64,000 bases of DNA from Vibrio sp. SCSIO 43137 (GTDB taxonomy: Bacteria > Pseudomonadota > Gammaproteobacteria > Enterobacterales > Vibrionaceae): contig NZ_CP116383.1 of assembly GCF_028201475.1 (NCBI RefSeq), positions 2,418,001 to 2,482,000 on the forward strand. Reading direction: 5' to 3'. Both the position numbers and the translations under genes were made by a program. Below, piece by piece: positions 1 to 64,000 of the stretch; position 1 is the stretch's first letter, and each line of letters opens with the position of its first letter. Below the pieces are notes generated by a model. That model saw only the letters and a program-made list of their open reading frames with translations. It was not told the DNA's origin and did no database searches.

Positions 1-1
1 T

Positions 2-1102
2 ATTTACCCTCTGCTTAACGGCACACATACGGGAGTGTCCAGACTTTTTGCCCCCGCCTTCCTCTATGCCAGAGAATATATAACACAACTAAGCCGCCAG
101 ATTGAGTTTGACCACGACTGGTGTGGCGTTACTCAACTAATGTGGAATGATAAATCAGAGAAAAAACTGACCAGTATGCTGGAAGGTAACTTCCCTGACC
201 AACTGGCTCATAAACTCTCTGTTGAGGAAACGAGTCAACATATAGGCTTACCCGTTGACGTTGAAAGTATCAGCTATCCTTTAGGCGGCTGGTTATCTCC
301 AAAGCAGCTAACCACTAATTTGCTTACGCATTTGCAGAATAACAACAACTTTAAGCTATGTTATCAGACAGAAATCACCGCTCTTGAGCCTATTGAACAA
401 GATGGTAGCTGGCTCCTGAAATCAGAGAATCAGCAGTTTCATCACGCTTCAGCCGTTATTGCCAATGGCCATCTGTTCCGACAATTCGGGCAAGCCAAAG
501 AAATTGCCGCAACACCTGTAAAAGGTCAGGTCAGCCATATCCCGACAACGAAGCAGCTTAGCAAGCTAAAAACTGTACTCTGTTACAACGGCTATATGAC
601 ACCAAACAATCCTACCGATAACCTGCACTGCATCGGAGCCAGTCACGACCGGGTTAACATTAATCAGGAATTTGAGGCAGGGATTCAGTCAGAGAACCGC
701 TTTAAACTGATACGAAGCCTGCCAAATCAGAGCTGGCCGGAAGAAGTGGATATCAGCGGAAACATGGCACGGCAGGGTATTCGTTGTGTCACCAGAGATC
801 ATCTGCCTTACGTCGGCAATGTCGGTGATTATGAACAGATTCTCAGCCAATATGCCAATCTTCGGTCAGAACAAAGTGGCGCCCAGCCTGTTGCCAGTTA
901 CCCCAATCTGTTCTGCCTTCTGGCACTAGGCTCAAGAGGGCTATGTTCTGCTCCGCTAATGGCGGAACTGCTGGCCTCACAAATATGTAATGACCCTCTG
1001 CCACTACCGACCGATGTGCTGGAATCTGTGCATCCGGCTAAAATGTGGGTAAGAAAGCTGCTTAAGGGTAAACCCGTTAGTACTTTAACTACCGGTTGTT
1101 AA
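2..1102 (+). CDS. mnmC: MnmC C-terminal FAD oxidoreductase part (5' truncated by window edge)
   Basis: This is the 3' part of the bifunctional tRNA 5-methylaminomethyl-2-thiouridine biosynthesis protein. Its C-terminal FAD domain removes the carboxymethyl group from cmnm5s2U34 before the N-terminal methyltransferase domain methylates it. The open frame runs from base 2 without an in-frame start that fits the family. It reads IYPLLNGTHTGVSRLFAPAF, typical of the interior of the oxidoreductase domain. The end has the family's GSRGL stretch near LLALGSRGLCSAPLMAEL, a C-terminal FAD-contact region. About 367 of some 670 residues are present; the methyltransferase domain and the FAD-binding GxGxxG lie upstream of the window. 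The internal GTG at position 35 is not the true start. Assignment is by recognition of family sequence. Confidence 0.93.
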   Translation: MYPLLNGTHTGVSRLFAPAFLYAREYITQLSRQIEFDHDWCGVTQLMWNDKSEKKLTSMLEGNFPDQLAHKLSVEETSQHIGLPVDVESISYPLGGWLSPKQLTTNLLTHLQNNNNFKLCYQTEITALEPIEQDGSWLLKSENQQFHHASAVIANGHLFRQFGQAKEIAATPVKGQVSHIPTTKQLSKLKTVLCYNGYMTPNNPTDNLHCIGASHDRVNINQEFEAGIQSENRFKLIRSLPNQSWPEEVDISGNMARQGIRCVTRDHLPYVGNVGDYEQILSQYANLRSEQSGAQPVASYPNLFCLLALGSRGLCSAPLMAELLASQICNDPLPLPTDVLESVHPAKMWVRKLLKGKPVSTLTTGC

Positions 1103-1124
1103 ATTTGTCATGCCTTTAGTCATC

Positions 1125-1217
1125 TGGCAGATATCGATAAGCAAACCCTCCGCGACAGGGATGGCGCGGCGGAGCCCCACGGAGGGGTTTATGCGTGTTT
1201 GTGTTCGATATCTGCCA
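1125..1217. repeat. Nested palindromic intergenic element, about 93 bp
   Basis: The outer arms TGGCAGATATCGA (1125-1137) and TCGATATCTGCCA (1205-1217) form a perfect 13-bp inverted repeat. Inside it, AAACCCTCCG (1143-1152) pairs with CGGAGGGGTTT (1180-1190) with a single bulged base, around a GC-rich loop. It sits between the convergent ends of mnmC and the GGDEF gene. The sharp boundaries and nested dyad look like a dispersed intergenic repeat of the REP or ERIC kind rather than a simple terminator, since no T-run follows either arm. Only one copy is in this window, so repetition in the genome is inferred. Confidence 0.6.
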
Positions 1218-1286
1218 AAGTGATATGTATACAGAAGACGTTAATTAACACAATGTAACAGATAATTTGCCTATCCAAGTAATTGA

Positions 1287-2519
1287 TCAGGTGGTGACAG
1301 GCTCCATCTGACTATACTCCACCCGGTTTCGTCCGTTATCTTTAGCGCGATAAAGTGCCTTATCCGCCTGCTTAACCATCTCCTGATAACATTTATGGCT
1401 GAAGTGATTGTCAGCCACACCAAAGCTCATTGTAAGTTTCTCACTTTCCGCATACTTCGGCTGATAACTATCCAGATAGGTCTGAATACTGCCCGCCACC
1501 TGAATCGCTTCCCTCAGGGATAATTTAGGCAGCAGTACCATAAACTCTTCGCCACCCCAACGCCCTACTTTGCCTGCCCTGCCGATAATATCAGTCAGGA
1601 TATTAGCCACCTCGACCAATGCCTTATCGCCGATATCGTGACCATACTTATCATTGGTTGCCTTAAAGTTATCCAGATCACAGAGAACAACCGAAAAATA
1701 TCCGCCGCATCTTGTGGTGCGGGTAAACTCCTGATGTATAGAGGACTCAATTTTTCTCCGGTTATACAGATTGGTCAGGCTGTCAGTTGATGCCAACTTC
1801 TCCGTTTCCGCCAGCAACTCTTTCTGTATGGCAGCACGCTCTTCTGTCAGTTTAAATAGGCGTCCGTTAATCATTAACTCCAGAGAAAACACAAACAGCA
1901 CAGTAGTAATAATGGTAGCCATAATAAATATGGCTTCATAAGAAGAGAGCTCAAGATAGGTGAGATTGGTTTGTGCCAGTTCTGAATAGTCGTAAACGGC
2001 ATAAATAAATCTGATAGCAAATACAAAACACTGCATAACAATAGCAATAGCAACGCTGGACAGGTTGTGACTATCGTCCTTTTTCGCCCTGAAGCAGAGC
2101 AGATAGAGCATACTGATATTAACGATAAGTGCTGCTGCACTAAACAGCATGATACGAACTGCAACATTTGGCTCTATAAGAGTAAAGTAGCCATACACCA
2201 AGCCATACAGAATAGCCGCTATATAGTAGATAAACTTGTTAGTATGGATTTTAAGGAAAGCACTAAAGCCGAAAAGAAGCAGCACATGACCGAAAAACAC
2301 CATCAGGTTAGCAACAACAACACTAATGGCAACCGGCAGCAAATCACCAGATAAAGCAAGGGTCATCCCTAGTGCAATGACCGAAAATCCTGCACAAAAA
2401 AGGCCGATACCGGAGAATCGTCCTTTGTTCTGCCACCAGGAAATCGCAAGCACGTAAATACTGATGTATTCAACAAAAACGAAAACAACTACCGCTGTTT
2501 TCATGTCAAATGCATCCAT
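1287..2519 (-). CDS. Membrane-bound GGDEF diguanylate cyclase
   Basis: This probable diguanylate cyclase makes cyclic di-GMP from two GTP. Residues 1-215 carry about six or seven hydrophobic segments, an integral-membrane sensor of no type I can name. A short linker follows, then a GGDEF domain from about residue 245 (STDSLTNLYNRR) with the active-site GGEEF at 322-326 and the substrate loop DLDNFKATND at 281-290. The positions expected for the RxxD product-inhibition site, nine and six residues before GGEEF, are Gly and Gly, so feedback through the usual I-site seems absent. No EAL or HD-GYP domain is present. The start is ATG preceded by AAGGG five to six bases upstream. The gene is monocistronic and converges on mnmC. 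What it senses cannot be read from sequence. Confidence 0.9.
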   Translation of the reverse strand: MDAFDMKTAVVVFVFVEYISIYVLAISWWQNKGRFSGIGLFCAGFSVIALGMTLALSGDLLPVAISVVVANLMVFFGHVLLLFGFSAFLKIHTNKFIYYIAAILYGLVYGYFTLIEPNVAVRIMLFSAAALIVNISMLYLLCFRAKKDDSHNLSSVAIAIVMQCFVFAIRFIYAVYDYSELAQTNLTYLELSSYEAIFIMATIITTVLFVFSLELMINGRLFKLTEERAAIQKELLAETEKLASTDSLTNLYNRRKIESSIHQEFTRTTRCGGYFSVVLCDLDNFKATNDKYGHDIGDKALVEVANILTDIIGRAGKVGRWGGEEFMVLLPKLSLREAIQVAGSIQTYLDSYQPKYAESEKLTMSFGVADNHFSHKCYQEMVKQADKALYRAKDNGRNRVEYSQMEPVTT

Positions 2520-2640
2520 AACAACCCTTAATACAACAAATTTAAGAGCGTTATAATACCTAACTCTGCATTTTATTCTGCCGGATAGATCAAGTTATTA
2601 AATGGAAGCAAGATCAAATTTCTATTATTTCTTTTTAAGC

Positions 2641-2904
2641 TTATTTTATTGTTTTCAGCTCAGACCAAAGCTCAGAAACAATGATTCGGTCGGCTGGCGA
2701 CAGCTCTGAGCGGGCTTCTTCCAGGCTTGCTTCAACCCGGGCTTTCATCACTTCAATATCACTGACTCCTTCAGATTCACAGTCTGCGGCGGCTAAAGAG
2801 ATATGCCCTCTTAAATAACCTCCGGCAAACAGTTCATCATCCGATGCCGTTGCTACAGATGCATCGATTTTATCCAGTAGCTTCTCTTCGTATTGTAAAA
2901 TCAT
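2641..2904 (-). CDS. yfcL: YfcL family protein
   Basis: This small acidic protein of 87 residues belongs to the YfcL family, found beside epmC in many gammaproteobacteria. Its biochemical role is not established. It has no signal peptide or membrane segment. It is predicted largely helical, with conserved-looking stretches such as FAGGYLRGHISLAAADCE in the middle. It starts nine bases after the epmC stop, so the two are surely co-transcribed. A GAGAGAAAG ribosome site precedes the ATG. The close pairing hints at a link with elongation factor P modification or a shared housekeeping transcript, but that is inference from position only. Confidence 0.85.
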   Translation of the reverse strand: MILQYEEKLLDKIDASVATASDDELFAGGYLRGHISLAAADCESEGVSDIEVMKARVEASLEEARSELSPADRIIVSELWSELKTIK

Positions 2905-2913
2905 ACTTTCTCT

Positions 2914-3447
2914 CTATTTTACTTCGAACTGTTCAAGGTTTAGTTCTGCGGTTTGGTAGTACTGTCTGAGTATTTCACTAAACGTTTTCACACGGGGCGG
3001 TAAACCCTGAAGCAGAATATCTGACACTTCTTTATAGACCCTTTGCATAAAGGCCAGCCGATCGGGCTCAAAATCGCCATGAAGATTGTCACAACTTACC
3101 GAAAATGGGAAGCCGGCGCTAACTGAAAATATCCACTCATAAGCCTGAGGACGAACTTCCACCTGTTCAAACTCTTTCTGAACTTCAGCACTACGACCAT
3201 CGGACTCATACCAATAACCGAAATCTTCCAGTAACCTTCTTTGCGGGCCAGCCACACACCAATGGGCTATCTCATGCAATGCCGAAGCATAAAAACCACG
3301 GGCAAAGATAATTCGGTGGTAACTATGCTCTTGATCAGCCGGCAAGTAGACAGGTTCATCTCCGCCTAACTCAAGACGGGTATTAAAGTCCTCTGAAAAT
3401 GACTGGTTAAAGAGAGTAATTAAATCCTGATAGTGGTGTTTCATCAT
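2914..3447 (-). CDS. epmC: Elongation factor P hydroxylase EpmC
   Basis: EpmC (YfcM) hydroxylates the beta-lysylated lysine of elongation factor P, the last step of the EpmA/EpmB/EpmC modification that helps ribosomes through polyproline stretches. The 177 residues match the usual family length. A metal-binding HExxH motif is visible as HEIAH at residues 58-62, followed by a conserved acidic region (GYWYESDGRSAEVQ). The protein is cytosolic. It begins with two consecutive ATG codons, and the first is taken. It follows aroC by 42 bases that hold a short GC-rich hairpin, so it may be partly attenuated from aroC transcription. It is tightly coupled to yfcL downstream. Confidence 0.93.
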   Translation of the reverse strand: MMKHHYQDLITLFNQSFSEDFNTRLELGGDEPVYLPADQEHSYHRIIFARGFYASALHEIAHWCVAGPQRRLLEDFGYWYESDGRSAEVQKEFEQVEVRPQAYEWIFSVSAGFPFSVSCDNLHGDFEPDRLAFMQRVYKEVSDILLQGLPPRVKTFSEILRQYYQTAELNLEQFEVK

Positions 3448-3464
3448 ATGGGCAGAGTCAAAAG

Positions 3465-3482
3465 AGCCGCCCTGAGGCGGCT
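3465..3482 (-). terminator. GC-rich hairpin between aroC and epmC
   Basis: AGCCGCC and GGCGGCT (3465-3471 and 3476-3482) form a perfect 7-bp stem around a 4-base loop. On the minus strand it is followed by CTTTTGA, a weak T-run. It may act as a partial terminator or an mRNA-stabilising hairpin after aroC. Confidence 0.5.
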
Positions 3483-3489
3483 ACAAGGT

Positions 3490-4578
3490 TTATTCAATTT
3501 CCGGTGTATCGGTTTTCACTGCAAAGTTCTGCCCGCGATGACGAAGCAGATGGTCCATTAGTACAATAGCGAGCATAGCCTCGGCAATGGGCACAGCACG
3601 AATTCCGACACAAGGGTCATGACGACCTTTAGTAATAAGCTGGGTAGGCTCACCCTCTTTGGTTATGGTCTCACCCGGTACTGTGATACTAGAAGTAGGT
3701 TTAAGTGCAATATTAGCAACAATCTCCTGTCCGGTGGAGATACCTCCTAAAATGCCACCAGCATGGTTTGATTTAAAACCTTCCGGTGTAAGAGGATCGC
3801 GATGTTCACTGCCCTTCTGGGCAACAACATCAAATCCGTCACCTATCTCAACCCCCTTCACCGCATTGATGCTCATCAAAGCATGAGCAATATCCGCATC
3901 AAGACGATCAAATACAGGCTCACCTAATCCAACCGGAACATGAGTCGCTACAACCTGAAGTTTGGCACCAACCGAGTCGCCCTCTTTCTTAAGATCACGG
4001 ATTAACTGGTCAAATTCAGCCACTTTATCGGCATCAGGGGAGAAAAATGGGTTGTTTTCAATCTCATTCCAATCAACTTTATCGATTTTCACATCACCCA
4101 TTTGTGATAGATAAGCACGAATTTCGATACCAAATTCCTGAAGAAGGTACTTTTTCGCAATAGCACCAGCCGCAACCCGCATAGCAGTTTCACGGGCAGA
4201 AGAGCGGCCTCCCCCCCGGTAATCCCTTACACCATATTTCTGATGATAGGTGTAGTCTGCGTGACCAGGACGGAACTTGTCTTTTATCTCAGAATAATCT
4301 TTTGACCTTTGATCGGTATTTTCGATCAAAAGGCCAATAGAGGTACCGGTTGTTTGACCTTCAAATACACCTGACAGAATTTTCACCTCATCAGGTTCTC
4401 TGCGGGCGGTGGTGTAACGTGATGTTCCCGGACGACGACGATCCAAATCCTTTTGCAGATCAGCTTCCGTGATTGCTAACCCCGGAGGACAACCATCAAC
4501 AATACACCCTAAGGCGATTCCGTGACTCTCTCCAAAGGTGGTTACCCGAAAGTGCTGACCAATACTATTTCCTGCCAT
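3490..4578 (-). CDS. aroC: Chorismate synthase
   Basis: Chorismate synthase performs the seventh shikimate-pathway step, the anti-1,4-elimination of phosphate from EPSP to chorismate. It needs reduced FMN. The 362 residues match the bifunctional-length bacterial enzymes. Signature stretches are visible: [18 protein letters not shown] at the N-terminus, the [14 protein letters not shown] block with its conserved histidine, [11 protein letters not shown], and near the end [18 protein letters not shown], which carries a conserved Asp. The family's three signature regions are all intact. It is cytosolic and tetrameric by family knowledge. The start is the ATG giving MAGNSIGQ. It lies upstream of epmC-yfcL and about 150 bases after prmB, separated from it by a strong terminator. 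Confidence 0.98.
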
Positions 4579-4676
4579 TAATTCCTCGTTGTCCTCTGCG
4601 CTCTGAGAGGTACTTAATCTGTTGTTAGTGTTTTCATATTCGCTTTATCCGCGAACGATGTAAATAGTTTGCCAAT

Positions 4677-4701
4677 AAAAAAGGCCGGAGAAATTCCGGC
4701 C
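4677..4701 (-). terminator. Rho-independent terminator after prmB
   Basis: GGCCGGA (4683-4689) pairs with TCCGGCC (4695-4701) around GAAAT. On the minus strand it is followed by six T residues. It ends prmB transcription, so aroC must have its own promoter in the following roughly 100 bases. Confidence 0.85.
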
Positions 4702-4736
4702 CTGAATAGTCTTATCGATTTATCTACCTGTATGTA

Positions 4737-5672
4737 CTAGTCAATATAGAGACTAAATTCATCAGCACAGGCAACTAACTGCTCACGGGTCAGCATAAAT
4801 ACCCCGTGACCGCCATTCTCAAAATCAATCCATGTAAACGGAATATCAGGATACTGTTCCATCATATGCACCATGGAATTACCCACTTCACAAATCAAAA
4901 TACCGTTCTCATTCAGGTAGTGCGGCGCATTTGCCAGAATACGACGAACCAGTTTTAGTCCGTCAGAACCGGCAGCTAAGCCTAATTCAGGCTCATGGGT
5001 AAACTCTTCCGGCAGGCTGTCCATATCTTCCTGATCAACATAAGGCGGGTTAGTCACAATCAGGTCATACTTATCTTGCTTAGGCAGATCGCGGAACAGA
5101 TCAGAACGGATTGGGAACACTTGTTGCTCCATTCCGTGATCCTGAATATTCTGCTCAGCCACTTCCAGAGCACCACTGGAAATATCAATAGCATCCACCT
5201 CAGCTTCAGGAAACGCATGGGCACAAGCAATGGCAATACAACCACTACCGGTACATAGATCCATCACACGCATAGGTTCTTCTGTCAGCCATGGCTGGAA
5301 CTGAGCTTCAATCAGTTCACCAATCGGTGAGCGAGGCACCAGCACTCTTTCATCAACAAAGAACTCCAGACCACAGAACCAAGCCTTGTTGGTCAGATAA
5401 GCCGTCGGAATCTTGTCATTAATTCGTTTTACTACCCGGGTAACGATACGATTTCGTTCAGAAGTGGTTAAGCGGGAGTTTAGTACATGGGATGGTACAT
5501 CGATCGGCAGGTAGATTGTCGGCAAGACCAGTTGAACCGCTTCATCCCATGAGTTATCGGAACCGTGGCCATAAAACAAGCCTGCAGCATTAAACCGACT
5601 CACCGTCCAACGAAGCATATCCTGAAGGGTTGATAACTCTGAAACCACTTCATCTACAAAAATCTTATCCAA
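4737..5672 (-). CDS. prmB: Ribosomal protein L3 N5-glutamine methyltransferase PrmB
   Basis: PrmB transfers a methyl group from SAM to a glutamine of ribosomal protein L3 during 50S assembly. The N-terminal substrate-recognition helical domain (about 1-110) is followed by a Rossmann methyltransferase fold: [16 protein letters not shown] is the SAM loop, and TNPPYVD is the NPPY catalytic motif shared by glutamine methyltransferases. The length of 311 residues fits. The start chosen is a TTG giving [10 protein letters not shown], which matches the conserved family N-terminus and has a GGAG six bases upstream. A TTG four codons earlier would swallow that ribosome site. It is divergent from smrB with only about 50 bases between them, so the promoters must be compact or overlapping. 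Confidence 0.95.
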
Positions 5673-5725
5673 AACTATCTCCAAAAAGCGCTACAATACC
5701 GGCATCAGGCAAAGAATGAGTAATT

Positions 5726-6256
5726 ATGAGCAACAAAGACAAAAACCTTGATGACGACTTTTCCTTGTTCCAAGATGCGGTTAAGGGCATAAAAAAGTTG
5801 CGACAGGATACCATAATCCCCAAGCCAAAAAGAGAGATTAAGCAAAAAGATACTCAACGTTTTGTGCGCGAGGCTAAAGATAACGAGTTTTTCTTCTCTG
5901 ATGAGTTTATTCCTCACCTTGAGGAAGAAGGGCCTACCCGCTACGCCAGAAGCGATGTGTCTAAATACGAAGTAAAAAGATTACGTCGCGGTGTTTATGT
6001 CCCAGATGTTTATCTTGATATGCATGGTATGACACAACAGGAAGCCAAAGCAGAACTGGCGGCCATGATAGCCCACTGTATCCGGGAGAATGTTCATTGC
6101 GCTTGCGTTATGCATGGCATAGGTAAACACATCCTTAAGCAGAAAGTTCCTGTCTGGCTGGCTCAGCATCCGGATGTTATGGCTTATCATCAGGCACCGC
6201 TGGAGTTTGGCGGAGATGGCGCCTTGCTGGTTCTTCTCACCATCCCGGATAAATAA
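5726..6256 (+). CDS. smrB: Endonuclease SmrB (collided-ribosome rescue)
   Basis: SmrB cleaves mRNA between collided ribosomes so that stalled complexes can be rescued. The first 80 or so residues are charged and extended, the region that contacts the ribosome in the family. The C-terminal Smr domain shows DMHGMTQQEAKAEL and MHGIGKHILKQKVPVWL, containing the conserved D-x-H-G and HGxGxxxL motifs. The length of 176 residues is typical. The gene faces away from prmB, itself a ribosome-modification gene, an arrangement conserved in enteric relatives. It converges on sixA with 23 bases between the stop codons and no obvious terminator hairpin in the gap. Confidence 0.95.
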   Translation: MSNKDKNLDDDFSLFQDAVKGIKKLRQDTIIPKPKREIKQKDTQRFVREAKDNEFFFSDEFIPHLEEEGPTRYARSDVSKYEVKRLRRGVYVPDVYLDMHGMTQQEAKAELAAMIAHCIRENVHCACVMHGIGKHILKQKVPVWLAQHPDVMAYHQAPLEFGGDGALLVLLTIPDK

Positions 6257-6279
6257 TTTTCTCTGTCACCAGATTTCAG

Positions 6280-6750
6280 TTAAGGGTGGATGTTCCAGAG
6301 CATCTCCCCCTTCATTTGTTCAGGCTCATATTCGATACAGACCAATCCTGATGTGGGAAACATAGGAGGCGTAATACCTGATACAAACTCCGCGGTAAGA
6401 TAACCCACTAAAGGCAGATGTGATACCAGCAGTACTGACTCCAGCTGTTTTGACTGAATCAGGGCTGACACATAGTGAAACACACCCATTGAGGTTCCGT
6501 ACGGGGTAATTTCATCATAACTTTCAACAGCTGAAGGTTCGACCTGAAACAGCGAAGAAATGGTCTGCCAGGTTTGCCTTGCTCTGATATAAGGGCTAAC
6601 CAACACTGAATCAAACTTGTTGATCCCTTGCCGTTCACAAGCCCGGGCGACCGCCAGTGACTGGTCACGACCACGTTGGGTTAACTCTCTCTCTGCATCA
6701 CTATTAGCATAATGCTCCGCTTCTCCGTGACGCATAATAAACACTTTCAT
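6280..6750 (-). CDS. sixA: Phosphohistidine phosphatase SixA
   Basis: SixA is a histidine-phosphatase-superfamily enzyme that removes phosphate from phosphohistidine, with ArcB and later the nitrogen phosphotransferase protein NPr as reported substrates. The catalytic RHG triad is at residues 7-9 (FIMRHGEAEH), so His8 would form the phosphoenzyme. The second conserved histidine is in LLVSHLPLVG. The length of 156 residues is the family norm. The protein is cytosolic with no signal. It is convergent with smrB and preceded by a 600-base intergenic region that is mostly repeat sequence, so its promoter must lie in the first few dozen bases or within the small palindrome there. Confidence 0.95.
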   Translation of the reverse strand: MKVFIMRHGEAEHYANSDAERELTQRGRDQSLAVARACERQGINKFDSVLVSPYIRARQTWQTISSLFQVEPSAVESYDEITPYGTSMGVFHYVSALIQSKQLESVLLVSHLPLVGYLTAEFVSGITPPMFPTSGLVCIEYEPEQMKGEMLWNIHP

Positions 6751-6789
6751 GATGGTTTCCCGTATTGAATAAGGTCAGTTTCTGTGTTT

Positions 6790-6835
6790 TATACCAAAGC
6801 AACCTCCCTACAGATTTTGAGGTCACTTGGGTATA
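6790..6835. repeat. Short palindrome sharing arms with the larger neighbouring repeat
   Basis: Arms TATACCAAAGCAACCTC (6790-6806) and GAGGTCACTTGGGTATA (6819-6835) are near-complementary around a 12-base centre. They carry the same end motif (TATACCCAAGTgACCTC) as the 265-bp element that begins 65 bases downstream. It reads as a solo or internally deleted copy of that element. Confidence 0.7.
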
Positions 6836-6899
6836 TATAATCAAGCAAAGCAAAATATTATAAATATATCAATTACCTTGCTCAAAAAGTCTGGCATTA

Positions 6900-7164
6900 T
6901 ATACCCAAGTAACCTCAAGATGCTTTTTCAGCGAGAATATATTGGCTTCTGATCAAGGCACTGATTTGAAGCCATAGTCATTCTACGGTAAGAATCAGTA
7001 ACACAGAGCAGGAGCCAATATAACTCGCCCTTCGGGAGCGCATCAAGATGCCCATTTCTGTGTCAGATAACTTTGAAAGGGGGTGCCATTCCTACAGTTA
7101 TCTTCCTTGAACTGAACATCTTGATGCAGCTCTGAATCCTGTATCTTGAGGTCACTTGAGTATA
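6900..7164. repeat. 265-bp intergenic repeat with 22-bp terminal inverted repeats and nested dyads
   Basis: The two 22-base ends (6900-6921 and 7143-7164) match in inverted orientation at 20 of 22 positions and begin TATACCCAAGT / TATACTCAAGT. Inside are further inverted pairs: ATATTGGCTTCTG (6939-6951) with CAGGAGCCAATAT (7009-7021), AGATAACT (7065-7072) with AGTTATCT (7096-7103), and GCATCAAGATG (7040-7050) with CATCTTGATGC (7117-7127). There is no open reading frame of note. The pattern is that of a non-coding MITE-like element that folds into a branched structure. I have a general memory of similar TATACCCAAGTAACCTC elements in Vibrio intergenic regions but cannot verify it here. The remaining gap up to the peptidase gene (7165-7359) shows no clear feature beyond room for its promoter. 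Confidence 0.75.
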
Positions 7165-7359
7165 ATGAGCTGATATCTAAAAAAGTTTGTCCCGTGATAA
7201 GTTCAGGTCAGTTTTGCCGTTTTCAACCGACTAATTACCCTAATGGTAACCAGTGAAAACTATGATTGGAAAAATATTCCGGCAAAACAGCCAGACAGCA
7301 TTTGCAGCAACCAATATCAAAGCCATAATTAACTTACACGCTCTATCTGGAGACCTCTC

Positions 7360-10137
7360 GTGCATTTAAGCCCCAACGACACTAACCATTATCGATACCT
7401 GACACTGGATAATGGTCTGCGTGTATTGCTCGTACAGGATGATCATGCACAGAAAGCTGCCGCGGCGCTTGCCGTGAATGTAGGACATTTTGATGATCCT
7501 GCTGATAGGCAGGGTCTGGCTCACTACCTTGAGCATATGCTGTTTCTAGGCACCAGCAAGTATCCCAAAATAGGTGAGTTTCAAAATTTTACCAGCCAGC
7601 ATGGCGGACATAATAACGCCTGGACAGGCACAGAACACACCTGCTATTTCTTTGATATTTCTCCCAATGCTTTTGAGCAGGCACTGGACAGGTTCAGTCA
7701 GTTTTTTAATGCCCCGCTGTTTAACCCTGAAGCTCTGGATAAAGAACGGCAGGCGGTTGATTCCGAGTATCAACTTAAACTAAATGACGATACCCGTCGC
7801 CTTTATCAGGTTCATAAAGAGGTGGTAAACCCAAAACACCCCTTCAGTAAATTTTCTGTCGGCAACAAAGAGACTCTGGCAGACAGAAATAACAGCACTA
7901 TTCGTCAGGAAATAGTTCAGTTTTACCAGCAGCATTATTCTGCTGATCTTATGACTCTGACCCTGATTACCCCGTTTGTTCTGGATAAACAAGAGAGCTG
8001 GGTATTATCCCGTTTTGCATCAATACAGAACAAGCAGCTGGCCAATAAGGCTATTTCAGAGCCTCTGCTCAGACCTGATGATAAATCCATCTACGTATCG
8101 GTAGAGCCGGTAAAAGAGACCCGCAAACTGATTATCGCTTTCCAGTTTCCCAATATGGATAACGAGTACAGCAGCAAACCACTTTCCTATTTCGCCCATT
8201 TGATAGGGGCAGAGGGCAAGGGAAGCCTGATGCTCTATCTGAAGGAGAAAGGCTGGATCACCTCTCTTGCTGCCGGTGGCGGGATCAGCGGCAGCAACTT
8301 CCGCGAATTTACCGTCAACATTAACCTTACCTGTGAAGGTATCAATCAGCGTGATGAGATAATCAGTGCGCTATTTGAATATATAGAGTTGATCCGGCAG
8401 CAAGGTTTCGACGAATGGCGCTTCAGGGAAAAACAAGCCGTTCTGGAATCAGCATTCCGCTTTCAGGAAAAAGCGCGTCAGATGGATCTGGCCAGTCATC
8501 TGGTGATGAACCTACAGTATTACCCTCAACAGGATGTTATCTACGGCGATTACAAAATGACAGACTATAACGAGGAGAAGTTAAAGTCCCTGATTGAGAA
8601 TCTAGTCCCGGAAAATGCGCGCGTCACCTTTATCGCCAAAGGTCAGGCATACAATCAGACATCTAAATGGTACTTTACTCCCTACTCTGTTGAGCCGTTT
8701 ACCGAACAACAGCTGCAAATGTGGCGTAATCCCAAGCCTAATCAAGAACTGGCACTGCCAGAAAAAAATCCGTTTATCTGTTATGAGCTTGACCCGTCAG
8801 AGATAGAAAGAGAGTCACAAACACCGGAACTGATTGAAGAGTTGCCCGGTTTCAGGCTGTGGCACCTGCAAGAAACTGAGTTCAGAGTACCTAAAGGCGT
8901 GGTCTATATTGCTATCGATAGCCCCCATGCGGTCTCTACCGCCAGAAAGATCGTTAAGATGCGTCTCTGTGTCGAGATGTTCCTCGACAGCCTGACCCAG
9001 CAAACCTATCCGGCTGAGATTGCAGGTATGGGTTATAACCTCTATGCCCATCAGGGAGGCGTTACCCTCTCTATTTCCGGCTTTAGCCAGAAACAGCCTG
9101 AACTGCTCAATATGATTCTGGAGCAATTTGCGGCGCGGGAGTTTAACCAACAGCGGTTTAACACTATTAAAAACCAGATGCTGAGAAACTGGAGAAATGC
9201 CGCCAAAGACAGGCCGATTTCGCAGCTTTTCAATGCCATGACGGGAATTTTGCAACCTAACAACCCGCCTCATCCGGCATTAATCGAAGCATTGGAGTCT
9301 ATTGAAGTCGACGAGCTGCCTTCATTTGTTGATGCCGTTATTGCAGAGCTTCATATTGAGATGTTTGTTTACGGTGACTGGCAAAGAGAGAATGCCCTTG
9401 CACTGGCAAATACCCTAAAAGACGCCATGCGGGTTAAGAACCAGCAGTATGAAGAGTCATTACGACCTTTAGTGATGCTGGGCAACTCAGGTACCTATCA
9501 GAGAGAGGTGCTCTGCAATCAGGACGACTCGGCTATTGTTGTCTACTATCAGTCTCCCGATTGTGAGGCGAAAAGTATTGCTCTGTATACGCTGGCTAAC
9601 CATTTAATGTCTGCCTCATTTTTTAATCAGGTCAGAACCAAACAGCAACTCGGTTATATGGTGGGAACCGGCAATATGCCTCTCAACCGCCATCCGGGCC
9701 TGATTCTCTATGTCCAGTCACCGAAAGCTGCGCCTAAAGAGCTGCTATCGGCCATCGATGAATTTCTGAATGCTTTTTATCTGGTGCTGCTGGAGCTGAG
9801 TGAAAGTCAATGGAACAGCAGTAAGCAAGGTCTTTGGAACCAGATCGCCGCGCCTGATAATAATCTCAGGGGCAGGGCTCAACGTTTCTGGGTGGCAATC
9901 GGCAATAAAGACCTCACTTTTGATCAGCGTGAGCAGGTTCTTGATCAGATTAATCAACTGAGCCGGGCAGATATGATTCGCTTTGTCGTTAATACTCTTA
10001 AGCCCAGAACGGCAAACCGTCTGATTATGCACTCAAGGGGCAATAAACATCTGGACTCTGCCCCCCTTACTGAAGGGAATGAAATCGGCAGTATTGATGA
10101 ATTTCAGTTAAGACCTAAGGATGTCGAACTCGGCTAG
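7360..10137 (+). CDS. M16 family (insulinase/pitrilysin-like) zinc peptidase
   Basis: This large zinc metallopeptidase of 925 residues belongs to the M16A insulinase/protease III group. The inverted zinc motif HxxEH is HYLEH at residues 55-59. The downstream glutamate ligand region is KERQAVDSEYQLKLNDD, near 130-145. The protein has the four-subdomain size of pitrilysin. The second half keeps the substrate-binding RTKQQLGYMV stretch typical of the family. Unlike E. coli PtrA there is no signal peptide, since the N-terminus is MHLSPNDTNHYRYLTLDNG, so it is probably cytosolic. The start is GTG with GGAGA six bases upstream. It would degrade short peptides; the natural substrate is unknown. It stands alone and converges on fadJ with a bidirectional terminator between them. 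Confidence 0.92.
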   Translation: MHLSPNDTNHYRYLTLDNGLRVLLVQDDHAQKAAAALAVNVGHFDDPADRQGLAHYLEHMLFLGTSKYPKIGEFQNFTSQHGGHNNAWTGTEHTCYFFDISPNAFEQALDRFSQFFNAPLFNPEALDKERQAVDSEYQLKLNDDTRRLYQVHKEVVNPKHPFSKFSVGNKETLADRNNSTIRQEIVQFYQQHYSADLMTLTLITPFVLDKQESWVLSRFASIQNKQLANKAISEPLLRPDDKSIYVSVEPVKETRKLIIAFQFPNMDNEYSSKPLSYFAHLIGAEGKGSLMLYLKEKGWITSLAAGGGISGSNFREFTVNINLTCEGINQRDEIISALFEYIELIRQQGFDEWRFREKQAVLESAFRFQEKARQMDLASHLVMNLQYYPQQDVIYGDYKMTDYNEEKLKSLIENLVPENARVTFIAKGQAYNQTSKWYFTPYSVEPFTEQQLQMWRNPKPNQELALPEKNPFICYELDPSEIERESQTPELIEELPGFRLWHLQETEFRVPKGVVYIAIDSPHAVSTARKIVKMRLCVEMFLDSLTQQTYPAEIAGMGYNLYAHQGGVTLSISGFSQKQPELLNMILEQFAAREFNQQRFNTIKNQMLRNWRNAAKDRPISQLFNAMTGILQPNNPPHPALIEALESIEVDELPSFVDAVIAELHIEMFVYGDWQRENALALANTLKDAMRVKNQQYEESLRPLVMLGNSGTYQREVLCNQDDSAIVVYYQSPDCEAKSIALYTLANHLMSASFFNQVRTKQQLGYMVGTGNMPLNRHPGLILYVQSPKAAPKELLSAIDEFLNAFYLVLLELSESQWNSSKQGLWNQIAAPDNNLRGRAQRFWVAIGNKDLTFDQREQVLDQINQLSRADMIRFVVNTLKPRTANRLIMHSRGNKHLDSAPLTEGNEIGSIDEFQLRPKDVELG

Positions 10138-10160
10138 TTTTGATTTAGCCCCATTAAACA

Positions 10161-10196
10161 AAAGGCCAGCTCAGGTATTACACTGAACTGGCCTTT
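10161..10196. terminator. Bidirectional rho-independent terminator between peptidase gene and fadJ
   Basis: AAAGGCCAGCTCAG (10161-10174) pairs with CTGAACTGGCCTTT (10183-10196) at 13 of 14 positions around an 8-base loop. T-runs occur on both strands, so it can end both the peptidase transcript and the fadIJ transcript. Confidence 0.88.
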
Positions 10197-10214
10197 TTCT
10201 TTAACAATAAGCCT

Positions 10215-12326
10215 CTATTTATAGAAAGAGTCGCCTTTCTCGTAACGAGTCAGCAAACCATCACATGGTGCAAAACGATCGCCATGTTTCTGGGCATACT
10301 CCTGCATCAGTTCCACTAGCGCCTTGATACCTATCTGATCCATATACTTAAACGGACCGCCCAGGAATGGCGGGAAGCCGATACCAAAGATGGCACCAAT
10401 ATCTCCGTCTCGCGGACTGCGGATAATACCCTCATCCAGACAGCGGACAGCTTCATTCAGCATAGGAAGAACACACTTCAGGGCAAGTTGCTCCTTGTCC
10501 TGCGAAGCAACCGGCTCCAGGTTCAGCAGTTTGTAAACCGACTTGTCTACCTGTTTCTTCTTACCCTTATAGGTGTAGAAACCTTTACCACTCTTGCGAC
10601 CTTTTCTGCCGTCATTTAGCAGGGTATCGAATACATCCGGTCCCTGAAAACGCTCACCCAGTTCATTTACAAGAATTGGTATTATTTTTGCGCCAATATC
10701 AACACCGACTTCATCCAGTAGTGTTATCGGACCGACCGGAAAACCGAAATCCAGCAGAGCATTATCCAGCTCTTCTATCGGCTCTGAAGCCAGCAGCAAA
10801 CGAGCAGCTTCATTCATATATGGTGCGAGTATGCGGTTGACATAGAAACCAGCGCTGTCTTTAACAACGATAGGTGTTTTGCCTTGCTTACGGGCAAAGT
10901 TAACTACGGTAGCTATTGTCTCATCTGACGTAGTTTTATGGGGAATCACTTCAACCAACGGCATTTTCTCTACCGGGCTAAAATAATGCAGACCCACCAC
11001 ATTCTCAGGACGCTCTGCCTGTTCAGCAATTTTATGAATAGGCAAAGAAGAAGTATTTGTGGCGAAAACCGTCTCTTTACCGGTATTCTGCTCGATATCT
11101 GCGACCATCTTCTGCTTAAGGTCGAGATCTTCGAATACCGCTTCTACCACCAAATCAACGGATTGATAGGTAGTAAAGTCTGTACCACCGGAAAGCTGCA
11201 TCATCTTCTGCTGCACACCAGCTTTAGATAGGATGCGACGCTTGCGCTGTTTCTCAAATAGCTTGTAGTTATAGTTCAGGGCATTAAGTACCCCGTCATT
11301 GGAGACGTCTTTTATACGAACCGGTACTTTGGCTTTCGCCACGCTAACATGGCTGATACCGGCGCCCATTAAGCCGCCACCAAGTACTCCTACACGGTTA
11401 ACCTGCGCTGGTTTTGCATCGGAGCCGTTATCTTTCTTCATCTCAGTGGTGGCAAAAAAGATGGATCTCAGCGCCTGAGATTCCGTTGTCATCACCAGCT
11501 TGCCGAACTGCTGCGCTTCATAAGCCAGACCTTTATCCAGCCCTTTTTCCAGACCGTGACGAATGACATCTAAAATGGCTTTAGTTGCAGGATAGTTACC
11601 ACGGGTTTTCTGCTCTGTTTTCTTGGCAGCCTGATCGAAAATCACTTTTCTGCCCAGACCATTTCGTGAAATCAGCTTCTCTTTACCCGTGGTTTTCAGT
11701 TTACGTTTAGGCTTTTGTGCAAACTGAGCCGCTATCTCCAGCAGAATACTGTTTGGTACACTTGCATCTACCAGCCCTAATTTCAGGGCTTTTTTCGCCC
11801 GCAGCTGTTTACCCGTCAGAATTAGGTCAAAGGAAGGCAGCAAGCCAATCAGTCTCGGCAACCTTTGAGTTCCCCCCGAACCCGGCAACAAGCCAAGCTG
11901 AACTTCCGGCAACCCTAAGCGGGTTTTATCGTCATCAGAACAAACACGATAGTCACAGGCCAAAGCGAACTCTAGGCCACCACCGAGACAGACACCATGA
12001 ATAGCAGAAACAACCGGAAACTTAAGTGCTGAAATCCGGTTAAATACTTGCTGGCCTTTTGCTGCCAGCGCTTCCGCTTCCTCTGCAGACTGGCAGGCGT
12101 CCAGCATTTTTACATCGGCACCGGCAATAAAGTTATCGGCCTTACCGGAGTGAATTACCAGCCCCTTTATCCCCCGCTCATTCGTTTCGAATTCTTCCAG
12201 CAGCCCTTCCATCTCTTCAATCAGGTCTGCTCGCAGAACATTCATCTTCTCATCGCTGACATCAATAGAAAGCCAGCCAATCTTGTTATCATCAATATTT
12301 AACTGTAGTGATTTACTCTGGCTCAT
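10215..12326 (-). CDS. fadJ: FadJ, multifunctional beta-oxidation alpha subunit
   Basis: FadJ carries enoyl-CoA hydratase and 3-hydroxyacyl-CoA dehydrogenase activities and works in complex with the thiolase FadI, mainly under anaerobic conditions. The 703 residues show an N-terminal crotonase fold (about 1-190, with the oxyanion-hole stretches [10 protein letters not shown] and [18 protein letters not shown]). A linker follows, then an NAD-binding domain beginning [16 protein letters not shown] near residue 315. The C-terminal dehydrogenase domain includes [17 protein letters not shown]. It shares the A of TAATG with the fadI stop, so translation is coupled. The short length compared with FadB (about 720) and the partner order thiolase-then-alpha point to FadJ rather than FadB, whose order is reversed. 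Confidence 0.97.
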
Positions 12327-13633
12327 TATTCAACCTCCAGTACCATTGCTGCCCCCAACCCACCGGCTGCACAAGCTGTATTCAGTGCCAGACCGCCTCC
12401 GCGACGTTTTAGCTCTCTGAGAGTCTGTACCATCATTCTGGCACCAGTGGCCGCGAACGGGTGGCCATAGGCAATTGAACTGCCCAGAACGTTAAATTTA
12501 TCCATATCGATTTCGCCGATGGCTTTGGAGCGACCCAGCTTTTCCTGAGCAAACTTATCACTGGCAAACATTTTTACATTTGCCAGAGTCTGAGCAGCAA
12601 AAGCTTCATGCATCTCAATCAGATCCAGATCTGACAGCGTAATTCCAGCTCTGTCCAAAGCAACGGGGGTAGCGTAAGAAGGGCCCATCAACATATCTTG
12701 TTCAACCTGATTAGCAGAAAATGCGTAAGAGCGGATATAACCCAGTACATCTAAACCAAGTTCTTTCGCTCTTCCTTCACGCATTATCAACACGGCTGCT
12801 GCACCGTCGGTTAACGGTGTACTATTTGCTGCGGTAACGGTACCGAACTTGCGGTCAAAAGCAGGGCGCAGTTTTGCATAACTCTCAATTGAGGAGTCGT
12901 GGCGGATATTATTGTCCTCATCAATCCACTGCTTATAAGGTTCAGGGAAAGCCGTCATGACTTCATCACGGATCTTGCCCTCTCTCCATGCCTGTGATGC
13001 TAACGAGTGTGAACGATGAGCGAGTTCGTCTTGCTGCAGACGGGTAATAGCATAGGTTTTAGCCATCTGTTCAGCGGTTTGACCCATCGACAAGCCAGTG
13101 GAGTACTCTGCTACGGCAGGAGGAACTGGCGCCAAATCCTTCAATGACAAGCTTCGGGCAATTTTGATTTTTTTACTTAATGTTTTCGCTTTGCTCAGCG
13201 CCAGTAAACCAGCGGCCAGTTTCTTTGACACCCCAATAGGCAACACAGACGAAGAGTCCGCACCGCCGGCAATACCAATATCAATGGTTCCGGCCATAAT
13301 ACTCTCAGCAACATTTACTGAAGCCTGAAAACTGGTTGCACACGCTCTGGTCACACTATAGGCATCAGTCGCCACATTCATGCCTGTGCCAAGCACTATC
13401 TCTCTGGCGATGTTCGGCGCCTCAGGCATTTGCACCACCTGCCCGTAAACCACTTGCTCAACCAGCTTAGGGTCAATATCCGTTCGTGACAGTAGTTCGC
13501 TCACGACCATCTTGCCCATATCTACTGCCGGCACCTTACTGAACTCTGTACTTTGGCGCGCAAATGGTGTGCGCAAACCGGACACAATGGCGATACGCTC
13601 ACCAGAGCCGGTCCTGACGTCTTGTCTGCTCAT
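12326..13633 (-). CDS. fadI: FadI, 3-ketoacyl-CoA thiolase
   Basis: FadI is the thiolase of the anaerobic-type beta-oxidation complex and cleaves 3-ketoacyl-CoA to acetyl-CoA. The nucleophilic cysteine is Cys98 in [11 protein letters not shown]. The C-terminal catalytic histidine lies in [12 protein letters not shown], and the second cysteine in [15 protein letters not shown]. The length of 435 residues is typical of FadI and longer than FadA (about 387). The ribosome site AAGGAGAAAAA lies directly before ATG and is unusually strong. A FadR-like operator sits about 20 bases upstream of the start, just downstream of a good sigma-70 promoter, consistent with repression relieved by long-chain acyl-CoA. 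Translation is coupled to fadJ by a one-base overlap. Confidence 0.97.
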
Positions 13634-13652
13634 TTTTTCTCCTTTGCCTTAG

Positions 13653-13663
13653 AGGTCTGACCA
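13653..13663 (-). promoter_or_regulatory. FadR-like operator before fadI
   Basis: On the minus strand this reads TGGTCAGACCT, matching the FadR core TGGTCNGACC(A/T). It lies a few bases downstream of the predicted -10, around the start of transcription, where a bound repressor would block fadIJ. Confidence 0.8.
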
Positions 13664-13668
13664 TCACC

Positions 13669-13696
13669 ATTGTAACGATAATGTTACAATTTTCAA
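13669..13696 (-). promoter_or_regulatory. Predicted sigma-70 promoter of fadIJ with overlapping 20-bp dyad
   Basis: On the minus strand TTGAAA (13691-13696), a 16-base spacer and TACAAT (13669-13674) make a good sigma-70 promoter. A perfect dyad TTGTAAC-N6-GTTACAA (13670-13689) covers the spacer and -10, suggesting a second regulator besides FadR. It resembles a TyrR-type box (TGTAAA-N6-TTTACA) at 10 of 12 core positions, but that identity is uncertain. Confidence 0.6.
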
Positions 13697-13847
13697 ACGC
13701 CCGTTTAATAAATTACGGTATTTAAGACGCTAATTTAGAAAAAACTAGAAAAGAATGAAATAGTTAGCTTGTACTATACATCTGAATGGGTATGGATTGT
13801 CGGCGGGAAAATGTGTAAATTATGCTAGATTTCTTAGAAAAATAAGC

Positions 13848-13876
13848 AAAAAAAAACCACACTATACGGTGTGGTT
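13848..13876 (-). terminator. Rho-independent terminator of the candidate small RNA
   Basis: AACCACAC (13855-13862) pairs with GTGTGGTT (13869-13876) around six bases, and a run of nine T follows on the minus strand only. No coding gene on that strand lies immediately upstream, which implies an RNA gene. Confidence 0.85.
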
Positions 13877-14030
13877 GGAATCTTTATAAAACAATTAACT
13901 TACGCCAATTGAAAATAATCAGTTTCCTGATTAGGAGAAAGTAAAGTCAGCCTTCAAAAGGAAGTGTCATCTTGCTCAACATACTAGCTCAGAGAGCTAG
14001 CCAGATGACAGGGTTACTATAACCCGATAC
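13848..14030 (-). ncRNA. Candidate structured small RNA between fadI and the ECF sigma gene
   Basis: The minus strand shows a chain of hairpins in order. GGGTTA-TAG-TAACCC is at 14011-14025. An 8-bp outer stem TGTCATCT/AGATGACA (14003-14010 with 13965-13972) encloses CTAGCTC-TCT-GAGCTAG (13984-14000). Then come CTTC/GAAG (13952-13964) and a 7-bp hairpin with a GAAA tetraloop, TAATCAG-GAAA-CTGATTA (13916-13933). A rho-independent terminator AACCACAC/GTGTGGTT (13855-13862 with 13869-13876) follows, with nine T residues. A pyrimidine-rich single-stranded stretch containing TTTCTCCT (complement of 13933-13940) is an anti-Shine-Dalgarno-like seed. The 5' end is a guess based on a possible TTGATC-N17-TCTGTA promoter. 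It could instead be a leader of something unknown, but no downstream gene lies before the terminator. I do not recognise it as a named RNA. Confidence 0.6.
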
Positions 14031-14111
14031 AGACATAAAATTTTGAAGTAGATCAATTTATTGTTGATTTTACCATTACCATGTACGGCAAAAGGGCAAA
14101 CGGAGGCTCAT

Positions 14112-14675
14112 GTGTCGATAATTAATCTTTTTGGAAAGAAAAAGGCAAACAGTCCGGTCAACTCTGACATGGACAAACAAAGGAAATACGAATCTCTTGT
14201 TCGTGCTTATCATAAAGACCTTTTTCGCTACGCCTATTGGCTATGCAAAGACAAGTCGATAGCCGAAGATCTTGTTCAGGAAACCTGCCTAAGGGCATGG
14301 AAATCTCTGGACAGCCTTCAGGATGAAAAAGCCGCTAAATCCTGGCTTATCACCATCCTGAGAAGAGAGAATGCAAGACGATTCGAAAGGAAGCAGCTGG
14401 AATTAGTAGATATCGATGACTATGGCAGCGAAGCTAAAGTCAGTGATGATGCTCATCACCAGCAAAAATGGATTCAGGCGCAGATAATGAAACTCGAAGT
14501 AGAATACAGAGAGCCACTTTTTCTGCAGGTCGTAGGTGGGTTTAGCGGAGAAGAGATTGGTAATATTCTGGATCTCAATAAAAACACCGTAATGACACGA
14601 CTATTCAGAGCAAGAAATCAACTGAAAGAAATGATTGATTCATCAGAAAACGACATGGGGCTGAAAAATGGATGA
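14112..14675 (+). CDS. ECF-type sigma-70 family RNA polymerase sigma factor
   Basis: This extracytoplasmic-function sigma factor of 187 residues has only regions 2 and 4. Region 2 reads YHKDLFRYAYWLCKDKSIAEDLVQET and continues RAWKSLDSLQDEKAAKSWLI. Region 4 carries the helix-turn-helix GEEIGNILDLNKNTVMTRLFRARNQL. The start is taken as GTG at 14112 because a perfect GGAGG lies five bases upstream; an earlier TTG at 14061 has no ribosome site. Its last eight bases overlap the next gene, a probable anti-sigma factor, so the two are translationally coupled. Two FadL-type porins follow. The signal and regulon are unknown; the neighbours suggest an envelope or fatty-acid cue. Confidence 0.92.
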   Translation: MSIINLFGKKKANSPVNSDMDKQRKYESLVRAYHKDLFRYAYWLCKDKSIAEDLVQETCLRAWKSLDSLQDEKAAKSWLITILRRENARRFERKQLELVDIDDYGSEAKVSDDAHHQQKWIQAQIMKLEVEYREPLFLQVVGGFSGEEIGNILDLNKNTVMTRLFRARNQLKEMIDSSENDMGLKNG

Positions 14676-15384
14676 TCTAGAATTTCGTCGTCGAATACTT
14701 TCAGAGCCAAAGTATCGCGACAGTGAAATAAATGACGTAATCAACCTTTCGGAAGCCAATAGCAAATTTGCCGATGAGATTCTGAGTCTTGATGCTCAAA
14801 TTGAACAAGCAATGAAAGTTGACGTTCCGGACGATCTCGCCGATCGCATCTTGTTTAAGCAGAATGCTCAGTCGGAGAGTAAATCTTTTACTAAACAGAT
14901 GCTGGCAATGGCTGCATCCGTAGCATTTGCAGCTGGCGTGTTAATAGGCCAGATTAACTGGGCACCACTTGTTGTCAGTCCGGCTTATGCCAGCCTGGCG
15001 GATACCGCTGTCCAACATGTGATTGATGAGTCGCCTTTTACTAACCGACTGGATGAGAAGGTAAGTTCGAAGCAAGTTAACGCTAAATTACAGCCATTTG
15101 CCTACGAGTTTACCGAAAGTTTTCCATATCATGTTTATTATCTAAACCATTGTGGTTTCGGAAATTCTAATGCCCTTCATATGGTGTTTCAGGGTGAAAA
15201 AGGACGTATCACCATGTTTGTTACCAATATAAAATCAGAGCAAGCCGTTGATTTTAATGAAGATAACATGTCAGGGACGGTAGTTCCTATTGAGAACTCA
15301 AGTATGATTCTGGTAGGCGAGAAAGACGAAAACATTAATAAAATTGCCAGTAACCTTTCCTCCATCATAAAACCTATACTTTAG
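14668..15384 (+). CDS. DUF3379 membrane protein, probable anti-sigma factor
   Basis: This 238-residue protein matches the DUF3379 family. It has a cytosolic N-terminal part of about 77 residues (MDDLEFRRRILSEPKYRD at the start), one membrane segment at about 78-95 (LAMAASVAFAAGVLIGQI), and an outer C-terminal domain of about 140 residues. That is the layout of single-pass anti-sigma factors. It overlaps the preceding ECF sigma gene by eight bases. The outer domain is rich in polar and beta-forming residues and has a single cysteine (YYLNHCGFGNSN), of unknown meaning. The gene ends at a strong terminator, so sigma and anti-sigma form their own two-gene operon separate from the fadL genes. Anti-sigma function is inferred from layout and coupling. 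Confidence 0.85.
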   Translation: MDDLEFRRRILSEPKYRDSEINDVINLSEANSKFADEILSLDAQIEQAMKVDVPDDLADRILFKQNAQSESKSFTKQMLAMAASVAFAAGVLIGQINWAPLVVSPAYASLADTAVQHVIDESPFTNRLDEKVSSKQVNAKLQPFAYEFTESFPYHVYYLNHCGFGNSNALHMVFQGEKGRITMFVTNIKSEQAVDFNEDNMSGTVVPIENSSMILVGEKDENINKIASNLSSIIKPIL

Positions 15385-15391
15385 TATATAG

Positions 15392-15418
15392 AGCCCCTAT
15401 ACCGTATAGGGGCTTTTT
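15392..15418 (+). terminator. Terminator after the sigma/DUF3379 operon
   Basis: AGCCCCTATA (15392-15401) and TATAGGGGCT (15405-15414) form a perfect 10-bp stem with a 3-base loop, followed by TTTT on the plus strand. Confidence 0.9.
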
Positions 15419-15437
15419 AACATTTTTTAAACAACCG

Positions 15438-15457
15438 TTTAGAGTCAATACTCTAAA
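15438..15457. promoter_or_regulatory. Perfect 20-bp dyad upstream of the first fadL
   Basis: TTTAGAGT-CAAT-ACTCTAAA has 8-bp perfect arms, a likely operator for a dimeric regulator. It lies about 90 bases before a candidate -10 (TATAAT at 15547-15552). The regulator is not identifiable from the sequence. Confidence 0.5.
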
Positions 15458-15527
15458 ACCATCAAAATTACCCCACAATCATGTAAGATACCCACCAGTT
15501 TTGCTAATTTCTCTGCATTTTAGCTAA

Positions 15528-15552
15528 TGGTCGGATTTCTCGTCGTTATAAT
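15528..15552 (+). promoter_or_regulatory. Candidate promoter and FadR-like half-site for the first fadL
   Basis: TATAAT (15547-15552) is a perfect -10, but the -35 is poor. TGGTCGGATTT begins at 15528 and keeps one full half of the FadR core but not the second half, so FadR binding here is doubtful. Confidence 0.4.
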
Positions 15553-15634
15553 AGCAATTACTATCAGCCACAAAACAGAGCAAAAGCTCGATTCTATCGC
15601 CCAAAGAGGCGAATTTTACAAAAGGGAAATACTA

Positions 15635-16858
15635 ATGAATAAATCGCGTCTGTTTAAAAAGTCGATTATTGCAGCGACTGTCGCTCTTGCCTCTCAGCAA
15701 GCTCTAGCTGCCGGCTTCCAGTTAAACGCTCAATCTGCAACCGGCCTTGGCCGTGCATTTGCCGGTGATGCTGTTATCGCAGATAACGCATCTGTAATGG
15801 CCCGTAACTCAGCGGCTATGGCTCTTTTTGACGAAACGTCTCTTTCACTGGGTTTTGAATCTATTACTTCAAAAATTAAAGTAAAAGATGCTAAATACAC
15901 TGTAAATGTAGGTGCCGGAGCGGGCACATACGACTCCAATGAAAGCGATGCTGGTGCAACTTCAATCGCACCTAATATCCACGTTATTGTACCTATAGAT
16001 GACAAATGGGCTGTAGGTGTTAATGCATATTCTAATTTTGGTACGCGTACTGATTTCAGCAGCAGCTTCGTTGGTTCAGAGTATGGTGGCAAAACTGAAA
16101 TCGTTAGTATGAACATTGGTACAGCTGCATCATATCGTATTGATGAACAGTGGAGTATTGGCGCCGGACTGGACTTCATCTACGGAAAAGGAACTCTAAA
16201 GAGAGATCGTAGTGTACAGCTTGGTGGAACAAACGCAGTAGATGTCAAAGATGCTGACGGTTGGGGAGTAGGCTTTAATGTAGGTGGTGTTTATGAAATG
16301 GATGAAAATAACCGTTTCGGCCTGGCATATCGTTATAGCCCGACGATCGAAGCCAAAGATGGAAGCCAGAAAATCAAGCTGCCTCTTCCTGATATTGCTG
16401 AGTTCTCAGGCTTCCACAAGCTAGAAAATACTGATTTTGCGGTTCACTATAGTTTCCAGTATATCGGATGGAAAGCGTTCGATAAGCTAACTCTTAACGG
16501 AAATACCCTTAAGGACTACAACTGGAAAAATGCCTATCATATCTCTCTAGGCGGTACTTACTATCTTAACAAAGACTGGACACTACGTGCTGGTTATATG
16601 TTCGATGAGTCAGCTCAGGATAAAACAACTTCTTTCTCAGTACCTGATTCAGATCGTCAGTGGTTCTCAGCAGGATTTACTTACCACCTAACTGAGAAAT
16701 CAAACGTAGACTTCGGATTCACTTATTTGCTAGGTCAAGATGTTAACGTATCTGAAAGCTCAAACCTACCAAACACCAATATTGTTGCTTCAACAATGAC
16801 GGGTAAAACTCACGCAGATGCAATCCTGATGGGTCTTCAATATAGCCGTAGCTTCTAA
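15635..16858 (+). CDS. fadL: FadL-family outer-membrane transport protein (first copy)
   Basis: This outer-membrane beta-barrel of the FadL/OmpP1/TodX family takes up long-chain fatty acids or other hydrophobic compounds. From the ATG giving MNKSRLFKKS there is a signal peptide of about 26 residues ending QQALA-AGFQLNAQ. The mature N-terminus AGFQLNAQSATGLGRAFAGDAV is the family hallmark and forms the inward hatch. The C-terminus ends in aromatic YSRSF, the outer-membrane insertion signal. An upstream in-frame ATG at 15527 would bury the signal peptide, so the ATG with AAAGGGA upstream is preferred. The mature protein is about 380 residues, somewhat shorter than E. coli FadL. It has its own terminator, so it is not in an operon with the second copy. 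Confidence 0.92.
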   Translation: MNKSRLFKKSIIAATVALASQQALAAGFQLNAQSATGLGRAFAGDAVIADNASVMARNSAAMALFDETSLSLGFESITSKIKVKDAKYTVNVGAGAGTYDSNESDAGATSIAPNIHVIVPIDDKWAVGVNAYSNFGTRTDFSSSFVGSEYGGKTEIVSMNIGTAASYRIDEQWSIGAGLDFIYGKGTLKRDRSVQLGGTNAVDVKDADGWGVGFNVGGVYEMDENNRFGLAYRYSPTIEAKDGSQKIKLPLPDIAEFSGFHKLENTDFAVHYSFQYIGWKAFDKLTLNGNTLKDYNWKNAYHISLGGTYYLNKDWTLRAGYMFDESAQDKTTSFSVPDSDRQWFSAGFTYHLTEKSNVDFGFTYLLGQDVNVSESSNLPNTNIVASTMTGKTHADAILMGLQYSRSF

Positions 16859-16883
16859 TAAGCTGCTATAGCAATAATGTAAT

Positions 16884-16908
16884 AAAGGGCCGGTTTTCCG
16901 GCCCTTTT
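16884..16908 (+). terminator. Terminator after the first fadL
   Basis: AAAGGGCCGG (16884-16893), a TTTT loop and CCGGCCCTTT (16898-16907) form a perfect 10-bp stem with a short T-run. Confidence 0.9.
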
Positions 16909-16999
16909 GCTATTCTACTTTCTTATTCCACTCAGTTTTCGGCGTACACTTGTATCTGTTTCCAGTCTTTTCACAACACAATTGTAAGCTGAAATCTTA

Positions 17000-17014
17000 T
17001 GTGGTCAGACCACA
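17000..17014. promoter_or_regulatory. FadR-like operator upstream of the second fadL
   Basis: TGTGGTCAGACCACA is a perfect 15-base palindrome containing the FadR core TGGTCNGACCA. It lies about 150 bases before the second fadL start. The rest of the gap from the terminator to the gene is AT-rich with no other clear feature. Confidence 0.8.
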
Positions 17015-17166
17015 AAAGCAGTTTAAATCACTAGATAGACGGCAAATCTAAGTAATTAATTCCAAATACACGCTATATTAACGCTTCGATTATTAAAGCA
17101 ATTACTCTAATCATAAAATATTGCACCGTAAATCATATATTAATTTAAGATTAAGCGAACAATATA

Positions 17167-18447
17167 ATGAAAACGAATAAAACTCTTATCTCTCTTGCTA
17201 TTTCAGGTGGGTTATTGGCAGCAAGTGGTAGTGCCTCTGCAGCAGGCTTTCAGCTTGCAGAATACTCAGCGACAGGCCTAGGCCGCGCATACGCAGGTGA
17301 AGCTGCAATGGCGGATAATGCCAGCTCACAATGGCGTAACCCGGCAATGCTAACTTACCTTGAGGGCACTCAGCTTTCTTTAGGTGCTATCTATGTTGAT
17401 CCAAATATTGACGCTAAAGGCACAGTAACTCAAGGCACTAGCTATGCCGTTGATTCAAATGATTATGCTGATGATGCTGTTATTCCTAATGCCTATATTT
17501 CTCATCAGTTTAACGATCAGTACTTCGCAGGCTTTGCTCTATCTTCAAACTATGGAATGAAAACCGATCTAGGTTCTGACTATGCTGCCAGCCACTTTGG
17601 TAATAAAGCTGAAGTAAAAACCATGGAGGCCAACCTAAACCTTGGCTATAAGCTTACCGAAGCCGTTAGCTTAGGTGGTGGTATACGTTATATTGTTGCA
17701 GAAGGTCATTTTGGTGCAGCAGCGCCATCTCATGTTCCTGGTATAGGTGGTTCGACTCTAAAATATATGGAAGGTGATACCACTGACTGGGGTTGGCAAA
17801 TTGGTACAGCATGGCAGATTAATCCAGATCATCGTATTGGTATTACCTATAAGTCCGAAGTAGATTTAAATCTAAAAGGTAAAGCAAATGGAATCGGATT
17901 CAGGTCAGTAACTCCATCAGGCAGTACTGTTCCAGGGAGCCTACCACTAACCTTACCAGCTACAGCCGAAGTTGCTACATACCACCAGCTAACGGATAAA
18001 TTTGCTATCCATACCAGCTTTAACTGGACTGACTGGAGTAGCTTTGAAAAATTAGAAGCAAATCTAGGTAGCTTTGGGAAAGACGTTGTTAAGGAAGAGA
18101 AATGGGAAGACAATTATCGTTTTGCCATTGGTACAACTTATAAGTACAACTCTAAATGGTTAGTACGTTCTGGAGTGGCTTATGATACTTCAGCTGTTAG
18201 CGATAAATATCGTTCTGCTACCATTCCAGAAACAGACCGCATTTGGCTAAGCTTGGGGGCTGGTTACCAGTGGTCCGAACAATTAAACCTTGATGCTGGC
18301 TTTACCTATATTTTTGCTAAAGATGCAAGTATAGATGAACCTAGAGATTCCTCTGACAATCTAGCCGCAGGTATCGGTGGGACATTTAAAGGTGAAACAT
18401 CAGGAAATGTAATTATCTTTGGTGTACAAGCCAGCTATAAATTTTAA
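17167..18447 (+). CDS. fadL: FadL-family outer-membrane transport protein (second copy)
   Basis: This second FadL paralogue of 426 residues resembles the first. The signal peptide ends near ASGSASA-AGFQLAEYSATG. The mature start AGFQLAEYSATGLGRAYAGEA matches the FadL hatch, and the NPAMLTYL stretch that follows (the NPA motif) is better conserved than in the first copy, where it reads NSAAMALF. The C-terminus ends VQASYKF, an outer-membrane targeting end. No strong ribosome site precedes the ATG. A FadR-like palindrome lies upstream, so this copy is more likely the fatty-acid-regulated transporter and the first a diverged duplicate. It converges on mlaA, with a GC-rich hairpin in the gap. Confidence 0.95.
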   Translation: MKTNKTLISLAISGGLLAASGSASAAGFQLAEYSATGLGRAYAGEAAMADNASSQWRNPAMLTYLEGTQLSLGAIYVDPNIDAKGTVTQGTSYAVDSNDYADDAVIPNAYISHQFNDQYFAGFALSSNYGMKTDLGSDYAASHFGNKAEVKTMEANLNLGYKLTEAVSLGGGIRYIVAEGHFGAAAPSHVPGIGGSTLKYMEGDTTDWGWQIGTAWQINPDHRIGITYKSEVDLNLKGKANGIGFRSVTPSGSTVPGSLPLTLPATAEVATYHQLTDKFAIHTSFNWTDWSSFEKLEANLGSFGKDVVKEEKWEDNYRFAIGTTYKYNSKWLVRSGVAYDTSAVSDKYRSATIPETDRIWLSLGAGYQWSEQLNLDAGFTYIFAKDASIDEPRDSSDNLAAGIGGTFKGETSGNVIIFGVQASYKF

Positions 18448-18494
18448 TTAATCCGATAATGCTATTACCAGTAGTAATAGGTTTAAATTAATAA

Positions 18495-18512
18495 GGGGGC
18501 TTGTTAGCCCCC
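18495..18512. terminator. Hairpin between the second fadL and mlaA
   Basis: GGGGGC (18495-18500) and GCCCCC (18507-18512) form a GC-only stem around TTGTTA, followed by TCTTGTTT. It is a plausible terminator for fadL, and in reverse for mlaA, although the T-run is weak. Confidence 0.65.
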
Positions 18513-18532
18513 TCTTGTTTATCTGTTAATCT

Positions 18533-19288
18533 TTACTCTTTTTCCAGATAGTCATCTAAGAAATCCTCTTCTTCCTCGTCTGGCTGCTCATCATCTTCAA
18601 TCTGAGCCTTAAAGTTCTGGCGTTGAATATAGACATCACGGGCAAAAATATAGGAATCAGGTGATGCCTCAAGCATAGGCTCCTGTGACACCAGTGCAGC
18701 CCGGCTTTCCATTCCCTGAAAAATCCATTTACTTAATGCGCCCCAGAAGTTGAGATAAGAGAGTGGCTGATAAAGAGTATCTACCGCATCAGTTGCATCT
18801 CTTGCTGTGGCTGGGCCGTAGGCCGGCAGAACAACATATGGGCCATTTCCTACCCCATAGTGCCCGACAACATCACTAAAAGAGCGGGTCTCTTCCTCTA
18901 CCACACCACCCGCACCAGCAACATCGAACAAGCCGAAAATACCAAAAATAGTGTTAATCCAGAAACGGTTAAAGTGAGTTAACGCCTGCTTACCATTCCC
19001 CATCAACATATCGTTGACCATACTGGATGGTTCATCGAGGTTTGAAAAGAAGTTGGAAATACCGGAACGCACGGGGGTCGGCGTGTAATCTACGTACGCC
19101 AGAGAAACAGGACGGACAATATAAGGATCCAGATAGTTGTAGTTAAAGTCCCACATGGTGCGGTTAAAGCCCTCAAAGGGATCGCTGGGTCCATTAACAT
19201 CAGTTTCGTTGTCCGGGACAGATGAACAACCCACAACGGCCATTGCAAGCAGCAAAGAAAATAAAGGTTTTAAACGGCTAACAGTCAT
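18533..19288 (-). CDS. mlaA: MlaA (VacJ) outer-membrane lipoprotein
   Basis: MlaA removes misplaced phospholipids from the outer leaflet of the outer membrane and hands them to the Mla retrograde pathway. The chosen ATG gives a lipoprotein signal with lipobox LLAMAVVGC-SS, the cysteine near residue 21. An ATG 31 codons earlier would put a second hydrophobic stretch ahead of the signal and has no support. The mature domain shows DPFEGFNRTMWDFNYNYLDPYIVRPV, the family hallmark, then NFFSNLDEP and the GVGNGPYVVLPAYGP block. The acidic tail ends DEEEEDFLDDYLEKE. It lies downstream of ccmI but behind a terminator, so it is probably transcribed separately. Confidence 0.95.
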   Translation of the reverse strand: MTVSRLKPLFSLLLAMAVVGCSSVPDNETDVNGPSDPFEGFNRTMWDFNYNYLDPYIVRPVSLAYVDYTPTPVRSGISNFFSNLDEPSSMVNDMLMGNGKQALTHFNRFWINTIFGIFGLFDVAGAGGVVEEETRSFSDVVGHYGVGNGPYVVLPAYGPATARDATDAVDTLYQPLSYLNFWGALSKWIFQGMESRAALVSQEPMLEASPDSYIFARDVYIQRQNFKAQIEDDEQPDEEEEDFLDDYLEKE

Positions 19289-19313
19289 CGAAAAACTTAT
19301 CCATAAGAAAAAT

Positions 19314-19336
19314 AAAGGCTGGATAAACCAGCCTTT
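19314..19336 (-). terminator. Terminator after the ccm operon
   Basis: AAAGGCTGG (19314-19322) and CCAGCCTTT (19328-19336) make a perfect 9-bp stem. On the minus strand ATTTTTC follows. It lies just past the ccmI stop and ends the ccm transcript. Confidence 0.88.
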
Positions 19337-19352
19337 AATTACCAGTGATGTA

Positions 19353-20567
19353 TTAATACTGTTTATCGATGGATAATGCAACTGGTTTACCCAGCTCTAC
19401 CACCGGACTTTGACCATACCAGTCACCCTCTTTGGTGGCGACATTACCATCAATATCAACCCTGACTTTCACTAATATGGTTTTAAGGCTGGAAAGGCTC
19501 TGTCCTTCTATCATTACATTACCGTCATCCAACACGACAGTTCTTGGGAATGAGCCCAGCGGGAATCGTGCTGCCGCCATTGGAATAGGTGAACCATTAC
19601 CATCATGTACCGAAACAATCAGAGAAGCGTTGTCAGGAAGCTGAGCACTGTCACTCAATGATATAGTCACCGGAACATTAATATCAGATACAAGTTTACC
19701 AAGCGCTTTCTCGGCATTGCTGATGCTTCTTTCCAGCATATTGTAACGGTTATCTTCCGGCCCAATTAGTTTCTGCATAGTGCGCCAGTAACGAATAGCT
19801 TCTGTGTACTCCTGACGCTGATATGAGTCAAACGCCAGCAGGGAATAAACCCGTAAGTCCACATAGTTGTTCTGAATCAGACCAATAAGTAACGAACGTG
19901 CCAGACTATGTTCAGCGTCATCCTGAGACATCATCATCGCTTGTGCATAGCCCAGCTGTGCATCCGGATCGTCTGGCTTAAGAGTATAAGCACGTTTCAT
20001 GGCACCTGTTGCTGTAGAACCATCACGATTAGCCAGAGCAATACGGCCAAGCAACAGCCAGCCAGCAGAGTCTTTCGGCTGGTAGTGCAGCCTTGTTCTC
20101 AGGGCAAGTGTCAGATCAGCCATCTCTTCATCGGTCAGGCTCTCTCCTTCCGGAGCCATCAGTTTCTTAGTCAAAGCGGGTAACTGGCCGTTAATATCCT
20201 GCCAGTGAGTCACCTCTTCCATTGCGCCAAACTTAAAATAAAGCAGGAAGCTGACAGCAACTACCAGAACAAAAGACGGAATAAACACCTGCATAGGTGA
20301 AAACGAGGAAACGCCTTTTTGCTTCTCATCTGACGGAATATCATCCAGAAGAGACAGTTTAAGATCCTGAATCAGCTCATCACTGTCAGATACAACCCCT
20401 TCCGATGCCTCTTCTTCAAGCTCTTCAAGTCTGTCTTTATAAAACGCTTTGTTAAGCTCATCACGACGGGCGTCATCATCAAAACTCTGCTTGCGGAAAA
20501 GCGGAAGTGCGATAAATACCGCAGACGCAGCCAGAAGAATAATTGCGGAAATCCAGAAAGTCGTCAT
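19353..20567 (-). CDS. ccmI: CcmI (CycH), apocytochrome c chaperone subunit
   Basis: CcmI holds apocytochrome c for heme ligation by the CcmF/CcmH module. Two membrane segments are visible: the first at about 3-22 (FWISAIILLAASAVFIALPL), and the second near 92-112 (MQVFIPSFVLVVAVSFLLYF). A cytosolic loop between them contains the leucine-zipper-like acidic segment KAFYKDRLEELEEEASEGV. The periplasmic C-terminal part carries tetratricopeptide-like repeats (LLLGRIALANRDGSTATGAMKRAYTL and the following block). The length of 404 residues is typical. It shares one base with the ccmH stop and is the last gene of the ccm operon. Confidence 0.93.
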   Translation of the reverse strand: MTTFWISAIILLAASAVFIALPLFRKQSFDDDARRDELNKAFYKDRLEELEEEASEGVVSDSDELIQDLKLSLLDDIPSDEKQKGVSSFSPMQVFIPSFVLVVAVSFLLYFKFGAMEEVTHWQDINGQLPALTKKLMAPEGESLTDEEMADLTLALRTRLHYQPKDSAGWLLLGRIALANRDGSTATGAMKRAYTLKPDDPDAQLGYAQAMMMSQDDAEHSLARSLLIGLIQNNYVDLRVYSLLAFDSYQRQEYTEAIRYWRTMQKLIGPEDNRYNMLERSISNAEKALGKLVSDINVPVTISLSDSAQLPDNASLIVSVHDGNGSPIPMAAARFPLGSFPRTVVLDDGNVMIEGQSLSSLKTILVKVRVDIDGNVATKEGDWYGQSPVVELGKPVALSIDKQY

Positions 20568-21043
20568 TATTTCTTATCTCCGTTCTCTTCTTTCAGTAGC
20601 TCTTTTAAGCGTTTCTCTTTATCTTTATCCCATTCAGCTTCTTTTACCGCTTTGGCGGATTTCTTACGGCCGTTAATAACAATAATGCTGAACCCAATCA
20701 GGATCACCGCTAAAGGTCCAAGCCAAAGTATAGCGGTTGCCGCCGTTACCGGAGGATCATAAGTAACAAAGTTACCGTAGCGGTCAATCATATAATCAAC
20801 GATCTCATCAGAAGACTTCCCTTCTTTGGTCATCTCATACACTTTTACCCGCAGATCTTTTGCCAGCTCAGCATTGGAATCACTAATGGTATTGTTCTGA
20901 CACTTAGGGCAACGAAGCGTCTGGCTCAGCTCTTTAAACTGCTGCTCCTGATCTTCGTTGTCGAACTCATACACATCAATAGCAGCCGAAGCAGTAAGAG
21001 AAAATAGCAGTGCAGTAAAACCAGTTAACAGTAGTTTTCTCAT
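20567..21043 (-). CDS. ccmH: CcmH, cytochrome c maturation thiol-reductant
   Basis: CcmH helps reduce and present the CXXCH heme-binding site of apocytochrome c. The signal peptide ends near LTASA-AIDV. The family motif LRCPKCQN places redox cysteines at residues 45 and 48. A single membrane segment lies near 105-125 (ATAILWLGPLAVILIGFSIIVI), followed by a lysine-rich cytosolic tail. The 158 residues correspond to the short CcmH form, with the TPR part encoded separately as ccmI. It overlaps ccmG by four bases (ATGA) and ccmI by one base. Confidence 0.95.
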   Translation of the reverse strand: MRKLLLTGFTALLFSLTASAAIDVYEFDNEDQEQQFKELSQTLRCPKCQNNTISDSNAELAKDLRVKVYEMTKEGKSSDEIVDYMIDRYGNFVTYDPPVTAATAILWLGPLAVILIGFSIIVINGRKKSAKAVKEAEWDKDKEKRLKELLKEENGDKK

Positions 21044-21594
21044 GACTTGCCCTCCTCAATCATCTGAAGATAAAGAGGTTCCAGGGTCTCAGCCCAGTTA
21101 CGCGGATTCACATCACCTACATGGCGATAGCGGATAACACCATTAGCATCGATAAGGTAAGTCTCCGGCGCACCGTAAACACCTAAATCAAGACCAAGCA
21201 TGCCGTCACCATCGAAAAGGCTGATCAGGTATGGGTTACCTAAATCATTTAACCACCCCGTAGCTTTAACACGGTCATCTTTATAGTTAAGGCCGATAAT
21301 CTTAACACCACGCTCTGCCAGCTGATTAAGATACTGGTGCTCTGCGTAACAGGTAGGACACCATGTTGCCCATACGTTCAGCAGTAAAGGCTCGCCTTTA
21401 AAGATGGCCTGATCGTACAGCTTACCCGGCTCAGCCAAGTCTTCCAGACGAAACTCAGGTACTTCTTTACCAATCAAAACAGATTCAAGCTTAGTCGGAT
21501 CATCACCTTCAGCATTACGGAATAGCTGAGAAGCCAAAGGGATCGCCATTATCAAAAATAGCACTAACGGTATAAACAATACTTTCTTATTCAT
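21040..21594 (-). CDS. ccmG: CcmG/DsbE, thiol:disulfide oxidoreductase for cytochrome c maturation
   Basis: CcmG is a membrane-anchored thioredoxin-fold reductant that keeps apocytochrome c or CcmH cysteines reduced. An uncleaved N-terminal anchor lies at about 4-22. The active site is WATWCPTCYAEH, with cysteines at 79 and 82. The acidic-motif region and the family's cis-proline area near GVYGAPETYLID are intact. The length of 184 residues is typical. It begins two bases after ccmF and overlaps ccmH by four bases, so translation is tightly coupled. It is also known as dsbE. Confidence 0.96.
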   Translation of the reverse strand: MNKKVLFIPLVLFLIMAIPLASQLFRNAEGDDPTKLESVLIGKEVPEFRLEDLAEPGKLYDQAIFKGEPLLLNVWATWCPTCYAEHQYLNQLAERGVKIIGLNYKDDRVKATGWLNDLGNPYLISLFDGDGMLGLDLGVYGAPETYLIDANGVIRYRHVGDVNPRNWAETLEPLYLQMIEEGKS

Positions 21595-21596
21595 AT

Positions 21597-23573
21597 TCAG
21601 GCCCTTACTTCCTTAGCTTGAACGTTTTCTTTGGCTTTCTTTCTAAAGCGGTAACGCTTATCACTGATGGCGATCGCACCACCTAAGGCCATCAACAGGC
21701 TGCCTGCCCATATCCAGCGGATAAAGGGTTTATAGTACAAGCGAACTGCCCATGCATTTCCGTCATCCAGACGCTCACCCATTGCAATATAAAGGTCGCG
21801 GGTAACACCAACTTCCAGAGCCGCTTCCGTCATCATAGAACGGGCTGTACGGTAAAAACGTTTTTCAGCATGCAGGGTATTTACATACTGACCGTCTTCA
21901 GTGATTTCAAAGTCGGCAATATAACCGTCATAGTTAGGACCGTTATTTTCCCTAAGGCCTGAGAAATAGAAATCGTAGTCGAGAATCTGGAAGCTTTCAC
22001 CGGGGGCTAGTCTGACATCACGTTCAATGCTGTAGTTCTGCACCATAGCAATACCGATAACAGAAACTGCCAGTCCCACATGGCCTAAAATCATCGACCA
22101 ATGACTCTTCTGAATCTTCTTCAGACCTGCCATAAAGGTGTGGCGGTGAGTAGCACGCTGATAGATCTCAACGCAGTGCATAGTGATAATCCAGTAAGCC
22201 ATCACCCAGCCAAGATAAGCCATACCCTGGAAGCTGCCTGCAAACAGAAGGACACTTGCCGCGGCCAGAACAAGGGACAATACCGCACATAAGGCCATCG
22301 GCTTAATCAGAGTAGAAACATTGTCTCTCTTCCAGCGGATTAGCGGACCGATACCCAACAGGAATGAGAACGGAATCATCAGCCATGCAAACAGAGTATT
22401 AAAGAATGGCGCACCGATAGAGACAGAGCCCAAACCAATCTGTTTGTGAATTAGCGGCAGAAGCGTACCCACCAGCACCACAACCAGCGCAGCAACTAAC
22501 AGAATATTGTTTGCTAACAGGCCATTCTCACGTGAGAAGAGCGCAAAGTTGCTTCGTACCCTGACTGTTGAGCCTTTCAGGGCAAACAGCAGTAGCGAAC
22601 CACCGATAACAAAAATCAGGAAGCCGAGAATAAACATGCCCCGCGCCGGATCGGAAGCAAAGGCGTGTACCGAAACAAGGATACCGGAACGAACAAGGAA
22701 GGTTCCGAGCAAGCTTAATGAGAATGCAGAGATTGCCAGCAATACCGTCCACGCTTTAAAGGTACCGCGCTTCTCTGTAACCGCCAGTGAGTGCATCAAA
22801 GCTGTACCGGCAAGCCAAGGCATAAACGAGGCATTTTCTACTGGATCCCAGAACCACCAGCCGCCCCAGCCGAGCTCATAATAAGCCCACCATGAACCAA
22901 GGGCGATACCCAGCGTCAGAAACAGCCATGCTGCCGTTGTCCACGGACGGGACCATCTTGCCCATGCGGTATCCAGTCTTCCTGTCATCAGCGAAGCAAT
23001 GGCAAAAGCAAAAGCAACGGAGAAACCAACATATCCCATATACAGCATAGGCGGGTGAATAATCAGACCCGGATCTTGTAGTAACGGGTTTAGATCCCGG
23101 CCGTCAATTGGGAACATTGGCAATGTTCTTAGGAACGGGTTGGAGGTAAGAATAATAAACAGCAGGAAACCAACGGTAATCATACCCATTACCGCCAGGA
23201 CTCTTGCTACCGACTCCTGAGGCATTCCACGGCTAAACACCGCTACAGCAACTGTCCAGCCAGCCTGGATCAGAACCCAAAGTAGCAGAGAGCCTTCATG
23301 AGCCCCCCATACCGCCGTTAGGCGATAATACCAAGGCAAGGCGCTGTTTGAGTTACTGGCGACATACTTGATAGTAAAGTCGTTGGTATAGAAAGCCCAA
23401 AGCAAGATGCAGAATGAAAGCATCAGCATCAGGAACATTCCACATGAAAGAGGACGAGCCGTGCTCATCAGCATATTGGACTGTTTAGATGCCCCTATCA
23501 GGGGCAGTATGCTTAACAGAATTGATAAGCCTACAGAAACGATCAGCGCAAAGTGACCAATTTCAGCAATCAT
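21597..23573 (-). CDS. ccmF: CcmF, heme lyase of the cytochrome c maturation system
   Basis: CcmF ligates heme from holo-CcmE to apocytochrome c. The 658 residues carry some 15 membrane segments. The tryptophan-rich WWD heme-handling domain is clear as [21 protein letters not shown] near residue 230-250. Conserved histidine neighbourhoods appear in [16 protein letters not shown] sequence near residue 90 ([14 protein letters not shown]) and in the second half ([10 protein letters not shown]). A large periplasmic loop follows near 500-610. It overlaps ccmE by four bases and sits two bases before ccmG. Confidence 0.97.
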
Positions 23574-24055
23574 TGATCACTTCCTTTTAGTTGCTCTTCA
23601 CTATAGCCCATTGGTTCATGAACCTTCTCCATCGCTTCAGCGACCTCTGGTGGCATATAGTTTTCATCGTGTTTTGCCAGCACTTCAAACGCTTCTATTG
23701 TGTCAGCAGTTTTAAGCACACCCTGAGCGACAATGCCCTGCCCTTCACGGAACAGGTCAGGAAGAATTCCGTCATACTCAATAGTCACTTTCGGTCCTAC
23801 ATCTGCAAGGTCAAAACTGACTTTCAGCGAGTTAGGATCACGTCGCACCGAACCTTCCACAACCATACCGCCAATACGCAGACGCTGACCAACTTCTGGC
23901 TTAGTACCGTCTGGTTTACCGTAAACCAGCTCTGTCGGAGTGAAAAATAGATCCATATTCTGGTTAAGGGCATACAGAACCAGCCCTATGGTTGAACTAA
24001 CCCCGATAAACAGGGCAAGTATAATACCGAGTCGTTTTTTTCGTCTTGGGGTCAT
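23570..24055 (-). CDS. ccmE: CcmE, periplasmic heme chaperone
   Basis: CcmE binds heme covalently and carries it from the CcmABCD release complex to CcmF. It has an N-terminal membrane anchor (about 10-30) after a positively charged start [10 protein letters not shown]. The OB-fold domain ends in the heme-attachment motif [11 protein letters not shown], with His129 as the covalent ligand and Tyr133 as the axial ligand, in family numbering terms. The length of 161 residues is normal. It overlaps ccmD and ccmF by four bases each. Confidence 0.97.
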
Positions 24056-24258
24056 AATGTGTTCTCCAGATTCTTCGCTGCTTCAATTCGGGCTTGTCTC
24101 TCCTGCTTGCTCTTAATCTCATTTTTGATTTTTTTACTGGTAGCAAGGCTGTTTACCAGCAATATAATCATGGCAAGTGCGGTCACGCCATAGGCGCCCC
24201 ATACATACCCGCCATATCCACCCATAGCGAAGAAATCGCTTAAGCTTTCAAATTGCAT
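24052..24258 (-). CDS. ccmD: CcmD, small membrane adaptor
   Basis: CcmD is a single-pass protein that helps release holo-CcmE from CcmC with the CcmAB ATPase. It has 68 residues. [20 protein letters not shown] leads into one membrane segment, [19 protein letters not shown], then a charged cytosolic tail. The N-terminal [15 protein letters not shown] pattern is the family signature. It overlaps ccmE by four bases and follows ccmC by five. Confidence 0.93.
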
Positions 24259-24263
24259 AATGA

Positions 24264-25007
24264 TTAAGACCTCTCAGATGAAACGAGCGACTGAACCCAT
24301 GGTCTGTGGCTCTCTTTAGACAAAATTTCGTTTTTATAACGCACCAGTGACACGCTGGCGAAAAAGAAGGCGAAGCCAAATATGTTCAGTAGCAATGGCC
24401 AAAGCATATCGGACGAAATCGATGGTTTATCAAACTTAGTAATCGTAGCTCCCTGATGCAGGGTATTCCACCACTCTACCGAGAAATGAATAATTGGCAG
24501 ATTGATAACACCCACGATGGCAAGAATACCAGCGGCTTTGGCTGCTGTTTTCTGATCATCGAAGGCGTGATAAAGAGCAATAACACCTAAGTAAAGGAAC
24601 AGCAGAATCAATTCAGAAGTTAAGCGGGCGTCCCATACCCACCATGCGCCCCACATAGGTTTACCCCATACTGCGCCGGTTAACAGGGCGATAAAAGTAA
24701 ATACAGCACCAACCGGAGCCATAGCGGCGGCGGCCATATTGGCAAGGCGTAATTGCCAGACCAGTCCGATAAAGGCAGAAATTGCCATAGACATATAAGC
24801 GCCCATGGACCAGATTGCTGACGGAACGTGAATATAGATAATCCGGAAACTGTCACCTTGCTGATAATCGGAAGGAGCAAAAGCGAGCCCCCAGACAGTA
24901 CCAACAGACAGACAAACAATAGCTATAACGGCAAACCAAGGGAGCAACTTACTGCAAAGATTGTAAGTTGTTTCTGGCTTTGAATAGGGGTGGAGCCACT
25001 TCCACAT
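24264..25007 (-). CDS. ccmC: CcmC, heme delivery to CcmE
   Basis: CcmC loads heme onto CcmE at the periplasmic face. The 247 residues form six membrane segments. The WWD heme-binding signature is visible as WGAWWVWDARLTSEL near residue 115-130. Conserved histidines occur before and after it (IYIHVPSAIWS and NLPIIHFSVEWWNTLHQ). It starts 107 bases after the ccmB stop, the largest internal gap of the ccm cluster; I see no terminator or clear promoter in that gap. Confidence 0.97.
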   Translation of the reverse strand: MWKWLHPYSKPETTYNLCSKLLPWFAVIAIVCLSVGTVWGLAFAPSDYQQGDSFRIIYIHVPSAIWSMGAYMSMAISAFIGLVWQLRLANMAAAAMAPVGAVFTFIALLTGAVWGKPMWGAWWVWDARLTSELILLFLYLGVIALYHAFDDQKTAAKAAGILAIVGVINLPIIHFSVEWWNTLHQGATITKFDKPSISSDMLWPLLLNIFGFAFFFASVSLVRYKNEILSKESHRPWVQSLVSSERS

Positions 25008-25113
25008 GATAACTTCTCACTCTTACAACTCAGGAAAATTCTCTGAAAGAGAAATTCCCATCGTATTCGTTGTCAATAGCAAAACAATACCCATAAGGTG
25101 TTGTTTTGCTGCT

Positions 25114-25782
25114 CTAATTCACACTTACGCGAAGTGCTGCACTTATTGCAAATGGTGTCAGGGTAACCGACCCGACAAACATTGCTGCCATTATCGCTAA
25201 CTGCCCGTTAAACGGCATTCCCAAACTTGCTGCATCAATGGCTGACGTAGCAAAAATCAGTATAGGAATATAAAGTGGCAGTATTAACAGACTTAATAAA
25301 ACGCCACCCTTCTGTAAGCCTACAGTCAGGGCAACCCCGATGGCACCAATAAAACTCAAGGTTGGTGTACCAACCATTAAAGTCAGAACCACAGTCCACC
25401 AGGTATTAAAGTCTAGTGATAGCAGTACCGCCAGCAGCGGACTGATTAAAATAAGCGGTAACCCCGTCAGTAACCAGTGTGCAATTACCTTGGCAATCAC
25501 CACCAGTTGCAGCGGCAGCGGCATCAGCATCATCTGTTCTAGTGAACCGTCCTGAAAATCGTCACGAAACAGACGTTCCAGAGATAAAAGAGCTGACAGC
25601 AATGCAGCAACCCAGATAATACCGGCAGCTATTCTGGCCAGCAAATTTGGCTCCGGCCCTATACTGAGCGGAAAAAGAGTAATGACAATGATAAAGAACC
25701 AGAGTGGGTTCAAAATGTCAGCCTGTCGGCGAAAAGCGATCAAAAGCTCACGTTTTATAATCATTAGCATGGTTTGCAGCAT
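25114..25782 (-). CDS. ccmB: CcmB, ABC transporter permease of cytochrome c maturation
   Basis: CcmB is the membrane partner of the CcmA ATPase. Together with CcmC and CcmD they release heme-loaded CcmE. It has 222 residues and six predicted membrane segments. The conserved family stretch LERLFRDDFQDGSLEQMMLMPLPL is near residues 65-90. It starts two bases after the ccmA stop. The reaction driven by ATP hydrolysis is release of holo-CcmE rather than heme export, according to work on the enteric system. Confidence 0.96.
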   Translation of the reverse strand: MLQTMLMIIKRELLIAFRRQADILNPLWFFIIVITLFPLSIGPEPNLLARIAAGIIWVAALLSALLSLERLFRDDFQDGSLEQMMLMPLPLQLVVIAKVIAHWLLTGLPLILISPLLAVLLSLDFNTWWTVVLTLMVGTPTLSFIGAIGVALTVGLQKGGVLLSLLILPLYIPILIFATSAIDAASLGMPFNGQLAIMAAMFVGSVTLTPFAISAALRVSVN

Positions 25783-25784
25783 GT

Positions 25785-26402
25785 TTAATCACCTAATCTT
25801 ATTTTTCGCAGCTTAGGCGAATCAGTAAACATATCCTGATGAGTGGTCAGTATCACTATGCCGCCATTCTCAGCATGTTGCAGAAACAGATTCTCCAGTA
25901 CTTTTACGCCCTGCTTATCAATTGCGGTAAGCGGCTCATCCAGAATCCATAACGGCTGTTTACTTAACCACAATCTGGCTAAAGCAACTCTTCTCTGCTG
26001 ACCGGCAGACAGCTGAGCAACCGGAACATCTTCGCGACCGGCAAGACCCACCTGTGCCAGAACATTCCATATGGTCTCTTTATCCATATTGGACTTCTGT
26101 ACCGACTGATAAAAAGAGAGGTTTTCGAATCCGGTCAATTCCCGCTTAACTCCCGTCTGGTGACCAAGAAACAGCAGATCCTGATGGAACAGGTCCCGGT
26201 TAGAAACAGTCAGATTGTTGTTCCAGTATATTTCTCCTGATTCACAATCTCCAAGGCCGGCAATAATCCTGAGCAGAGTAGTTTTACCGGTTCCGTTTCG
26301 CCCTTCTATCTGGACGATTTCTCCTGTGTTGACTTTAAAAGCGAGGTTTTCAAACAACACTCTGTCATCACGAATTGCAGTAAGATTTGAAACTTCTAAC
26401 AT
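25785..26402 (-). CDS. ccmA: CcmA, ATP-binding protein of cytochrome c maturation
   Basis: CcmA is the ABC ATPase that with CcmB drives release of holo-CcmE from CcmC. The 205 residues contain Walker [14 protein letters not shown] (about 34-46), the signature [17 protein letters not shown], Walker [14 protein letters not shown] and the switch histidine in ILTTHQ. This is a short ATPase with no fused domain. It is the first gene of the ccm operon. The promoter must lie in the roughly 200 bases between it and the DUF2802 gene, where a terminator for that gene also lies. Confidence 0.97.
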
Positions 26403-26582
26403 GAGCTCTAAAAATTAACAAACGAATGGGCATGTTATCACAGTAGCCCGCTTCCAATGTAGGACATAAACAACAGGAAACATAATTAAATTCAATTACC
26501 TGATGACCTGTTGTCACAGAATAATAAATTAGTCAGTGAAACAGGAATATCAAGAAAAATTTTTGCACTCTTTTATGACCAC

Positions 26583-26609
26583 AAAAAAAGAGAAGCTATC
26601 CGCTTCTCT
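26583..26609 (-). terminator. Terminator at the end of the chemotaxis operon
   Basis: AGAGAAGC (26589-26596) pairs with GCTTCTCT (26602-26609) around TATCC, with a run of seven T on the minus strand. It lies directly after the DUF2802 stop. Confidence 0.9.
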
Positions 26610-26610
26610 T

Positions 26611-27105
26611 CTATTTTCTTGCACTTTGTGGCCGTACAGGTCTGGCTTTAGCGGGCTGTCCGGATATGGGAGGGATTTTCTCCTTCCCTGCAATCTTGTT
26701 TTGCAGCGTCATCATCAGTTCAGCTTCCGCTTTAGGAAGTTCACACTCTTCTATAAGCTCTTCTAAACCGGCACCTAACTGAACCATTTTACTTGCCCTG
26801 GAGTACATGCGGCTGTCCGCATCGGCATGCTCCAGTTCATTTACCCGCTCAGAAAGGTGCTGAATAACATCCTGTTGCTCAGCCACTTTCTGGCCAAGTC
26901 CAACCACAACAGAACGCACTTCCAACAACTGATTATTTGCTTTAGCAACCTCTTTTTCCATACTCCTGACAACCTGACGCTGCTTATCGGCAACCTGTTG
27001 TAACTGGCTACGGTTTTTAAAAAGAGAGAAGACCAATACCAGGGCAATCAGAGCGACCCCGCCTAGTATCAGCAACAAGCCGTTGGAACTAAATTGCTCA
27101 ACCAT
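26611..27105 (-). CDS. DUF2802 protein at the end of the che/par operon
   Basis: This 164-residue protein of unknown function matches the DUF2802 family, usually found directly after cheW in Vibrio. One N-terminal membrane segment lies at about 10-28 (LLLILGGVALIALVLVFSLF). A predicted coiled coil of about 60 residues follows (RSQLQQVADKQRQVVRSMEK onward). The C-terminal region KMVQLGAGLEELIEECELPKAEAELM is helix-turn-helix-like. A proline-rich tail ends the protein. It shares one base with the cheW stop. Conserved placement suggests a role near the chemosensory array or pole, but this is inference. Confidence 0.85.
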   Translation of the reverse strand: MVEQFSSNGLLLILGGVALIALVLVFSLFKNRSQLQQVADKQRQVVRSMEKEVAKANNQLLEVRSVVVGLGQKVAEQQDVIQHLSERVNELEHADADSRMYSRASKMVQLGAGLEELIEECELPKAEAELMMTLQNKIAGKEKIPPISGQPAKARPVRPQSARK

Positions 27106-27599
27106 TACAGGTGTGCCATTTCATTCCATTCTTCGTCAGTGAGAAGTTTGTTAAGGTCAACAAGGATAAGTAGCTTACCATCACGGTTACTAACACCCTG
27201 AATAAACTTAGCACTTTCATCTGTACCAACACTTGGTGTGGTATCGATTTCAGAAGAACGCAGATAAACAACTTCTGCTACGCTATCAACCAAAATACCG
27301 ATCACCTGACGCTCTGACTCAATAACGATAATACGGGTATTATCAGTAATCTCGCCCTGCATCAAACCGAAGCGCGAACGGGTATCAATAACAGTAACAA
27401 CGTTACCACGAAGGTTGATAATACCCAGCACGTAGTCAGGAGCGCCCGGAACCGGTGCAATTTCTGAATAGCGAAGCACTTCCCGAACCTGCATTACGTT
27501 GATGCCGTAAGTCTCTTCTTCCAGTTGGAATGTTACCCACTGAAGTACTTCATCATTTGCCTGATCTTTTTTTACTTCTACTTCATTAACTTGAGACAT
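27105..27599 (-). CDS. cheW: Chemotaxis coupling protein CheW
   Basis: CheW links chemoreceptors to the CheA kinase in the polar array. The 164 residues form one CheW domain from about residue 18. It shows QWVTFQLEEETYGINVMQVREVLR and the conserved GIINLRGNVVTVIDTRSRFGL loop, with its arginine, that contacts receptors and CheA. It lies 37 bases after parP and overlaps the next gene by one base. A second, diverged CheW-like domain is present in the neighbouring ParP, which integrates into the same array. Confidence 0.97.
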   Translation of the reverse strand: MSQVNEVEVKKDQANDEVLQWVTFQLEEETYGINVMQVREVLRYSEIAPVPGAPDYVLGIINLRGNVVTVIDTRSRFGLMQGEITDNTRIIVIESERQVIGILVDSVAEVVYLRSSEIDTTPSVGTDESAKFIQGVSNRDGKLLILVDLNKLLTDEEWNEMAHL

Positions 27600-27636
27600 G
27601 TTTTATCCTCTTTGTGTCGCTATCGACAAATCTCTT

Positions 27637-28641
27637 TCAGCTGTCTAGAGATTTTACATCCATACCAGCATTTAGCATTTTTATCATGGCTTCAACGTGA
27701 ATCAAAGCGCACATTTTCTCTTTTACCATCCCGGCAAGCCATGGGCGCTTACCAGACATTTCTCTCCAGCGTACCTTTTCGGCACTTAGCTGTTCGGTGC
27801 CTTTCAGTTCTGTAGAGGCTAGCCCCCAGTTACTTTCACCCAACATTACCACATACTGATAGGCCTGCTTATACTCTTCATCAGTGAGTCTGTCAGACAT
27901 AACCCACTTTGCTGTATCCACCACATCGAGTTGATCGTCCTTGTTGGTCTGCAAACCAAGATACCAGCCCGGACGGCCAATCAGGTGACTCATCTCACCC
28001 CTACGGTGAATACCGCCTAGCTCGTCCAGAGGAACGGCAAAAGTGACACCATTGACGTCAAAATAGAGCACCTGAAAATCTTCACTACGCGCTACACTGG
28101 TCCACTCGTCAAACTCACCTTTACCTGCCTGAGTTTCTAATTCAGTTTGCTGTTCAAGTTCAACATGCTGTTGTTCAATCACTTCCGGCTCGGAAACAAC
28201 CTCTTCCACAACAGGAACAACTTCATCAACGACGGGAGTGGCTTCTTCAGCAACAACGGTCTCAACATCCCACTCCTGAATCTCTTCAACCAGAGTTTCT
28301 GCCTTAGCGATATCACCATTGTTCTTTTCAATGATGGTCTCAATCTCAGGCTCTGCCGCCAGATCCGTTGCTTCGAGTTTATCCAGTAGCTTCTGGACAT
28401 CTTCTAAATCAGGAACTTCAAACTCGTTATACTCAAGTTCAGTATAGGACGAATGATAGTCAGGTTGTAATTTTGGCTTAAGCTCGTTCTCAGCTTCTGC
28501 AACGATCGGTTCAGCAGGTTCCGCTGCAACCGCTGTTAAAACCGGCTCCGGCTCAGTAAACTCCAGCTCTTCATCCAGCAGCGAAGTGAAATATTCATCT
28601 AGTGCCTGCTCGCCAGACAGTACGTGCTCTTTGCTATTCAT
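27637..28641 (-). CDS. parP: ParP, chemotaxis array polar localisation protein with CheW-like domain
   Basis: ParP tethers CheA arrays at the cell pole with the ATPase ParC and joins the array through a CheW-like domain. The N-terminal two-thirds are acidic and low-complexity, rich in Glu, Val and Pro, and probably disordered. The C-terminal domain from about residue 185 (EDFQVLYFDVNGVTFAVPLDELGGI) is a diverged CheW fold with WYLGLQTNKDDQLDVVDTAK in place of the usual GIINLRG loop. The ATG giving MNSKEHVLS is preferred because AGAGAGG lies ten bases upstream; a TTG three codons earlier is too close to it. The gene overlaps parC and precedes cheW, the order known for Vibrio parC-parP-cheW. 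Confidence 0.9.
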   Translation of the reverse strand: MNSKEHVLSGEQALDEYFTSLLDEELEFTEPEPVLTAVAAEPAEPIVAEAENELKPKLQPDYHSSYTELEYNEFEVPDLEDVQKLLDKLEATDLAAEPEIETIIEKNNGDIAKAETLVEEIQEWDVETVVAEEATPVVDEVVPVVEEVVSEPEVIEQQHVELEQQTELETQAGKGEFDEWTSVARSEDFQVLYFDVNGVTFAVPLDELGGIHRRGEMSHLIGRPGWYLGLQTNKDDQLDVVDTAKWVMSDRLTDEEYKQAYQYVVMLGESNWGLASTELKGTEQLSAEKVRWREMSGKRPWLAGMVKEKMCALIHVEAMIKMLNAGMDVKSLDS

Positions 28642-29410
28642 CGAGTGCAAGCCTCTCTAAATAGATAAGCAACTGTTTATAGGCGAACACACCACGACTT
28701 CCTTCTGCAAAGTGAGAAGCCGGCAGATGTTTAAGACTGGCATCGCGGAACTTGGTATCAATCGGAATAGCAGAACTCCAGACATGCTCCGGGTAATCTT
28801 TCTTAAGCTGATTAAGTGTGGTTAATGATGCTCTGGTACGTTTATCGTACATGGTTGGCACGATAGTGGTTTTGAAAGCACGGTTTCGCGACTTCTGCAT
28901 AATGGCCAAAGTACGCACCATTCTTTCCAGTCCTTTCATGGCCAGAAACTCAGTCTGAACCGGGATTAAAATCCGGTCGCTGGCCGCAAGGGCATTCACC
29001 ATCATCACACCCAGAATTGGCGGGCAGTCGATCAACACATAATCATAATCGCCATGTAACGCTAAAAGGGCTCTCTTCAGAATAAGCCCCATACCGCTAC
29101 GGTTACCCATAACACGGTCCAGAGTGGCCAGTGACATATGAGCCGGAATAATATCAATATTATCGATTTCCGACGCCAGTGTAAGAGGCAATACTGTTTC
29201 TCTGGTGATTTCGCTGAGCTGGAAAAGGTCAAAAAGACTCTTCTCAACTTCATCAGAATCATAGCCAAGGTAGGTAGTCAAAGATGCATGCGGATCAGTA
29301 TCCACAAGTAATACTCTGTGACCCTTTTTGCTCAGCAAACCAGCCAGGGTTACTGTGGTAGTGGTTTTGCCTACTCCACCTTTCTGGTTCGCTACGCTCC
29401 AGACGATCAT
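28634..29410 (-). CDS. parC: ParC, ParA-like ATPase for polar chemotaxis array placement
   Basis: ParC is a ParA/MinD-family ATPase that recruits chemotaxis arrays to the pole in vibrios. A deviant Walker A KGGVGKTT is at residues 10-17, the second lysine motif region reads LLVDTDPHASLTTYLGYD, and Walker B is YVLIDCPPILGVM. The length of 258 residues suits a small ParA without a DNA-binding N-terminal domain. It lies nine bases after cheB and overlaps parP. The chemotaxis context separates it from chromosome-partition ParA and from FlhG, the other MinD-like protein in this window. Confidence 0.93.
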   Translation of the reverse strand: MIVWSVANQKGGVGKTTTTVTLAGLLSKKGHRVLLVDTDPHASLTTYLGYDSDEVEKSLFDLFQLSEITRETVLPLTLASEIDNIDIIPAHMSLATLDRVMGNRSGMGLILKRALLALHGDYDYVLIDCPPILGVMMVNALAASDRILIPVQTEFLAMKGLERMVRTLAIMQKSRNRAFKTTIVPTMYDKRTRASLTTLNQLKKDYPEHVWSSAIPIDTKFRDASLKHLPASHFAEGSRGVFAYKQLLIYLERLALDE

Positions 29411-29419
29411 CTTCGCTCC

Positions 29420-30565
29420 CTAGGACAAACCAAGTTCAACCAGCATGCGTTCTGCAATTCGCTCAAGCGGCAGATCTTCGGTAGAGATATTCGCTTTTGC
29501 AACAGCCTGAGGCATACCATAAACAACACAACTCTCTTCATCCTGAGCCCAGATAGTCGCACCGGCGGATTTAAGCATACGTGCACCTTCGCGGCCATCT
29601 GCACCCATACCGGTCAATACCATGGACAGAACTTTATCCTGATAAATTTTCGCTGCTGAGCCGAATGTTACATCAACACAAGGCTTGTAGTTCATTCGCT
29701 CACCGCCGTCTACGATACGCAGTTTCGCGGCTCCGGGACGACCTTCGATCATCATCTGCATGCCACCCGGCGCGAGATAGGCTACACCCGGTTTCAGCAC
29801 ATCACCATCTTCCGCTTCCTTTACCTGAATCTTACATAGTGAGTTAAGACGGCTGGCAAAAGCAGCAGTAAAGGTCGCTGGCATATGCTGAATCAAGACG
29901 ATTGGCTGCGGATAGTTGGCAGGCAGCTTGGTAAGTATTTTTTGCAGTGCTACCGGTCCCCCTGTGGAGGTACCAATTGCCGTTAACTGGTATTTTTTAC
30001 CTGATGCACGGAACTTGCCGGCCGGGGCACGTCGCTCAGGAGCCGCTGTTTTAGCGGTAGCTGTTCCTGCCAGTGGCTTGCGAAGTCCGCTGGCTGACGC
30101 TGAAGTCGTAGCAGTAGTCGTACGGCTGGTTGGCGTAGCAACCGGTGTGCGACGACGCATCAACATCTTCTTACGGGCAATCTCCTTAACACGTTGCTGA
30201 AGCAGTTGAGTCGCTTCGTCACGGTTACGGGCAATATCCTCAAACTTCTTAGGTAAGAAATCCAAAGCACCGGCGTCAAGAGCATCTAAGGTGGCACGGG
30301 CACCATCATGGGTCAGGGATGAAAACATCAGAATTGGCGTCGGCGCCACTTTCATGATCTCTTTCACCGCCGTAATGCCGTCCATTACCGGCATCTCGAT
30401 ATCCATTGTGACAACATCTGGTTTAACTTTAGTGACTTTCTCTATCGCTTCTTTGCCATTGGTGGCTACATCAACTACCTCTAATCTCGGGTCAGCATTA
30501 ATAATTTCGCTAACACGACGACGGAAGAAGCTTGAATCGTCAACAACTAGTACTCTTACTGCCAT
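29420..30565 (-). CDS. cheB: CheB, chemotaxis response regulator methylesterase
   Basis: CheB removes methyl groups from receptor glutamates, giving adaptation. The receiver domain begins [18 protein letters not shown] with phospho-acceptor Asp55 in [10 protein letters not shown] linker of about 70 residues, rich in Thr, Ala and Arg, follows. The C-terminal methylesterase shows the nucleophile region [12 protein letters not shown] near residue 200, the catalytic histidine in [14 protein letters not shown], and the aspartate in [15 protein letters not shown]. The length of 381 residues is a little long because of the linker. It is followed nine bases later by parC, which starts the localisation genes. 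Confidence 0.97.
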
Positions 30566-30575
30566 ATAGTCCTTC

Positions 30576-32801
30576 TTAAATTCGCGAACGCATCGCGTAT
30601 TCCTTCAATAGGTTTGGTACGTCTAAAATCAATGCAATGTGACCATCACTTGTAATGGTCGCACCCGCCATGCCCGGCGTGCCTTGCAGCAACTCATCAA
30701 GAGGCTTAATCACCACCTCTTCCTGACCAATCAGGCTATCTACTACAAAACCAACTCTCTGGCTGCCAAGCTGGACGATCACCACATGGCCATGTCCTTT
30801 ACGCTCATCAACACTACCCGCTTTCGGTACCAGCCAGTTCTGCAGATAGAACAGAGGTATCGATTTCTCACGAACGATAATCGTTAGCTGACCATCAACC
30901 ACGTTAGTCTTAGTCAAATCAAGGTTAAAGATCTCATTGACGCTCGCCAGTGGCAGAGCAAACGGCTGGTCACAAACACCTACCATCAGTGTCGGCAGAA
31001 TCGCCAGAGTCAATGGTACCTTGATGGTAATCTTGGTTCCTTTACCCAGTTCAGAGTCAACATCGACCGAACCGTTCAGAGTGTTAATGGCGGTTTTAAC
31101 CACATCCATACCAACACCACGGCCGGAGATATCAGAAATTTTCTCTTTACTGGAGAAGCCCGGTGCAAAGATAAGGTTAAAACACTCTTTGTCTGTCAGG
31201 CGTGATGCAGCTTCAGTATCCATTAACCCTTTGTTGACAGCGATTTCGCGCAGCTTATCAGGGTTCATACCGCCACCGTCATCAACGATAGCCAGTTCAA
31301 TATGATCACCTTCCTGAGACGCAGACAGGATTACTTTACCGGTTCTCGGTTTACCCGCTTTCTCACGTGCGTCCGGCATTTCAATACCATGGTCAACGGA
31401 GTTACGTACCAGGTGGATCAGTGGATCGGCTAGTGCTTCTACCAGGTTCTTATCCAGATCGGTATCTTCACCGCGCATTTCAAGAACAATGTCTTTTTTC
31501 AGGGTACGGGCGATATCACGTACAACACGAGGGAAACGGCCAAACACTTTCTTGATTGGCTGCATGCGGGTTTTCATCACCGCGCCCTGCAAGTCTGCTG
31601 TCACGATATCAAGGTTAGCCACCGCTTTTGACATCTCTTCGTCATTACGGCTCAGACCAAGGCTCACCAGACGGTTACGCACCAGTACCAGCTCACCCAC
31701 CATATTCATGATGGTATCAAGGGTCGAGGTATCGACACGGACTGTTGCTTCAGCCTGAGGTTTAGCGGCTGCCTGTTGTTTTGCTTTCGCCTTGTCATCT
31801 TTAGCCGGCGCTTTTGCAGCAGGTTTGGCTGCAGGTGCTGCGGCTTTAGGTGCAGGAGCAGGTTTCGCAGCTTCAACTGCTTTAGGCTTAGCAGCTTCTA
31901 CGTTGGCTGATGCAGGTTTAGTGGCGGCATCCAGCTCTTCCTGAGACGGGCCTTTGCCTGAGCCATGAAGTTGATCAAGCAACTTCTCGAACTCATCATC
32001 CGTCATCAGATCCTGATCGTCATTCGTCGCACCAGAAACCGGTGCTGCTGGTGCCGGCGGAGGGGTTGGCTCTGCTACAGGGGCAGAATCTCCGGCGCCC
32101 GGAGCCCCACCTTTGCCGTGCAACTCATCCAGAAGTTTTTCAAACTCATCATCGGTAATATCACCGTTGTCCGCTGCAGGTGCACTTGCCGGTGCAGCAG
32201 GAGCTGGTGCTTCAGCCTGAGCACTGCTACCAGGTGCACCGCCTTTTCCGTGCAGTTCATCCAGTAGCTTTTCAAATTCATCCTGAGAAATATCATCGAT
32301 AGAGCTATGTTGTGCAGCCGGTGCTGATTCTTCTGCCACTGGCTCAGGTTCGGCCTCGACAACAGGTTCAGGTTCAGCAGCAGGTGCACTCGCCGCTGCT
32401 TCATCTGCACTTTCCGGCTTACTTAGCCTGTGCAGCTCTTCCAGCAGAGCAGGATCAGCAGGTGTTAATGAATCTCTTTCCTGCACTGCGGCAAACATAA
32501 TATTGATTGCATCAAGGGCCTGAAGAATGGTGTCCATCAGTTCAGCCGTAACTGAACGCTGGCCGTTTCTGAGAATATCAAACACATTCTCAGCACCGTG
32601 ACACGCATCAACCAGTTCTGTCAGCGAAAGGAAACCAGCTCCGCCTTTTACCGTGTGGAAGCCTCTAAAAATTGCATTTAACAGTTCTGTGTCTTCAGGG
32701 TTATTTTCCAGCTCAATAAGTTGTTCTGATAACAACTCGAGAATCTCACCCGCTTCGACTAAAAAGTCCTGTAGAATTTCTTCGTCTAATTCATAGCTCA
32801 T
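30576..32801 (-). CDS. cheA: CheA, chemotaxis histidine kinase
   Basis: CheA is the central kinase of the array and phosphorylates CheY and CheB. The P1 domain carries phospho-acceptor His49 in [14 protein letters not shown]. The P3 dimerisation region starts near [18 protein letters not shown] (about 355-375). P4 shows the N-box [15 protein letters not shown] and the glycine-rich [15 protein letters not shown] and [11 protein letters not shown]5 at the C-terminus is CheW-like. Between P1 and P3 there is no classical P2 domain. Instead there is an Ala/Pro-rich linker of about 220 residues with three copies of DEFEKLLD(E/Q)LHG. In Vibrio the linker is where a ParP-interacting region has been described. 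The length of 741 residues is typical for Vibrio CheA-2. Confidence 0.97.
31962..32282 (-). repeat. Triplicated [12 protein letters not shown] motif in the CheA linker
   Basis: Copies start at CheA residues 174, 218 and 269. The first two share [18 protein letters not shown] exactly, and the third reads [14 protein letters not shown]. Spacing is 44 and 51 residues, separated by Ala/Pro-rich sequence, the look of short linear binding motifs on a flexible tether. Confidence 0.9.
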
Positions 32802-32810
32802 ACATTACCC

Positions 32811-33527
32811 TTAGAATCCAAGACTCGATAATAAGTCATCAACATCGTCCTGAGATGAAACCGCATCTTCTCTTTCATGAGGGTTAAGTATTGGCCCCTC
32901 AGCTTCTACAGATGCTTTCTTTTCTGTTTCTGGTTTTGATTCAGACTCAATACCAAATGTCGATATAATATCTACCAGTCGGTCTTCAACTTCGCGTACC
33001 AGTGTGATGACCTTAGAAATAACCTGACCCGTCAGATCCTGAAAATCCTGAGCCATCAGGATTTCTGTTAACTGACTTCTCAGCTCAGTACTATCACCTT
33101 CTACCTGAACCAACAGACTATCTATCTCATGGCACAGGTTTTTGAACTCACTCAGCTCGATTCTTCCCTTCATCAGGGCATTCCATGTCGGCCTCACTTT
33201 TAAGAGACATTCATGCAAATTATCGGCAATAGGCAGAGACGCTTCGACTGCATCCATGGTACGGTTTGCTGCCAGTTCAGTTTTAGCCAGTACATATTCA
33301 AGGCGATCACGTGCATCAGGGATCTCTTCGTTAGCTATTTCGCCCATTCTTGCGTCAAATTTAAATTGACCAAGGGCATCATGAAGATCCCGGGTAAGAG
33401 TACCGACTTCTTGCAGCATCGGGTTTTCTGTACCTTGGAAAATTGATAGCACTTTTGCGTCAGCTTCTTGCTGCTTGCCGTCTTCAAGCAGGGAAACCAG
33501 CTCTTTCGCTTGCTCTAAAGAAATCAT
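32811..33527 (-). CDS. cheZ: CheZ, CheY-P phosphatase
   Basis: CheZ speeds dephosphorylation of CheY-P. It is a long helical protein of 238 residues. The catalytic region shows LMAQDFQDLTGQVISKVITL with the conserved glutamine inserted into the CheY active site. The C-terminal peptide SSQDDVDDLLSSLGF is the CheY-binding tail. The ATG giving MISLEQAKEL is chosen because AAAGGA lies at proper distance upstream; a TTG three codons earlier is almost on top of it. It lies between cheY and cheA, in the usual Vibrio order. Confidence 0.96.
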   Translation of the reverse strand: MISLEQAKELVSLLEDGKQQEADAKVLSIFQGTENPMLQEVGTLTRDLHDALGQFKFDARMGEIANEEIPDARDRLEYVLAKTELAANRTMDAVEASLPIADNLHECLLKVRPTWNALMKGRIELSEFKNLCHEIDSLLVQVEGDSTELRSQLTEILMAQDFQDLTGQVISKVITLVREVEDRLVDIISTFGIESESKPETEKKASVEAEGPILNPHEREDAVSSQDDVDDLLSSLGF

Positions 33528-33579
33528 CTTAATCAAATCCTTTCACGCGAGTTATAATTAATCTTTGCGTATCAAAGAT

Positions 33580-33960
33580 TTATAAGCGTTCAAAAATCTT
33601 ATCTAATTTTTCTTTTAGAGTCGCAGCGGTAAATGGCTTAACGATATAACCGTTCACACCAGCCTGAGCCGCTTCAATAATCTGCTCACGCTTAGCTTCT
33701 GCTGTGATCATAAGAACCGGAAGGTGTTTCAGCTCGGCATCAGCACGAATGTTCTTGAGCAAATCAATACCTTGCATGCCTGGCATATTCCAGTCAGTTA
33801 CCACAAAGTCAAATTCCCCTTTCTTCAACATCGGTAGCGCAGTCAGGCCATCATCCGCTTCCTGAGTGTTGTTGAAGCCCAGATCACGTAACAGGTTCTT
33901 TACGATACGGCGCATTGTTGAGAAATCATCAACAATGAGGATTTTCATGTTTTTATTCAA
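33580..33960 (-). CDS. cheY: CheY, chemotaxis response regulator
   Basis: CheY-P binds FliM at the flagellar switch and changes rotation. It is a single receiver domain with the acidic pair in [13 protein letters not shown], the phospho-acceptor Asp in [13 protein letters not shown], the conserved Thr in [11 protein letters not shown] and the Lys in [12 protein letters not shown]. Start choice: a perfect GGAGG precedes a TTG by five bases, giving [12 protein letters not shown] (126 residues). A GTG four codons earlier would overlap that ribosome site, and the ATG of MKILIVDD is 17 bases from it. Database entries for Vibrio CheY often use the longer form. It is first of the cheYZAB run and follows fliA by 20 bases. 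Confidence 0.95.
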
Positions 33961-33992
33961 AATTACCTCCACTGAGTTTCAAGTCAGTGTAA

Positions 33993-34727
33993 TTAATCGT
34001 CTTGCGTCCACGCACTTAGCTTAGCCCGCAGACGTTGCATTGATTGGCTATGTATTTGGCTGACACGAGATTCGCTGACACCTAACACTTCTCCAATTTC
34101 TTTTAAATTTAGTTCTTCATCATAGTAAAGTGAAAGAACTAATGCTTCTCTTTCAGGGAGTTCTTTGATCGAATCGACTAAAGCACGACGAAAATTCTCG
34201 TCAGCAACTCCCTGAAATGGTGAATTTTCTCTACTCTCTTCATCGGTGGCGATAACATCTTCTGAAACACCGAGATCTTCAATACCCACTAAACGGGAAC
34301 AATTTATGTCTGATAATGCCGTGTGATACTGCTCAATGGTCATGTTCAGATGACGGGCAACTTCTGCATCAGTCGGGTCACGGTTCAGTTCCGTTTCCAA
34401 TTCATTAATTGCCTGATTGATGGAGCGATTGTTTCTATGGACAGAACGGGGCACCCAGTCCCCTTTCCGGACTTCGTCAAGCATCGCGCCGCGAATCCGA
34501 ATTCCAGCGTAGGTTTCGAAACTGGCCCCTTTTGAATTGTCATAATTCTGCTGAGCCTCTATTAATCCGATCATTCCTGCCTGAATCAGGTCATCCACCA
34601 GTACGCTGGGGGGCAGTCTTCCAAGCAAGTGATGCGCAATACGTTTGACTAAGTCCGAATACTGTTCCAAAAATGAGTTTTGATTAGTTACATTCGCACG
34701 TTGGTCATATGTCAGCGCCTTATTCAC
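33993..34727 (-). CDS. fliA: FliA, flagellar sigma-28 factor
   Basis: FliA directs late flagellar and flagellin transcription. Region 2 reads VKRIAHHLLGRLPPSVLVDDLIQAGMIGLIEAQQNYD with SFETYAGIRIRGAMLDEVRKGDWVPRS following. Region 3 includes RHLNMTIEQYHTALSDI. Region 4 has the helix-turn-helix LNLKEIGEVLGVSESRVSQIH. The length of 244 residues is normal. The GTG start with AGGAGA upstream is preferred over the TTG one codon earlier. It overlaps the end of flhG by several bases. Its target promoters are visible in this same window before two flagellin genes. Confidence 0.97.
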   Translation of the reverse strand: MNKALTYDQRANVTNQNSFLEQYSDLVKRIAHHLLGRLPPSVLVDDLIQAGMIGLIEAQQNYDNSKGASFETYAGIRIRGAMLDEVRKGDWVPRSVHRNNRSINQAINELETELNRDPTDAEVARHLNMTIEQYHTALSDINCSRLVGIEDLGVSEDVIATDEESRENSPFQGVADENFRRALVDSIKELPEREALVLSLYYDEELNLKEIGEVLGVSESRVSQIHSQSMQRLRAKLSAWTQDD

Positions 34728-35607
34728 CAAAAGGCTCTCCTACGGGTTCTCGTCTATTGAGCAACCTTTCCACAAAAAATTCCAGATGTCCACTCGGGGT
34801 TTTCGGAATCGGCCAGCTTAACGCCTTGTTTGCTAAAGAGCTTAACGCTAGTGCGGCTGGCGAGCGAGGAAAAGCATCCACTACTATTCGCTGTTTTTTT
34901 ACTGATTGACGTACTTTATCATCTAATGGAATACATGCTACGAGTTCAAGGCTAACATTCAAGAATCGCTCTGTGACCAAGGTCAACTTTGCAAACAATT
35001 CTCTGCCTTCACGGTAACTTCTGACCATATTAGCAACAATTTTAAAGCGCTGAACTTCATGTTCGCGACTTAAAAGCTTAATCAAAGCATATGCATCCGT
35101 GATAGAGGTCGGCTCATCGCAAACCACGACCAGAACATCCTGAGCCGCCCGCGAAAAGCTGACTACCATATCAGAAATACCGGCTGCTGTATCGATAATT
35201 AGTACATCCATCTCCTCTTCTAAAGAGCCGAATGCCCGGATTAACCCTGCATGCTGAGCGTGACTTAGCTCGGTCATGCTTTGTGTTCCTGACGTTGCAG
35301 GAACAATTTTTATCCCGTGAGGACCTTCTACAATACAGTCCTTAAGCTCACATTCCCCTGCGAGAACATGACCTAAATTCTTTTTCGCTCTGAGCCCCAG
35401 CATAACATCTACATTTGCCAGCCCTAAATCCGCATCAAGAACCATTACTTTTTTGCCCTGACGTGCCATAGAGATTGCCAGGCTTAGCGCAACATTCGAT
35501 TTACCGACGCCACCTTTACCACCCGTTACTGAAATCACTTTGGTCAGTGTCGGTTGTGTCAGCCGGCGAAGGCCGCTTGCTTGATCTTGCATTTTATCGT
35601 TCATCAT
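34720..35607 (-). CDS. flhG: FlhG (MinD2/YlxH), flagellar number regulator
   Basis: FlhG is a MinD-like ATPase that limits the number of polar flagella and, in vibrios, lowers FlrA activity. The N-terminal DQASGLR motif (residues 8-14) is the segment that stimulates the GTPase of FlhF. A deviant Walker A GGKGGVGKSN is at 29-38, MVLDADLGLANVDVMLGL follows, and Walker B is VLIIDTAAGISDMVV. The C-terminus has the hydrophobic membrane-targeting helix region. It lies between flhF and fliA in the flhA operon. The length of 295 residues is the family norm. Confidence 0.96.
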   Translation of the reverse strand: MMNDKMQDQASGLRRLTQPTLTKVISVTGGKGGVGKSNVALSLAISMARQGKKVMVLDADLGLANVDVMLGLRAKKNLGHVLAGECELKDCIVEGPHGIKIVPATSGTQSMTELSHAQHAGLIRAFGSLEEEMDVLIIDTAAGISDMVVSFSRAAQDVLVVVCDEPTSITDAYALIKLLSREHEVQRFKIVANMVRSYREGRELFAKLTLVTERFLNVSLELVACIPLDDKVRQSVKKQRIVVDAFPRSPAALALSSLANKALSWPIPKTPSGHLEFFVERLLNRREPVGEPFGE

Positions 35608-35620
35608 AGTTATCTGCCGC

Positions 35621-37114
35621 CTAGAGTCCTTCTACATCACTGTTCCAGTAATGCGGTTCATCTTCTGTTGACTTCTCCAGCAAATCGTTGGCTTTCGCTA
35701 CGATATATTTCGGCTGAGCAAGCACTATATCTTCAGGAACCCTTTGTCCGTTTGCCACATAGGCTACCGGTAGTACGTTCTGAATAATCACGTTGATGAA
35801 TTCACCTAAGCTTAATGATTCGTCTATCTTGGTAAGAATACACCCTGATAGCGGAATCCGTTTAAAATGGTCTATTGTTTCTTGCAGCACTTTTCTCTGT
35901 GCTGTTGCAGGCAATACCAGATAGCTGCTAATCACAGAGCCGCTATCTTGCATTAATGTATCCAGTTGTTCCGACAGTCTTACATCACGTTGTCCCATAC
36001 CCGCGGTATCGACTAAGACCAGCTTCCGGTTTCGGAGCTGATATATTACTTCGGCTAACTCTTCAGAATCTTTAGCAATTCTTACAGGACAACCCATAAT
36101 TCTTCCGTAAATTGCCAACTGTTCCTGTGCACCAATACGATAGGTATCCGTTGTTACCAGTGCCACATTGTCCGGGCCAAATTCCATCGCCGCTCTGGCA
36201 GCCAGTTTCGCTATGGTAGTGGTTTTACCCACACCGGTCGGACCAAGTAGAGCAACCACACCACCCCGCTTAAGAATGTCAGTCTTAGTAACGGTAATTT
36301 GATCGGCAATGAGTCCTAGCAAGGCTTTCCACGCTTTTGCCGGTGGCGTATCTTCCGGAATATAACAAGCCAGTTGATCAGAGAGTTCTGACGCCAGCCC
36401 CATACGTTCAAGACGCTTTATCAGCATCGCCCGCAAAGGTTCGCGACGTTCAACTTCCTGCCACATTAAGCCGGACACCTGATGCTCTAGCAGCCTGCGA
36501 ATAGACATCATCTCTTCACGCATAGACTCCAGTTCCTGAGTCGTCTCAGCATCAGTTGGCTCTGAAGCACGACCTCTGTCATAACGGGTCGGATCCAGTT
36601 TAGGCTTATGTGGTTCAGCCCTGCGATCTCCCGCAATCAGTTTCGCTAATCCGGAGTCTTCCGCCAATGAAGAGGATATCGCCCCTGAAGTATGTCCCTG
36701 GCGGGGTTGCTCTGCTGCAGATGACTGCCTTTTTAGTAGCGCCGCCAGTGAATCAGCTTCTGATGAAGAGTTGCTTCCGCCTTCACTATACTGTTTGAGC
36801 ATGTTGGCAAAGTGCTTGGTGGTCGACTGAGGAGTAGCACCACGAAGGCTGACTTTATCGTCCTGCAGTGCCCTCTCTGAAGGAGCGGCACTTGGTGATG
36901 CTTGTTGCGGGTATTCAGATGAGTAGCGTGAAGCCGGTCTGGACGGTGCCGGCCCGGACTGAGCAAAATTGGGGTCACCATCAACGGCAGCGACTATTTC
37001 GACACCACCTGTGACCTTTTTGTTCGACATAATAACCGCTTCTGCGCCAAGCTCTTCTTTAACCTGAAGCAGTGCCATTCTCATGTCTTTTGCGAAAAAG
37101 CGTTTAATTTTCAA
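35621..37114 (-). CDS. flhF: FlhF, SRP-type GTPase for polar flagellum placement
   Basis: FlhF marks the pole where the flagellum is built. It is a signal-recognition-particle GTPase homologue. An N-terminal basic B domain begins MKIKRFFAKDMRMALLQVKE. A variable Ser/Pro/Gln-rich stretch follows to about residue 200. The NG domain has G1 LLGPTGVGKTTTIAKLA, G2/G3 VTTDTYRIGAQEQL and LVLVDTAGMGQRD, and G4 LTKIDESLSLG. The length of 497 residues is typical of Vibrio, with a longer B-to-NG linker than in other bacteria. It lies 19 bases after flhA and 13 bases before flhG. Confidence 0.97.
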   Translation of the reverse strand: MKIKRFFAKDMRMALLQVKEELGAEAVIMSNKKVTGGVEIVAAVDGDPNFAQSGPAPSRPASRYSSEYPQQASPSAAPSERALQDDKVSLRGATPQSTTKHFANMLKQYSEGGSNSSSEADSLAALLKRQSSAAEQPRQGHTSGAISSSLAEDSGLAKLIAGDRRAEPHKPKLDPTRYDRGRASEPTDAETTQELESMREEMMSIRRLLEHQVSGLMWQEVERREPLRAMLIKRLERMGLASELSDQLACYIPEDTPPAKAWKALLGLIADQITVTKTDILKRGGVVALLGPTGVGKTTTIAKLAARAAMEFGPDNVALVTTDTYRIGAQEQLAIYGRIMGCPVRIAKDSEELAEVIYQLRNRKLVLVDTAGMGQRDVRLSEQLDTLMQDSGSVISSYLVLPATAQRKVLQETIDHFKRIPLSGCILTKIDESLSLGEFINVIIQNVLPVAYVANGQRVPEDIVLAQPKYIVAKANDLLEKSTEDEPHYWNSDVEGL

Positions 37115-37133
37115 TGTATTTGTCCAAGGTTAT

Positions 37134-39227
37134 CTAGTTACCGACCGCTTGCACTATCCGAATCTGTTTCTCATCAGGTATCTCCTGATAGGAAAGAACT
37201 CTCAGGTTCGGTATGGTGTTCTTAACAAACTTGGCCAGTGTCGTCCTCAACACTCCGGAAGTAAGCAGTACTGCCGGTTCACCTTTCAGTTCCTGTTCCT
37301 GAGTTGCATTACTCAGTGATGACTGCAATCTCTCTGCTAATCCCGGTTCTATGCCCGTCGACTCTCCACCCGAAGCTTGCATTGTCTGATGCAATATTTG
37401 TTCCAGCTCAGGAATCAAGGTTATTACTGGTAGTTCAGGTTCTATACCATTGATTTCTTGTACAATTAGTCGCTTAAGCGCTATCCGTACAGCAGCAGTC
37501 AGAATGTCAGGTTCTTGACTCTTACTGGCGTACTCAGACAGGGTTTGAACGATAGTACGAATATCTCTGATAGGGATCGCTTCATTAAGCAGATTTTGTA
37601 GCACTTTAACCACTACGCCCAAAGTAAGTTGGTCAGGCACAAAGCCTTCCACCAGTTTCGGTGCCGAACGTCCCAGCATCTCCAGCAGGTTCTGCACTTC
37701 TTCATGACCGATTAACTGAGCAGCATTGTTGGTAAGTAACTGACTAAGGTGAGTTGCCAGCACTGTAGCGGAATCAACAACAGTATAGCCCAGCGCCTGC
37801 GCGTGCTCCCGCTGGGATTCAGAAATCCAGATAGCCTCCAGGCCAAAAGCAGGATCAACCGTAGGTTCACCCTCTACCATGCCGTACACCTGACCGGGGT
37901 TAATCGCCAGCTCCTGATCAGGGCGGATTTCCGCTTCACCCACTGCCACTCCCATCAAGGTAATACGATAACTGTTTGGTGTGAGCTCAAGGTTGTCCCG
38001 TATATGTACAGCGGGAACCAGAAAGCCAAAGTCCTGCGACAGCTTTTTACGCACCCCTTTCACCCTGTCCAGCAGCTCTCCGCCCTGCTCTCGGTCAACC
38101 ATAGGGATTAGGCGGTAACCTACCTCCAGGCCAATAATATCCACCGGTTGTACATCATCCCACGAAAGCTCTTTCTGACTCGGCGCTTCTGCGTCTGCTG
38201 CCGCCGGAAGGGCTGGTTTCTCTGCCTCTTTTTTCTGCTTTTTATACAGGAAGTAAGCACCGGCACCGGCAATGGTACTCAGCAGCAGAAAAGCAAAGTG
38301 CGGCATGCCCGGTACGATACCCATTACACCTAAAATTGCAGATGTGATAACCAATGCTTTAGGGTTATCGAACATCTGGAAAATCATCTGCTGCCCCATG
38401 TCCTCGTCGGTATTCTGACGGGTAACCATAATGGCCGCAGCGATGGAGAGTAATAGCGAAGGAATTTGTGCTACCAGACCATCACCAATAGTCAGCAGGG
38501 TATAGATTTCAATGGCACTCTGGAAACCGAGATCAAACTGAATCATCCCTATGCTGAGGCCGCCAATGATATTGATAAACAGAATCAGGATACCGGCAAT
38601 AGCATCCCCTTTTACAAATTTCGACGCACCATCCATTGAGCCGTAAAAGTCCGCTTCCTTGGTCACTTCAAATCGCCGGGTTCTTGCTTGTTCCTGATCA
38701 ATCAAACCGGCATTTAAATCAGCATCAATTGCCATTTGCTTACCCGGCAAGGCATCCAATGTAAAGCGGGCACTTACTTCGGAAATACGTCCAGCACCTT
38801 TTGTCACCACCATAAAGTTGATGATCATCAGGATAAGGAACACCACAAGACCGACAGCATAGTTGCCACCAATCACCACACTACCGAACGCCTCAATCAC
38901 ATTACCTGCTGCGTTTCCTCCTTCATGACCATAGAGCAGAACCACACGAGTTGACGCGACGTTTAGCGCCAGCCTCATCAGGGTAGCGATCAGGAGCACG
39001 GTAGGGAAAGCCGCAAAATCAAGAGGTCTTCTGGTATAAACCGTTACCAGCAGTACAACCATTGCCAGAGCAATATTGAAGGTGAAGAAGATATCCAGCA
39101 AAAATGGCGGTATGGGCAGTATAATCATGCCCAAAGTCGCAAGCACCAGTACCGGTGCACCTATAGCAGGCAACGCTTTAGTCGGTATCGATGGCATCTT
39201 ACTTGAAATAGGTAAAGGAAATTTCAT
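37134..39227 (-). CDS. flhA: FlhA, flagellar export gate protein
   Basis: FlhA forms the nonameric ring of the flagellar type III export gate. The first 330 residues hold about eight membrane segments, with the conserved cytosolic loop (VTKGAGRISEVSARFTLDALPGKQMAIDADLNAGLI), the FHIPEP-family signature, around 150-190. The C-terminal cytosolic domain binds chaperone-cargo complexes such as FliS-flagellin and FliD complexes encoded nearby. The length of 697 residues is normal. It is the first gene of flhA-flhF-flhG-fliA. A sigma-54 promoter lies about 50 bases upstream. Confidence 0.98.
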   Translation of the reverse strand: MKFPLPISSKMPSIPTKALPAIGAPVLVLATLGMIILPIPPFLLDIFFTFNIALAMVVLLVTVYTRRPLDFAAFPTVLLIATLMRLALNVASTRVVLLYGHEGGNAAGNVIEAFGSVVIGGNYAVGLVVFLILMIINFMVVTKGAGRISEVSARFTLDALPGKQMAIDADLNAGLIDQEQARTRRFEVTKEADFYGSMDGASKFVKGDAIAGILILFINIIGGLSIGMIQFDLGFQSAIEIYTLLTIGDGLVAQIPSLLLSIAAAIMVTRQNTDEDMGQQMIFQMFDNPKALVITSAILGVMGIVPGMPHFAFLLLSTIAGAGAYFLYKKQKKEAEKPALPAAADAEAPSQKELSWDDVQPVDIIGLEVGYRLIPMVDREQGGELLDRVKGVRKKLSQDFGFLVPAVHIRDNLELTPNSYRITLMGVAVGEAEIRPDQELAINPGQVYGMVEGEPTVDPAFGLEAIWISESQREHAQALGYTVVDSATVLATHLSQLLTNNAAQLIGHEEVQNLLEMLGRSAPKLVEGFVPDQLTLGVVVKVLQNLLNEAIPIRDIRTIVQTLSEYASKSQEPDILTAAVRIALKRLIVQEINGIEPELPVITLIPELEQILHQTMQASGGESTGIEPGLAERLQSSLSNATQEQELKGEPAVLLTSGVLRTTLAKFVKNTIPNLRVLSYQEIPDEKQIRIVQAVGN

Positions 39228-39275
39228 TATTCAGTAACGGGTTTGGCTAATTAGATCAGTTATTTACTGTTTTTA

Positions 39276-39291
39276 TGCAAGTATCAGTCCA
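39276..39291 (-). promoter_or_regulatory. Sigma-54 promoter of the flhA operon
   Basis: On the minus strand TGGACT-GATAC-TTGCA fits the -24/-12 consensus (GG-N10-GC), about 50 bases before flhA. It is expected to be driven by FlrA. Confidence 0.85.
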
Positions 39292-39332
39292 GCTATAAGT
39301 GTCAAGAAGTTGACTCCCATGCATGCATCATT

Positions 39333-40463
39333 TTAGTAGCGGAGATCAGGCGGGATCGGCATATTCTCTTCTGTAAGTACCGGACGCTGACCACCATTTT
39401 TTCTGAACTGCTTTAACTGGAATACATAGGCGAGCACCTGTGCAACCGCAGTAAACAAGCCGTCCGGTATCTGCTGCTCCAGCTCTGTTGAATGATACAG
39501 GGCACGGGCAAGGGGCGGAGCCGGAATAACATAAATATCGTGCTCCCTTGCCACTTCTCTTATCTTCAACGCCATATGATCGACACCCTTGGCAACCACC
39601 ACAGGTGCTTTATCTGTAGATGAGTTATATCTCAGGGCCACGGAGAAGTGTTCCGGGTTGGTGACAATAACATCGGCCGTCGGCACATCAGCCATCATCC
39701 GTCTCTGGGCAGCTTCACGCTGAAGCATTCTGATACGACCTTTTACCTCAGGCTTACCTTCCGTCTCTTTATACTCGTCCTTCACTTCCTGCTTGGTCAT
39801 TTTCAACTGATCAGCGTGCTGCCAAATCTGAAACGGAATATCTATCGCCACAACCACAAGCAATGAACAGCTAATAAGCAGGATAAAGTTAAGCAGTATT
39901 TCAAGAGCATGAAATATGTTCTGAGGAAAAACATCCATACTCAACTGAAACAGATCGACTTTGGACGCATTAATCAGATAGAAAGCCACACCAGCCACTA
40001 AAGCTACTTTAAGAATCGATTTAATCAATTCTACCCAGCTCTGCAGGCCTATCATCCGCTTTATACCGCTCAGAGGATTCATCTTGGAAAGCTTAGGCAT
40101 GGCCGCTTCTACGGAAAAGCTTATGCCTCCCACGCCCGCTGTACCTATTACCGCAGCAATAAACAGAGTCAGCAAAATCAATACAAGGGGCAGAATAAGG
40201 TGGACTAGGGCACCGCTGACAATATCGAATAGCTTGCCACTATCAAATATCTCCTCCCGGCTGAGGGAGAAAAAACGATTCATAATGGTAAGCAGGCCTT
40301 TGGCCAGTGTCTCACCATACATCATCAGAGAGAGCGCCCCTACTATCAGCACTGAAACGGACGCCAACTCTTTAGACCTTGCAACCTGCCCCTTTTCCCG
40401 GGCCTGTTGCAAGCGCCTGGGCGTTGCGTCTTCTGTACGTTCCTGACCGTCTGACTCTGCCAT
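39333..40463 (-). CDS. flhB: FlhB, export gate switch protein
   Basis: FlhB controls the substrate switch from rod/hook to filament export. Four membrane segments lie in the first 210 residues. The C-terminal cytosolic domain contains the autocleavage site, here Asn269-Pro270-Glu271-His272 rather than the usual NPTH; numbering matches the enteric protein. The ATG giving MAESDGQERTEDATPRRL is chosen, with GGAG eight bases upstream; a GTG three codons earlier overlaps that site. The length is 376 residues. It starts two bases after the fliR stop and is the last gene of the fliK operon. No hairpin terminator follows, so read-through into flhA is possible. Confidence 0.96.
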   Translation of the reverse strand: MAESDGQERTEDATPRRLQQAREKGQVARSKELASVSVLIVGALSLMMYGETLAKGLLTIMNRFFSLSREEIFDSGKLFDIVSGALVHLILPLVLILLTLFIAAVIGTAGVGGISFSVEAAMPKLSKMNPLSGIKRMIGLQSWVELIKSILKVALVAGVAFYLINASKVDLFQLSMDVFPQNIFHALEILLNFILLISCSLLVVVAIDIPFQIWQHADQLKMTKQEVKDEYKETEGKPEVKGRIRMLQREAAQRRMMADVPTADVIVTNPEHFSVALRYNSSTDKAPVVVAKGVDHMALKIREVAREHDIYVIPAPPLARALYHSTELEQQIPDGLFTAVAQVLAYVFQLKQFRKNGGQRPVLTEENMPIPPDLRY

Positions 40464-40465
40464 TG

Positions 40466-41248
40466 TCAGCACTCCATCTTAATAAGTCTGCAGATCTGCT
40501 GTTCACCCTGCATCCAGTACATGTCATAGTGATTGAAAAGTCCCAGCATCAGATACCAGCATAGAAGCAGACCGACCACCAGCGCAAATGCAAATCCGAG
40601 TGAAAAAATGTTCAGCTGTGGCGCTGCACGGGTCATCACACCGAATGAGAGGTTAATGGTCAGCAGGGCGATAATACCGGACAGCGACATACTAAGTGCC
40701 GTTTTAAACATGGTCGACATCCATAATGCCATTTCCCGGTAATCGACTGAGGTAAGTGCCCCGCTGCCGATTGGCAGGGTTTTAAAACTTAACACCACAA
40801 ACTGGATCAACTCCAGGTGCCCGTTGGTGGCAAGAAAAAACATGGTGGCAAGAAACAGAAACAGCTGACCAAGCAAAGGGGTGTTCTGCCCGTTGGCAGG
40901 GTCAACCATAGAAGCAAAACCCAGGCTGGACTGCATACCCAGTATCTGGCCCAGTACAACAAATGTCTGGCTGATAAACTGAGTAACCATTCCCATTGCG
41001 GTACCGATAATGATCTGCTCAAAGGTGATCAGAAAGCCCTGAAATGAGAGCAACTGAATGTTCTGCGGCACAGCCGGAATCGCCGGCATAACAGCAAAGG
41101 TTACCGCCAGACCGAGGTAGAGCCGGATACGGGTAGAAACGTAACGGGCACCTGTCACCGTCATCACCATAAACAGGGCGGCAATACGGGTGTAAGGCCA
41201 GAAATAGTTGGCTATCCATTCAAGAATGATTTGCGTTGGATATTCCAT
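40466..41248 (-). CDS. fliR: FliR, export gate membrane protein
   Basis: FliR is part of the helical FliPQR export channel (one FliR per five FliP and four FliQ). The 260 residues form several membrane-type helices. Family stretches are GTAMGMVTQFISQTFVVLGQILGMQSSLGFASMVDP and QFVVLSFKTLPIG. It ends MEC with its stop two bases before flhB. It lies eight bases after fliQ. The spacing implies strict stoichiometric co-translation of the channel proteins. Confidence 0.97.
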   Translation of the reverse strand: MEYPTQIILEWIANYFWPYTRIAALFMVMTVTGARYVSTRIRLYLGLAVTFAVMPAIPAVPQNIQLLSFQGFLITFEQIIIGTAMGMVTQFISQTFVVLGQILGMQSSLGFASMVDPANGQNTPLLGQLFLFLATMFFLATNGHLELIQFVVLSFKTLPIGSGALTSVDYREMALWMSTMFKTALSMSLSGIIALLTINLSFGVMTRAAPQLNIFSLGFAFALVVGLLLCWYLMLGLFNHYDMYWMQGEQQICRLIKMEC

Positions 41249-41256
41249 AGCTAACC

Positions 41257-41526
41257 CTAGTAGAGCACCTGAGGAAGCCTTTCAACCATTTCGTAAAAGA
41301 ACTCCATTAACGTCTGCGTCATCCAGTGCGCACCAAACATCAATGCCAACAGAGTGACGATCAGTCGCGGCAGAAAACTTAACGTCTGTTCGTTAATAGA
41401 AGTCGCCGCCTGAAAGATGGCCACAACCAAACCAACCAGCAGGCTGGGAATAATAATTGCGCATACCAATAGTAATACTATCCATAGGGCACTGCGGAAA
41501 ATCTCAACAAAGACTTCAGGTGTCAT
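41257..41526 (-). CDS. fliQ: FliQ, export gate membrane protein
   Basis: FliQ is a small hairpin subunit of the FliPQR export channel. Two membrane helices are visible in its 89 residues: WIVLLLVCAIIIPSLLVGLVVAIF and LIVTLLALMFGAHWM. The segment QAATSINEQTLSFLPRL between them is the family signature. It lies eleven bases after fliP. Confidence 0.97.
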   Translation of the reverse strand: MTPEVFVEIFRSALWIVLLLVCAIIIPSLLVGLVVAIFQAATSINEQTLSFLPRLIVTLLALMFGAHWMTQTLMEFFYEMVERLPQVLY

Positions 41527-41537
41527 CTCTCACCTCC

Positions 41538-42410
41538 CTACAAGGCAAAACTGCCGGCCAGAGTGGACAATATCAGATTCCAGCCATCAACCAGTACAAA
41601 CAACATTAACTTAAACGGCAGAGAAACGATCATGGGTGACAGCATCATCATACCCATTGCCATCAGGATAGAAGCGACCACCAGATCGATTATCAGGAAC
41701 GGTAGAAACAGCATAAATCCTATCTGGAATGCGGTTTTCAGCTCAGAAGTAATAAAGGCCGGAATAAGCACGCTCATAGAGACATCTTCCGGATTCTGTG
41801 CATCAGAGCCGGAGATATTTACAAAAGTTTCCAAATCTTTTACCCGGGTCTGCTTAAGCATAAAGGCTTTCATCGGCTCCTGTGCCATATCAAACGCCTG
41901 CCTCGCCGAGATCTCTTCGTTCAGATAGGGCTGTACTGCTCTCTGATTGACCTGATCGATAACCGGAGACATGATGAAAAAGGTAAGAAAAATAGCGATA
42001 CCAATAATCACCTGATTGGATGGGGTCTGCTGCAAACCCATAGCCTGTCTGAGAATAGACATTACCACCACAATACGGGTAAAGGAGGTCATCAAAATAA
42101 CCATTGCAGGCAGGAAGCCAAGCATGGTCATCAGGGCAAGGATCTGTAAATTTACCGAATAGTCCTCACTGCCGTCAGGGTTGGTGGTCATGGTTAGAGC
42201 CGGGATACCCGAGCCACCAGACGAGCTGCCTAAACCTATGGTTCTGGACGCCCCCTGTTCCCGCTCCATAGCCGTAACGGTAATGCTTTCTGCCCCAGCC
42301 GCTGTTGCAGGAATAGGAGTTTCAAGCTCTTCCTGTGCAAAAGAAACTGGAGTAAACAGTAAAAAGAGAAACGCTGCCATCAGGGCAGCGAGCATATTAT
42401 TCTTTAACAT
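41538..42410 (-). CDS. fliP: FliP, export gate membrane protein
   Basis: FliP is the main subunit of the export channel. A cleavable signal peptide is typical and visible ([21 protein letters not shown]). The periplasmic and membrane domains follow, with the conserved [31 protein letters not shown] block and [37 protein letters not shown] near the C-terminus. The length of 290 residues is somewhat longer than enteric FliP because of an extra N-terminal segment of about 45 residues. It overlaps fliO by 14 bases. Confidence 0.97.
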
Positions 42411-42789
42411 TCTTTTTCAGTATCTGGCTAAATTGACTGGCAAACTGACCGGATTCGGTCTGTTCATCTTCAATAGGTTTATCCAGCCGGGAAATAAGAT
42501 TGATTGACTGGGGTGTAATCCCGACCAAAAACTGTTCTTCGCCCGCCTTAACTACAGCGATCCGCTCTTTGGTACCAACGGGTATCTGACGAATAACAGA
42601 AAGGCCTTTCTGACTGCCCATGGCTGGTAGCCTCATCCTCTTCATCAGCCAGGCAAGCCCGAAAATCACTGCGATAACAAACAGCAGAGAGCCAAGAGTA
42701 GTCAGCAGATCCAGTTCAGGAGGACCTGCCGCAAACACCGGCCGGGAAAGCAGAATCAAAAATGTAGCAACCGCCTTTGGTACTGCCAT
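42397..42789 (-). CDS. fliO: FliO, flagellar export assembly factor
   Basis: FliO helps assemble the FliP ring. The 130 residues have a possible signal or anchor at the start ([13 protein letters not shown]) and a membrane segment near 28-46 ([22 protein letters not shown]). A short cytosolic domain follows with the conserved [30 protein letters not shown] stretch. It lies one base after fliN and overlaps fliP by 14 bases. Confidence 0.94.
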
Positions 42790-42790
42790 G

Positions 42791-43198
42791 CTATCTCAGC
42801 TTCTTAATACGTTCCGTCTGGCTGATAACGTCTGTCAGACGAATACCAAACTTATCGTTGACCACAACCACTTCACCATGTGCAATCAGGGTACCATTGA
42901 CCATTACGTCTAATGACTCACCCGCTACCCTGTCTAACTCAACCACAGAACCCTGGTTCAGTTGCAGAAGGTTACGGATACTGATTTGTGAACGGCCCAC
43001 TTCCATTGAAATGGTCACCGGAATATCCATAATGGTATCCAGTTTTCTCCGCTCATCTTCAGTTATAGGCGAAGACTGGTCTGAAAGCTCTTCAAGAGGT
43101 GCAAGTTCCGCGTCATCATCGGAACCCATCGCAGCCGGATCTTCACTTAGCGCTGCCGCCCACTCATCCGCTAGTTTTTGGTCTTCATTCGGATCCAT
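42791..43198 (-). CDS. fliN: FliN, flagellar motor switch protein
   Basis: FliN forms the lower C-ring with FliM and helps recruit export substrates. It has an acidic N-terminal extension and a C-terminal SpoA domain. It shows VTISMEVGRSQISIRNLLQLNQGSVVELDR and VVNDKFGIRLTDVIS. The ATG giving MDPNEDQKL is chosen, with AGG nine bases upstream; another ATG two codons earlier (MIMDP) sits almost on the ribosome site and cannot be excluded. The length is 135 residues. It lies 18 bases after fliM. Confidence 0.96.
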   Translation of the reverse strand: MDPNEDQKLADEWAAALSEDPAAMGSDDDAELAPLEELSDQSSPITEDERRKLDTIMDIPVTISMEVGRSQISIRNLLQLNQGSVVELDRVAGESLDVMVNGTLIAHGEVVVVNDKFGIRLTDVISQTERIKKLR

Positions 43199-43216
43199 TA
43201 TCATCTACCTATACAA

Positions 43217-44269
43217 TTATTCATTTTCACTTTCTGAATCTTCGTTACTGATCTCAGACATAATGTCTTTACCCAGAAACGCGATATCCGTTTTGACCAC
43301 ATCCGGTCGTTTTATTTTTTCAGAAATCTGTACCGCTAACCTATCGTTAGACTGGCCCATTTTAACCCTATAGGTGGGCAGCTCTTCCACAAACATCGTA
43401 GCGTGCTCAGGCATTTCTATCGGAACGACATCACCCACCTGAAGTTCCATCAGGTCGCGTAACGAGATATCTCTTTCCAGCAGGTTTACCCTGAAGTTCA
43501 CCGGCACATCCATAATCTCATCGCGAAGGGCTGTGCTCCAGCGGATATCTGTCTCCATTTTGTCCGACTGAACACCGGCATCAAGGAGTTCTCTGATAGG
43601 TTCCACCATTGAGTATGGCATCACTACATGAAAATCACCGCCACCGCCATCAACTTCAATATGGAAGGAGCTAACAACGATCACTTCTGTCGGGCTTACA
43701 ATGTTTGCCATACTCGGGTTTACTTCCGAGTCAAGGTACTCAAACTCTACCCCCATCACAGGCGACCATGCTTCTTTATAATCTTCAAACACGATCTTAA
43801 GCAGCAACTGGATAATACGCCTTTCTGTCGGGGTAAATTCGCGTCCCTCAATCTTGGCATGGAAACGGCCGTCACCGCCAAAAAAGTTCTCTACCAGAAT
43901 AAATACCAGACGAGCTTCCATGGTCACCAGTGCCGTCCCTTTCAGCGGACGGAAGCGCACCATGTTAAGGCTGGTCGGTACATACAGTGTGTTCTGATAC
44001 TCACCGAACTTCATCATCTGAACGCCGTTTATCGACACCTCAGCGGTTTTTCTCAGTAAGTTAAACAGACTAACCCGCATATGCCGGGCAAAGCGCTCAT
44101 TAATAAGCTCCAGAGTCGGCATCCGGCCACGGACAATTCTGTCCTGAGAAGAGAAGTCGAAATTGACCGCACCTTCAACTTCCGTTTCAAGTTCATCTTC
44201 CGCTTCATCGACATCATCAACACCATGGAGTAGCGCATCAATTTCGTCTTGGGATAGTAGATCTGTCAC
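43217..44269 (-). CDS. fliM: FliM, flagellar motor switch protein
   Basis: FliM is the CheY-P receptor of the motor switch. The N-terminal LSQDEIDALLHGV is the CheY-binding peptide. The middle CheC-like domain includes GRMPTLELINERFARHMRVSLFNLLRK and the GGDGRF stretch. The C-terminal SpoA domain includes VPVNFRVNLLERDISLRDLMELQVGDVVPIEMP. The length of 350 residues is normal. It lies seven bases after fliL and 18 before fliN. Confidence 0.98.
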   Translation of the reverse strand: MTDLLSQDEIDALLHGVDDVDEAEDELETEVEGAVNFDFSSQDRIVRGRMPTLELINERFARHMRVSLFNLLRKTAEVSINGVQMMKFGEYQNTLYVPTSLNMVRFRPLKGTALVTMEARLVFILVENFFGGDGRFHAKIEGREFTPTERRIIQLLLKIVFEDYKEAWSPVMGVEFEYLDSEVNPSMANIVSPTEVIVVSSFHIEVDGGGGDFHVVMPYSMVEPIRELLDAGVQSDKMETDIRWSTALRDEIMDVPVNFRVNLLERDISLRDLMELQVGDVVPIEMPEHATMFVEELPTYRVKMGQSNDRLAVQISEKIKRPDVVKTDIAFLGKDIMSEISNEDSESENE

Positions 44270-44276
44270 AGTGAAC

Positions 44277-44777
44277 CTATTGAATCACAAAATCAGTAAA
44301 GAGCACTTTTTCAATAACCGGTTGTCCCACCAGTTGCTGTAAAGTTGCCCGGATATCTTCCGTCGCCTGATCGCGCAATTGAGTTCGGCCAGTCGGCGTC
44401 CTCAGTTGCTCAACCGTTGCAGTACCAAAGGTACTTAAAATGGTGCTCTCTATCAGCGGAGAGTGATGTCTGGCTAAATCTTCATTTTTCAGGCCGCGAA
44501 CCATCAGTTGCACCTTTATCTGAACTAATCTGTCCCGCTGCTTTCCGGGTACACTGAACAAGAATGGCTGGGCAATATTTACGTATGAAGCAGGGTCAGG
44601 AAGCGCATTTTGTGCTGTAGGAGCAGCTTCTTCTGCTTCGGCTGCGTCATCTGATCCTAAAAAGAAAAACGCACCACCACCGGCGGCCAGTAGTACCACC
44701 ACAGCAGCGATAATTATAATCAGCTTTTTCTTTCCTTTTGGTGCGCCTTCATCACCTGTTGCTTGTTCGTCTGCCAT
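44277..44777 (-). CDS. fliL: FliL, flagellar motor-associated membrane protein
   Basis: FliL forms a ring around the stator and supports motor torque, and in Vibrio is needed for fast swimming. It has a basic cytosolic start (GKKKLIIIIAAVVVLLAAGGGAFFFL is the membrane segment, about 16-40). An Ala/Glu-rich linker follows, then the periplasmic SPFH-like domain from about residue 65. The length of 166 residues is typical. It lies 75 bases after fliK, the widest gap in the fliK-flhB operon. Confidence 0.95.
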   Translation of the reverse strand: MADEQATGDEGAPKGKKKLIIIIAAVVVLLAAGGGAFFFLGSDDAAEAEEAAPTAQNALPDPASYVNIAQPFLFSVPGKQRDRLVQIKVQLMVRGLKNEDLARHHSPLIESTILSTFGTATVEQLRTPTGRTQLRDQATEDIRATLQQLVGQPVIEKVLFTDFVIQ

Positions 44778-44852
44778 AATACTCTCTGAGTTATTTAATC
44801 CGTTGAATCCAGTGAGTTATACACTGATTACTATTTTTGAGATACAAAAATA

Positions 44853-46793
44853 TTAAGCGTAATAGCTAATTCCATCATCTTTTGCAGCAATATTCACATC
44901 AAGATTGATGCTTTCATCAAGGTTTGCCTCATCACCGGCCAAAGAACCACCATTTCCAGCTGAAGAACCTCCCTCATTCCCGGCGGCATACTGGCTCTGC
45001 TGCGAACCTGAATTCTGCTGCTGAACCGAACTGTCTGACAGCTGCAACCCTTGTTGTGCCATCATCTCTCTTAATCTTGGCATCGCTTGTTCAACCATCT
45101 CTCTGGCCTGAGGGTTGGAGACGGTGAAATGCACTGAAGCAACATCATTATTCATCGACATACGAATCTGCATCCGTCCCAGCTCAGGCGGATCCAAACG
45201 GATATCTATATTTTTCAGGTTCTTAGACATCATCATCTGAACCTGCTCTGACACCTTTTCTCCCGCCGCTTCACGGGAAAGCTGAAGAGGTGATTGTGCT
45301 ACTGCCTGCTGCATATCGGCTTTAATCTGTGCCTGCTGGCTGCCCTGAGCAGAAGCCAGTCCGGCCAGTTGCTGAGACAAGCCGGACTCCCGGTTATCAT
45401 TGCTGCCTTTCGCAGTTCCCTTACCCGCAGCCAGCACACCTGCACTTGCTCCTGCGGCCAGTGCCGCTTTTAACGCCGGAGCAGAACTGTTACTGCTAAC
45501 AACGACGGGATTAAGCGAGGCATTCTGTATCTGTGCTGCATTTAACTCGGCATTGGTAACTACCGGTTGAGAGGCCAGTTTATCTGCTGAGACAGCCTGA
45601 GCTTGAGCCTGTGCCAACATGCTAGCCTGATGCTGCTGTAACTGCTGTCCCTGAGCAGCCATCTGTTGTGCTAATGCTGTCTGACTGGTTGCCAGTTTTG
45701 AACTGTCGATGGGGGCTTTACCCTGCTCCGGCATCTGACTGCTCCAGTTAATCTGTGTTGCAACATTAACCTCTTCGCCTTCCGTTGAAGTCAGGTCAGT
45801 TACCTGCTCTTCACCGGCAGGTAAACTGAATTCCGTTACCGGAGATTTAGCAGCCACTTCTGCGGTCAGCTCAGAAGAGTTCTGCTTATCGGGTGATAAT
45901 TGTACGGTAGCAGCGCCCGCCGCTAATGGGGCAACTTTAGCAGTATCCTGCCAAGTTAGCGCACTGTCGAGCTCCGGTGCGGCTTTACCTTGCTGAGAGG
46001 CTGACTTTTCAGTTAACTGAGTCATTTCCTTTCCGCGCACTGGCTGTTCTGCAAGCTCTGTCCGGGAAAGTGTCTGTGCAGAAAGTTGCTTTTCACCTGA
46101 TGCTATATATTGTTCAGCTGCGGAACCTTCTTCACCCCCTTCTGCTTTGGCAATATTTTTACCATCTACCGCTACGGCCTGACCATTTTTAAAAACTATC
46201 TCTTCACCTTCGGTAAGCGTATTAACATCAGACTTACCTTCAGATCTGGCAACCAGCTTATTTAAATCGGCTTTATCAGTAGCAGAAGCCATCTCTTTAA
46301 CAGACAGTTCTTGTTCAGGAGGCAACTGCTTGCCGCGCGATTCATTCAGCACCTGCCTTGATTCACCAAGACGACCCAGCAACTGATTACCTTCGTCCAT
46401 GGTTTGAGCAAGTTTATCGGCTGGCAGAGCGTTCTTTTGTGGATCCGTTTTAATCGTATCGCTATCAGCGTTGTCGCTTAACTCATCATCCGCACTACCT
46501 TCAACGGCGACCTTGCCGGTCTCTTCTTCACCCTGAGTCAGCTTATCTATGCTCTCTCCTTCAGCATCGACATCAGATAGCTGCACAGCTTCATCACTGG
46601 CTTCAACACTGCCTTCTTGCGCAGCTACCGCCTTTTCTCCGCCTTCAGCTTCAGACTGAAAAATGGCCCCCAGCGTAGAGAGAAAGCTGCCGGATTCTTC
46701 AGAATCGGCTGATACTTTTGCTTCTCCCACTCCTGTGCGGAGCAAGCTGCCCGATTTGCCAACATCGCTGATGGATAAGGAACTCTGATTCAT
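44853..46793 (-). CDS. fliK: FliK, flagellar hook-length control protein
   Basis: FliK measures hook length and triggers the export switch through FlhB. The 646-residue protein has a long, Gln/Ala/Glu/Ser-rich N-terminal and central ruler of low complexity. A folded C-terminal hook-length domain contains IDIRLDPPELGRMQIRMSMN and HFTVSNPQAREMVEQAMPRL near residues 530-575. It is larger than the enteric protein (about 400), as usual in vibrios. The ATG giving MNQSSLSISD is preferred, preceded by GAGACGG. A GTG ten codons earlier lacks a ribosome site. It is the first gene of the fliKLMNOPQR-flhB operon. Confidence 0.93.
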   Translation of the reverse strand: MNQSSLSISDVGKSGSLLRTGVGEAKVSADSEESGSFLSTLGAIFQSEAEGGEKAVAAQEGSVEASDEAVQLSDVDAEGESIDKLTQGEEETGKVAVEGSADDELSDNADSDTIKTDPQKNALPADKLAQTMDEGNQLLGRLGESRQVLNESRGKQLPPEQELSVKEMASATDKADLNKLVARSEGKSDVNTLTEGEEIVFKNGQAVAVDGKNIAKAEGGEEGSAAEQYIASGEKQLSAQTLSRTELAEQPVRGKEMTQLTEKSASQQGKAAPELDSALTWQDTAKVAPLAAGAATVQLSPDKQNSSELTAEVAAKSPVTEFSLPAGEEQVTDLTSTEGEEVNVATQINWSSQMPEQGKAPIDSSKLATSQTALAQQMAAQGQQLQQHQASMLAQAQAQAVSADKLASQPVVTNAELNAAQIQNASLNPVVVSSNSSAPALKAALAAGASAGVLAAGKGTAKGSNDNRESGLSQQLAGLASAQGSQQAQIKADMQQAVAQSPLQLSREAAGEKVSEQVQMMMSKNLKNIDIRLDPPELGRMQIRMSMNNDVASVHFTVSNPQAREMVEQAMPRLREMMAQQGLQLSDSSVQQQNSGSQQSQYAAGNEGGSSAGNGGSLAGDEANLDESINLDVNIAAKDDGISYYA

Positions 46794-46898
46794 AAAACCG
46801 TCTCTTACGCTAAGTCCGTACACATAATTTTGAGGCTATTACTCCCGTTGAGCAGCAACAGAACTTGCCGCTAAATAGCACTCTCCGGGATATAGAAA

Positions 46899-46914
46899 TG
46901 CAAAAATCAGACCA
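46899..46914 (-). promoter_or_regulatory. Sigma-54 promoter of the fliK operon
   Basis: On the minus strand TGGTCT-GATTT-TTGCA matches the -24/-12 consensus, about 105 bases before the chosen fliK ATG and just after the fliJ stop. The gene's class suggests FlrC control. Confidence 0.85.
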
Positions 46915-46938
46915 GTAATGCAAATAGGATCTGTTGAG

Positions 46939-47373
46939 CTAGCGTCGTCTTGCGTATTGAAGGGTGGAGAACTCATCCATCAGCTTTTGCTCAATTTGGT
47001 TCTCTCTTTTGGCTCTGTCAGTGCGTTTTTTCTCAATCATCCATTCGTAAGAGCGACGCTGCTTGCGGGTCTCCATCCAGTGTTCCTGACAGTTATCCAC
47101 TTGCTGTTTAAAGTGGGACTCAGCCTCTTTCTGCTTGGTCAGAGTCTCATCCAACTGGGTTAAAAAGCGGTTCAAATGCCCGTATTGGCTGGCTGTTAGT
47201 CCGTTTTTTCCACGATCAACCAGTTGCTGACAGTAATCCATGCGGTACTGCTCTATTTGAGCGACCTGCTTGTAGTAATCTTCCAGTTCAGAGTGCGCTT
47301 TTCCCAGCGCCAGCACCGCCTGATTCTCTTTCTCTTTCGCCTGTTCAAGCAGGAAGTCCAGCGCATTCTCCAT
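46939..47373 (-). CDS. fliJ: FliJ, flagellar export chaperone/stalk protein
   Basis: FliJ is the central stalk of the FliI ATPase and an escort for export chaperones. The 144 residues are almost entirely charged coiled coil (for example LGKAHSELEDYYKQVAQIEQY and LDETLTKQKEAESHFKQQVD). It has no membrane segment. It shares one base with the fliI stop and is the last gene of the fliEFGHIJ group. Confidence 0.94.
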   Translation of the reverse strand: MENALDFLLEQAKEKENQAVLALGKAHSELEDYYKQVAQIEQYRMDYCQQLVDRGKNGLTASQYGHLNRFLTQLDETLTKQKEAESHFKQQVDNCQEHWMETRKQRRSYEWMIEKKRTDRAKRENQIEQKLMDEFSTLQYARRR

Positions 47374-48704
47374 TATTCACCGCCTCCCGGCTGGAGAATA
47401 CTGCGCAACATATTAACGCACATATCGTAAGGGACAGACTCTTTCATCCCCTGCTGCAGATACTGATCCAGAGTCGGTTTAATGGTGAAAGCGCCGTCGA
47501 TAGCAGGATCGGTACCCGGCTTATAGGCACCAATAGAAACCAGATCCTGATTTTTACGACAAATGGAAAGCACCTGCCTGACCGCTTTAGACATAAGCAC
47601 ATGCTCTTCAGTGGTAATCTGAGGCATAACACGGCTGACGGACTTTTCTACATCAATGGCAGGATAGTGACCGGCATCAGCCATCTCACGGGAGAGAACG
47701 ATATGGCCGTCAAGAATCGCCCGTGACGCATCTGCAATTGGGTCCTGAAGATCATCACCTTCCGTTAACACGGTAAAAAACGCCGTAATTGAGCCCTGTT
47801 CAGGGCTACCGTTACCAGCCCTTTCAACCAGTGCCGGAAGCTTTGCAAATACCGATGGCGGATAACCTTTAGTGGCCGGAGGTTCCCCTACCGAAAGAGC
47901 AATTTCGCGCTGAGCTTGAGCAAAACGGGTCAGGGAGTCCATCAGCAGCAGAACATCCAGCCCCTGATCACGGAAGTACTCGGCAATAGTAAGTGCGGTC
48001 TGGCACCCTTTCAGACGCATCAGGGGCGAAGAATCTGCTGGTGCAGCAACAACGACTGAACGACGACGTCCGTCTTCACCCAGAATCTCTTCAATAAACT
48101 CTTTTACTTCACGCCCACGTTCACCAATCAGGCCAACCACAACCACCTGCGCGGTAGTCCCTCTGGTCATCATCCCCAAGGTGACCGACTTACCAACACC
48201 GGAACCGGCAAACAGGCCGATACGCTGGCCTTTACCAACCGTCAGCAAGCCGTTAATCGCCTTAAGGCCGACATCAAGAGGTTCTGAGATGGGTTTTCTG
48301 AGTAGCGGGTTCATGGGCTCAGAGCTGAAAGAGGCGCGGTGATCTGTGTAAATTTCGCCCATGCCGTCAATGGGGTTGCCTACGCCGTCAATAACCCGGC
48401 CAAGAAGCTCCATGCCTACCGGCAGGCCTGCTTCACTGGTTAACGGGGTAACTTTCGCGCCGGGCAAAATACCTGTGATCTGTTCACTCGGCATCAGGTA
48501 AAGGTTATCTCCGGAGAAGCCGACCACTTCAGCTTCCATTTCACCGGAAAGGGTCTCTACCTTACATAAACTACCGATTGGTGCTTTACACCCTGTCGCT
48601 TCAAGGGTCAGCCCTACTACGCGAACCAACTTGCCCGAAGCAATAGCGCGAGTGGTTAACCCGTGGGTTTTATACTGATGAAGACGTTCCTCAAGGGCTA
48701 GCAT
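47373..48704 (-). CDS. fliI: FliI, flagellar export ATPase
   Basis: FliI is the hexameric ATPase that unfolds and feeds substrates to the export gate. It resembles the F1 beta subunit. Walker A is [16 protein letters not shown] near 165-180. The [16 protein letters not shown] block and Walker [22 protein letters not shown] are clear, and [16 protein letters not shown] follows. The length of 443 residues is normal. It overlaps fliH by seven bases and fliJ by one. Confidence 0.98.
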
Positions 48705-49504
48705 GGCTCGCTGCCCTGATGGCGGTTAACTCCACAGAAAGATTGCAGAACCGTACGTACCCGCTCTTCCATCTTATAACTGACACTAGACTCACCCGCC
48801 TCAATTAGAACATCACCGCGATTAAGTGAAGGCTCACTAACTAAAGTCCAGTTACGGCAGTCAAGCTCATCCTCGCCATAGGCAGAACGGATTATTTCCA
48901 CATCTTCAGGGTTAAGTTTAAGGGTAATAGGGTGACCGGAGATCGGCAGCGCTTCAACAGACTCGCGGATAGTGTCCAGTATCACCTGAGGGTTAGTCTG
49001 AACCTCAACATGAACCACTTCTCGGGTCAGGGCTAATACCATATCAACCAGTTGTTTTTCTACCTGAGCATTCATCAGCTCCAGCGGCTGGGCAAACTGA
49101 TTGGCCAGATTCATAAAAGTCTCTACCTGCTGCCGGATATGTTCCTGACCGGCAGCAATACCTTCCTGCTGACCTTTATCAAGACCTTCCTGATGGCCGG
49201 CTTCCAGCCCCTGCTCTTTGCCTTTCTCATAGCCGGCATTAAAGCCAGCTTCCTGTCCCTGATGGTAGCCTTCCTGTCTGGCGGCTTCTTTCAGGTTTTC
49301 GATATCCGCTTCCGTCAGTTCGACTGGTTCTTCCGGCTGGGCCTGTTCTACATTAGGAATCCAGCCCGGATCATAATTCATCGCCGTATTTTTGGCTTCC
49401 TTATGCACATCCATCGTGTAGTCCGGAAGTCCCCATTTTTCCGGCTTGACACTGGTGCCATCTTCATCGGGTCTCAGAAAACCACGTTTACGTTCAAAAG
49501 ACAT
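48698..49504 (-). CDS. fliH: FliH, negative regulator of the export ATPase
   Basis: FliH binds FliI and links it to FliN at the C-ring. It has an N-terminal extended region and then a remarkable glycine-spaced block with GxxxG repeats ([20 protein letters not shown], continuing through about residue 120), a family trait. A C-terminal globular domain resembles the V-ATPase E and F1 delta subunits ([20 protein letters not shown]). The length of 268 residues is slightly long. It lies 25 bases after fliG. Confidence 0.95.
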
Positions 49505-49529
49505 ATTACACCTTTATCTGATCTGCAAA

Positions 49530-50585
49530 TTACAAGAACTCGTCTGCACCACCAGAGAGCATAATCTCGCCGCTGTCGGCCAGTTTGCGGGCCACACCCA
49601 GAATTTCTTTCTGTGCTGCTTCCACATCGGCAACACGTACCGGCGGCATGGCTTCGATATCGTCGCGCATCATCTCTGCTGCACGCTTCGACATGTTCTT
49701 GAATATCTTCTCGCGCAGTGCTTCGTCGGCACCCTTGAGGGCTTTCTGCAGCACATCCTGTGGAACATCGCGTAGCAGTTTCTGTACGCCTTGGTCGTCT
49801 ACTTCGATCAGGTTCTCGAACACGAACATCAGGTCCTGAATCTGGGTTGCCATATCTTCATCCTGATCACGGATTTGATCCATCAGCACGCCTTCAACAC
49901 TGTTATCCATGTAGTTCATAATTTCAGCAGCCGCTTTCAGGCCACCAATTTTCGCGGCCTGTGCACCTGCCTGACCAGCAAACTGTTTCTCCATAATCTC
50001 ATTCAGTTCAGCCAGTGCAGAAGGCTGTACTTCTTCCAGATTGGCAATACGCATCATCAAATCTAAACGTACACGTTCCGGGAACTGAGAGAGAATTTCA
50101 GCAGACTGATCCGCCTCCAGATAGGACAGAACAATGGTCTGAATCTGAGGGTGTTCGTTAATGATAATACTGGCCACTTGTCGTGGATCCATCCATTTAA
50201 GAGAATCCAGACCTTTAGAGCCGGTTCCAAGCAGGATCTGATCCACAAGGTTACTTGCTTTGTCTTCACCAAGGGCGGCAACAAGGGCATTACGCATAAA
50301 GTCCTCACTGCCCATACCAATATTGGTGTATTTCTGAATATCTTCCAGAAATGCCCGGTGAACGGCTCCCACCTTATCATTGTTCAGGTCAGCAGCACGG
50401 GCCATAGCTCCGCCGACTCGCTGAACCTGTTTCGGTTCCAGATGACGAATAATGCCTGCGGCATCTTCTTCACTTAAACTCAGTAGCAGTATGGCAGCTC
50501 GTTCATCGCCGGGGATGGAGGCAATATCAACCTCTGTTTCTGCCAGAGCACCGCCATCATCACGTTTTACAATTTCATCAGGCAT
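49530..50585 (-). CDS. fliG: FliG, flagellar motor switch protein
   Basis: FliG is the C-ring protein that meets the stator. The N-terminal domain binds FliF. The middle domain carries the EHPQ motif (INEHPQIQTIVLSYL). The C-terminal domain holds the torque helix with charged residues (MFVFENLIEVDDQGVQKLLRDV and LREKIFKNMSKRAAEMMRDD). The length of 351 residues is normal with a short N-terminal extension. It overlaps fliF by eight bases. Confidence 0.98.
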   Translation of the reverse strand: MPDEIVKRDDGGALAETEVDIASIPGDERAAILLLSLSEEDAAGIIRHLEPKQVQRVGGAMARAADLNNDKVGAVHRAFLEDIQKYTNIGMGSEDFMRNALVAALGEDKASNLVDQILLGTGSKGLDSLKWMDPRQVASIIINEHPQIQTIVLSYLEADQSAEILSQFPERVRLDLMMRIANLEEVQPSALAELNEIMEKQFAGQAGAQAAKIGGLKAAAEIMNYMDNSVEGVLMDQIRDQDEDMATQIQDLMFVFENLIEVDDQGVQKLLRDVPQDVLQKALKGADEALREKIFKNMSKRAAEMMRDDIEAMPPVRVADVEAAQKEILGVARKLADSGEIMLSGGADEFL

Positions 50586-52329
50586 CGTTCGTCAACCAAT
50601 TCTTCACTACCTGAGCCGCCAGCTCAGGCTCGTTAGCCACAAGTGCTCGTACCGCTTTAAGCACATCTTCATCTTTATGCAGGTTTGGTAAATCTATTCC
50701 GGAACCAAACTCAAACGCTTCTCCGCTCTCAATATCGCTGCCAATCAGACTGGTTTCATCACCGGTAATCGGCAAGCCATCAGCACCATATGCAACTTCA
50801 TCGTCGTCTTCAGCATGTGGATTCAGCAACTTGTTCATCGCCGGTCTGATAAGCACCAGAATAACAATGATAATCACCAGCGCACTTGCTCCCCAACGAA
50901 CCCAGTCATTAAAGTTCGGATGATCCCAGATAGAGGTCGCCACCACTTCTGTTTCCAGAGGCTCAGCAAATTTGACACTTAGAACGTTTAGCAGGTCACC
51001 GCGTTGTTGATTAAATCCGACGGTTCCGATCAGGACCTGACGGATAGCATCCAGTTCGCCGGCGGTAAGTGGTTCGTAGGTCACTTCACCGGTATCAGGG
51101 TTAGTCACCGCCCGGTTCTTAATCGCGACAGAAACCGTCTGACGGTCAATAACTCCGGTCTGACGACGTTCATGGCTAATGGTGGTATCAAGTTCAAAGT
51201 TACGGGTTGCTTCTTTGTGAACAGAGCCCTGCCCCATCAGAGAGCCATCTTTCATCTGAGCAACATCCTGCGGGATAGAGGCATCGGCAGGAGGTTGATT
51301 GCTCAAAGCGCCCGGCACACCGGCAACCACATTACCGTTGTTATAATCTTCAAGGGTAAATTCACTTCGGGTAGCAGGTGTCTGAGGATCAAACTGCTTA
51401 CGGGTCTGCTCCACCGCACTGAAATCAAGCTGGATATCTACCTGAGCCGTATAGTTACCAAGGCCAAGGATAGGAATTAGAACCGAGTCAATTTTCTCCC
51501 GCAGTGACTGTTCCTGCTTGCGCTCCAGATCCTGCTCTTTACGACGGGCAGTGGCAAGGGGATCTTGTGAGCCCGAGCTAAGCAGTCTGCCGTGTTGATC
51601 TGTCACAGTTACCCGGGTAGGTTTCATTCCGGGAACGGCACTGGACACCATATCGACGATGGAATCAACTTCTTCCTGTTTCAGGCTGCCACCCATACGT
51701 AAGGTAACAAAAACCGTCGCTGACGCATCCTGATTCTGACGGACAAATACACTTTGCTGAGGCAGAGCCAGAAGCACCGACGCTTTGCGTACCTGACGCA
51801 TCTGTTCAATGGCCTGAGCTAACTGACGCTCGCGGCTCAGTTTTAATCTTTCTTTTTCAAGTCGCTGTGAAACACCAAAACCCATATCGTTGAGCAGAAT
51901 ATCATCACCAGCTTCTGCTGACTGATTTAACCCTGCACGGGTAAGATCGAGTTTTAGTTGGTTGTACTCACTGGCAATAACCTGAATGGTGTTTCCATCA
52001 AGCTTGTACTCAATTTTTTGTTGATCAAGGTAATCAAGAACCGGAATAAGCTCTTCCGTTTCATAGGAGCCTAGAGGACGCATTTCCGGTTCTCTCACCC
52101 AGAAGAACAGCATTACTATTAAGGCAACACATATTGAAATAGAGAGGACTAAAACCACCTGTCGTAACAGATCCAGATCGCCGATGGCCAGATCCATTTT
52201 CGAGGAGCTTTTCTCGTCTAAATCCGGGTTTTGAACATCGGTATCGACATCGGTTCCGGCAACCAGAGCGCCGCTTCCGCCAGAGGAGTCGCTAACCGCT
52301 AGGTCTGTTGATTGTTTTTCTTCAGCCAC
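50578..52329 (-). CDS. fliF: FliF, flagellar MS-ring protein
   Basis: FliF builds the membrane MS ring on which the flagellum is assembled. A first membrane segment is at about 56-77 (VVLVLSISICVALIVMLFF) and a second near 470-490 (WGASALVIIIVILVLI). Between them lie the ring-building motifs (YNQLKLDLTRAGLNQSAEAGDDIL and ERQLAQAIEQMRQVRKASVLLALP). The C-terminal tail with VRALVANEPELAAQVVKNWL is the FliG-binding end. An extra N-terminal stretch of about 45 residues before the first membrane segment is typical of Vibrio. The length is 583 residues. Confidence 0.98.
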   Translation of the reverse strand: MAEEKQSTDLAVSDSSGGSGALVAGTDVDTDVQNPDLDEKSSSKMDLAIGDLDLLRQVVLVLSISICVALIVMLFFWVREPEMRPLGSYETEELIPVLDYLDQQKIEYKLDGNTIQVIASEYNQLKLDLTRAGLNQSAEAGDDILLNDMGFGVSQRLEKERLKLSRERQLAQAIEQMRQVRKASVLLALPQQSVFVRQNQDASATVFVTLRMGGSLKQEEVDSIVDMVSSAVPGMKPTRVTVTDQHGRLLSSGSQDPLATARRKEQDLERKQEQSLREKIDSVLIPILGLGNYTAQVDIQLDFSAVEQTRKQFDPQTPATRSEFTLEDYNNGNVVAGVPGALSNQPPADASIPQDVAQMKDGSLMGQGSVHKEATRNFELDTTISHERRQTGVIDRQTVSVAIKNRAVTNPDTGEVTYEPLTAGELDAIRQVLIGTVGFNQQRGDLLNVLSVKFAEPLETEVVATSIWDHPNFNDWVRWGASALVIIIVILVLIRPAMNKLLNPHAEDDDEVAYGADGLPITGDETSLIGSDIESGEAFEFGSGIDLPNLHKDEDVLKAVRALVANEPELAAQVVKNWLTNDA

Positions 52330-52344
52330 TGTTAATCACCTGAC

Positions 52345-52656
52345 CTAAACTGGCATATTCATCAATTCTTTATAAGCTTCAACAAGCTTATTTCTTACCT
52401 GTATGGTTGCTTCGAAAGCAACGCTGGACTTGTTCTTTGCAATCATCACATCTGACAGCGAGACATTCTCATCACCACGGTCAAAGCGCATCTGCATGTC
52501 ACTTGAGGACTTCTGCAACTGATTCACATTATTGATGGCAGAGTTTAGCATCTGCCCGAAATCTGCTGACACTTTCTGGCCAGTCGCAGGTGTTGACGAA
52601 TTTGACGCTTCCAGCATCATCGCCTGCATTTCACCCTGTATTCCGCCAATGTTCAT
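52345..52656 (-). CDS. fliE: FliE, hook-basal body connecting protein
   Basis: FliE joins the MS ring to the rod. The 103 residues show the family pattern: an Asn/Ser-rich start, FGQMLNSAINNVNQLQKSSSDMQM in the middle, and the C-terminal DVMIAKNKSSVAFEATIQVRNKLVEAYKELMNMPV signature. It lies 15 bases before fliF and is the first gene of fliEFGHIJ. A near-consensus sigma-54 promoter lies about 55 bases upstream. Confidence 0.97.
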   Translation of the reverse strand: MNIGGIQGEMQAMMLEASNSSTPATGQKVSADFGQMLNSAINNVNQLQKSSSDMQMRFDRGDENVSLSDVMIAKNKSSVAFEATIQVRNKLVEAYKELMNMPV

Positions 52657-52711
52657 TTGCTACCTCGTTAAGCCAATAATTTGACTTTTTGTTCTGACCT
52701 ATTCTTGACGC

Positions 52712-52727
52712 TGCAATTACTATGCCA
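52712..52727 (-). promoter_or_regulatory. Sigma-54 promoter of fliEFGHIJ, within a dyad
   Basis: On the minus strand TGGCAT-AGTAA-TTGCA is a near-perfect sigma-54 site. It is flanked by the inverted repeat GACGCTG / CAGCGTC (52707-52713 and 52726-52732), so the promoter lies in the loop of a 7-bp dyad. Confidence 0.9.
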
Positions 52728-52744
52728 GCGTCTAAACTACCGGA

Positions 52745-54160
52745 TTAGCCCGGAATTTCAATCCCAGCATCACGCATTTTGGCCAGTTTGTATCTTAACG
52801 TTCTCGGGCTGATACCCAGCTTTTCAGCTATCTCTTTACGACGTCCGTTACAGGCCATTACCGTTTCCAGTATTATGGCGAACTCTTGATCGCGCAGATC
52901 ACTGCCAAGACCTTCTCCGCTGGAAATCGAAGAGGATACAGGTTGTGCAGCTACCGCTTCCGCAACAGGCTTAACCGTAGGTGCCGGCTCATTGGTCTCC
53001 ACCACATGTTGCAGGCTGTTAGCGTCCTGCCAATCCACGCCTTCCAGCAGTATATGCTCAGAGTTAATATCGCCCTGCTCACTCAAGATCAGAGCCCGCT
53101 GAACCACGTTATCCAGTTCACGAACGTTGCCTGGCCAGTTGTAGCTGAGCAACTTGTTTAGAGCGTCGGATGACACAGACGGTACCGGCAATCCAAGTTT
53201 CTGGCAGTGACGCTCAGCAAGGTGTACGGCAAGGGGCTGGATATCTCCCTTTCTCTCACAAAGTGGCGGCCATGCAATCGGGAATACATTGAGGCGATAA
53301 TATAAATCTTCCCGGAAATTTCCTTCGGCAACATACTGCTTTAAATCACGGTTACTGGTCGCCAGAACTCTGACATCCAGTTGAATGCTTTTTCTGCTGC
53401 CCAGACGTTCTACTTCACGCTCCTGAAGTACCCTTAACAGTTTCGCCTGCAGGTTAAGGTCCATTTCACTGATCTCATCAAGAAGAATGGTACCACCCTG
53501 TGCCTGCTCAAATTTACCCGGACAAGCCTGAATTGCACCGGTAAAGGCACCTTTTTCATAACCAAACAGAGTCGCTTCCAGCATATTATCCGGAATCGCC
53601 GCACAGTTTATCGCAACAAAAGGGCCGTCTTTGCGGTTAGACATATTGTGAATATATCGCGACATCACCTCTTTACCCGAACCACTTGGTCCGAGAACCA
53701 TTACATTGGCATCTGTTTTTGCTACCTTATCGGCCAGAGCAAGAAGTTTCAGGCTTTTTTCATCGGCAACCACAGCATCGCCGTTATCATCATTCTTTAT
53801 TGGTGCATAACGGGAGACCATATTAAGCAAAACTTCCGGCGCAAAAGGCTTGGCCATATAGTCAATGGCACCCTCTTTCATCGCTGCTACAGCATCTTCA
53901 ATATTGGCATAAGCGGTCATTAATAGTACCGGCAGTTTAGGCCAGTGCTGTTTAATATTGCGCAACAGTGCCAGTCCGCCCATTCCTGCCATCTGAACAT
54001 CTGAGACCACAATATCCACTTCCTGCGATTTAAGCTTAACCAGTGCATCTTCGGCACAATCCGCTTCAACCCACTCATAGCCCGCAAGCGCTAAGGTATC
54101 CACCAAAGCTTCGCGTAGACCTTCATCGTCCTCGACGATTAACACTTTGCTTTGAGCCAT
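52745..54160 (-). CDS. flrC: FlrC, flagellar sigma-54 response regulator
   Basis: FlrC is phosphorylated by FlrB and activates class III sigma-54 flagellar promoters. The receiver domain has Asp54 in VDIVVSDVQMAGMGG. The AAA+ domain has Walker A VLGPSGSGKEVMSR, the sigma-54 contact loop [13 protein letters not shown], Walker B GGTILLDEISEMDL, and the R-finger region. A C-terminal Fis-type helix-turn-helix (RRKEIAEKLGISPRTLRYKLAKM) ends the protein. The length is 471 residues. It shares one base with the flrB stop. Confidence 0.97.
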   Translation of the reverse strand: MAQSKVLIVEDDEGLREALVDTLALAGYEWVEADCAEDALVKLKSQEVDIVVSDVQMAGMGGLALLRNIKQHWPKLPVLLMTAYANIEDAVAAMKEGAIDYMAKPFAPEVLLNMVSRYAPIKNDDNGDAVVADEKSLKLLALADKVAKTDANVMVLGPSGSGKEVMSRYIHNMSNRKDGPFVAINCAAIPDNMLEATLFGYEKGAFTGAIQACPGKFEQAQGGTILLDEISEMDLNLQAKLLRVLQEREVERLGSRKSIQLDVRVLATSNRDLKQYVAEGNFREDLYYRLNVFPIAWPPLCERKGDIQPLAVHLAERHCQKLGLPVPSVSSDALNKLLSYNWPGNVRELDNVVQRALILSEQGDINSEHILLEGVDWQDANSLQHVVETNEPAPTVKPVAEAVAAQPVSSSISSGEGLGSDLRDQEFAIILETVMACNGRRKEIAEKLGISPRTLRYKLAKMRDAGIEIPG

Positions 54161-55200
54161 TATTCTTCTCCGCTATTTTCATTAGTAAGTGGAAGGCACA
54201 TGGTAAAACAGGCACCATCCCCTTCTTCTGACAGTAGTTCTAAACGTCCTTTATGTGCCCGGCACACCATTTGTACCACGGCGAGCCCTAACCCTGTTCC
54301 CTGAGAACGGGTAGTAAAAAAGGGCTCCATAATTTTGCTTTGCAATTCGGCAGGCACACCCGGGCCACTGTCCTGAACGGATATTTTCAGTTCACCGGCA
54401 ACCGGACGGAAAAACACGTCTACCTGAGACGCTTTTCCGGCGATCTGAATCGCATTGATCACCAGATTACTGATGGCTGATGCGATGGCGTTGACGTTGC
54501 CGAGCAGTTGGGTCTGCTCCTGTTCAACCTCAACAAAATAATCAATATTGTTGTTTTTAACCGCGGTTTCCACCATTGGCTGATATTCAGCAATCAACTC
54601 TGCAATAGAGAAAGGTTTAACAACCTTATTATCCCCGCCTTTCGCAAACAGCAGCATATCATTAACCTGCTTTTCCAGATCATGTAAGCGATCCATCAGC
54701 TTGGTCTGAAACCGTTCACGGGTGGGGGCAGGCAAATTCGGTGCAGCAAGATTTGAAGCATATAACATGGCGCTGGAAAGGGGCGTTCGCACTTGATGGG
54801 CAAGTGACGCCACCATTCTTCCCAGAGAAGATAACCTCTGGAGATCACTTACTCGTGACTGCAGCAGGCGGGTTTCCGTTAAGTCGGTAATCAGAATCAG
54901 CTGGCCGGTTGACGAAGCCGAAATCGCCAGACGAACTTTGCGCCCGTTACGAAGAGAGATCTCATGACCATCATCCTCCTGAGGTGCAAAGGCATTCTGA
55001 ATAACTGAAAACCATTTCTCGCCGACCAGAGGCACCTCCAGCAACTTCTGTGCTTCCGGGTTTGCTTCTTTCACTTCTCCCTGAGTATCAAGAAGAATCA
55101 CACCTGCGGGCATCACATCCAGTACCTGCTTATATCGGGCAACCTGCTCTTCTAGTGTGCCCAGATGGGTTTGATTTTCCTGTAAAGGGATTGTTGACAT
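54160..55200 (-). CDS. flrB: FlrB, flagellar sensor histidine kinase
   Basis: FlrB is the cytosolic kinase of the FlrBC two-component system. The N-terminal PAS domain (about 22-110, MPAGVILLDTQGEVKEANPEA) is followed by the dimerisation domain with phospho-acceptor His135 in VASLAHQVRTPLSSAM. The ATPase domain has the N-box AIASAISNLVINAIQI and glycine boxes VQDSGPGVPAEL and TRSQGTGLGLAVVQMV. No membrane segment is present, so the signal is internal, probably the state of flagellar assembly. The length is 346 residues. Confidence 0.96.
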   Translation of the reverse strand: MSTIPLQENQTHLGTLEEQVARYKQVLDVMPAGVILLDTQGEVKEANPEAQKLLEVPLVGEKWFSVIQNAFAPQEDDGHEISLRNGRKVRLAISASSTGQLILITDLTETRLLQSRVSDLQRLSSLGRMVASLAHQVRTPLSSAMLYASNLAAPNLPAPTRERFQTKLMDRLHDLEKQVNDMLLFAKGGDNKVVKPFSIAELIAEYQPMVETAVKNNNIDYFVEVEQEQTQLLGNVNAIASAISNLVINAIQIAGKASQVDVFFRPVAGELKISVQDSGPGVPAELQSKIMEPFFTTRSQGTGLGLAVVQMVCRAHKGRLELLSEEGDGACFTMCLPLTNENSGEE

Positions 55201-55224
55201 GTCGATTTTCCGGCTAAATAAAAC

Positions 55225-55259
55225 AATAGCTTGGAATGCAAAATACAGACCAAGCTATT
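55225..55259 (-). promoter_or_regulatory. Sigma-54 promoter of flrBC embedded in a flrA-terminator-like dyad
   Basis: On the minus strand TGGTCT-GTATT-TTGCA (55237-55252) is a GG-N10-GC sigma-54 site. It lies inside the inverted repeat AATAGCTTGG / CCAAGCTATT (55225-55234 and 55250-55259), which is followed by TGTTTTATTT and could also act as a weak terminator for flrA. Confidence 0.75.
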
Positions 55260-55324
55260 TATTATTTAATTTCAATGCTTTACGTAGAAGTCATTAGTCA
55301 TTTTTTTGACGAGCGAAGATTCAG

Positions 55325-56782
55325 CTAGCGCTGCAAATCATACTTTTTCATCTTCTCAACCAGAGTTGTGCGCCGCATTCCCAGCATATCAGCCGCTCTG
55401 GCAACCACACCATCCTGCACATCAAGTGCCTGATTAATCATATTCACCTCAAGCTCGGCCAGATACTCTTTCAGGTTGATACCTTCTATTGGTAACTCCA
55501 GTGGATCTGGTTGAGAGGAAGCTTCATCTTCAAAAGAGAAATCATGGGAAAAGATGCCATGCAGGGCATCCCTCTCCTGCTCTTCAATAGACGAGACCTG
55601 ACTAGAAAGCTCAGACTGAAACTCAGGAATATCACTATAGCGATATTTAGCAGGCAGATGGTTCACATCAATCAGTTTGTTAGGGTATAGAATAACCATA
55701 CGCTCTACCAGATTAGCCAGTTCCCTAACGTTACCCGGCCATGAATGCTCCGTAAGAGAGTTAATTGCCCTGGATGTGAAACGAACCGTTTCGCTCCCTT
55801 CAGCCTCTAATCTCGACATAAGCTCTTTGAGCAAAAGCGGGATGTCATCACAACGCTCTTTAAGTGCCGGCATCTCAATAGGAAATACATTCAGACGGTA
55901 GAAAAGATCTTCACGGAAACCACCGTCTGAGATCATGGTGTCCAGATCCCTGTGAGTCGCCGCAATAATTCGTACATCTACCTTTATATTGCTGTTTCCA
56001 CCAACCCGCTCAAAACAACGTTCCTGTAATACACGCAGCAGTTTAACCTGCATAGGCATTGGCATATCACCAATTTCATCCAGAAATATGGTTCCGCCTT
56101 CAGCCATTTCAAAACGTCCTTTGCGCGAGGTAATCGCCCCGGTAAAAGCCCCTTTTTCATGGCCAAACAACTCACTTTCCAACAAATCGGCCGGGATCGC
56201 CCCACAGTTAATCGGTACAAAAGGACCATTTCGGCGTGAAGAGTGATAATGAACATTGCGCGCTACCACTTCTTTACCCGTACCGGACTCTCCGAGGATA
56301 AGAACATTTGCTTCTGTTGTGGCAACCTGCTCTATCAAATGGCGGACTTCTTTAATACCAAGGCTTTCTCCCACCAAACTGCGGAAAAGGGTATTTTTTC
56401 TACTGCTATTGTAATCACAGCCACGCTTACCTAAAAAGGTCGCACAATGGCCAAGGGCATCGGTAAGCTGAGGATAGTTAAGAGGAAAATCAAGCTCACC
56501 CACATATTGAGGATATTCATCTAACTGATATGGCTGAGCGCCGAGCTTTAACAAGGGGATATGAATAGTTTTCTGTAGCTTGACCGTTAACTGCTGGCTA
56601 CTCTGTTGATCAGTTACAGAGCCCAATATACAACCGGACCAATCAGCCGACCAATTTATGCCATCAATATCACTTGAGCTGTAATATTCGGCATGTTCCC
56701 CAAGGAAGTCCAGAATAGTTGCTAATTGAAGCTTTAATTCATTATCGTCTTCAATTATCAGTAACTTTGCTAAATCTTGCAT
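55325..56782 (-). CDS. flrA: FlrA, master sigma-54 activator of flagellar genes
   Basis: FlrA (FleQ-like) sits at the top of the polar flagellar hierarchy and, in Vibrio, is inhibited by cyclic di-GMP. The N-terminal receiver-like domain is degenerate: the usual phospho-Asp position reads CILGSVTD and lacks a matching aspartate. The AAA+ domain has Walker [15 protein letters not shown], the loop [13 protein letters not shown] and Walker [15 protein letters not shown]. The C-terminal Fis-type helix-turn-helix is [20 protein letters not shown]. The length of 485 residues is normal. It is monocistronic, with a probable terminator before flrB. Its promoter lies in the 249-base gap after fliS. Confidence 0.97.
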
Positions 56783-56884
56783 ATAAACTAAATAGTTGCC
56801 TTTATAGTTAATTATTGAGTGGCGGATATTAATTTTTGTTTTTAACCACTACTAACGATAGACAATTCACCGGGAACAGCAAAC

Positions 56885-56912
56885 TAAAAAAGTCCACAAA
56901 AACGTGGACTTT
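56885..56912 (-). terminator. Terminator after fliS
   Basis: AAAGTCCAC (56889-56897) and GTGGACTTT (56904-56912) pair perfectly around AAAAAC, with a T-run on the minus strand. It ends the flaG-fliD-flaI-fliS transcript. Confidence 0.88.
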
Positions 56913-57031
56913 GAGGTCTATTCACTTTAGCTAAAAAGTGGTTACCCTTCTCATCTAATATTCTATTTTATTGAATATTAAAAATAAGGCAACCAAGCAG
57001 TTTTTTCTATTCAGCTCATTTTTGCCGAAAA

Positions 57032-57442
57032 TTACTGGCCTAACTCCTGAGAAGTGAGGTTGTGATACTCGTTAGGGATCTGATCCCAGGCAGATTTAAT
57101 CTCACGAATGATATCAATAACATCATCGATAGGTTCTGGTTTATTTTCCGCATTGGCAATAGAAACCTGAGCAATCATAAACTCATATAGCTGATCCAAA
57201 TTGCGGGCAACGTCACCGCCATCATTCATGGACAGGCAACTTCTTAAGCTGATAATAATATCTAAAGCTTTACCCAGGCGCTCACCTTTCACGGCGATAT
57301 TACCTTGTTCCATCGCCGCTTTGCCTTGCACCAAGCGTTCAATTGCACCTGCCATCAGCATCTGAATCACTTTATGCGGAGACGCCGCACTTAGCTGACT
57401 ATCTACAGATACCTTTTTATATGCTTGTAATGAACCACGCAT
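57032..57442 (-). CDS. fliS: FliS, flagellin export chaperone
   Basis: FliS binds the C-terminus of unfolded flagellin in the cytosol and delivers it to FlhA. The ATG giving MRGSLQAYKKVSVDSQL is chosen, with AGAGGA upstream. A start 27 codons earlier would overlap the flaI gene and is not supported. The 136 residues fit a four-helix bundle: SPHKVIQMLMAGAIERLVQG and ALDIIISLRSCLSMNDGGDVARNLDQLYEFM are the family signatures. It is the last gene of the flaG-fliD-flaI-fliS block. Confidence 0.96.
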   Translation of the reverse strand: MRGSLQAYKKVSVDSQLSAASPHKVIQMLMAGAIERLVQGKAAMEQGNIAVKGERLGKALDIIISLRSCLSMNDGGDVARNLDQLYEFMIAQVSIANAENKPEPIDDVIDIIREIKSAWDQIPNEYHNLTSQELGQ

Positions 57443-57455
57443 GGTATTCCTCTTT

Positions 57456-57761
57456 CTATAAAAACTGCTGGTAACGTTGAACTGACTTGTTACCATGACG
57501 ATATTTCTTAAGCTGTGCGCCAACTTTGTTCGTTTCAGATTGCATCACAGACACTATCTGTTTTGTTCTTTCAATGGCTTCCAGCCAATCAGAAGTTTTA
57601 TCGAAATCTGGAATGGATTTCACAGCATCAACTATCAAATGCAACAACTGTTCCCTTTTATCGACAAGCTGAAGGATTTCTTCACTATTTATCTCATCTT
57701 CTTGAAAATGAGAGAGTAATATCTGATCCAGTTCACGTAAATCACTCAACAGTTGCGACAT
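57456..57761 (-). CDS. flaI: FlaI, small flagellar protein (FliT-like position)
   Basis: This 101-residue helical protein lies between fliD and fliS, where vibrios have flaI and enterics have fliT nearby. It has no clear motif; the residues are mainly polar helices with DKREQLLHLIVDAVKSIPDF in the middle. It follows the fliD stop by one base. A chaperone role for FliD, like FliT, is plausible by position and size but is not shown by sequence. Confidence 0.85.
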   Translation of the reverse strand: MSQLLSDLRELDQILLSHFQEDEINSEEILQLVDKREQLLHLIVDAVKSIPDFDKTSDWLEAIERTKQIVSVMQSETNKVGAQLKKYRHGNKSVQRYQQFL

Positions 57762-57762
57762 A

Positions 57763-59742
57763 TTATTGTCCTAAGGCGTTCATCATACCAGAAAGCTGTC
57801 CTTGCATCTTAGTCGTAGCATCCTGCATTGCCATAAATTTGTTCTTGGTCCGCTCTTCAAGGCTTTCCATTCTTTGGTTTAGTGACGTCTGATTATCATT
57901 TAAGCGATAATTTTGTTCAAGAAGTGACTTCTCTCTCGTCCGGATAGGCCCGGTGATCCCCGTCATTGACTGAATCGCGTCTTCAACTTTTTTTGCGAAA
58001 CCTTTCTGACCACCAAAAAAGTCTTCTAATTTAGTAAAGTTATTATTTAGCTGTCTGTCCAGCATGTCATAGTTGATTTCAAGCGTACCCTGACGGGTGC
58101 CTGTGATGCCAAACTCGGTCAGGGTTTTCAGATCGTCCGGAGCAGGCTCAATATTAGCGGAGAAAACGGACTTAAGTCGTGATTGCGCCGAGCGCACCAC
58201 ACTGTCACCAGCTAAAGGGCCGGCTACCCCCGTCTGGGGGTCAACAGCAGAAAGCTCTTTACTCACCTGATAAAACTGATTGTAGGCATTAACGAACTGT
58301 TCGATATCATCGCGAACGCTTTTTCTGTCGTACTCTACGCCAATTTCTGTTTTTTGCTTGGTTGGGTCGGTCACTCCTTTTACCGTCAGATCAATTCCAT
58401 CAATGGCGTCTTCAATAACATTATTCTCACTGCTCAGCTGCGCGATGCCATCCAGCATGACCATGGCATCCTGTGCTTCCTGCACTTCAGTCATACCATC
58501 ATAAGACGCTAATGATTCTTCAGCCGCCTTTAACGCCTGCTGGGTTTCGTCAATTTTTAGCTGTCGCGCCCGCTCTTCAGGGCTCATTCTTTGCAGTTCA
58601 AGCTGGTAAGCTTGCTCTTCTGTTAATTGCCCCGTTGCAACCGCTTCTGCAATAGCCGCTTTTTCTTCTGCTAAACGAGCCTGCTCAGCCGCGCTGGCCT
58701 CTTTTGGCGTGACATAAGAATCCGTTAACGTTCCTGATGCAGTATTGTTCCAGCCCGGAATATCGGGCATCTTTTCCAGCGCTTTTGCATCAAGTTCAGG
58801 TGCAGGTTCGGTATACGAATCGAGAAGCGTTCCTGAAGCAGTCTCCGACCAGCCCGGAATATTATCTTCAGGCAGAACAGAAACAGGGGGAACAGGTATT
58901 GAGGCATCCAGTGAAGAAGCACTTTCCCCATCGGTTGCTAAGCCAGCTGTTTTATCTGCTGCAGACTGACCATCTGCAGTGGTGGGATCTGAGGCGGCCT
59001 GCTTATCAATAGGCTCACCTTGTTCATTAAGTTGCTGATTGGCAACATCTTGCCCCGGAAGCGGGGCAGCTAAGGCATCAGCGGCGGCATTTCTTGCCTC
59101 TTCCAGAGATTTAACCCGCTCTTCTAATGTCTTGTATTCAAATTTACTCAGCGGATTGCCCGCATCGGATTCTGCGCTGATCTTGATAGTATTCTCAACG
59201 CCTGATTTATCGGAAGCAACAATAAGCCGCTGCCCGTTAGCATCATTAATGATTGATGCACGGACACCCGGATTTCCTGTTGCGCCGTTTATTCCTCTGA
59301 CAACATCAACCAGCTTTGAACGATCTTTTACATCAACGGTAAATTTTTCATCGCCCAAACCGATATGCAGCTTGCCAGGGCCAAATTTAAGATCGTCGGA
59401 AAGGGCTTCCGAAGCAACCTTATGACTCTGTGCAAGCTGCAGCACATCGATAGCATACCTACCAGCGATAGCTTCTGTCGTGGCTGTGGCAGACACCGCA
59501 TTTTCATCAGAAGATTCCACAGTACGAACTGCGAATGCTTTCTCCTGACGAAAGTTTGCCATCAGATTCTTCATCGTATCCAGTGACTCTCTGAGCCGCC
59601 CATAGGCACTGATACTGGTATCAATTTTGGCACGATCGTTGTCGATCCGCTGCTGTTTAGGCAGACGCTCCGAATCAACGATCTTACTGACCATTGCATT
59701 GATATCCATGCCAGATGACACACCCAATGGGTTCACACTCAT
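57763..59742 (-). CDS. fliD: FliD, flagellar filament cap protein
   Basis: FliD caps the growing filament and helps flagellin fold. The N-terminal coiled-coil part MDINAMVSKIVDSERLPKQQ and the C-terminal coiled coil (LNQRMESLEERTKNKFMAMQ) are typical. The middle has a long variable Ala/Glu/Pro/Asp-rich insert at about 205-420. The insert contains two near copies of IPGW(S/N)(E/N)TASGTL(L/T)DSY at 295-310 and 328-343. The length of 659 residues exceeds enteric FliD (about 470) because of the insert. It lies 20 bases after flaG. Confidence 0.96.
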   Translation of the reverse strand: MSVNPLGVSSGMDINAMVSKIVDSERLPKQQRIDNDRAKIDTSISAYGRLRESLDTMKNLMANFRQEKAFAVRTVESSDENAVSATATTEAIAGRYAIDVLQLAQSHKVASEALSDDLKFGPGKLHIGLGDEKFTVDVKDRSKLVDVVRGINGATGNPGVRASIINDANGQRLIVASDKSGVENTIKISAESDAGNPLSKFEYKTLEERVKSLEEARNAAADALAAPLPGQDVANQQLNEQGEPIDKQAASDPTTADGQSAADKTAGLATDGESASSLDASIPVPPVSVLPEDNIPGWSETASGTLLDSYTEPAPELDAKALEKMPDIPGWNNTASGTLTDSYVTPKEASAAEQARLAEEKAAIAEAVATGQLTEEQAYQLELQRMSPEERARQLKIDETQQALKAAEESLASYDGMTEVQEAQDAMVMLDGIAQLSSENNVIEDAIDGIDLTVKGVTDPTKQKTEIGVEYDRKSVRDDIEQFVNAYNQFYQVSKELSAVDPQTGVAGPLAGDSVVRSAQSRLKSVFSANIEPAPDDLKTLTEFGITGTRQGTLEINYDMLDRQLNNNFTKLEDFFGGQKGFAKKVEDAIQSMTGITGPIRTREKSLLEQNYRLNDNQTSLNQRMESLEERTKNKFMAMQDATTKMQGQLSGMMNALGQ

Positions 59743-59762
59743 TTACCTCACTTTTATGACAG

Positions 59763-60197
59763 TTACACCGTCTCCTCTACAAATAATCCCGAGGAGGCAG
59801 CTGCTAAGCGCCTAAGTATAATTAGCATCTCTTCGTCAGGAATTTGCCTAATTATGTCACCGGTACTGGCTTCATAAATAGTGACAACGTCTCTCCCTGA
59901 CTCTTCATCTACCCTAAACGAAAGCCCTTTATTAATAGAGTTAACGAATTCATCCATTTTCTCTACTATTTTTTCCAGCTGTTCTTTATTTAAGTCAATT
60001 CGTTTCTGAACTAACTCTTCAACAGCCTTGGCTTTTTGCTGAGCCATCTCCTGCTCATCTTTTCGTTCAACGGTTTTTTCTGTAGATACCGAATTATTCG
60101 TCGCGCCGCTACTATCTAAAGCAAGTTTTGTGCCACCAGAAGAGCCATAGGGCTCGCCGTAAGGCTGGATGTTCGATGTGTATGCTGATATATCCAT
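59763..60197 (-). CDS. flaG: FlaG, flagellar filament-associated protein
   Basis: FlaG is a small protein linked to filament length control in several polar flagellates. The 144 residues have a polar N-terminal half and a conserved C-terminal FlaG domain: FVNSINKGLSFRVDEESGRDV and VTIYEASTGDIIRQIPDEEML. The sequence is cytosolic or exported without a classical signal. It lies after the flagellin gene and begins the flaG-fliD-flaI-fliS run. No clear sigma-28 or sigma-54 site was seen in the 76 bases before it. Confidence 0.93.
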   Translation of the reverse strand: MDISAYTSNIQPYGEPYGSSGGTKLALDSSGATNNSVSTEKTVERKDEQEMAQQKAKAVEELVQKRIDLNKEQLEKIVEKMDEFVNSINKGLSFRVDEESGRDVVTIYEASTGDIIRQIPDEEMLIILRRLAAASSGLFVEETV

Positions 60198-60273
60198 ACT
60201 GATCTCCCTTCCACCTTCTGGGTTAGCGATTACATCACTTTTGATAGTAAGTCAGGCTCAAACCCGAACCTAC

Positions 60274-61410
60274 TTAACCCAATAAGCTTAGAGCTGCCGA
60301 TGGAGTCTGCTTCGCTTGCGCCAGAACAGATGTACTCGCATTCTGCAGAATCTGAGTCTTAGTCATCTGAGTGGTCTCTTTGGCGAAGTCAGTATCCTTA
60401 ATCCGGCTTCTCGATGCAGTCACATTCTCATTAATGTTGTCTAAGTTACTGATTGCATGGTTGAAACGATTCTGGAAAGCACCTAGCTCAGCACGGTTAC
60501 TGTCTACATTTTTCAATGCACCATCAATAATTGAAACGGCTTGTTGCGAACCGGCAACTGTCGTTACATTAATATCATTGACCGTTTGCTCAACACCTGA
60601 ACCCAGATTCAGTTCACCAGCCAGTGCTCCGCTAAAGGAAACATCACCATTTTCAACACTCTGGTTAGAAGCAAATACCTGTAACTTGCCCTCTTCACCT
60701 ACTGAGGCCTTAATGTCATCATTCTGGCCGTTAATATAGGTCGCTAACTCTTCTAAATCGTTTCCGACTTTAGCATCAACAGTAATTTCTTTTGCACTCC
60801 CCTGTTTATCAGTATAGGAGATTACAAGGTCTGTTGCGCCGGACTGTACTGTCCAGTCTTCACTTTTACCTTCCTGTGCAACATAGCTTTTGCCGCCCAT
60901 TGCACTATCATCTGAACGCATGTTCCCCATTCCAAGCATTACTGCTTCACCGGCATCAGCACCGATTTGGAAAGACTGCGAGCCAAAGTTACCATTAAGA
61001 AGTTTGTTACCACCAAATGAGGTTGTTTCTGCTATTCGGTTAAGTTCGTCATTAAGTGCGGACACCTCTTCCTGAATCGCTACCCGCTCAGAACGACTGT
61101 TTGAACCGTTGGCAGATTGCAGGGAAAGGTCACGCATACGTTGAAGAATGTTAGTTGTCTCAGTCATTGCACCTTCAGCTGTCTGTGCAATAGAGATACC
61201 ATCATTCGCGTTTCGGACAGCCATGTCTAAACCACGGCTTTGAGAAGTGAGTCGGTTGGATATCTGCAGACCCGCAGCATCATCACTGGCGCTGTTGATC
61301 TTATAGCCTGAAGACAGGCGCTCCATCGACTTATTTAGCCCCTCATTGGCCAGATTTAACTGGCGCTGAGCGGTCATTGCAGACACATTCGTGTTCACAT
61401 TTATTGCCAT
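60274..61410 (-). CDS. Flagellin (nearest to flaG)
   Basis: This polar filament subunit of 378 residues starts [20 protein letters not shown] and ends [10 protein letters not shown], with the N- and C-terminal helical D0/D1 regions intact. The variable middle is short, about 170-290. A start 27 codons upstream has no ribosome site; the chosen ATG follows AAGGAGATC. It has its own sigma-28 promoter. Vibrio flagellin naming (flaA/flaB/flaD) differs between species, so no letter is assigned. It is closely similar to the next flagellin, a tandem duplicate. Confidence 0.96.
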
Positions 61411-61496
61411 AATTGATCTCCTTAGGCATGTAGGATGATATGCCGTTGCGTCTCTCACCTCGCTTAGGCACATCGATTTCATTTCTCTCACTCCCC

Positions 61497-61523
61497 TTAA
61501 CGGCGACCGAAATGAATCCTTTA
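61497..61523 (-). promoter_or_regulatory. Sigma-28 promoter of the first flagellin
   Basis: On the minus strand TAAAG-N14-GCCGTTAA matches the sigma-28 consensus. It lies about 90 bases before the flagellin ATG. Confidence 0.88.
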
Positions 61524-61623
61524 GAGAAAAATTAGATTTTTTCTGTTTTTTTTATGTTAAGGATATGTTTTGTGATAGTGATCTCAAATTATTAGCCAGT
61601 TTTAACCTCATCGGCAGAAAGCA

Positions 61624-61652
61624 AAAAACCCTGACATCAAGTCAGGGTTTTT
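61624..61652 (-). terminator. Terminator between the two full flagellins
   Basis: AAAAACCCTGAC (61624-61635) and GTCAGGGTTTTT (61641-61652) form a perfect 12-bp stem around ATCAA with T-runs on both strands. It ends the upstream flagellin transcript. Confidence 0.92.
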
Positions 61653-61678
61653 ACTGTTTCGCTTGAAGCTAAAGGGGA

Positions 61679-62809
61679 TTAACCCAGTAAGCTTAGTGCT
61701 GTGTTTGGTGCCTGCTTCGCCTGTGCAAGTACTGAAGTCGATGCCTGCTGCAGGATTTGCGACTTAGTCATTGCCGTGGTTTCTTTGGCGAAGTCTGTAT
61801 CTTTGATCCGGCTCTTAGACGCATTCACGTTTTCGTTGATGTTGTCTAAGTTGTTAATTGCGCTATCGAAGCGGTTCTGGAATGCACCTAGTTCCGCACG
61901 GTGGCTATCTACATATTTCAGGGCCGCATCAACAATCGCTACAGATTCTTGTGCGCCGCCTACTGAGCGAACATCGATAGTGTCAACAGAGACTTCTTTC
62001 GCTGCACCCATGCCCAGTTCACCAGCTAGGCTGCCACCAAAGGTTACATCGCCCTGTACGCTGTTGTTACCGGCAAATACTTGTAGCTTGCCATCCTGGT
62101 CTACTGAAGCACTTACTACGTCTTGCTGACCGTTAATGTAAGTTGCCAGCTCTTCGATGTCATCTCCGGCTTTCGCGTTGATAGTGAACTCTTTTGCTTC
62201 ACCAAACTGGTCTGTCAGGCCGATAGTCAGCTGAGCATCTTGTGCTACTTCCCAGTCTTTACCTTTACCGTTTTCTGCTTTGTAGCTAGAGCCGCCCATC
62301 AGAGCATTGTCTGAACGCATGTCTTTTAGCTCAAGCATTACCGCTTCACCGTTGTCTGCACCAATCTGGAAAGATTTTGTTCCGTGGGTGCCGTTCAGTA
62401 GTTTGTTACCACCAAATGACGTGGTTTCTGCGATACGGTTAAGCTCATCGTTCAATGAACCAATCTCTTCCTGAATCGCCACACGCTCTTCTTTTGAGTT
62501 TGAGCCGTTCGCTGACTGCAGTGACAAGTCACGCATACGTTGCAGGATGTTAGTGGTCTCTTTCATCGCACCTTCTGCGGTTTGAGCGATAGAGATACCG
62601 TCGTTAGCATTTCGTACTGCTACATCAAGACCACGACTTTGTACATTCAAACGGTTCGAGATTTGCAGACCCGCTGCGTCGTCTTTTGCACTGTTGATTT
62701 TGAAACCTGATGACAGGCGTTCCATTGAACCGTTCAGGTCGCTTGCTGCGCTATTCAGATGGCGCTGAGCCGTCATTGCCGCTACGTTAGTATTTACATT
62801 AACTGCCAT
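61679..62809 (-). CDS. Flagellin (second copy)
   Basis: This polar filament subunit of 376 residues starts [20 protein letters not shown] and ends [10 protein letters not shown]. The first 160 and last 90 residues are almost the same as in the neighbouring flagellin, and the differences cluster in the middle surface region. The chosen ATG follows TTGGAGAAATCACC; an earlier in-frame start 19 codons upstream lacks a ribosome site. It has its own sigma-28 promoter and terminator, so each flagellin can be tuned separately. Confidence 0.96.
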
Positions 62810-62890
62810 GGTGATTTCTCCAATTGATTTTCCGGTTGTGCGGTTTCCGACGTCTCGGAAAACCAAGTAGTTCTCTCAAAGTTACTTTCA

Positions 62891-62917
62891 TTAACGGCGC
62901 TGGCGGAAATTCCTTTA
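62891..62917 (-). promoter_or_regulatory. Sigma-28 promoter of the second flagellin
   Basis: On the minus strand TAAAG-N14-GCCGTTAA is identical in core and spacing to the neighbouring flagellin promoter. It lies about 85 bases before the ATG. Confidence 0.9.
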
Positions 62918-63134
62918 GAAAAAACACGGCTTTTTTTTAAAAAAAATGTCGAAGAAAAGTAAAGCGTGAGGCTCATTGGAGTTTATTAAATTAAAAGCAA
63001 ATTAATGCTAAAGATCACATAATCATGGTCGATAGAGTGGGGTTTTCTGTTTTTTGTGACTCAGAAGTGTAGTGGATTGCCGTTTAACACCAAGGCAAAA
63101 ATCTAGGGGAAATAGCAAACCAGCTTGCGCTAAG

Positions 63135-63168
63135 TTTTAAAGATAGCAGTAAATTTTAAAGATAGCAG
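63135..63168. repeat. Two 15-bp direct repeats upstream of the second flagellin
   Basis: TTTTAAAGATAGCAG occurs at 63135-63149 and again at 63154-63168, spaced 19 bases apart. They lie about 220-250 bases upstream of the sigma-28 promoter and beside the terminator of the previous transcript. Role unknown. Confidence 0.7.
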
Positions 63169-63173
63169 AAAGG

Positions 63174-63205
63174 AAAAAGCCCCTATCCTTTGAGAGAACC
63201 GGGGC
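63174..63205 (-). terminator. Terminator downstream of the third flagellin
   Basis: GCCCC (63179-63183) and GGGGC (63201-63205) form a GC-only stem. On the minus strand TTTTT follows directly. It lies about 215 bases after the flagellin stop, leaving a long structured 3' region. Confidence 0.65.
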
Positions 63206-63268
63206 CGTTCGCGAAGCCAGCTGCCTATGTGGAGATCGAGAGAAATGTCACATAACTGGCTAAGCGAT

Positions 63269-63335
63269 GCATTTTAAAACGTCTGGTCTTCAGCAGTGAG
63301 AGTGAGAGAGCTTCAGACCTTCTGATTTAAAATGC
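63269..63335 (-). other. Long hairpin in the 3' region of the third flagellin
   Basis: GCATTTTAAA (63269-63278) pairs with TTTAAAATGC (63326-63335), and further in GGTCT (63285-63289) pairs with AGACC (63315-63319), around a loop rich in CTCTCACTCTCACT on the minus strand. It may be a 3'-UTR structure or part of a small RNA ending at the terminator about 65 bases further on. Confidence 0.6.
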
Positions 63336-63418
63336 GATTGCCATACCGGAATAGCCACTGGCTGACTCACGTCTGTGCCTGCCAAAGCAGAACCATTCCG
63401 ACATTACTGTTATGACGT

Positions 63419-64000
63419 CTACTGAAGCAGAGACATAGCAGAGTTTGGCAATTGTTTTGCCTGAGCAAGTATGGAAGTACCTGCCTGTTGCAAAATTTGG
63501 TTTTTAGTAAGTTCCGTTGTCTCTTTGGCAAAATCAGTATCTTTGATTCGGCTCTTAGAGGCTTCAACGTTCTCCTGAATGTTCGCCAGGTTGTTGATAC
63601 TGTGGCTTAGACGGTTCTGCTTCGCACCTAAGTCTGCACGCTGACTGTCTACATATTTCAGTGCAGCATCAATAACACCTACTGCGTTCTGAGAACCTTT
63701 TACAGAAGTTACATCAATATCCTGAGTGGTCGTTGCCACTGCCGCAGCACCAGCGATACCAACTTCAGAAGCCAGTCCTCCGGCAATATCCAGACCACCA
63801 GCTACATCAGGTTCAGCAACAAATATCTGTAGCAAGCCATTTTCACCGACAGATGCAGTCAGTCTGTCTGTCTGACCATTAATGTATGTTGCCAGCTCTT
63901 CGATATCGTCTCCGGCTTTTGCCTGGATATCGATAACCTGCTCTTCATTTTCTGCATCAGCAGCAAAAGTGAATTTAAGATCCAGCTTATCTGCCGGCAC
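63419..64000 (-). CDS. Flagellin (third copy, 5' part beyond the window)
   Basis: This is the C-terminal 193 residues of a third flagellin. The frame stays open to the window edge; the GTG at the edge is internal, not a start. The D1/D0 helices are present: [40 protein letters not shown], and the end [19 protein letters not shown]. It is more diverged than the other two, ending SLLQ instead of SLLG and with a different variable region (for example ITVDVTSVKG-type sequence replaced by [17 protein letters not shown]). The gene order suggests the flaE/flaF position of other vibrios. Confidence 0.94.

Follow-up and report, generated by a model that had tools for sequence, protein, structure and literature searches.

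Within the window, that is, the whole stretch of 64,000 nucleotides that was analysed, a short RNA gene on the minus strand is found between fadI and the divergently oriented gene of an ECF sigma factor (Table 1). The DUF3379 gene behind the ECF gene possibly encodes the anti-sigma factor of this ECF sigma, and it is followed by two genes for FadL-type outer membrane proteins (15527-16858 and 17167-18447). Just upstream of fadI, at 13651-13662, there is a FadR-like palindrome with a GGTCAGACC core, which recurs in the majority of the upstream regions of fadI that were compared. Farther away, the minus strand carries the cytochrome c maturation genes ccmC, ccmF and ccmI (NCBIfam, 19353-25007).

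Table 1. Features at the sRNA locus and at related places, in coordinates of the window
Feature	Position	Strand	Remarks
sRNA transcript	13848..14008	-	about 161 nt, predicted from promoter to terminator; 5' end inferred near 14008, plus or minus 2
FNR-like activator box TTGATCTACTTCAA	14043..14056	-	9/10 to the FNR consensus
-10 hexamer TATAGT of the sRNA promoter	14016..14021	-	inside GGGTTATAGTAACCC, earlier taken for a hairpin
5' stem-loop	13966..14009	-	7-bp outer stem around a variable 8-bp inner stem, conserved GUUGAGCA between them
Linker ACUUCCUUUUGAAGGCUGACUUUACUUUCUCC	13934..13965	-	32 nt, unpaired, nearly invariant; proposed mRNA-pairing region
Stem-loop 2, UAAUCAG-GAAA-CUGAUUA	13916..13933	-	7-bp stem, GAAA loop
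Stem-loop 3, CAAUUGGC-GUAA-GUUAAUUG	13892..13911	-	8-bp stem, GUAA loop
Intrinsic terminator	13848..13876	-	8-bp stem, nine U (nine T in DNA)
fadI	12326..13633	-	TIGR02446; downstream neighbour; ribosome site 13636-13643
ECF sigma factor gene	14112..14675	+	PRK12517 type; divergent from the sRNA
DUF3379 gene	14668-15384		follows and overlaps the end of the ECF gene
Predicted target site AAAAGGAAGTG	23578..23588	-	ribosome site of ccmF (gene 21597-23573)

The minus-strand element is a real, structured and conserved small RNA (sRNA) gene, and much of what a sequence-only reading of this DNA had claimed about its form stands: the strong terminator, the hairpin closed by a GAAA tetraloop and the outer stem that encloses an inner stem are all present. 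The region 13830-14060 folds at -57.1 kcal/mol (z -3.39), and none of 200 shuffled sequences was equally low. The linker region holds CUUUCUCCU and CACUUCCUUUU, and TTTCTCCT at 13933-13940 is, as had been pointed out, complementary over 8 bases to the ribosome site of fadI.

A DNA search matched the region in 34 of 61 genomes; every one of these belongs to the same genus, of which 37 genomes were included. Further loci came from named genome contigs (the best 80 of 300 relatives). Of 110 candidate loci, 109 gave a match, the exception (L105) being a contig end beside an ECF gene, and the set comprises 101 distinct extended regions and 90 unique sRNA sequences, 58 of which were picked by eye for spread and aligned. 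Along the region, conservation is raised at the box near 14060, lower in the inner stem and close to complete between 13980 and 13920, and the linker is near-identical across the 58 sequences. The structure is formed in 98.0% of the cells of this alignment, and slid versions of it are all far worse than the true register. Compensatory changes in the stems, which had been named beforehand as a check, occur at 11 pairs changed on both sides, corresponding to 103 cells compared with a shuffled mean of 34.1, a value that none of 500 shuffles attained. In the 5' stem-loop, all eight inner pairs (94.7% of cells paired) and two of the seven outer pairs (99.3%) have changed on both sides. Stem-loop 2 (98.5% of cells paired) has no such pair, stem-loop 3 (98.9%) shows one-sided changes only, and the terminator helix is paired in 98.9% of cells.

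A covariance search across Vibrionaceae, the other comparative check proposed earlier, extends the family well beyond this alignment, as the model R1 matched 252 of 296 Vibrionaceae genomes from 9 of 13 genera (E 0.01). Across 247 genomes drawn from the order it gave 14 matches at E 0.001, all of them in Vibrionaceae. Since both of these large searches used stricter filters, weak members may have been missed. R1 found no match in 44 of the 296 family genomes, and the 20 listed among these all belong to the same genus and range from 1.0 to 4.5 Mb; G014, G015 and G026 are among the genomes without an R1 match. For a view of distant loci, the best 30 of 35 matches from 33 distant genomes (8 genera) were used, with the five weakest left out, and the linker core CTTCC-T(n)-GAAGGCTGACTTTACTTTCTCC is exact in 22 of these 30. 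Judged by eye, a much longer insert replaces the inner stem of the 5' hairpin in L250, L252 and L254-L261 (genera g27, g30 and g32), and the same loci carry an extra conserved GATTGCTTTCC element before the terminator that is absent from the Vibrio alignment. From our point of view, the family alignment could found a new Rfam entry.

An Rfam scan, likewise proposed beforehand, revealed no family at gathering score anywhere in the 64-kb window, and the earlier label of an unannotated sRNA is hence correct as far as Rfam is concerned. It does not hold for the literature: the RNA is not new, because its counterpart Vcr043 has already been published from V. cholerae. Place (between an ECF sigma gene and fadI), strand (opposite the ECF gene) and size (161 nt predicted here from promoter and terminator, about 160 nt there) all agree, VC1046 presumably being fadI, and we infer from these matches that the two RNAs are also the same by sequence. 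According to the accessible parts of the reports, Vcr043 is encoded between VC1045 (ECF sigma) and VC1046, opposite VC1045, appears at about 160 nt on Northern blots with similar levels through growth in LB, which gives no sign of control by oxygen, and causes roughly 3-fold higher rpoS translation when overexpressed (PMC8545128). It was recovered with Hfq by RIL-seq, GFP reporters in E. coli validated four targets, grxA, vc0036 and sdhC among them, and a part in electron transport was suggested from its targets (PMC9732341); processing intermediates were tied to RNase E (PMC7398697). In these same parts, transcript, Hfq-bound duplexes and reporter effects on targets have been shown by others for the V. 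cholerae RNA (PMC8545128, PMC9732341), the target effects being those of genes from V. cholerae, with part of the tests done in E. coli, and thus of another species than the source of the window. As far as its accessible text goes, this literature describes the RNA in one species and deals neither with oxygen control nor with its range within the family.

What is new here is a strictly conserved FNR-type promoter in front of an RNA that is itself known from V. cholerae, which would predict control by oxygen. A TTGA-N6-TCAA box lies upstream in 97 of the 101 aligned loci and reads TTGATCTANTTCAA in 96 of those 97, which agrees with 9 of the 10 defined positions of the FNR consensus. Exactly 21 bp after the box, a TATA[GTC]T hexamer starts in 94 of the 97 loci; in the remaining three the script picked an earlier TATA. 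Among the 30 distant loci, the box scores 9/10 in 27 and 8/10 in three, and a -10-like hexamer is placed exactly 21 bp past it in 29, the exception being L247, where the best-scoring box lies elsewhere. The box is centred about 41.5 bp before the predicted start, and the usual FNR class II geometry has one bp more than the 21-bp spacing between box and -10 seen here. A consensus promoter scan found no -35/-10 pair at the sRNA promoter, which is in line with an activator-dependent promoter. TATAGT is conserved, but other genera do not retain the palindrome around this hexamer, so that GGGTTATAGTAACCC (14011-14025) most likely belongs to the promoter; of the five hairpins described earlier, four are stem-loops of the RNA, whereas the fifth would be part of the FNR-type promoter, which that reading had missed.

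Searched for as TTGATNNNNWTCAA-N20-22-TANNNT, the same arrangement has 14 matches in the source genome and none in a reversed control. Eight of the 14 are one repeated sequence, a checked copy of which lies upstream of a 16S rRNA on the other strand. Besides the sRNA there are five other distinct, non-repeated matches, one preceding grcA (TIGR04365), one preceding the gene of the hydrogenase 2 small subunit (NF007779) and three without an assigned gene. Both grcA and hydrogenase 2 are classical FNR targets, and a single base distinguishes the hydrogenase 2 box, TTGATCTAAATCAA, from the sRNA box as it stands in 14 of the 101 loci. Two FNR-like boxes lie in tandem before grcA (L307, C1:531553-531592 of the source genome), as is also known from E. 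coli, and the match is to the upstream one. An fnr-type gene above the family cut-off was found in 35 of 37 genomes, including this one. The window itself has the box pattern at two places, and since one of these is palindromic, three strand matches result compared with 0.69 expected. Three are reached by 5 of 100 shuffles; it is conservation and geometry, and not the rarity of the box, that carry the argument for FNR. At 3866-3879, inside the predicted coding region 3490-4578, the FNR-type site TTGATGCTCATCAA forms a perfect palindrome. Judged from this promoter architecture, FNR is the putative activator and oxygen the putative signal. In the accessible parts of the literature, we found no work linking Vcr043, or sRNAs in Vibrio, with FNR; putative sRNAs are reported there to respond to nitrate in V. 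cholerae (PMC11980369).

Two other ways of controlling the same RNA can be imagined. The box might be a CRP site, so that the sRNA would respond to the carbon source and not to oxygen. CRP and FNR bind related palindromes that have the TGA-N6-TCA core in common, and this core is retained in the box; yet where CRP needs the G and C of TGTGA/TCACA, the conserved box has T and A. The accessible part of a V. cholerae CRP ChIP-seq study gives, in its Table 1 and for one condition (fructose minimal medium), peaks at VC1034 and VC1073 and no peak between them (PMC6050953). With the key G and C absent and no peak in this interval, we regard regulation by CRP as unlikely. Alternatively, the divergent ECF sigma factor might drive the RNA, which would then be a member of the ECF regulon. 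The two genes are divergent neighbours, and in V. cholerae, following the accessible text, the predicted promoters overlap and the start sites of Vcr043 and VC1045 are 25 bp apart (PMC8545128). However, the -10 hexamer is of the sigma-70 type, and the distant loci speak against this link: while fadI adjoins the sRNA in 29 of the 30 loci, an ECF gene was found in 24 (tblastn, loci of about 3.2 kb), and four of the five loci with fadI and no ECF gene found (L244, L245, L246 and L265) have box and spacing intact, L247 being the exception. Since box and spacing persist where no ECF gene was found, it is the RNA, and not the ECF gene alone, that the box serves, and we think it very unlikely that the ECF sigma factor drives the RNA. 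The link to the ECF sigma pair that had been drawn earlier is therefore correct as adjacency, but it is positional only.

With respect to targets, the linker forms its best duplex among the window genes with ccmF (-30.0 kcal/mol), where an 11-bp perfect match covers the ribosome site; of 400 shuffled linkers, 9 had a match of this length somewhere. In relatives, this match is mostly 7 to 9 bp long, extends to 11 with one G-U in three and is absent in some. Both ccmF and the next downstream gene (21040-21594) have at least 8 bases of perfect linker complement at their start. For grxA, the linker-complementary ribosome site AGGAGAAA is present in 15 of 19 genomes of the genus and in 1 of 8 genomes of other families (Fisher p 0.0025, with kinship ignored). 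Four genomes of the genus lack it. Among them are G014 and G015, the only two of these 19 genomes in which the DNA search had found no sRNA, an observation that is small and after the fact; a joint loss of the sRNA and its grxA target site is possible in these two. In sdhC, codons 8 to 11 hold an 11-nt stretch with one mismatch, which is subject to coding constraint and comes out best in only 7 of the 26 loci parsed. When the source genome was searched for a rigid 16-nt complement of the linker, there were 59 matches, the sRNA locus included, compared with 118 in a reversed control. Of 30 loci taken from these 59, 28 were inspected, L277 and the sRNA being set aside. A possible start codon follows closely in four of the 28, and a normal-looking ribosome site is present at L286 only (MscS-like by reading). 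With a single normal-looking ribosome site among those inspected, the search lends no support to long perfect target sites. An 11-nt search found five places: besides the sRNA locus and the ribosome site of ccmF there were three more, one preceding a possible small gene. When the complete sRNA was folded with grxA and sdhC, the duplexes came out long and meaningless, and this approach was dropped. The exact pairing sites and the direction of most target effects are to be taken as predictions.

The earlier reading had imagined a trans- or cis-acting regulator of targets of the Shine-Dalgarno type, possibly fadI. A trans-acting RNA with an anti-Shine-Dalgarno-like region is supported by its conservation and covariation as well as by what has been published on Hfq and targets for the V. 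cholerae counterpart, but fadI does not rise above background: at least 8 bases of perfect complement occur in 3 of the 58 window genes, 73 of 400 shuffled linkers equal the 8-bp match of fadI, and by duplex energy (-20.4) fadI ranks 8th among the window genes. With an 8-bp match within background, fadI is no better a candidate than its Shine-Dalgarno makes it, and it is a possible target. The RNA could also be a cis element or local regulator of fadIJ, acting as a leader, as an antisense RNA or by pairing specific to its neighbour, in accordance with the near-constant adjacency of fadI and with the presence of AGGAGAAA before fadI in 72 of 102 loci. Against this, the sRNA and fadI are separated by a strong terminator, and what is complementary to the linker is nothing but the Shine-Dalgarno. 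A promoter of its own is suggested for fadI by a promoter-like site at 13696-13669 (near chance level) and by the FadR-like site. The V. cholerae counterpart moreover acts on unlinked mRNAs according to the accessible parts of the reports (PMC8545128, PMC9732341), and we consider a local role of this kind improbable. A literature search for VC1046 and VC1047 with fatty acid found no paper. As for the nature of the RNA, GcvB is the best sub-threshold Rfam match and covers the full model, but its 25.7 bits fall short of the gathering score of 42, a separate GcvB with 94.1 bits exists in the same genome (G000:C1:758473-758678) and many further weak GcvB matches are spread across the genomes searched, so that a GcvB copy was rejected as extremely improbable. 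Hardly any credence can be given to the idea that the conserved core is kept for a micropeptide, MLSKMTLPFEG. Most of the 58 sequences in the alignment keep its frame open; however, the start codon position varies (ATG, GTG, AAG, ACG and others), 11 of 12 g32 loci and both g30 loci have an interrupted frame, and the sequence changes track stem pairing, for which reasons it was rejected.

Taken together, we consider it probable that the window RNA is an Hfq-type Vcr043 counterpart of about 160 nt that is activated by FNR when oxygen is short and pairs through its linker with mRNAs of respiration and redox functions. The gene, its structure, its conservation and the architecture of its promoter are directly evident from the comparisons above. 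The sRNA would be transcribed from its own sigma-70 promoter, which has no recognisable -35 and carries the FNR box at a class II activator position, and because of this position it is expected to be made under low oxygen, when FNR is active. Together with Hfq, the single-stranded linker would then pair to ribosome sites or early codons of the respective mRNAs, those of grxA, sdhC and VC0036 being published and that of ccmF predicted as targets; most of them would presumably be lowered, while rpoS translation would be raised. Respiration would in this way probably be retuned by the sRNA when air runs out. If this is true, the FNR-type promoter would name the controlling signal for Vcr043, for which the accessible parts of the Vcr043 literature name none, and it would also render the published set of electron-transport targets coherent.

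Somewhat less firmly, we lean towards the wider reading that Vibrionaceae possess a dedicated oxygen-responsive sRNA, a counterpart of FnrS whose FNR promoter has a fixed geometry and whose linker is almost frozen across at least 8 genera; this RNA would couple the loss of oxygen to the control of respiratory and redox genes (sdh, grxA, ccm) and to RpoS. Such an RNA could have arisen independently, or it could share a common ancestor with FnrS from which nothing but the logic of the promoter and the ACUUCC-U(n)-GAA core survives.

FnrS of E. coli K-12 is likewise an sRNA that ends in a terminator, and it has an FNR-type box, TTGAGCGAAGTCAA, centred 42.5 bp before its annotated start, compared with about 41.5 bp here. 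Its core reads ACTTCC-T6-GAA, that of the window RNA ACTTCC-T4-GAA; the motif ACTTCC-T(n)-GAA, which was chosen after both RNAs had been seen, occurs in 1 of 5000 shuffles of the window RNA, and a plain 10-nt word common to both RNAs is reached by 109 of 5000 shuffles. In contrast, FnrS has other neighbours (zntB and ynaL instead of the ECF gene and fadI), a length of 122 nt and other stems. R1 scores 11.2 bits on the FnrS locus (E 0.007 in 601 bases) with the two cores not aligned, and the Rfam FnrS model has no match in 13600-14300 when all families up to E 10 are considered. Because of the missing Rfam match, the other neighbours and the unaligned cores, we do not file the RNA as FnrS; the resemblance in sequence is suggestive of direct homology with the E. 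coli RNA, and by analogy we hold with moderate confidence that the sRNA may work like FnrS. In Neisseria meningitidis, an FNR-controlled Hfq sRNA for oxygen limitation, reportedly named AniS, is said to have been the subject of a 2011 study, and its title-level description, to which this comparison is confined, follows the same logic of an oxygen-limitation sRNA under FNR. If our reading is true, Vibrionaceae would gain a branch of oxygen-responsive sRNAs of the kind that is known from enterobacteria and Neisseria.
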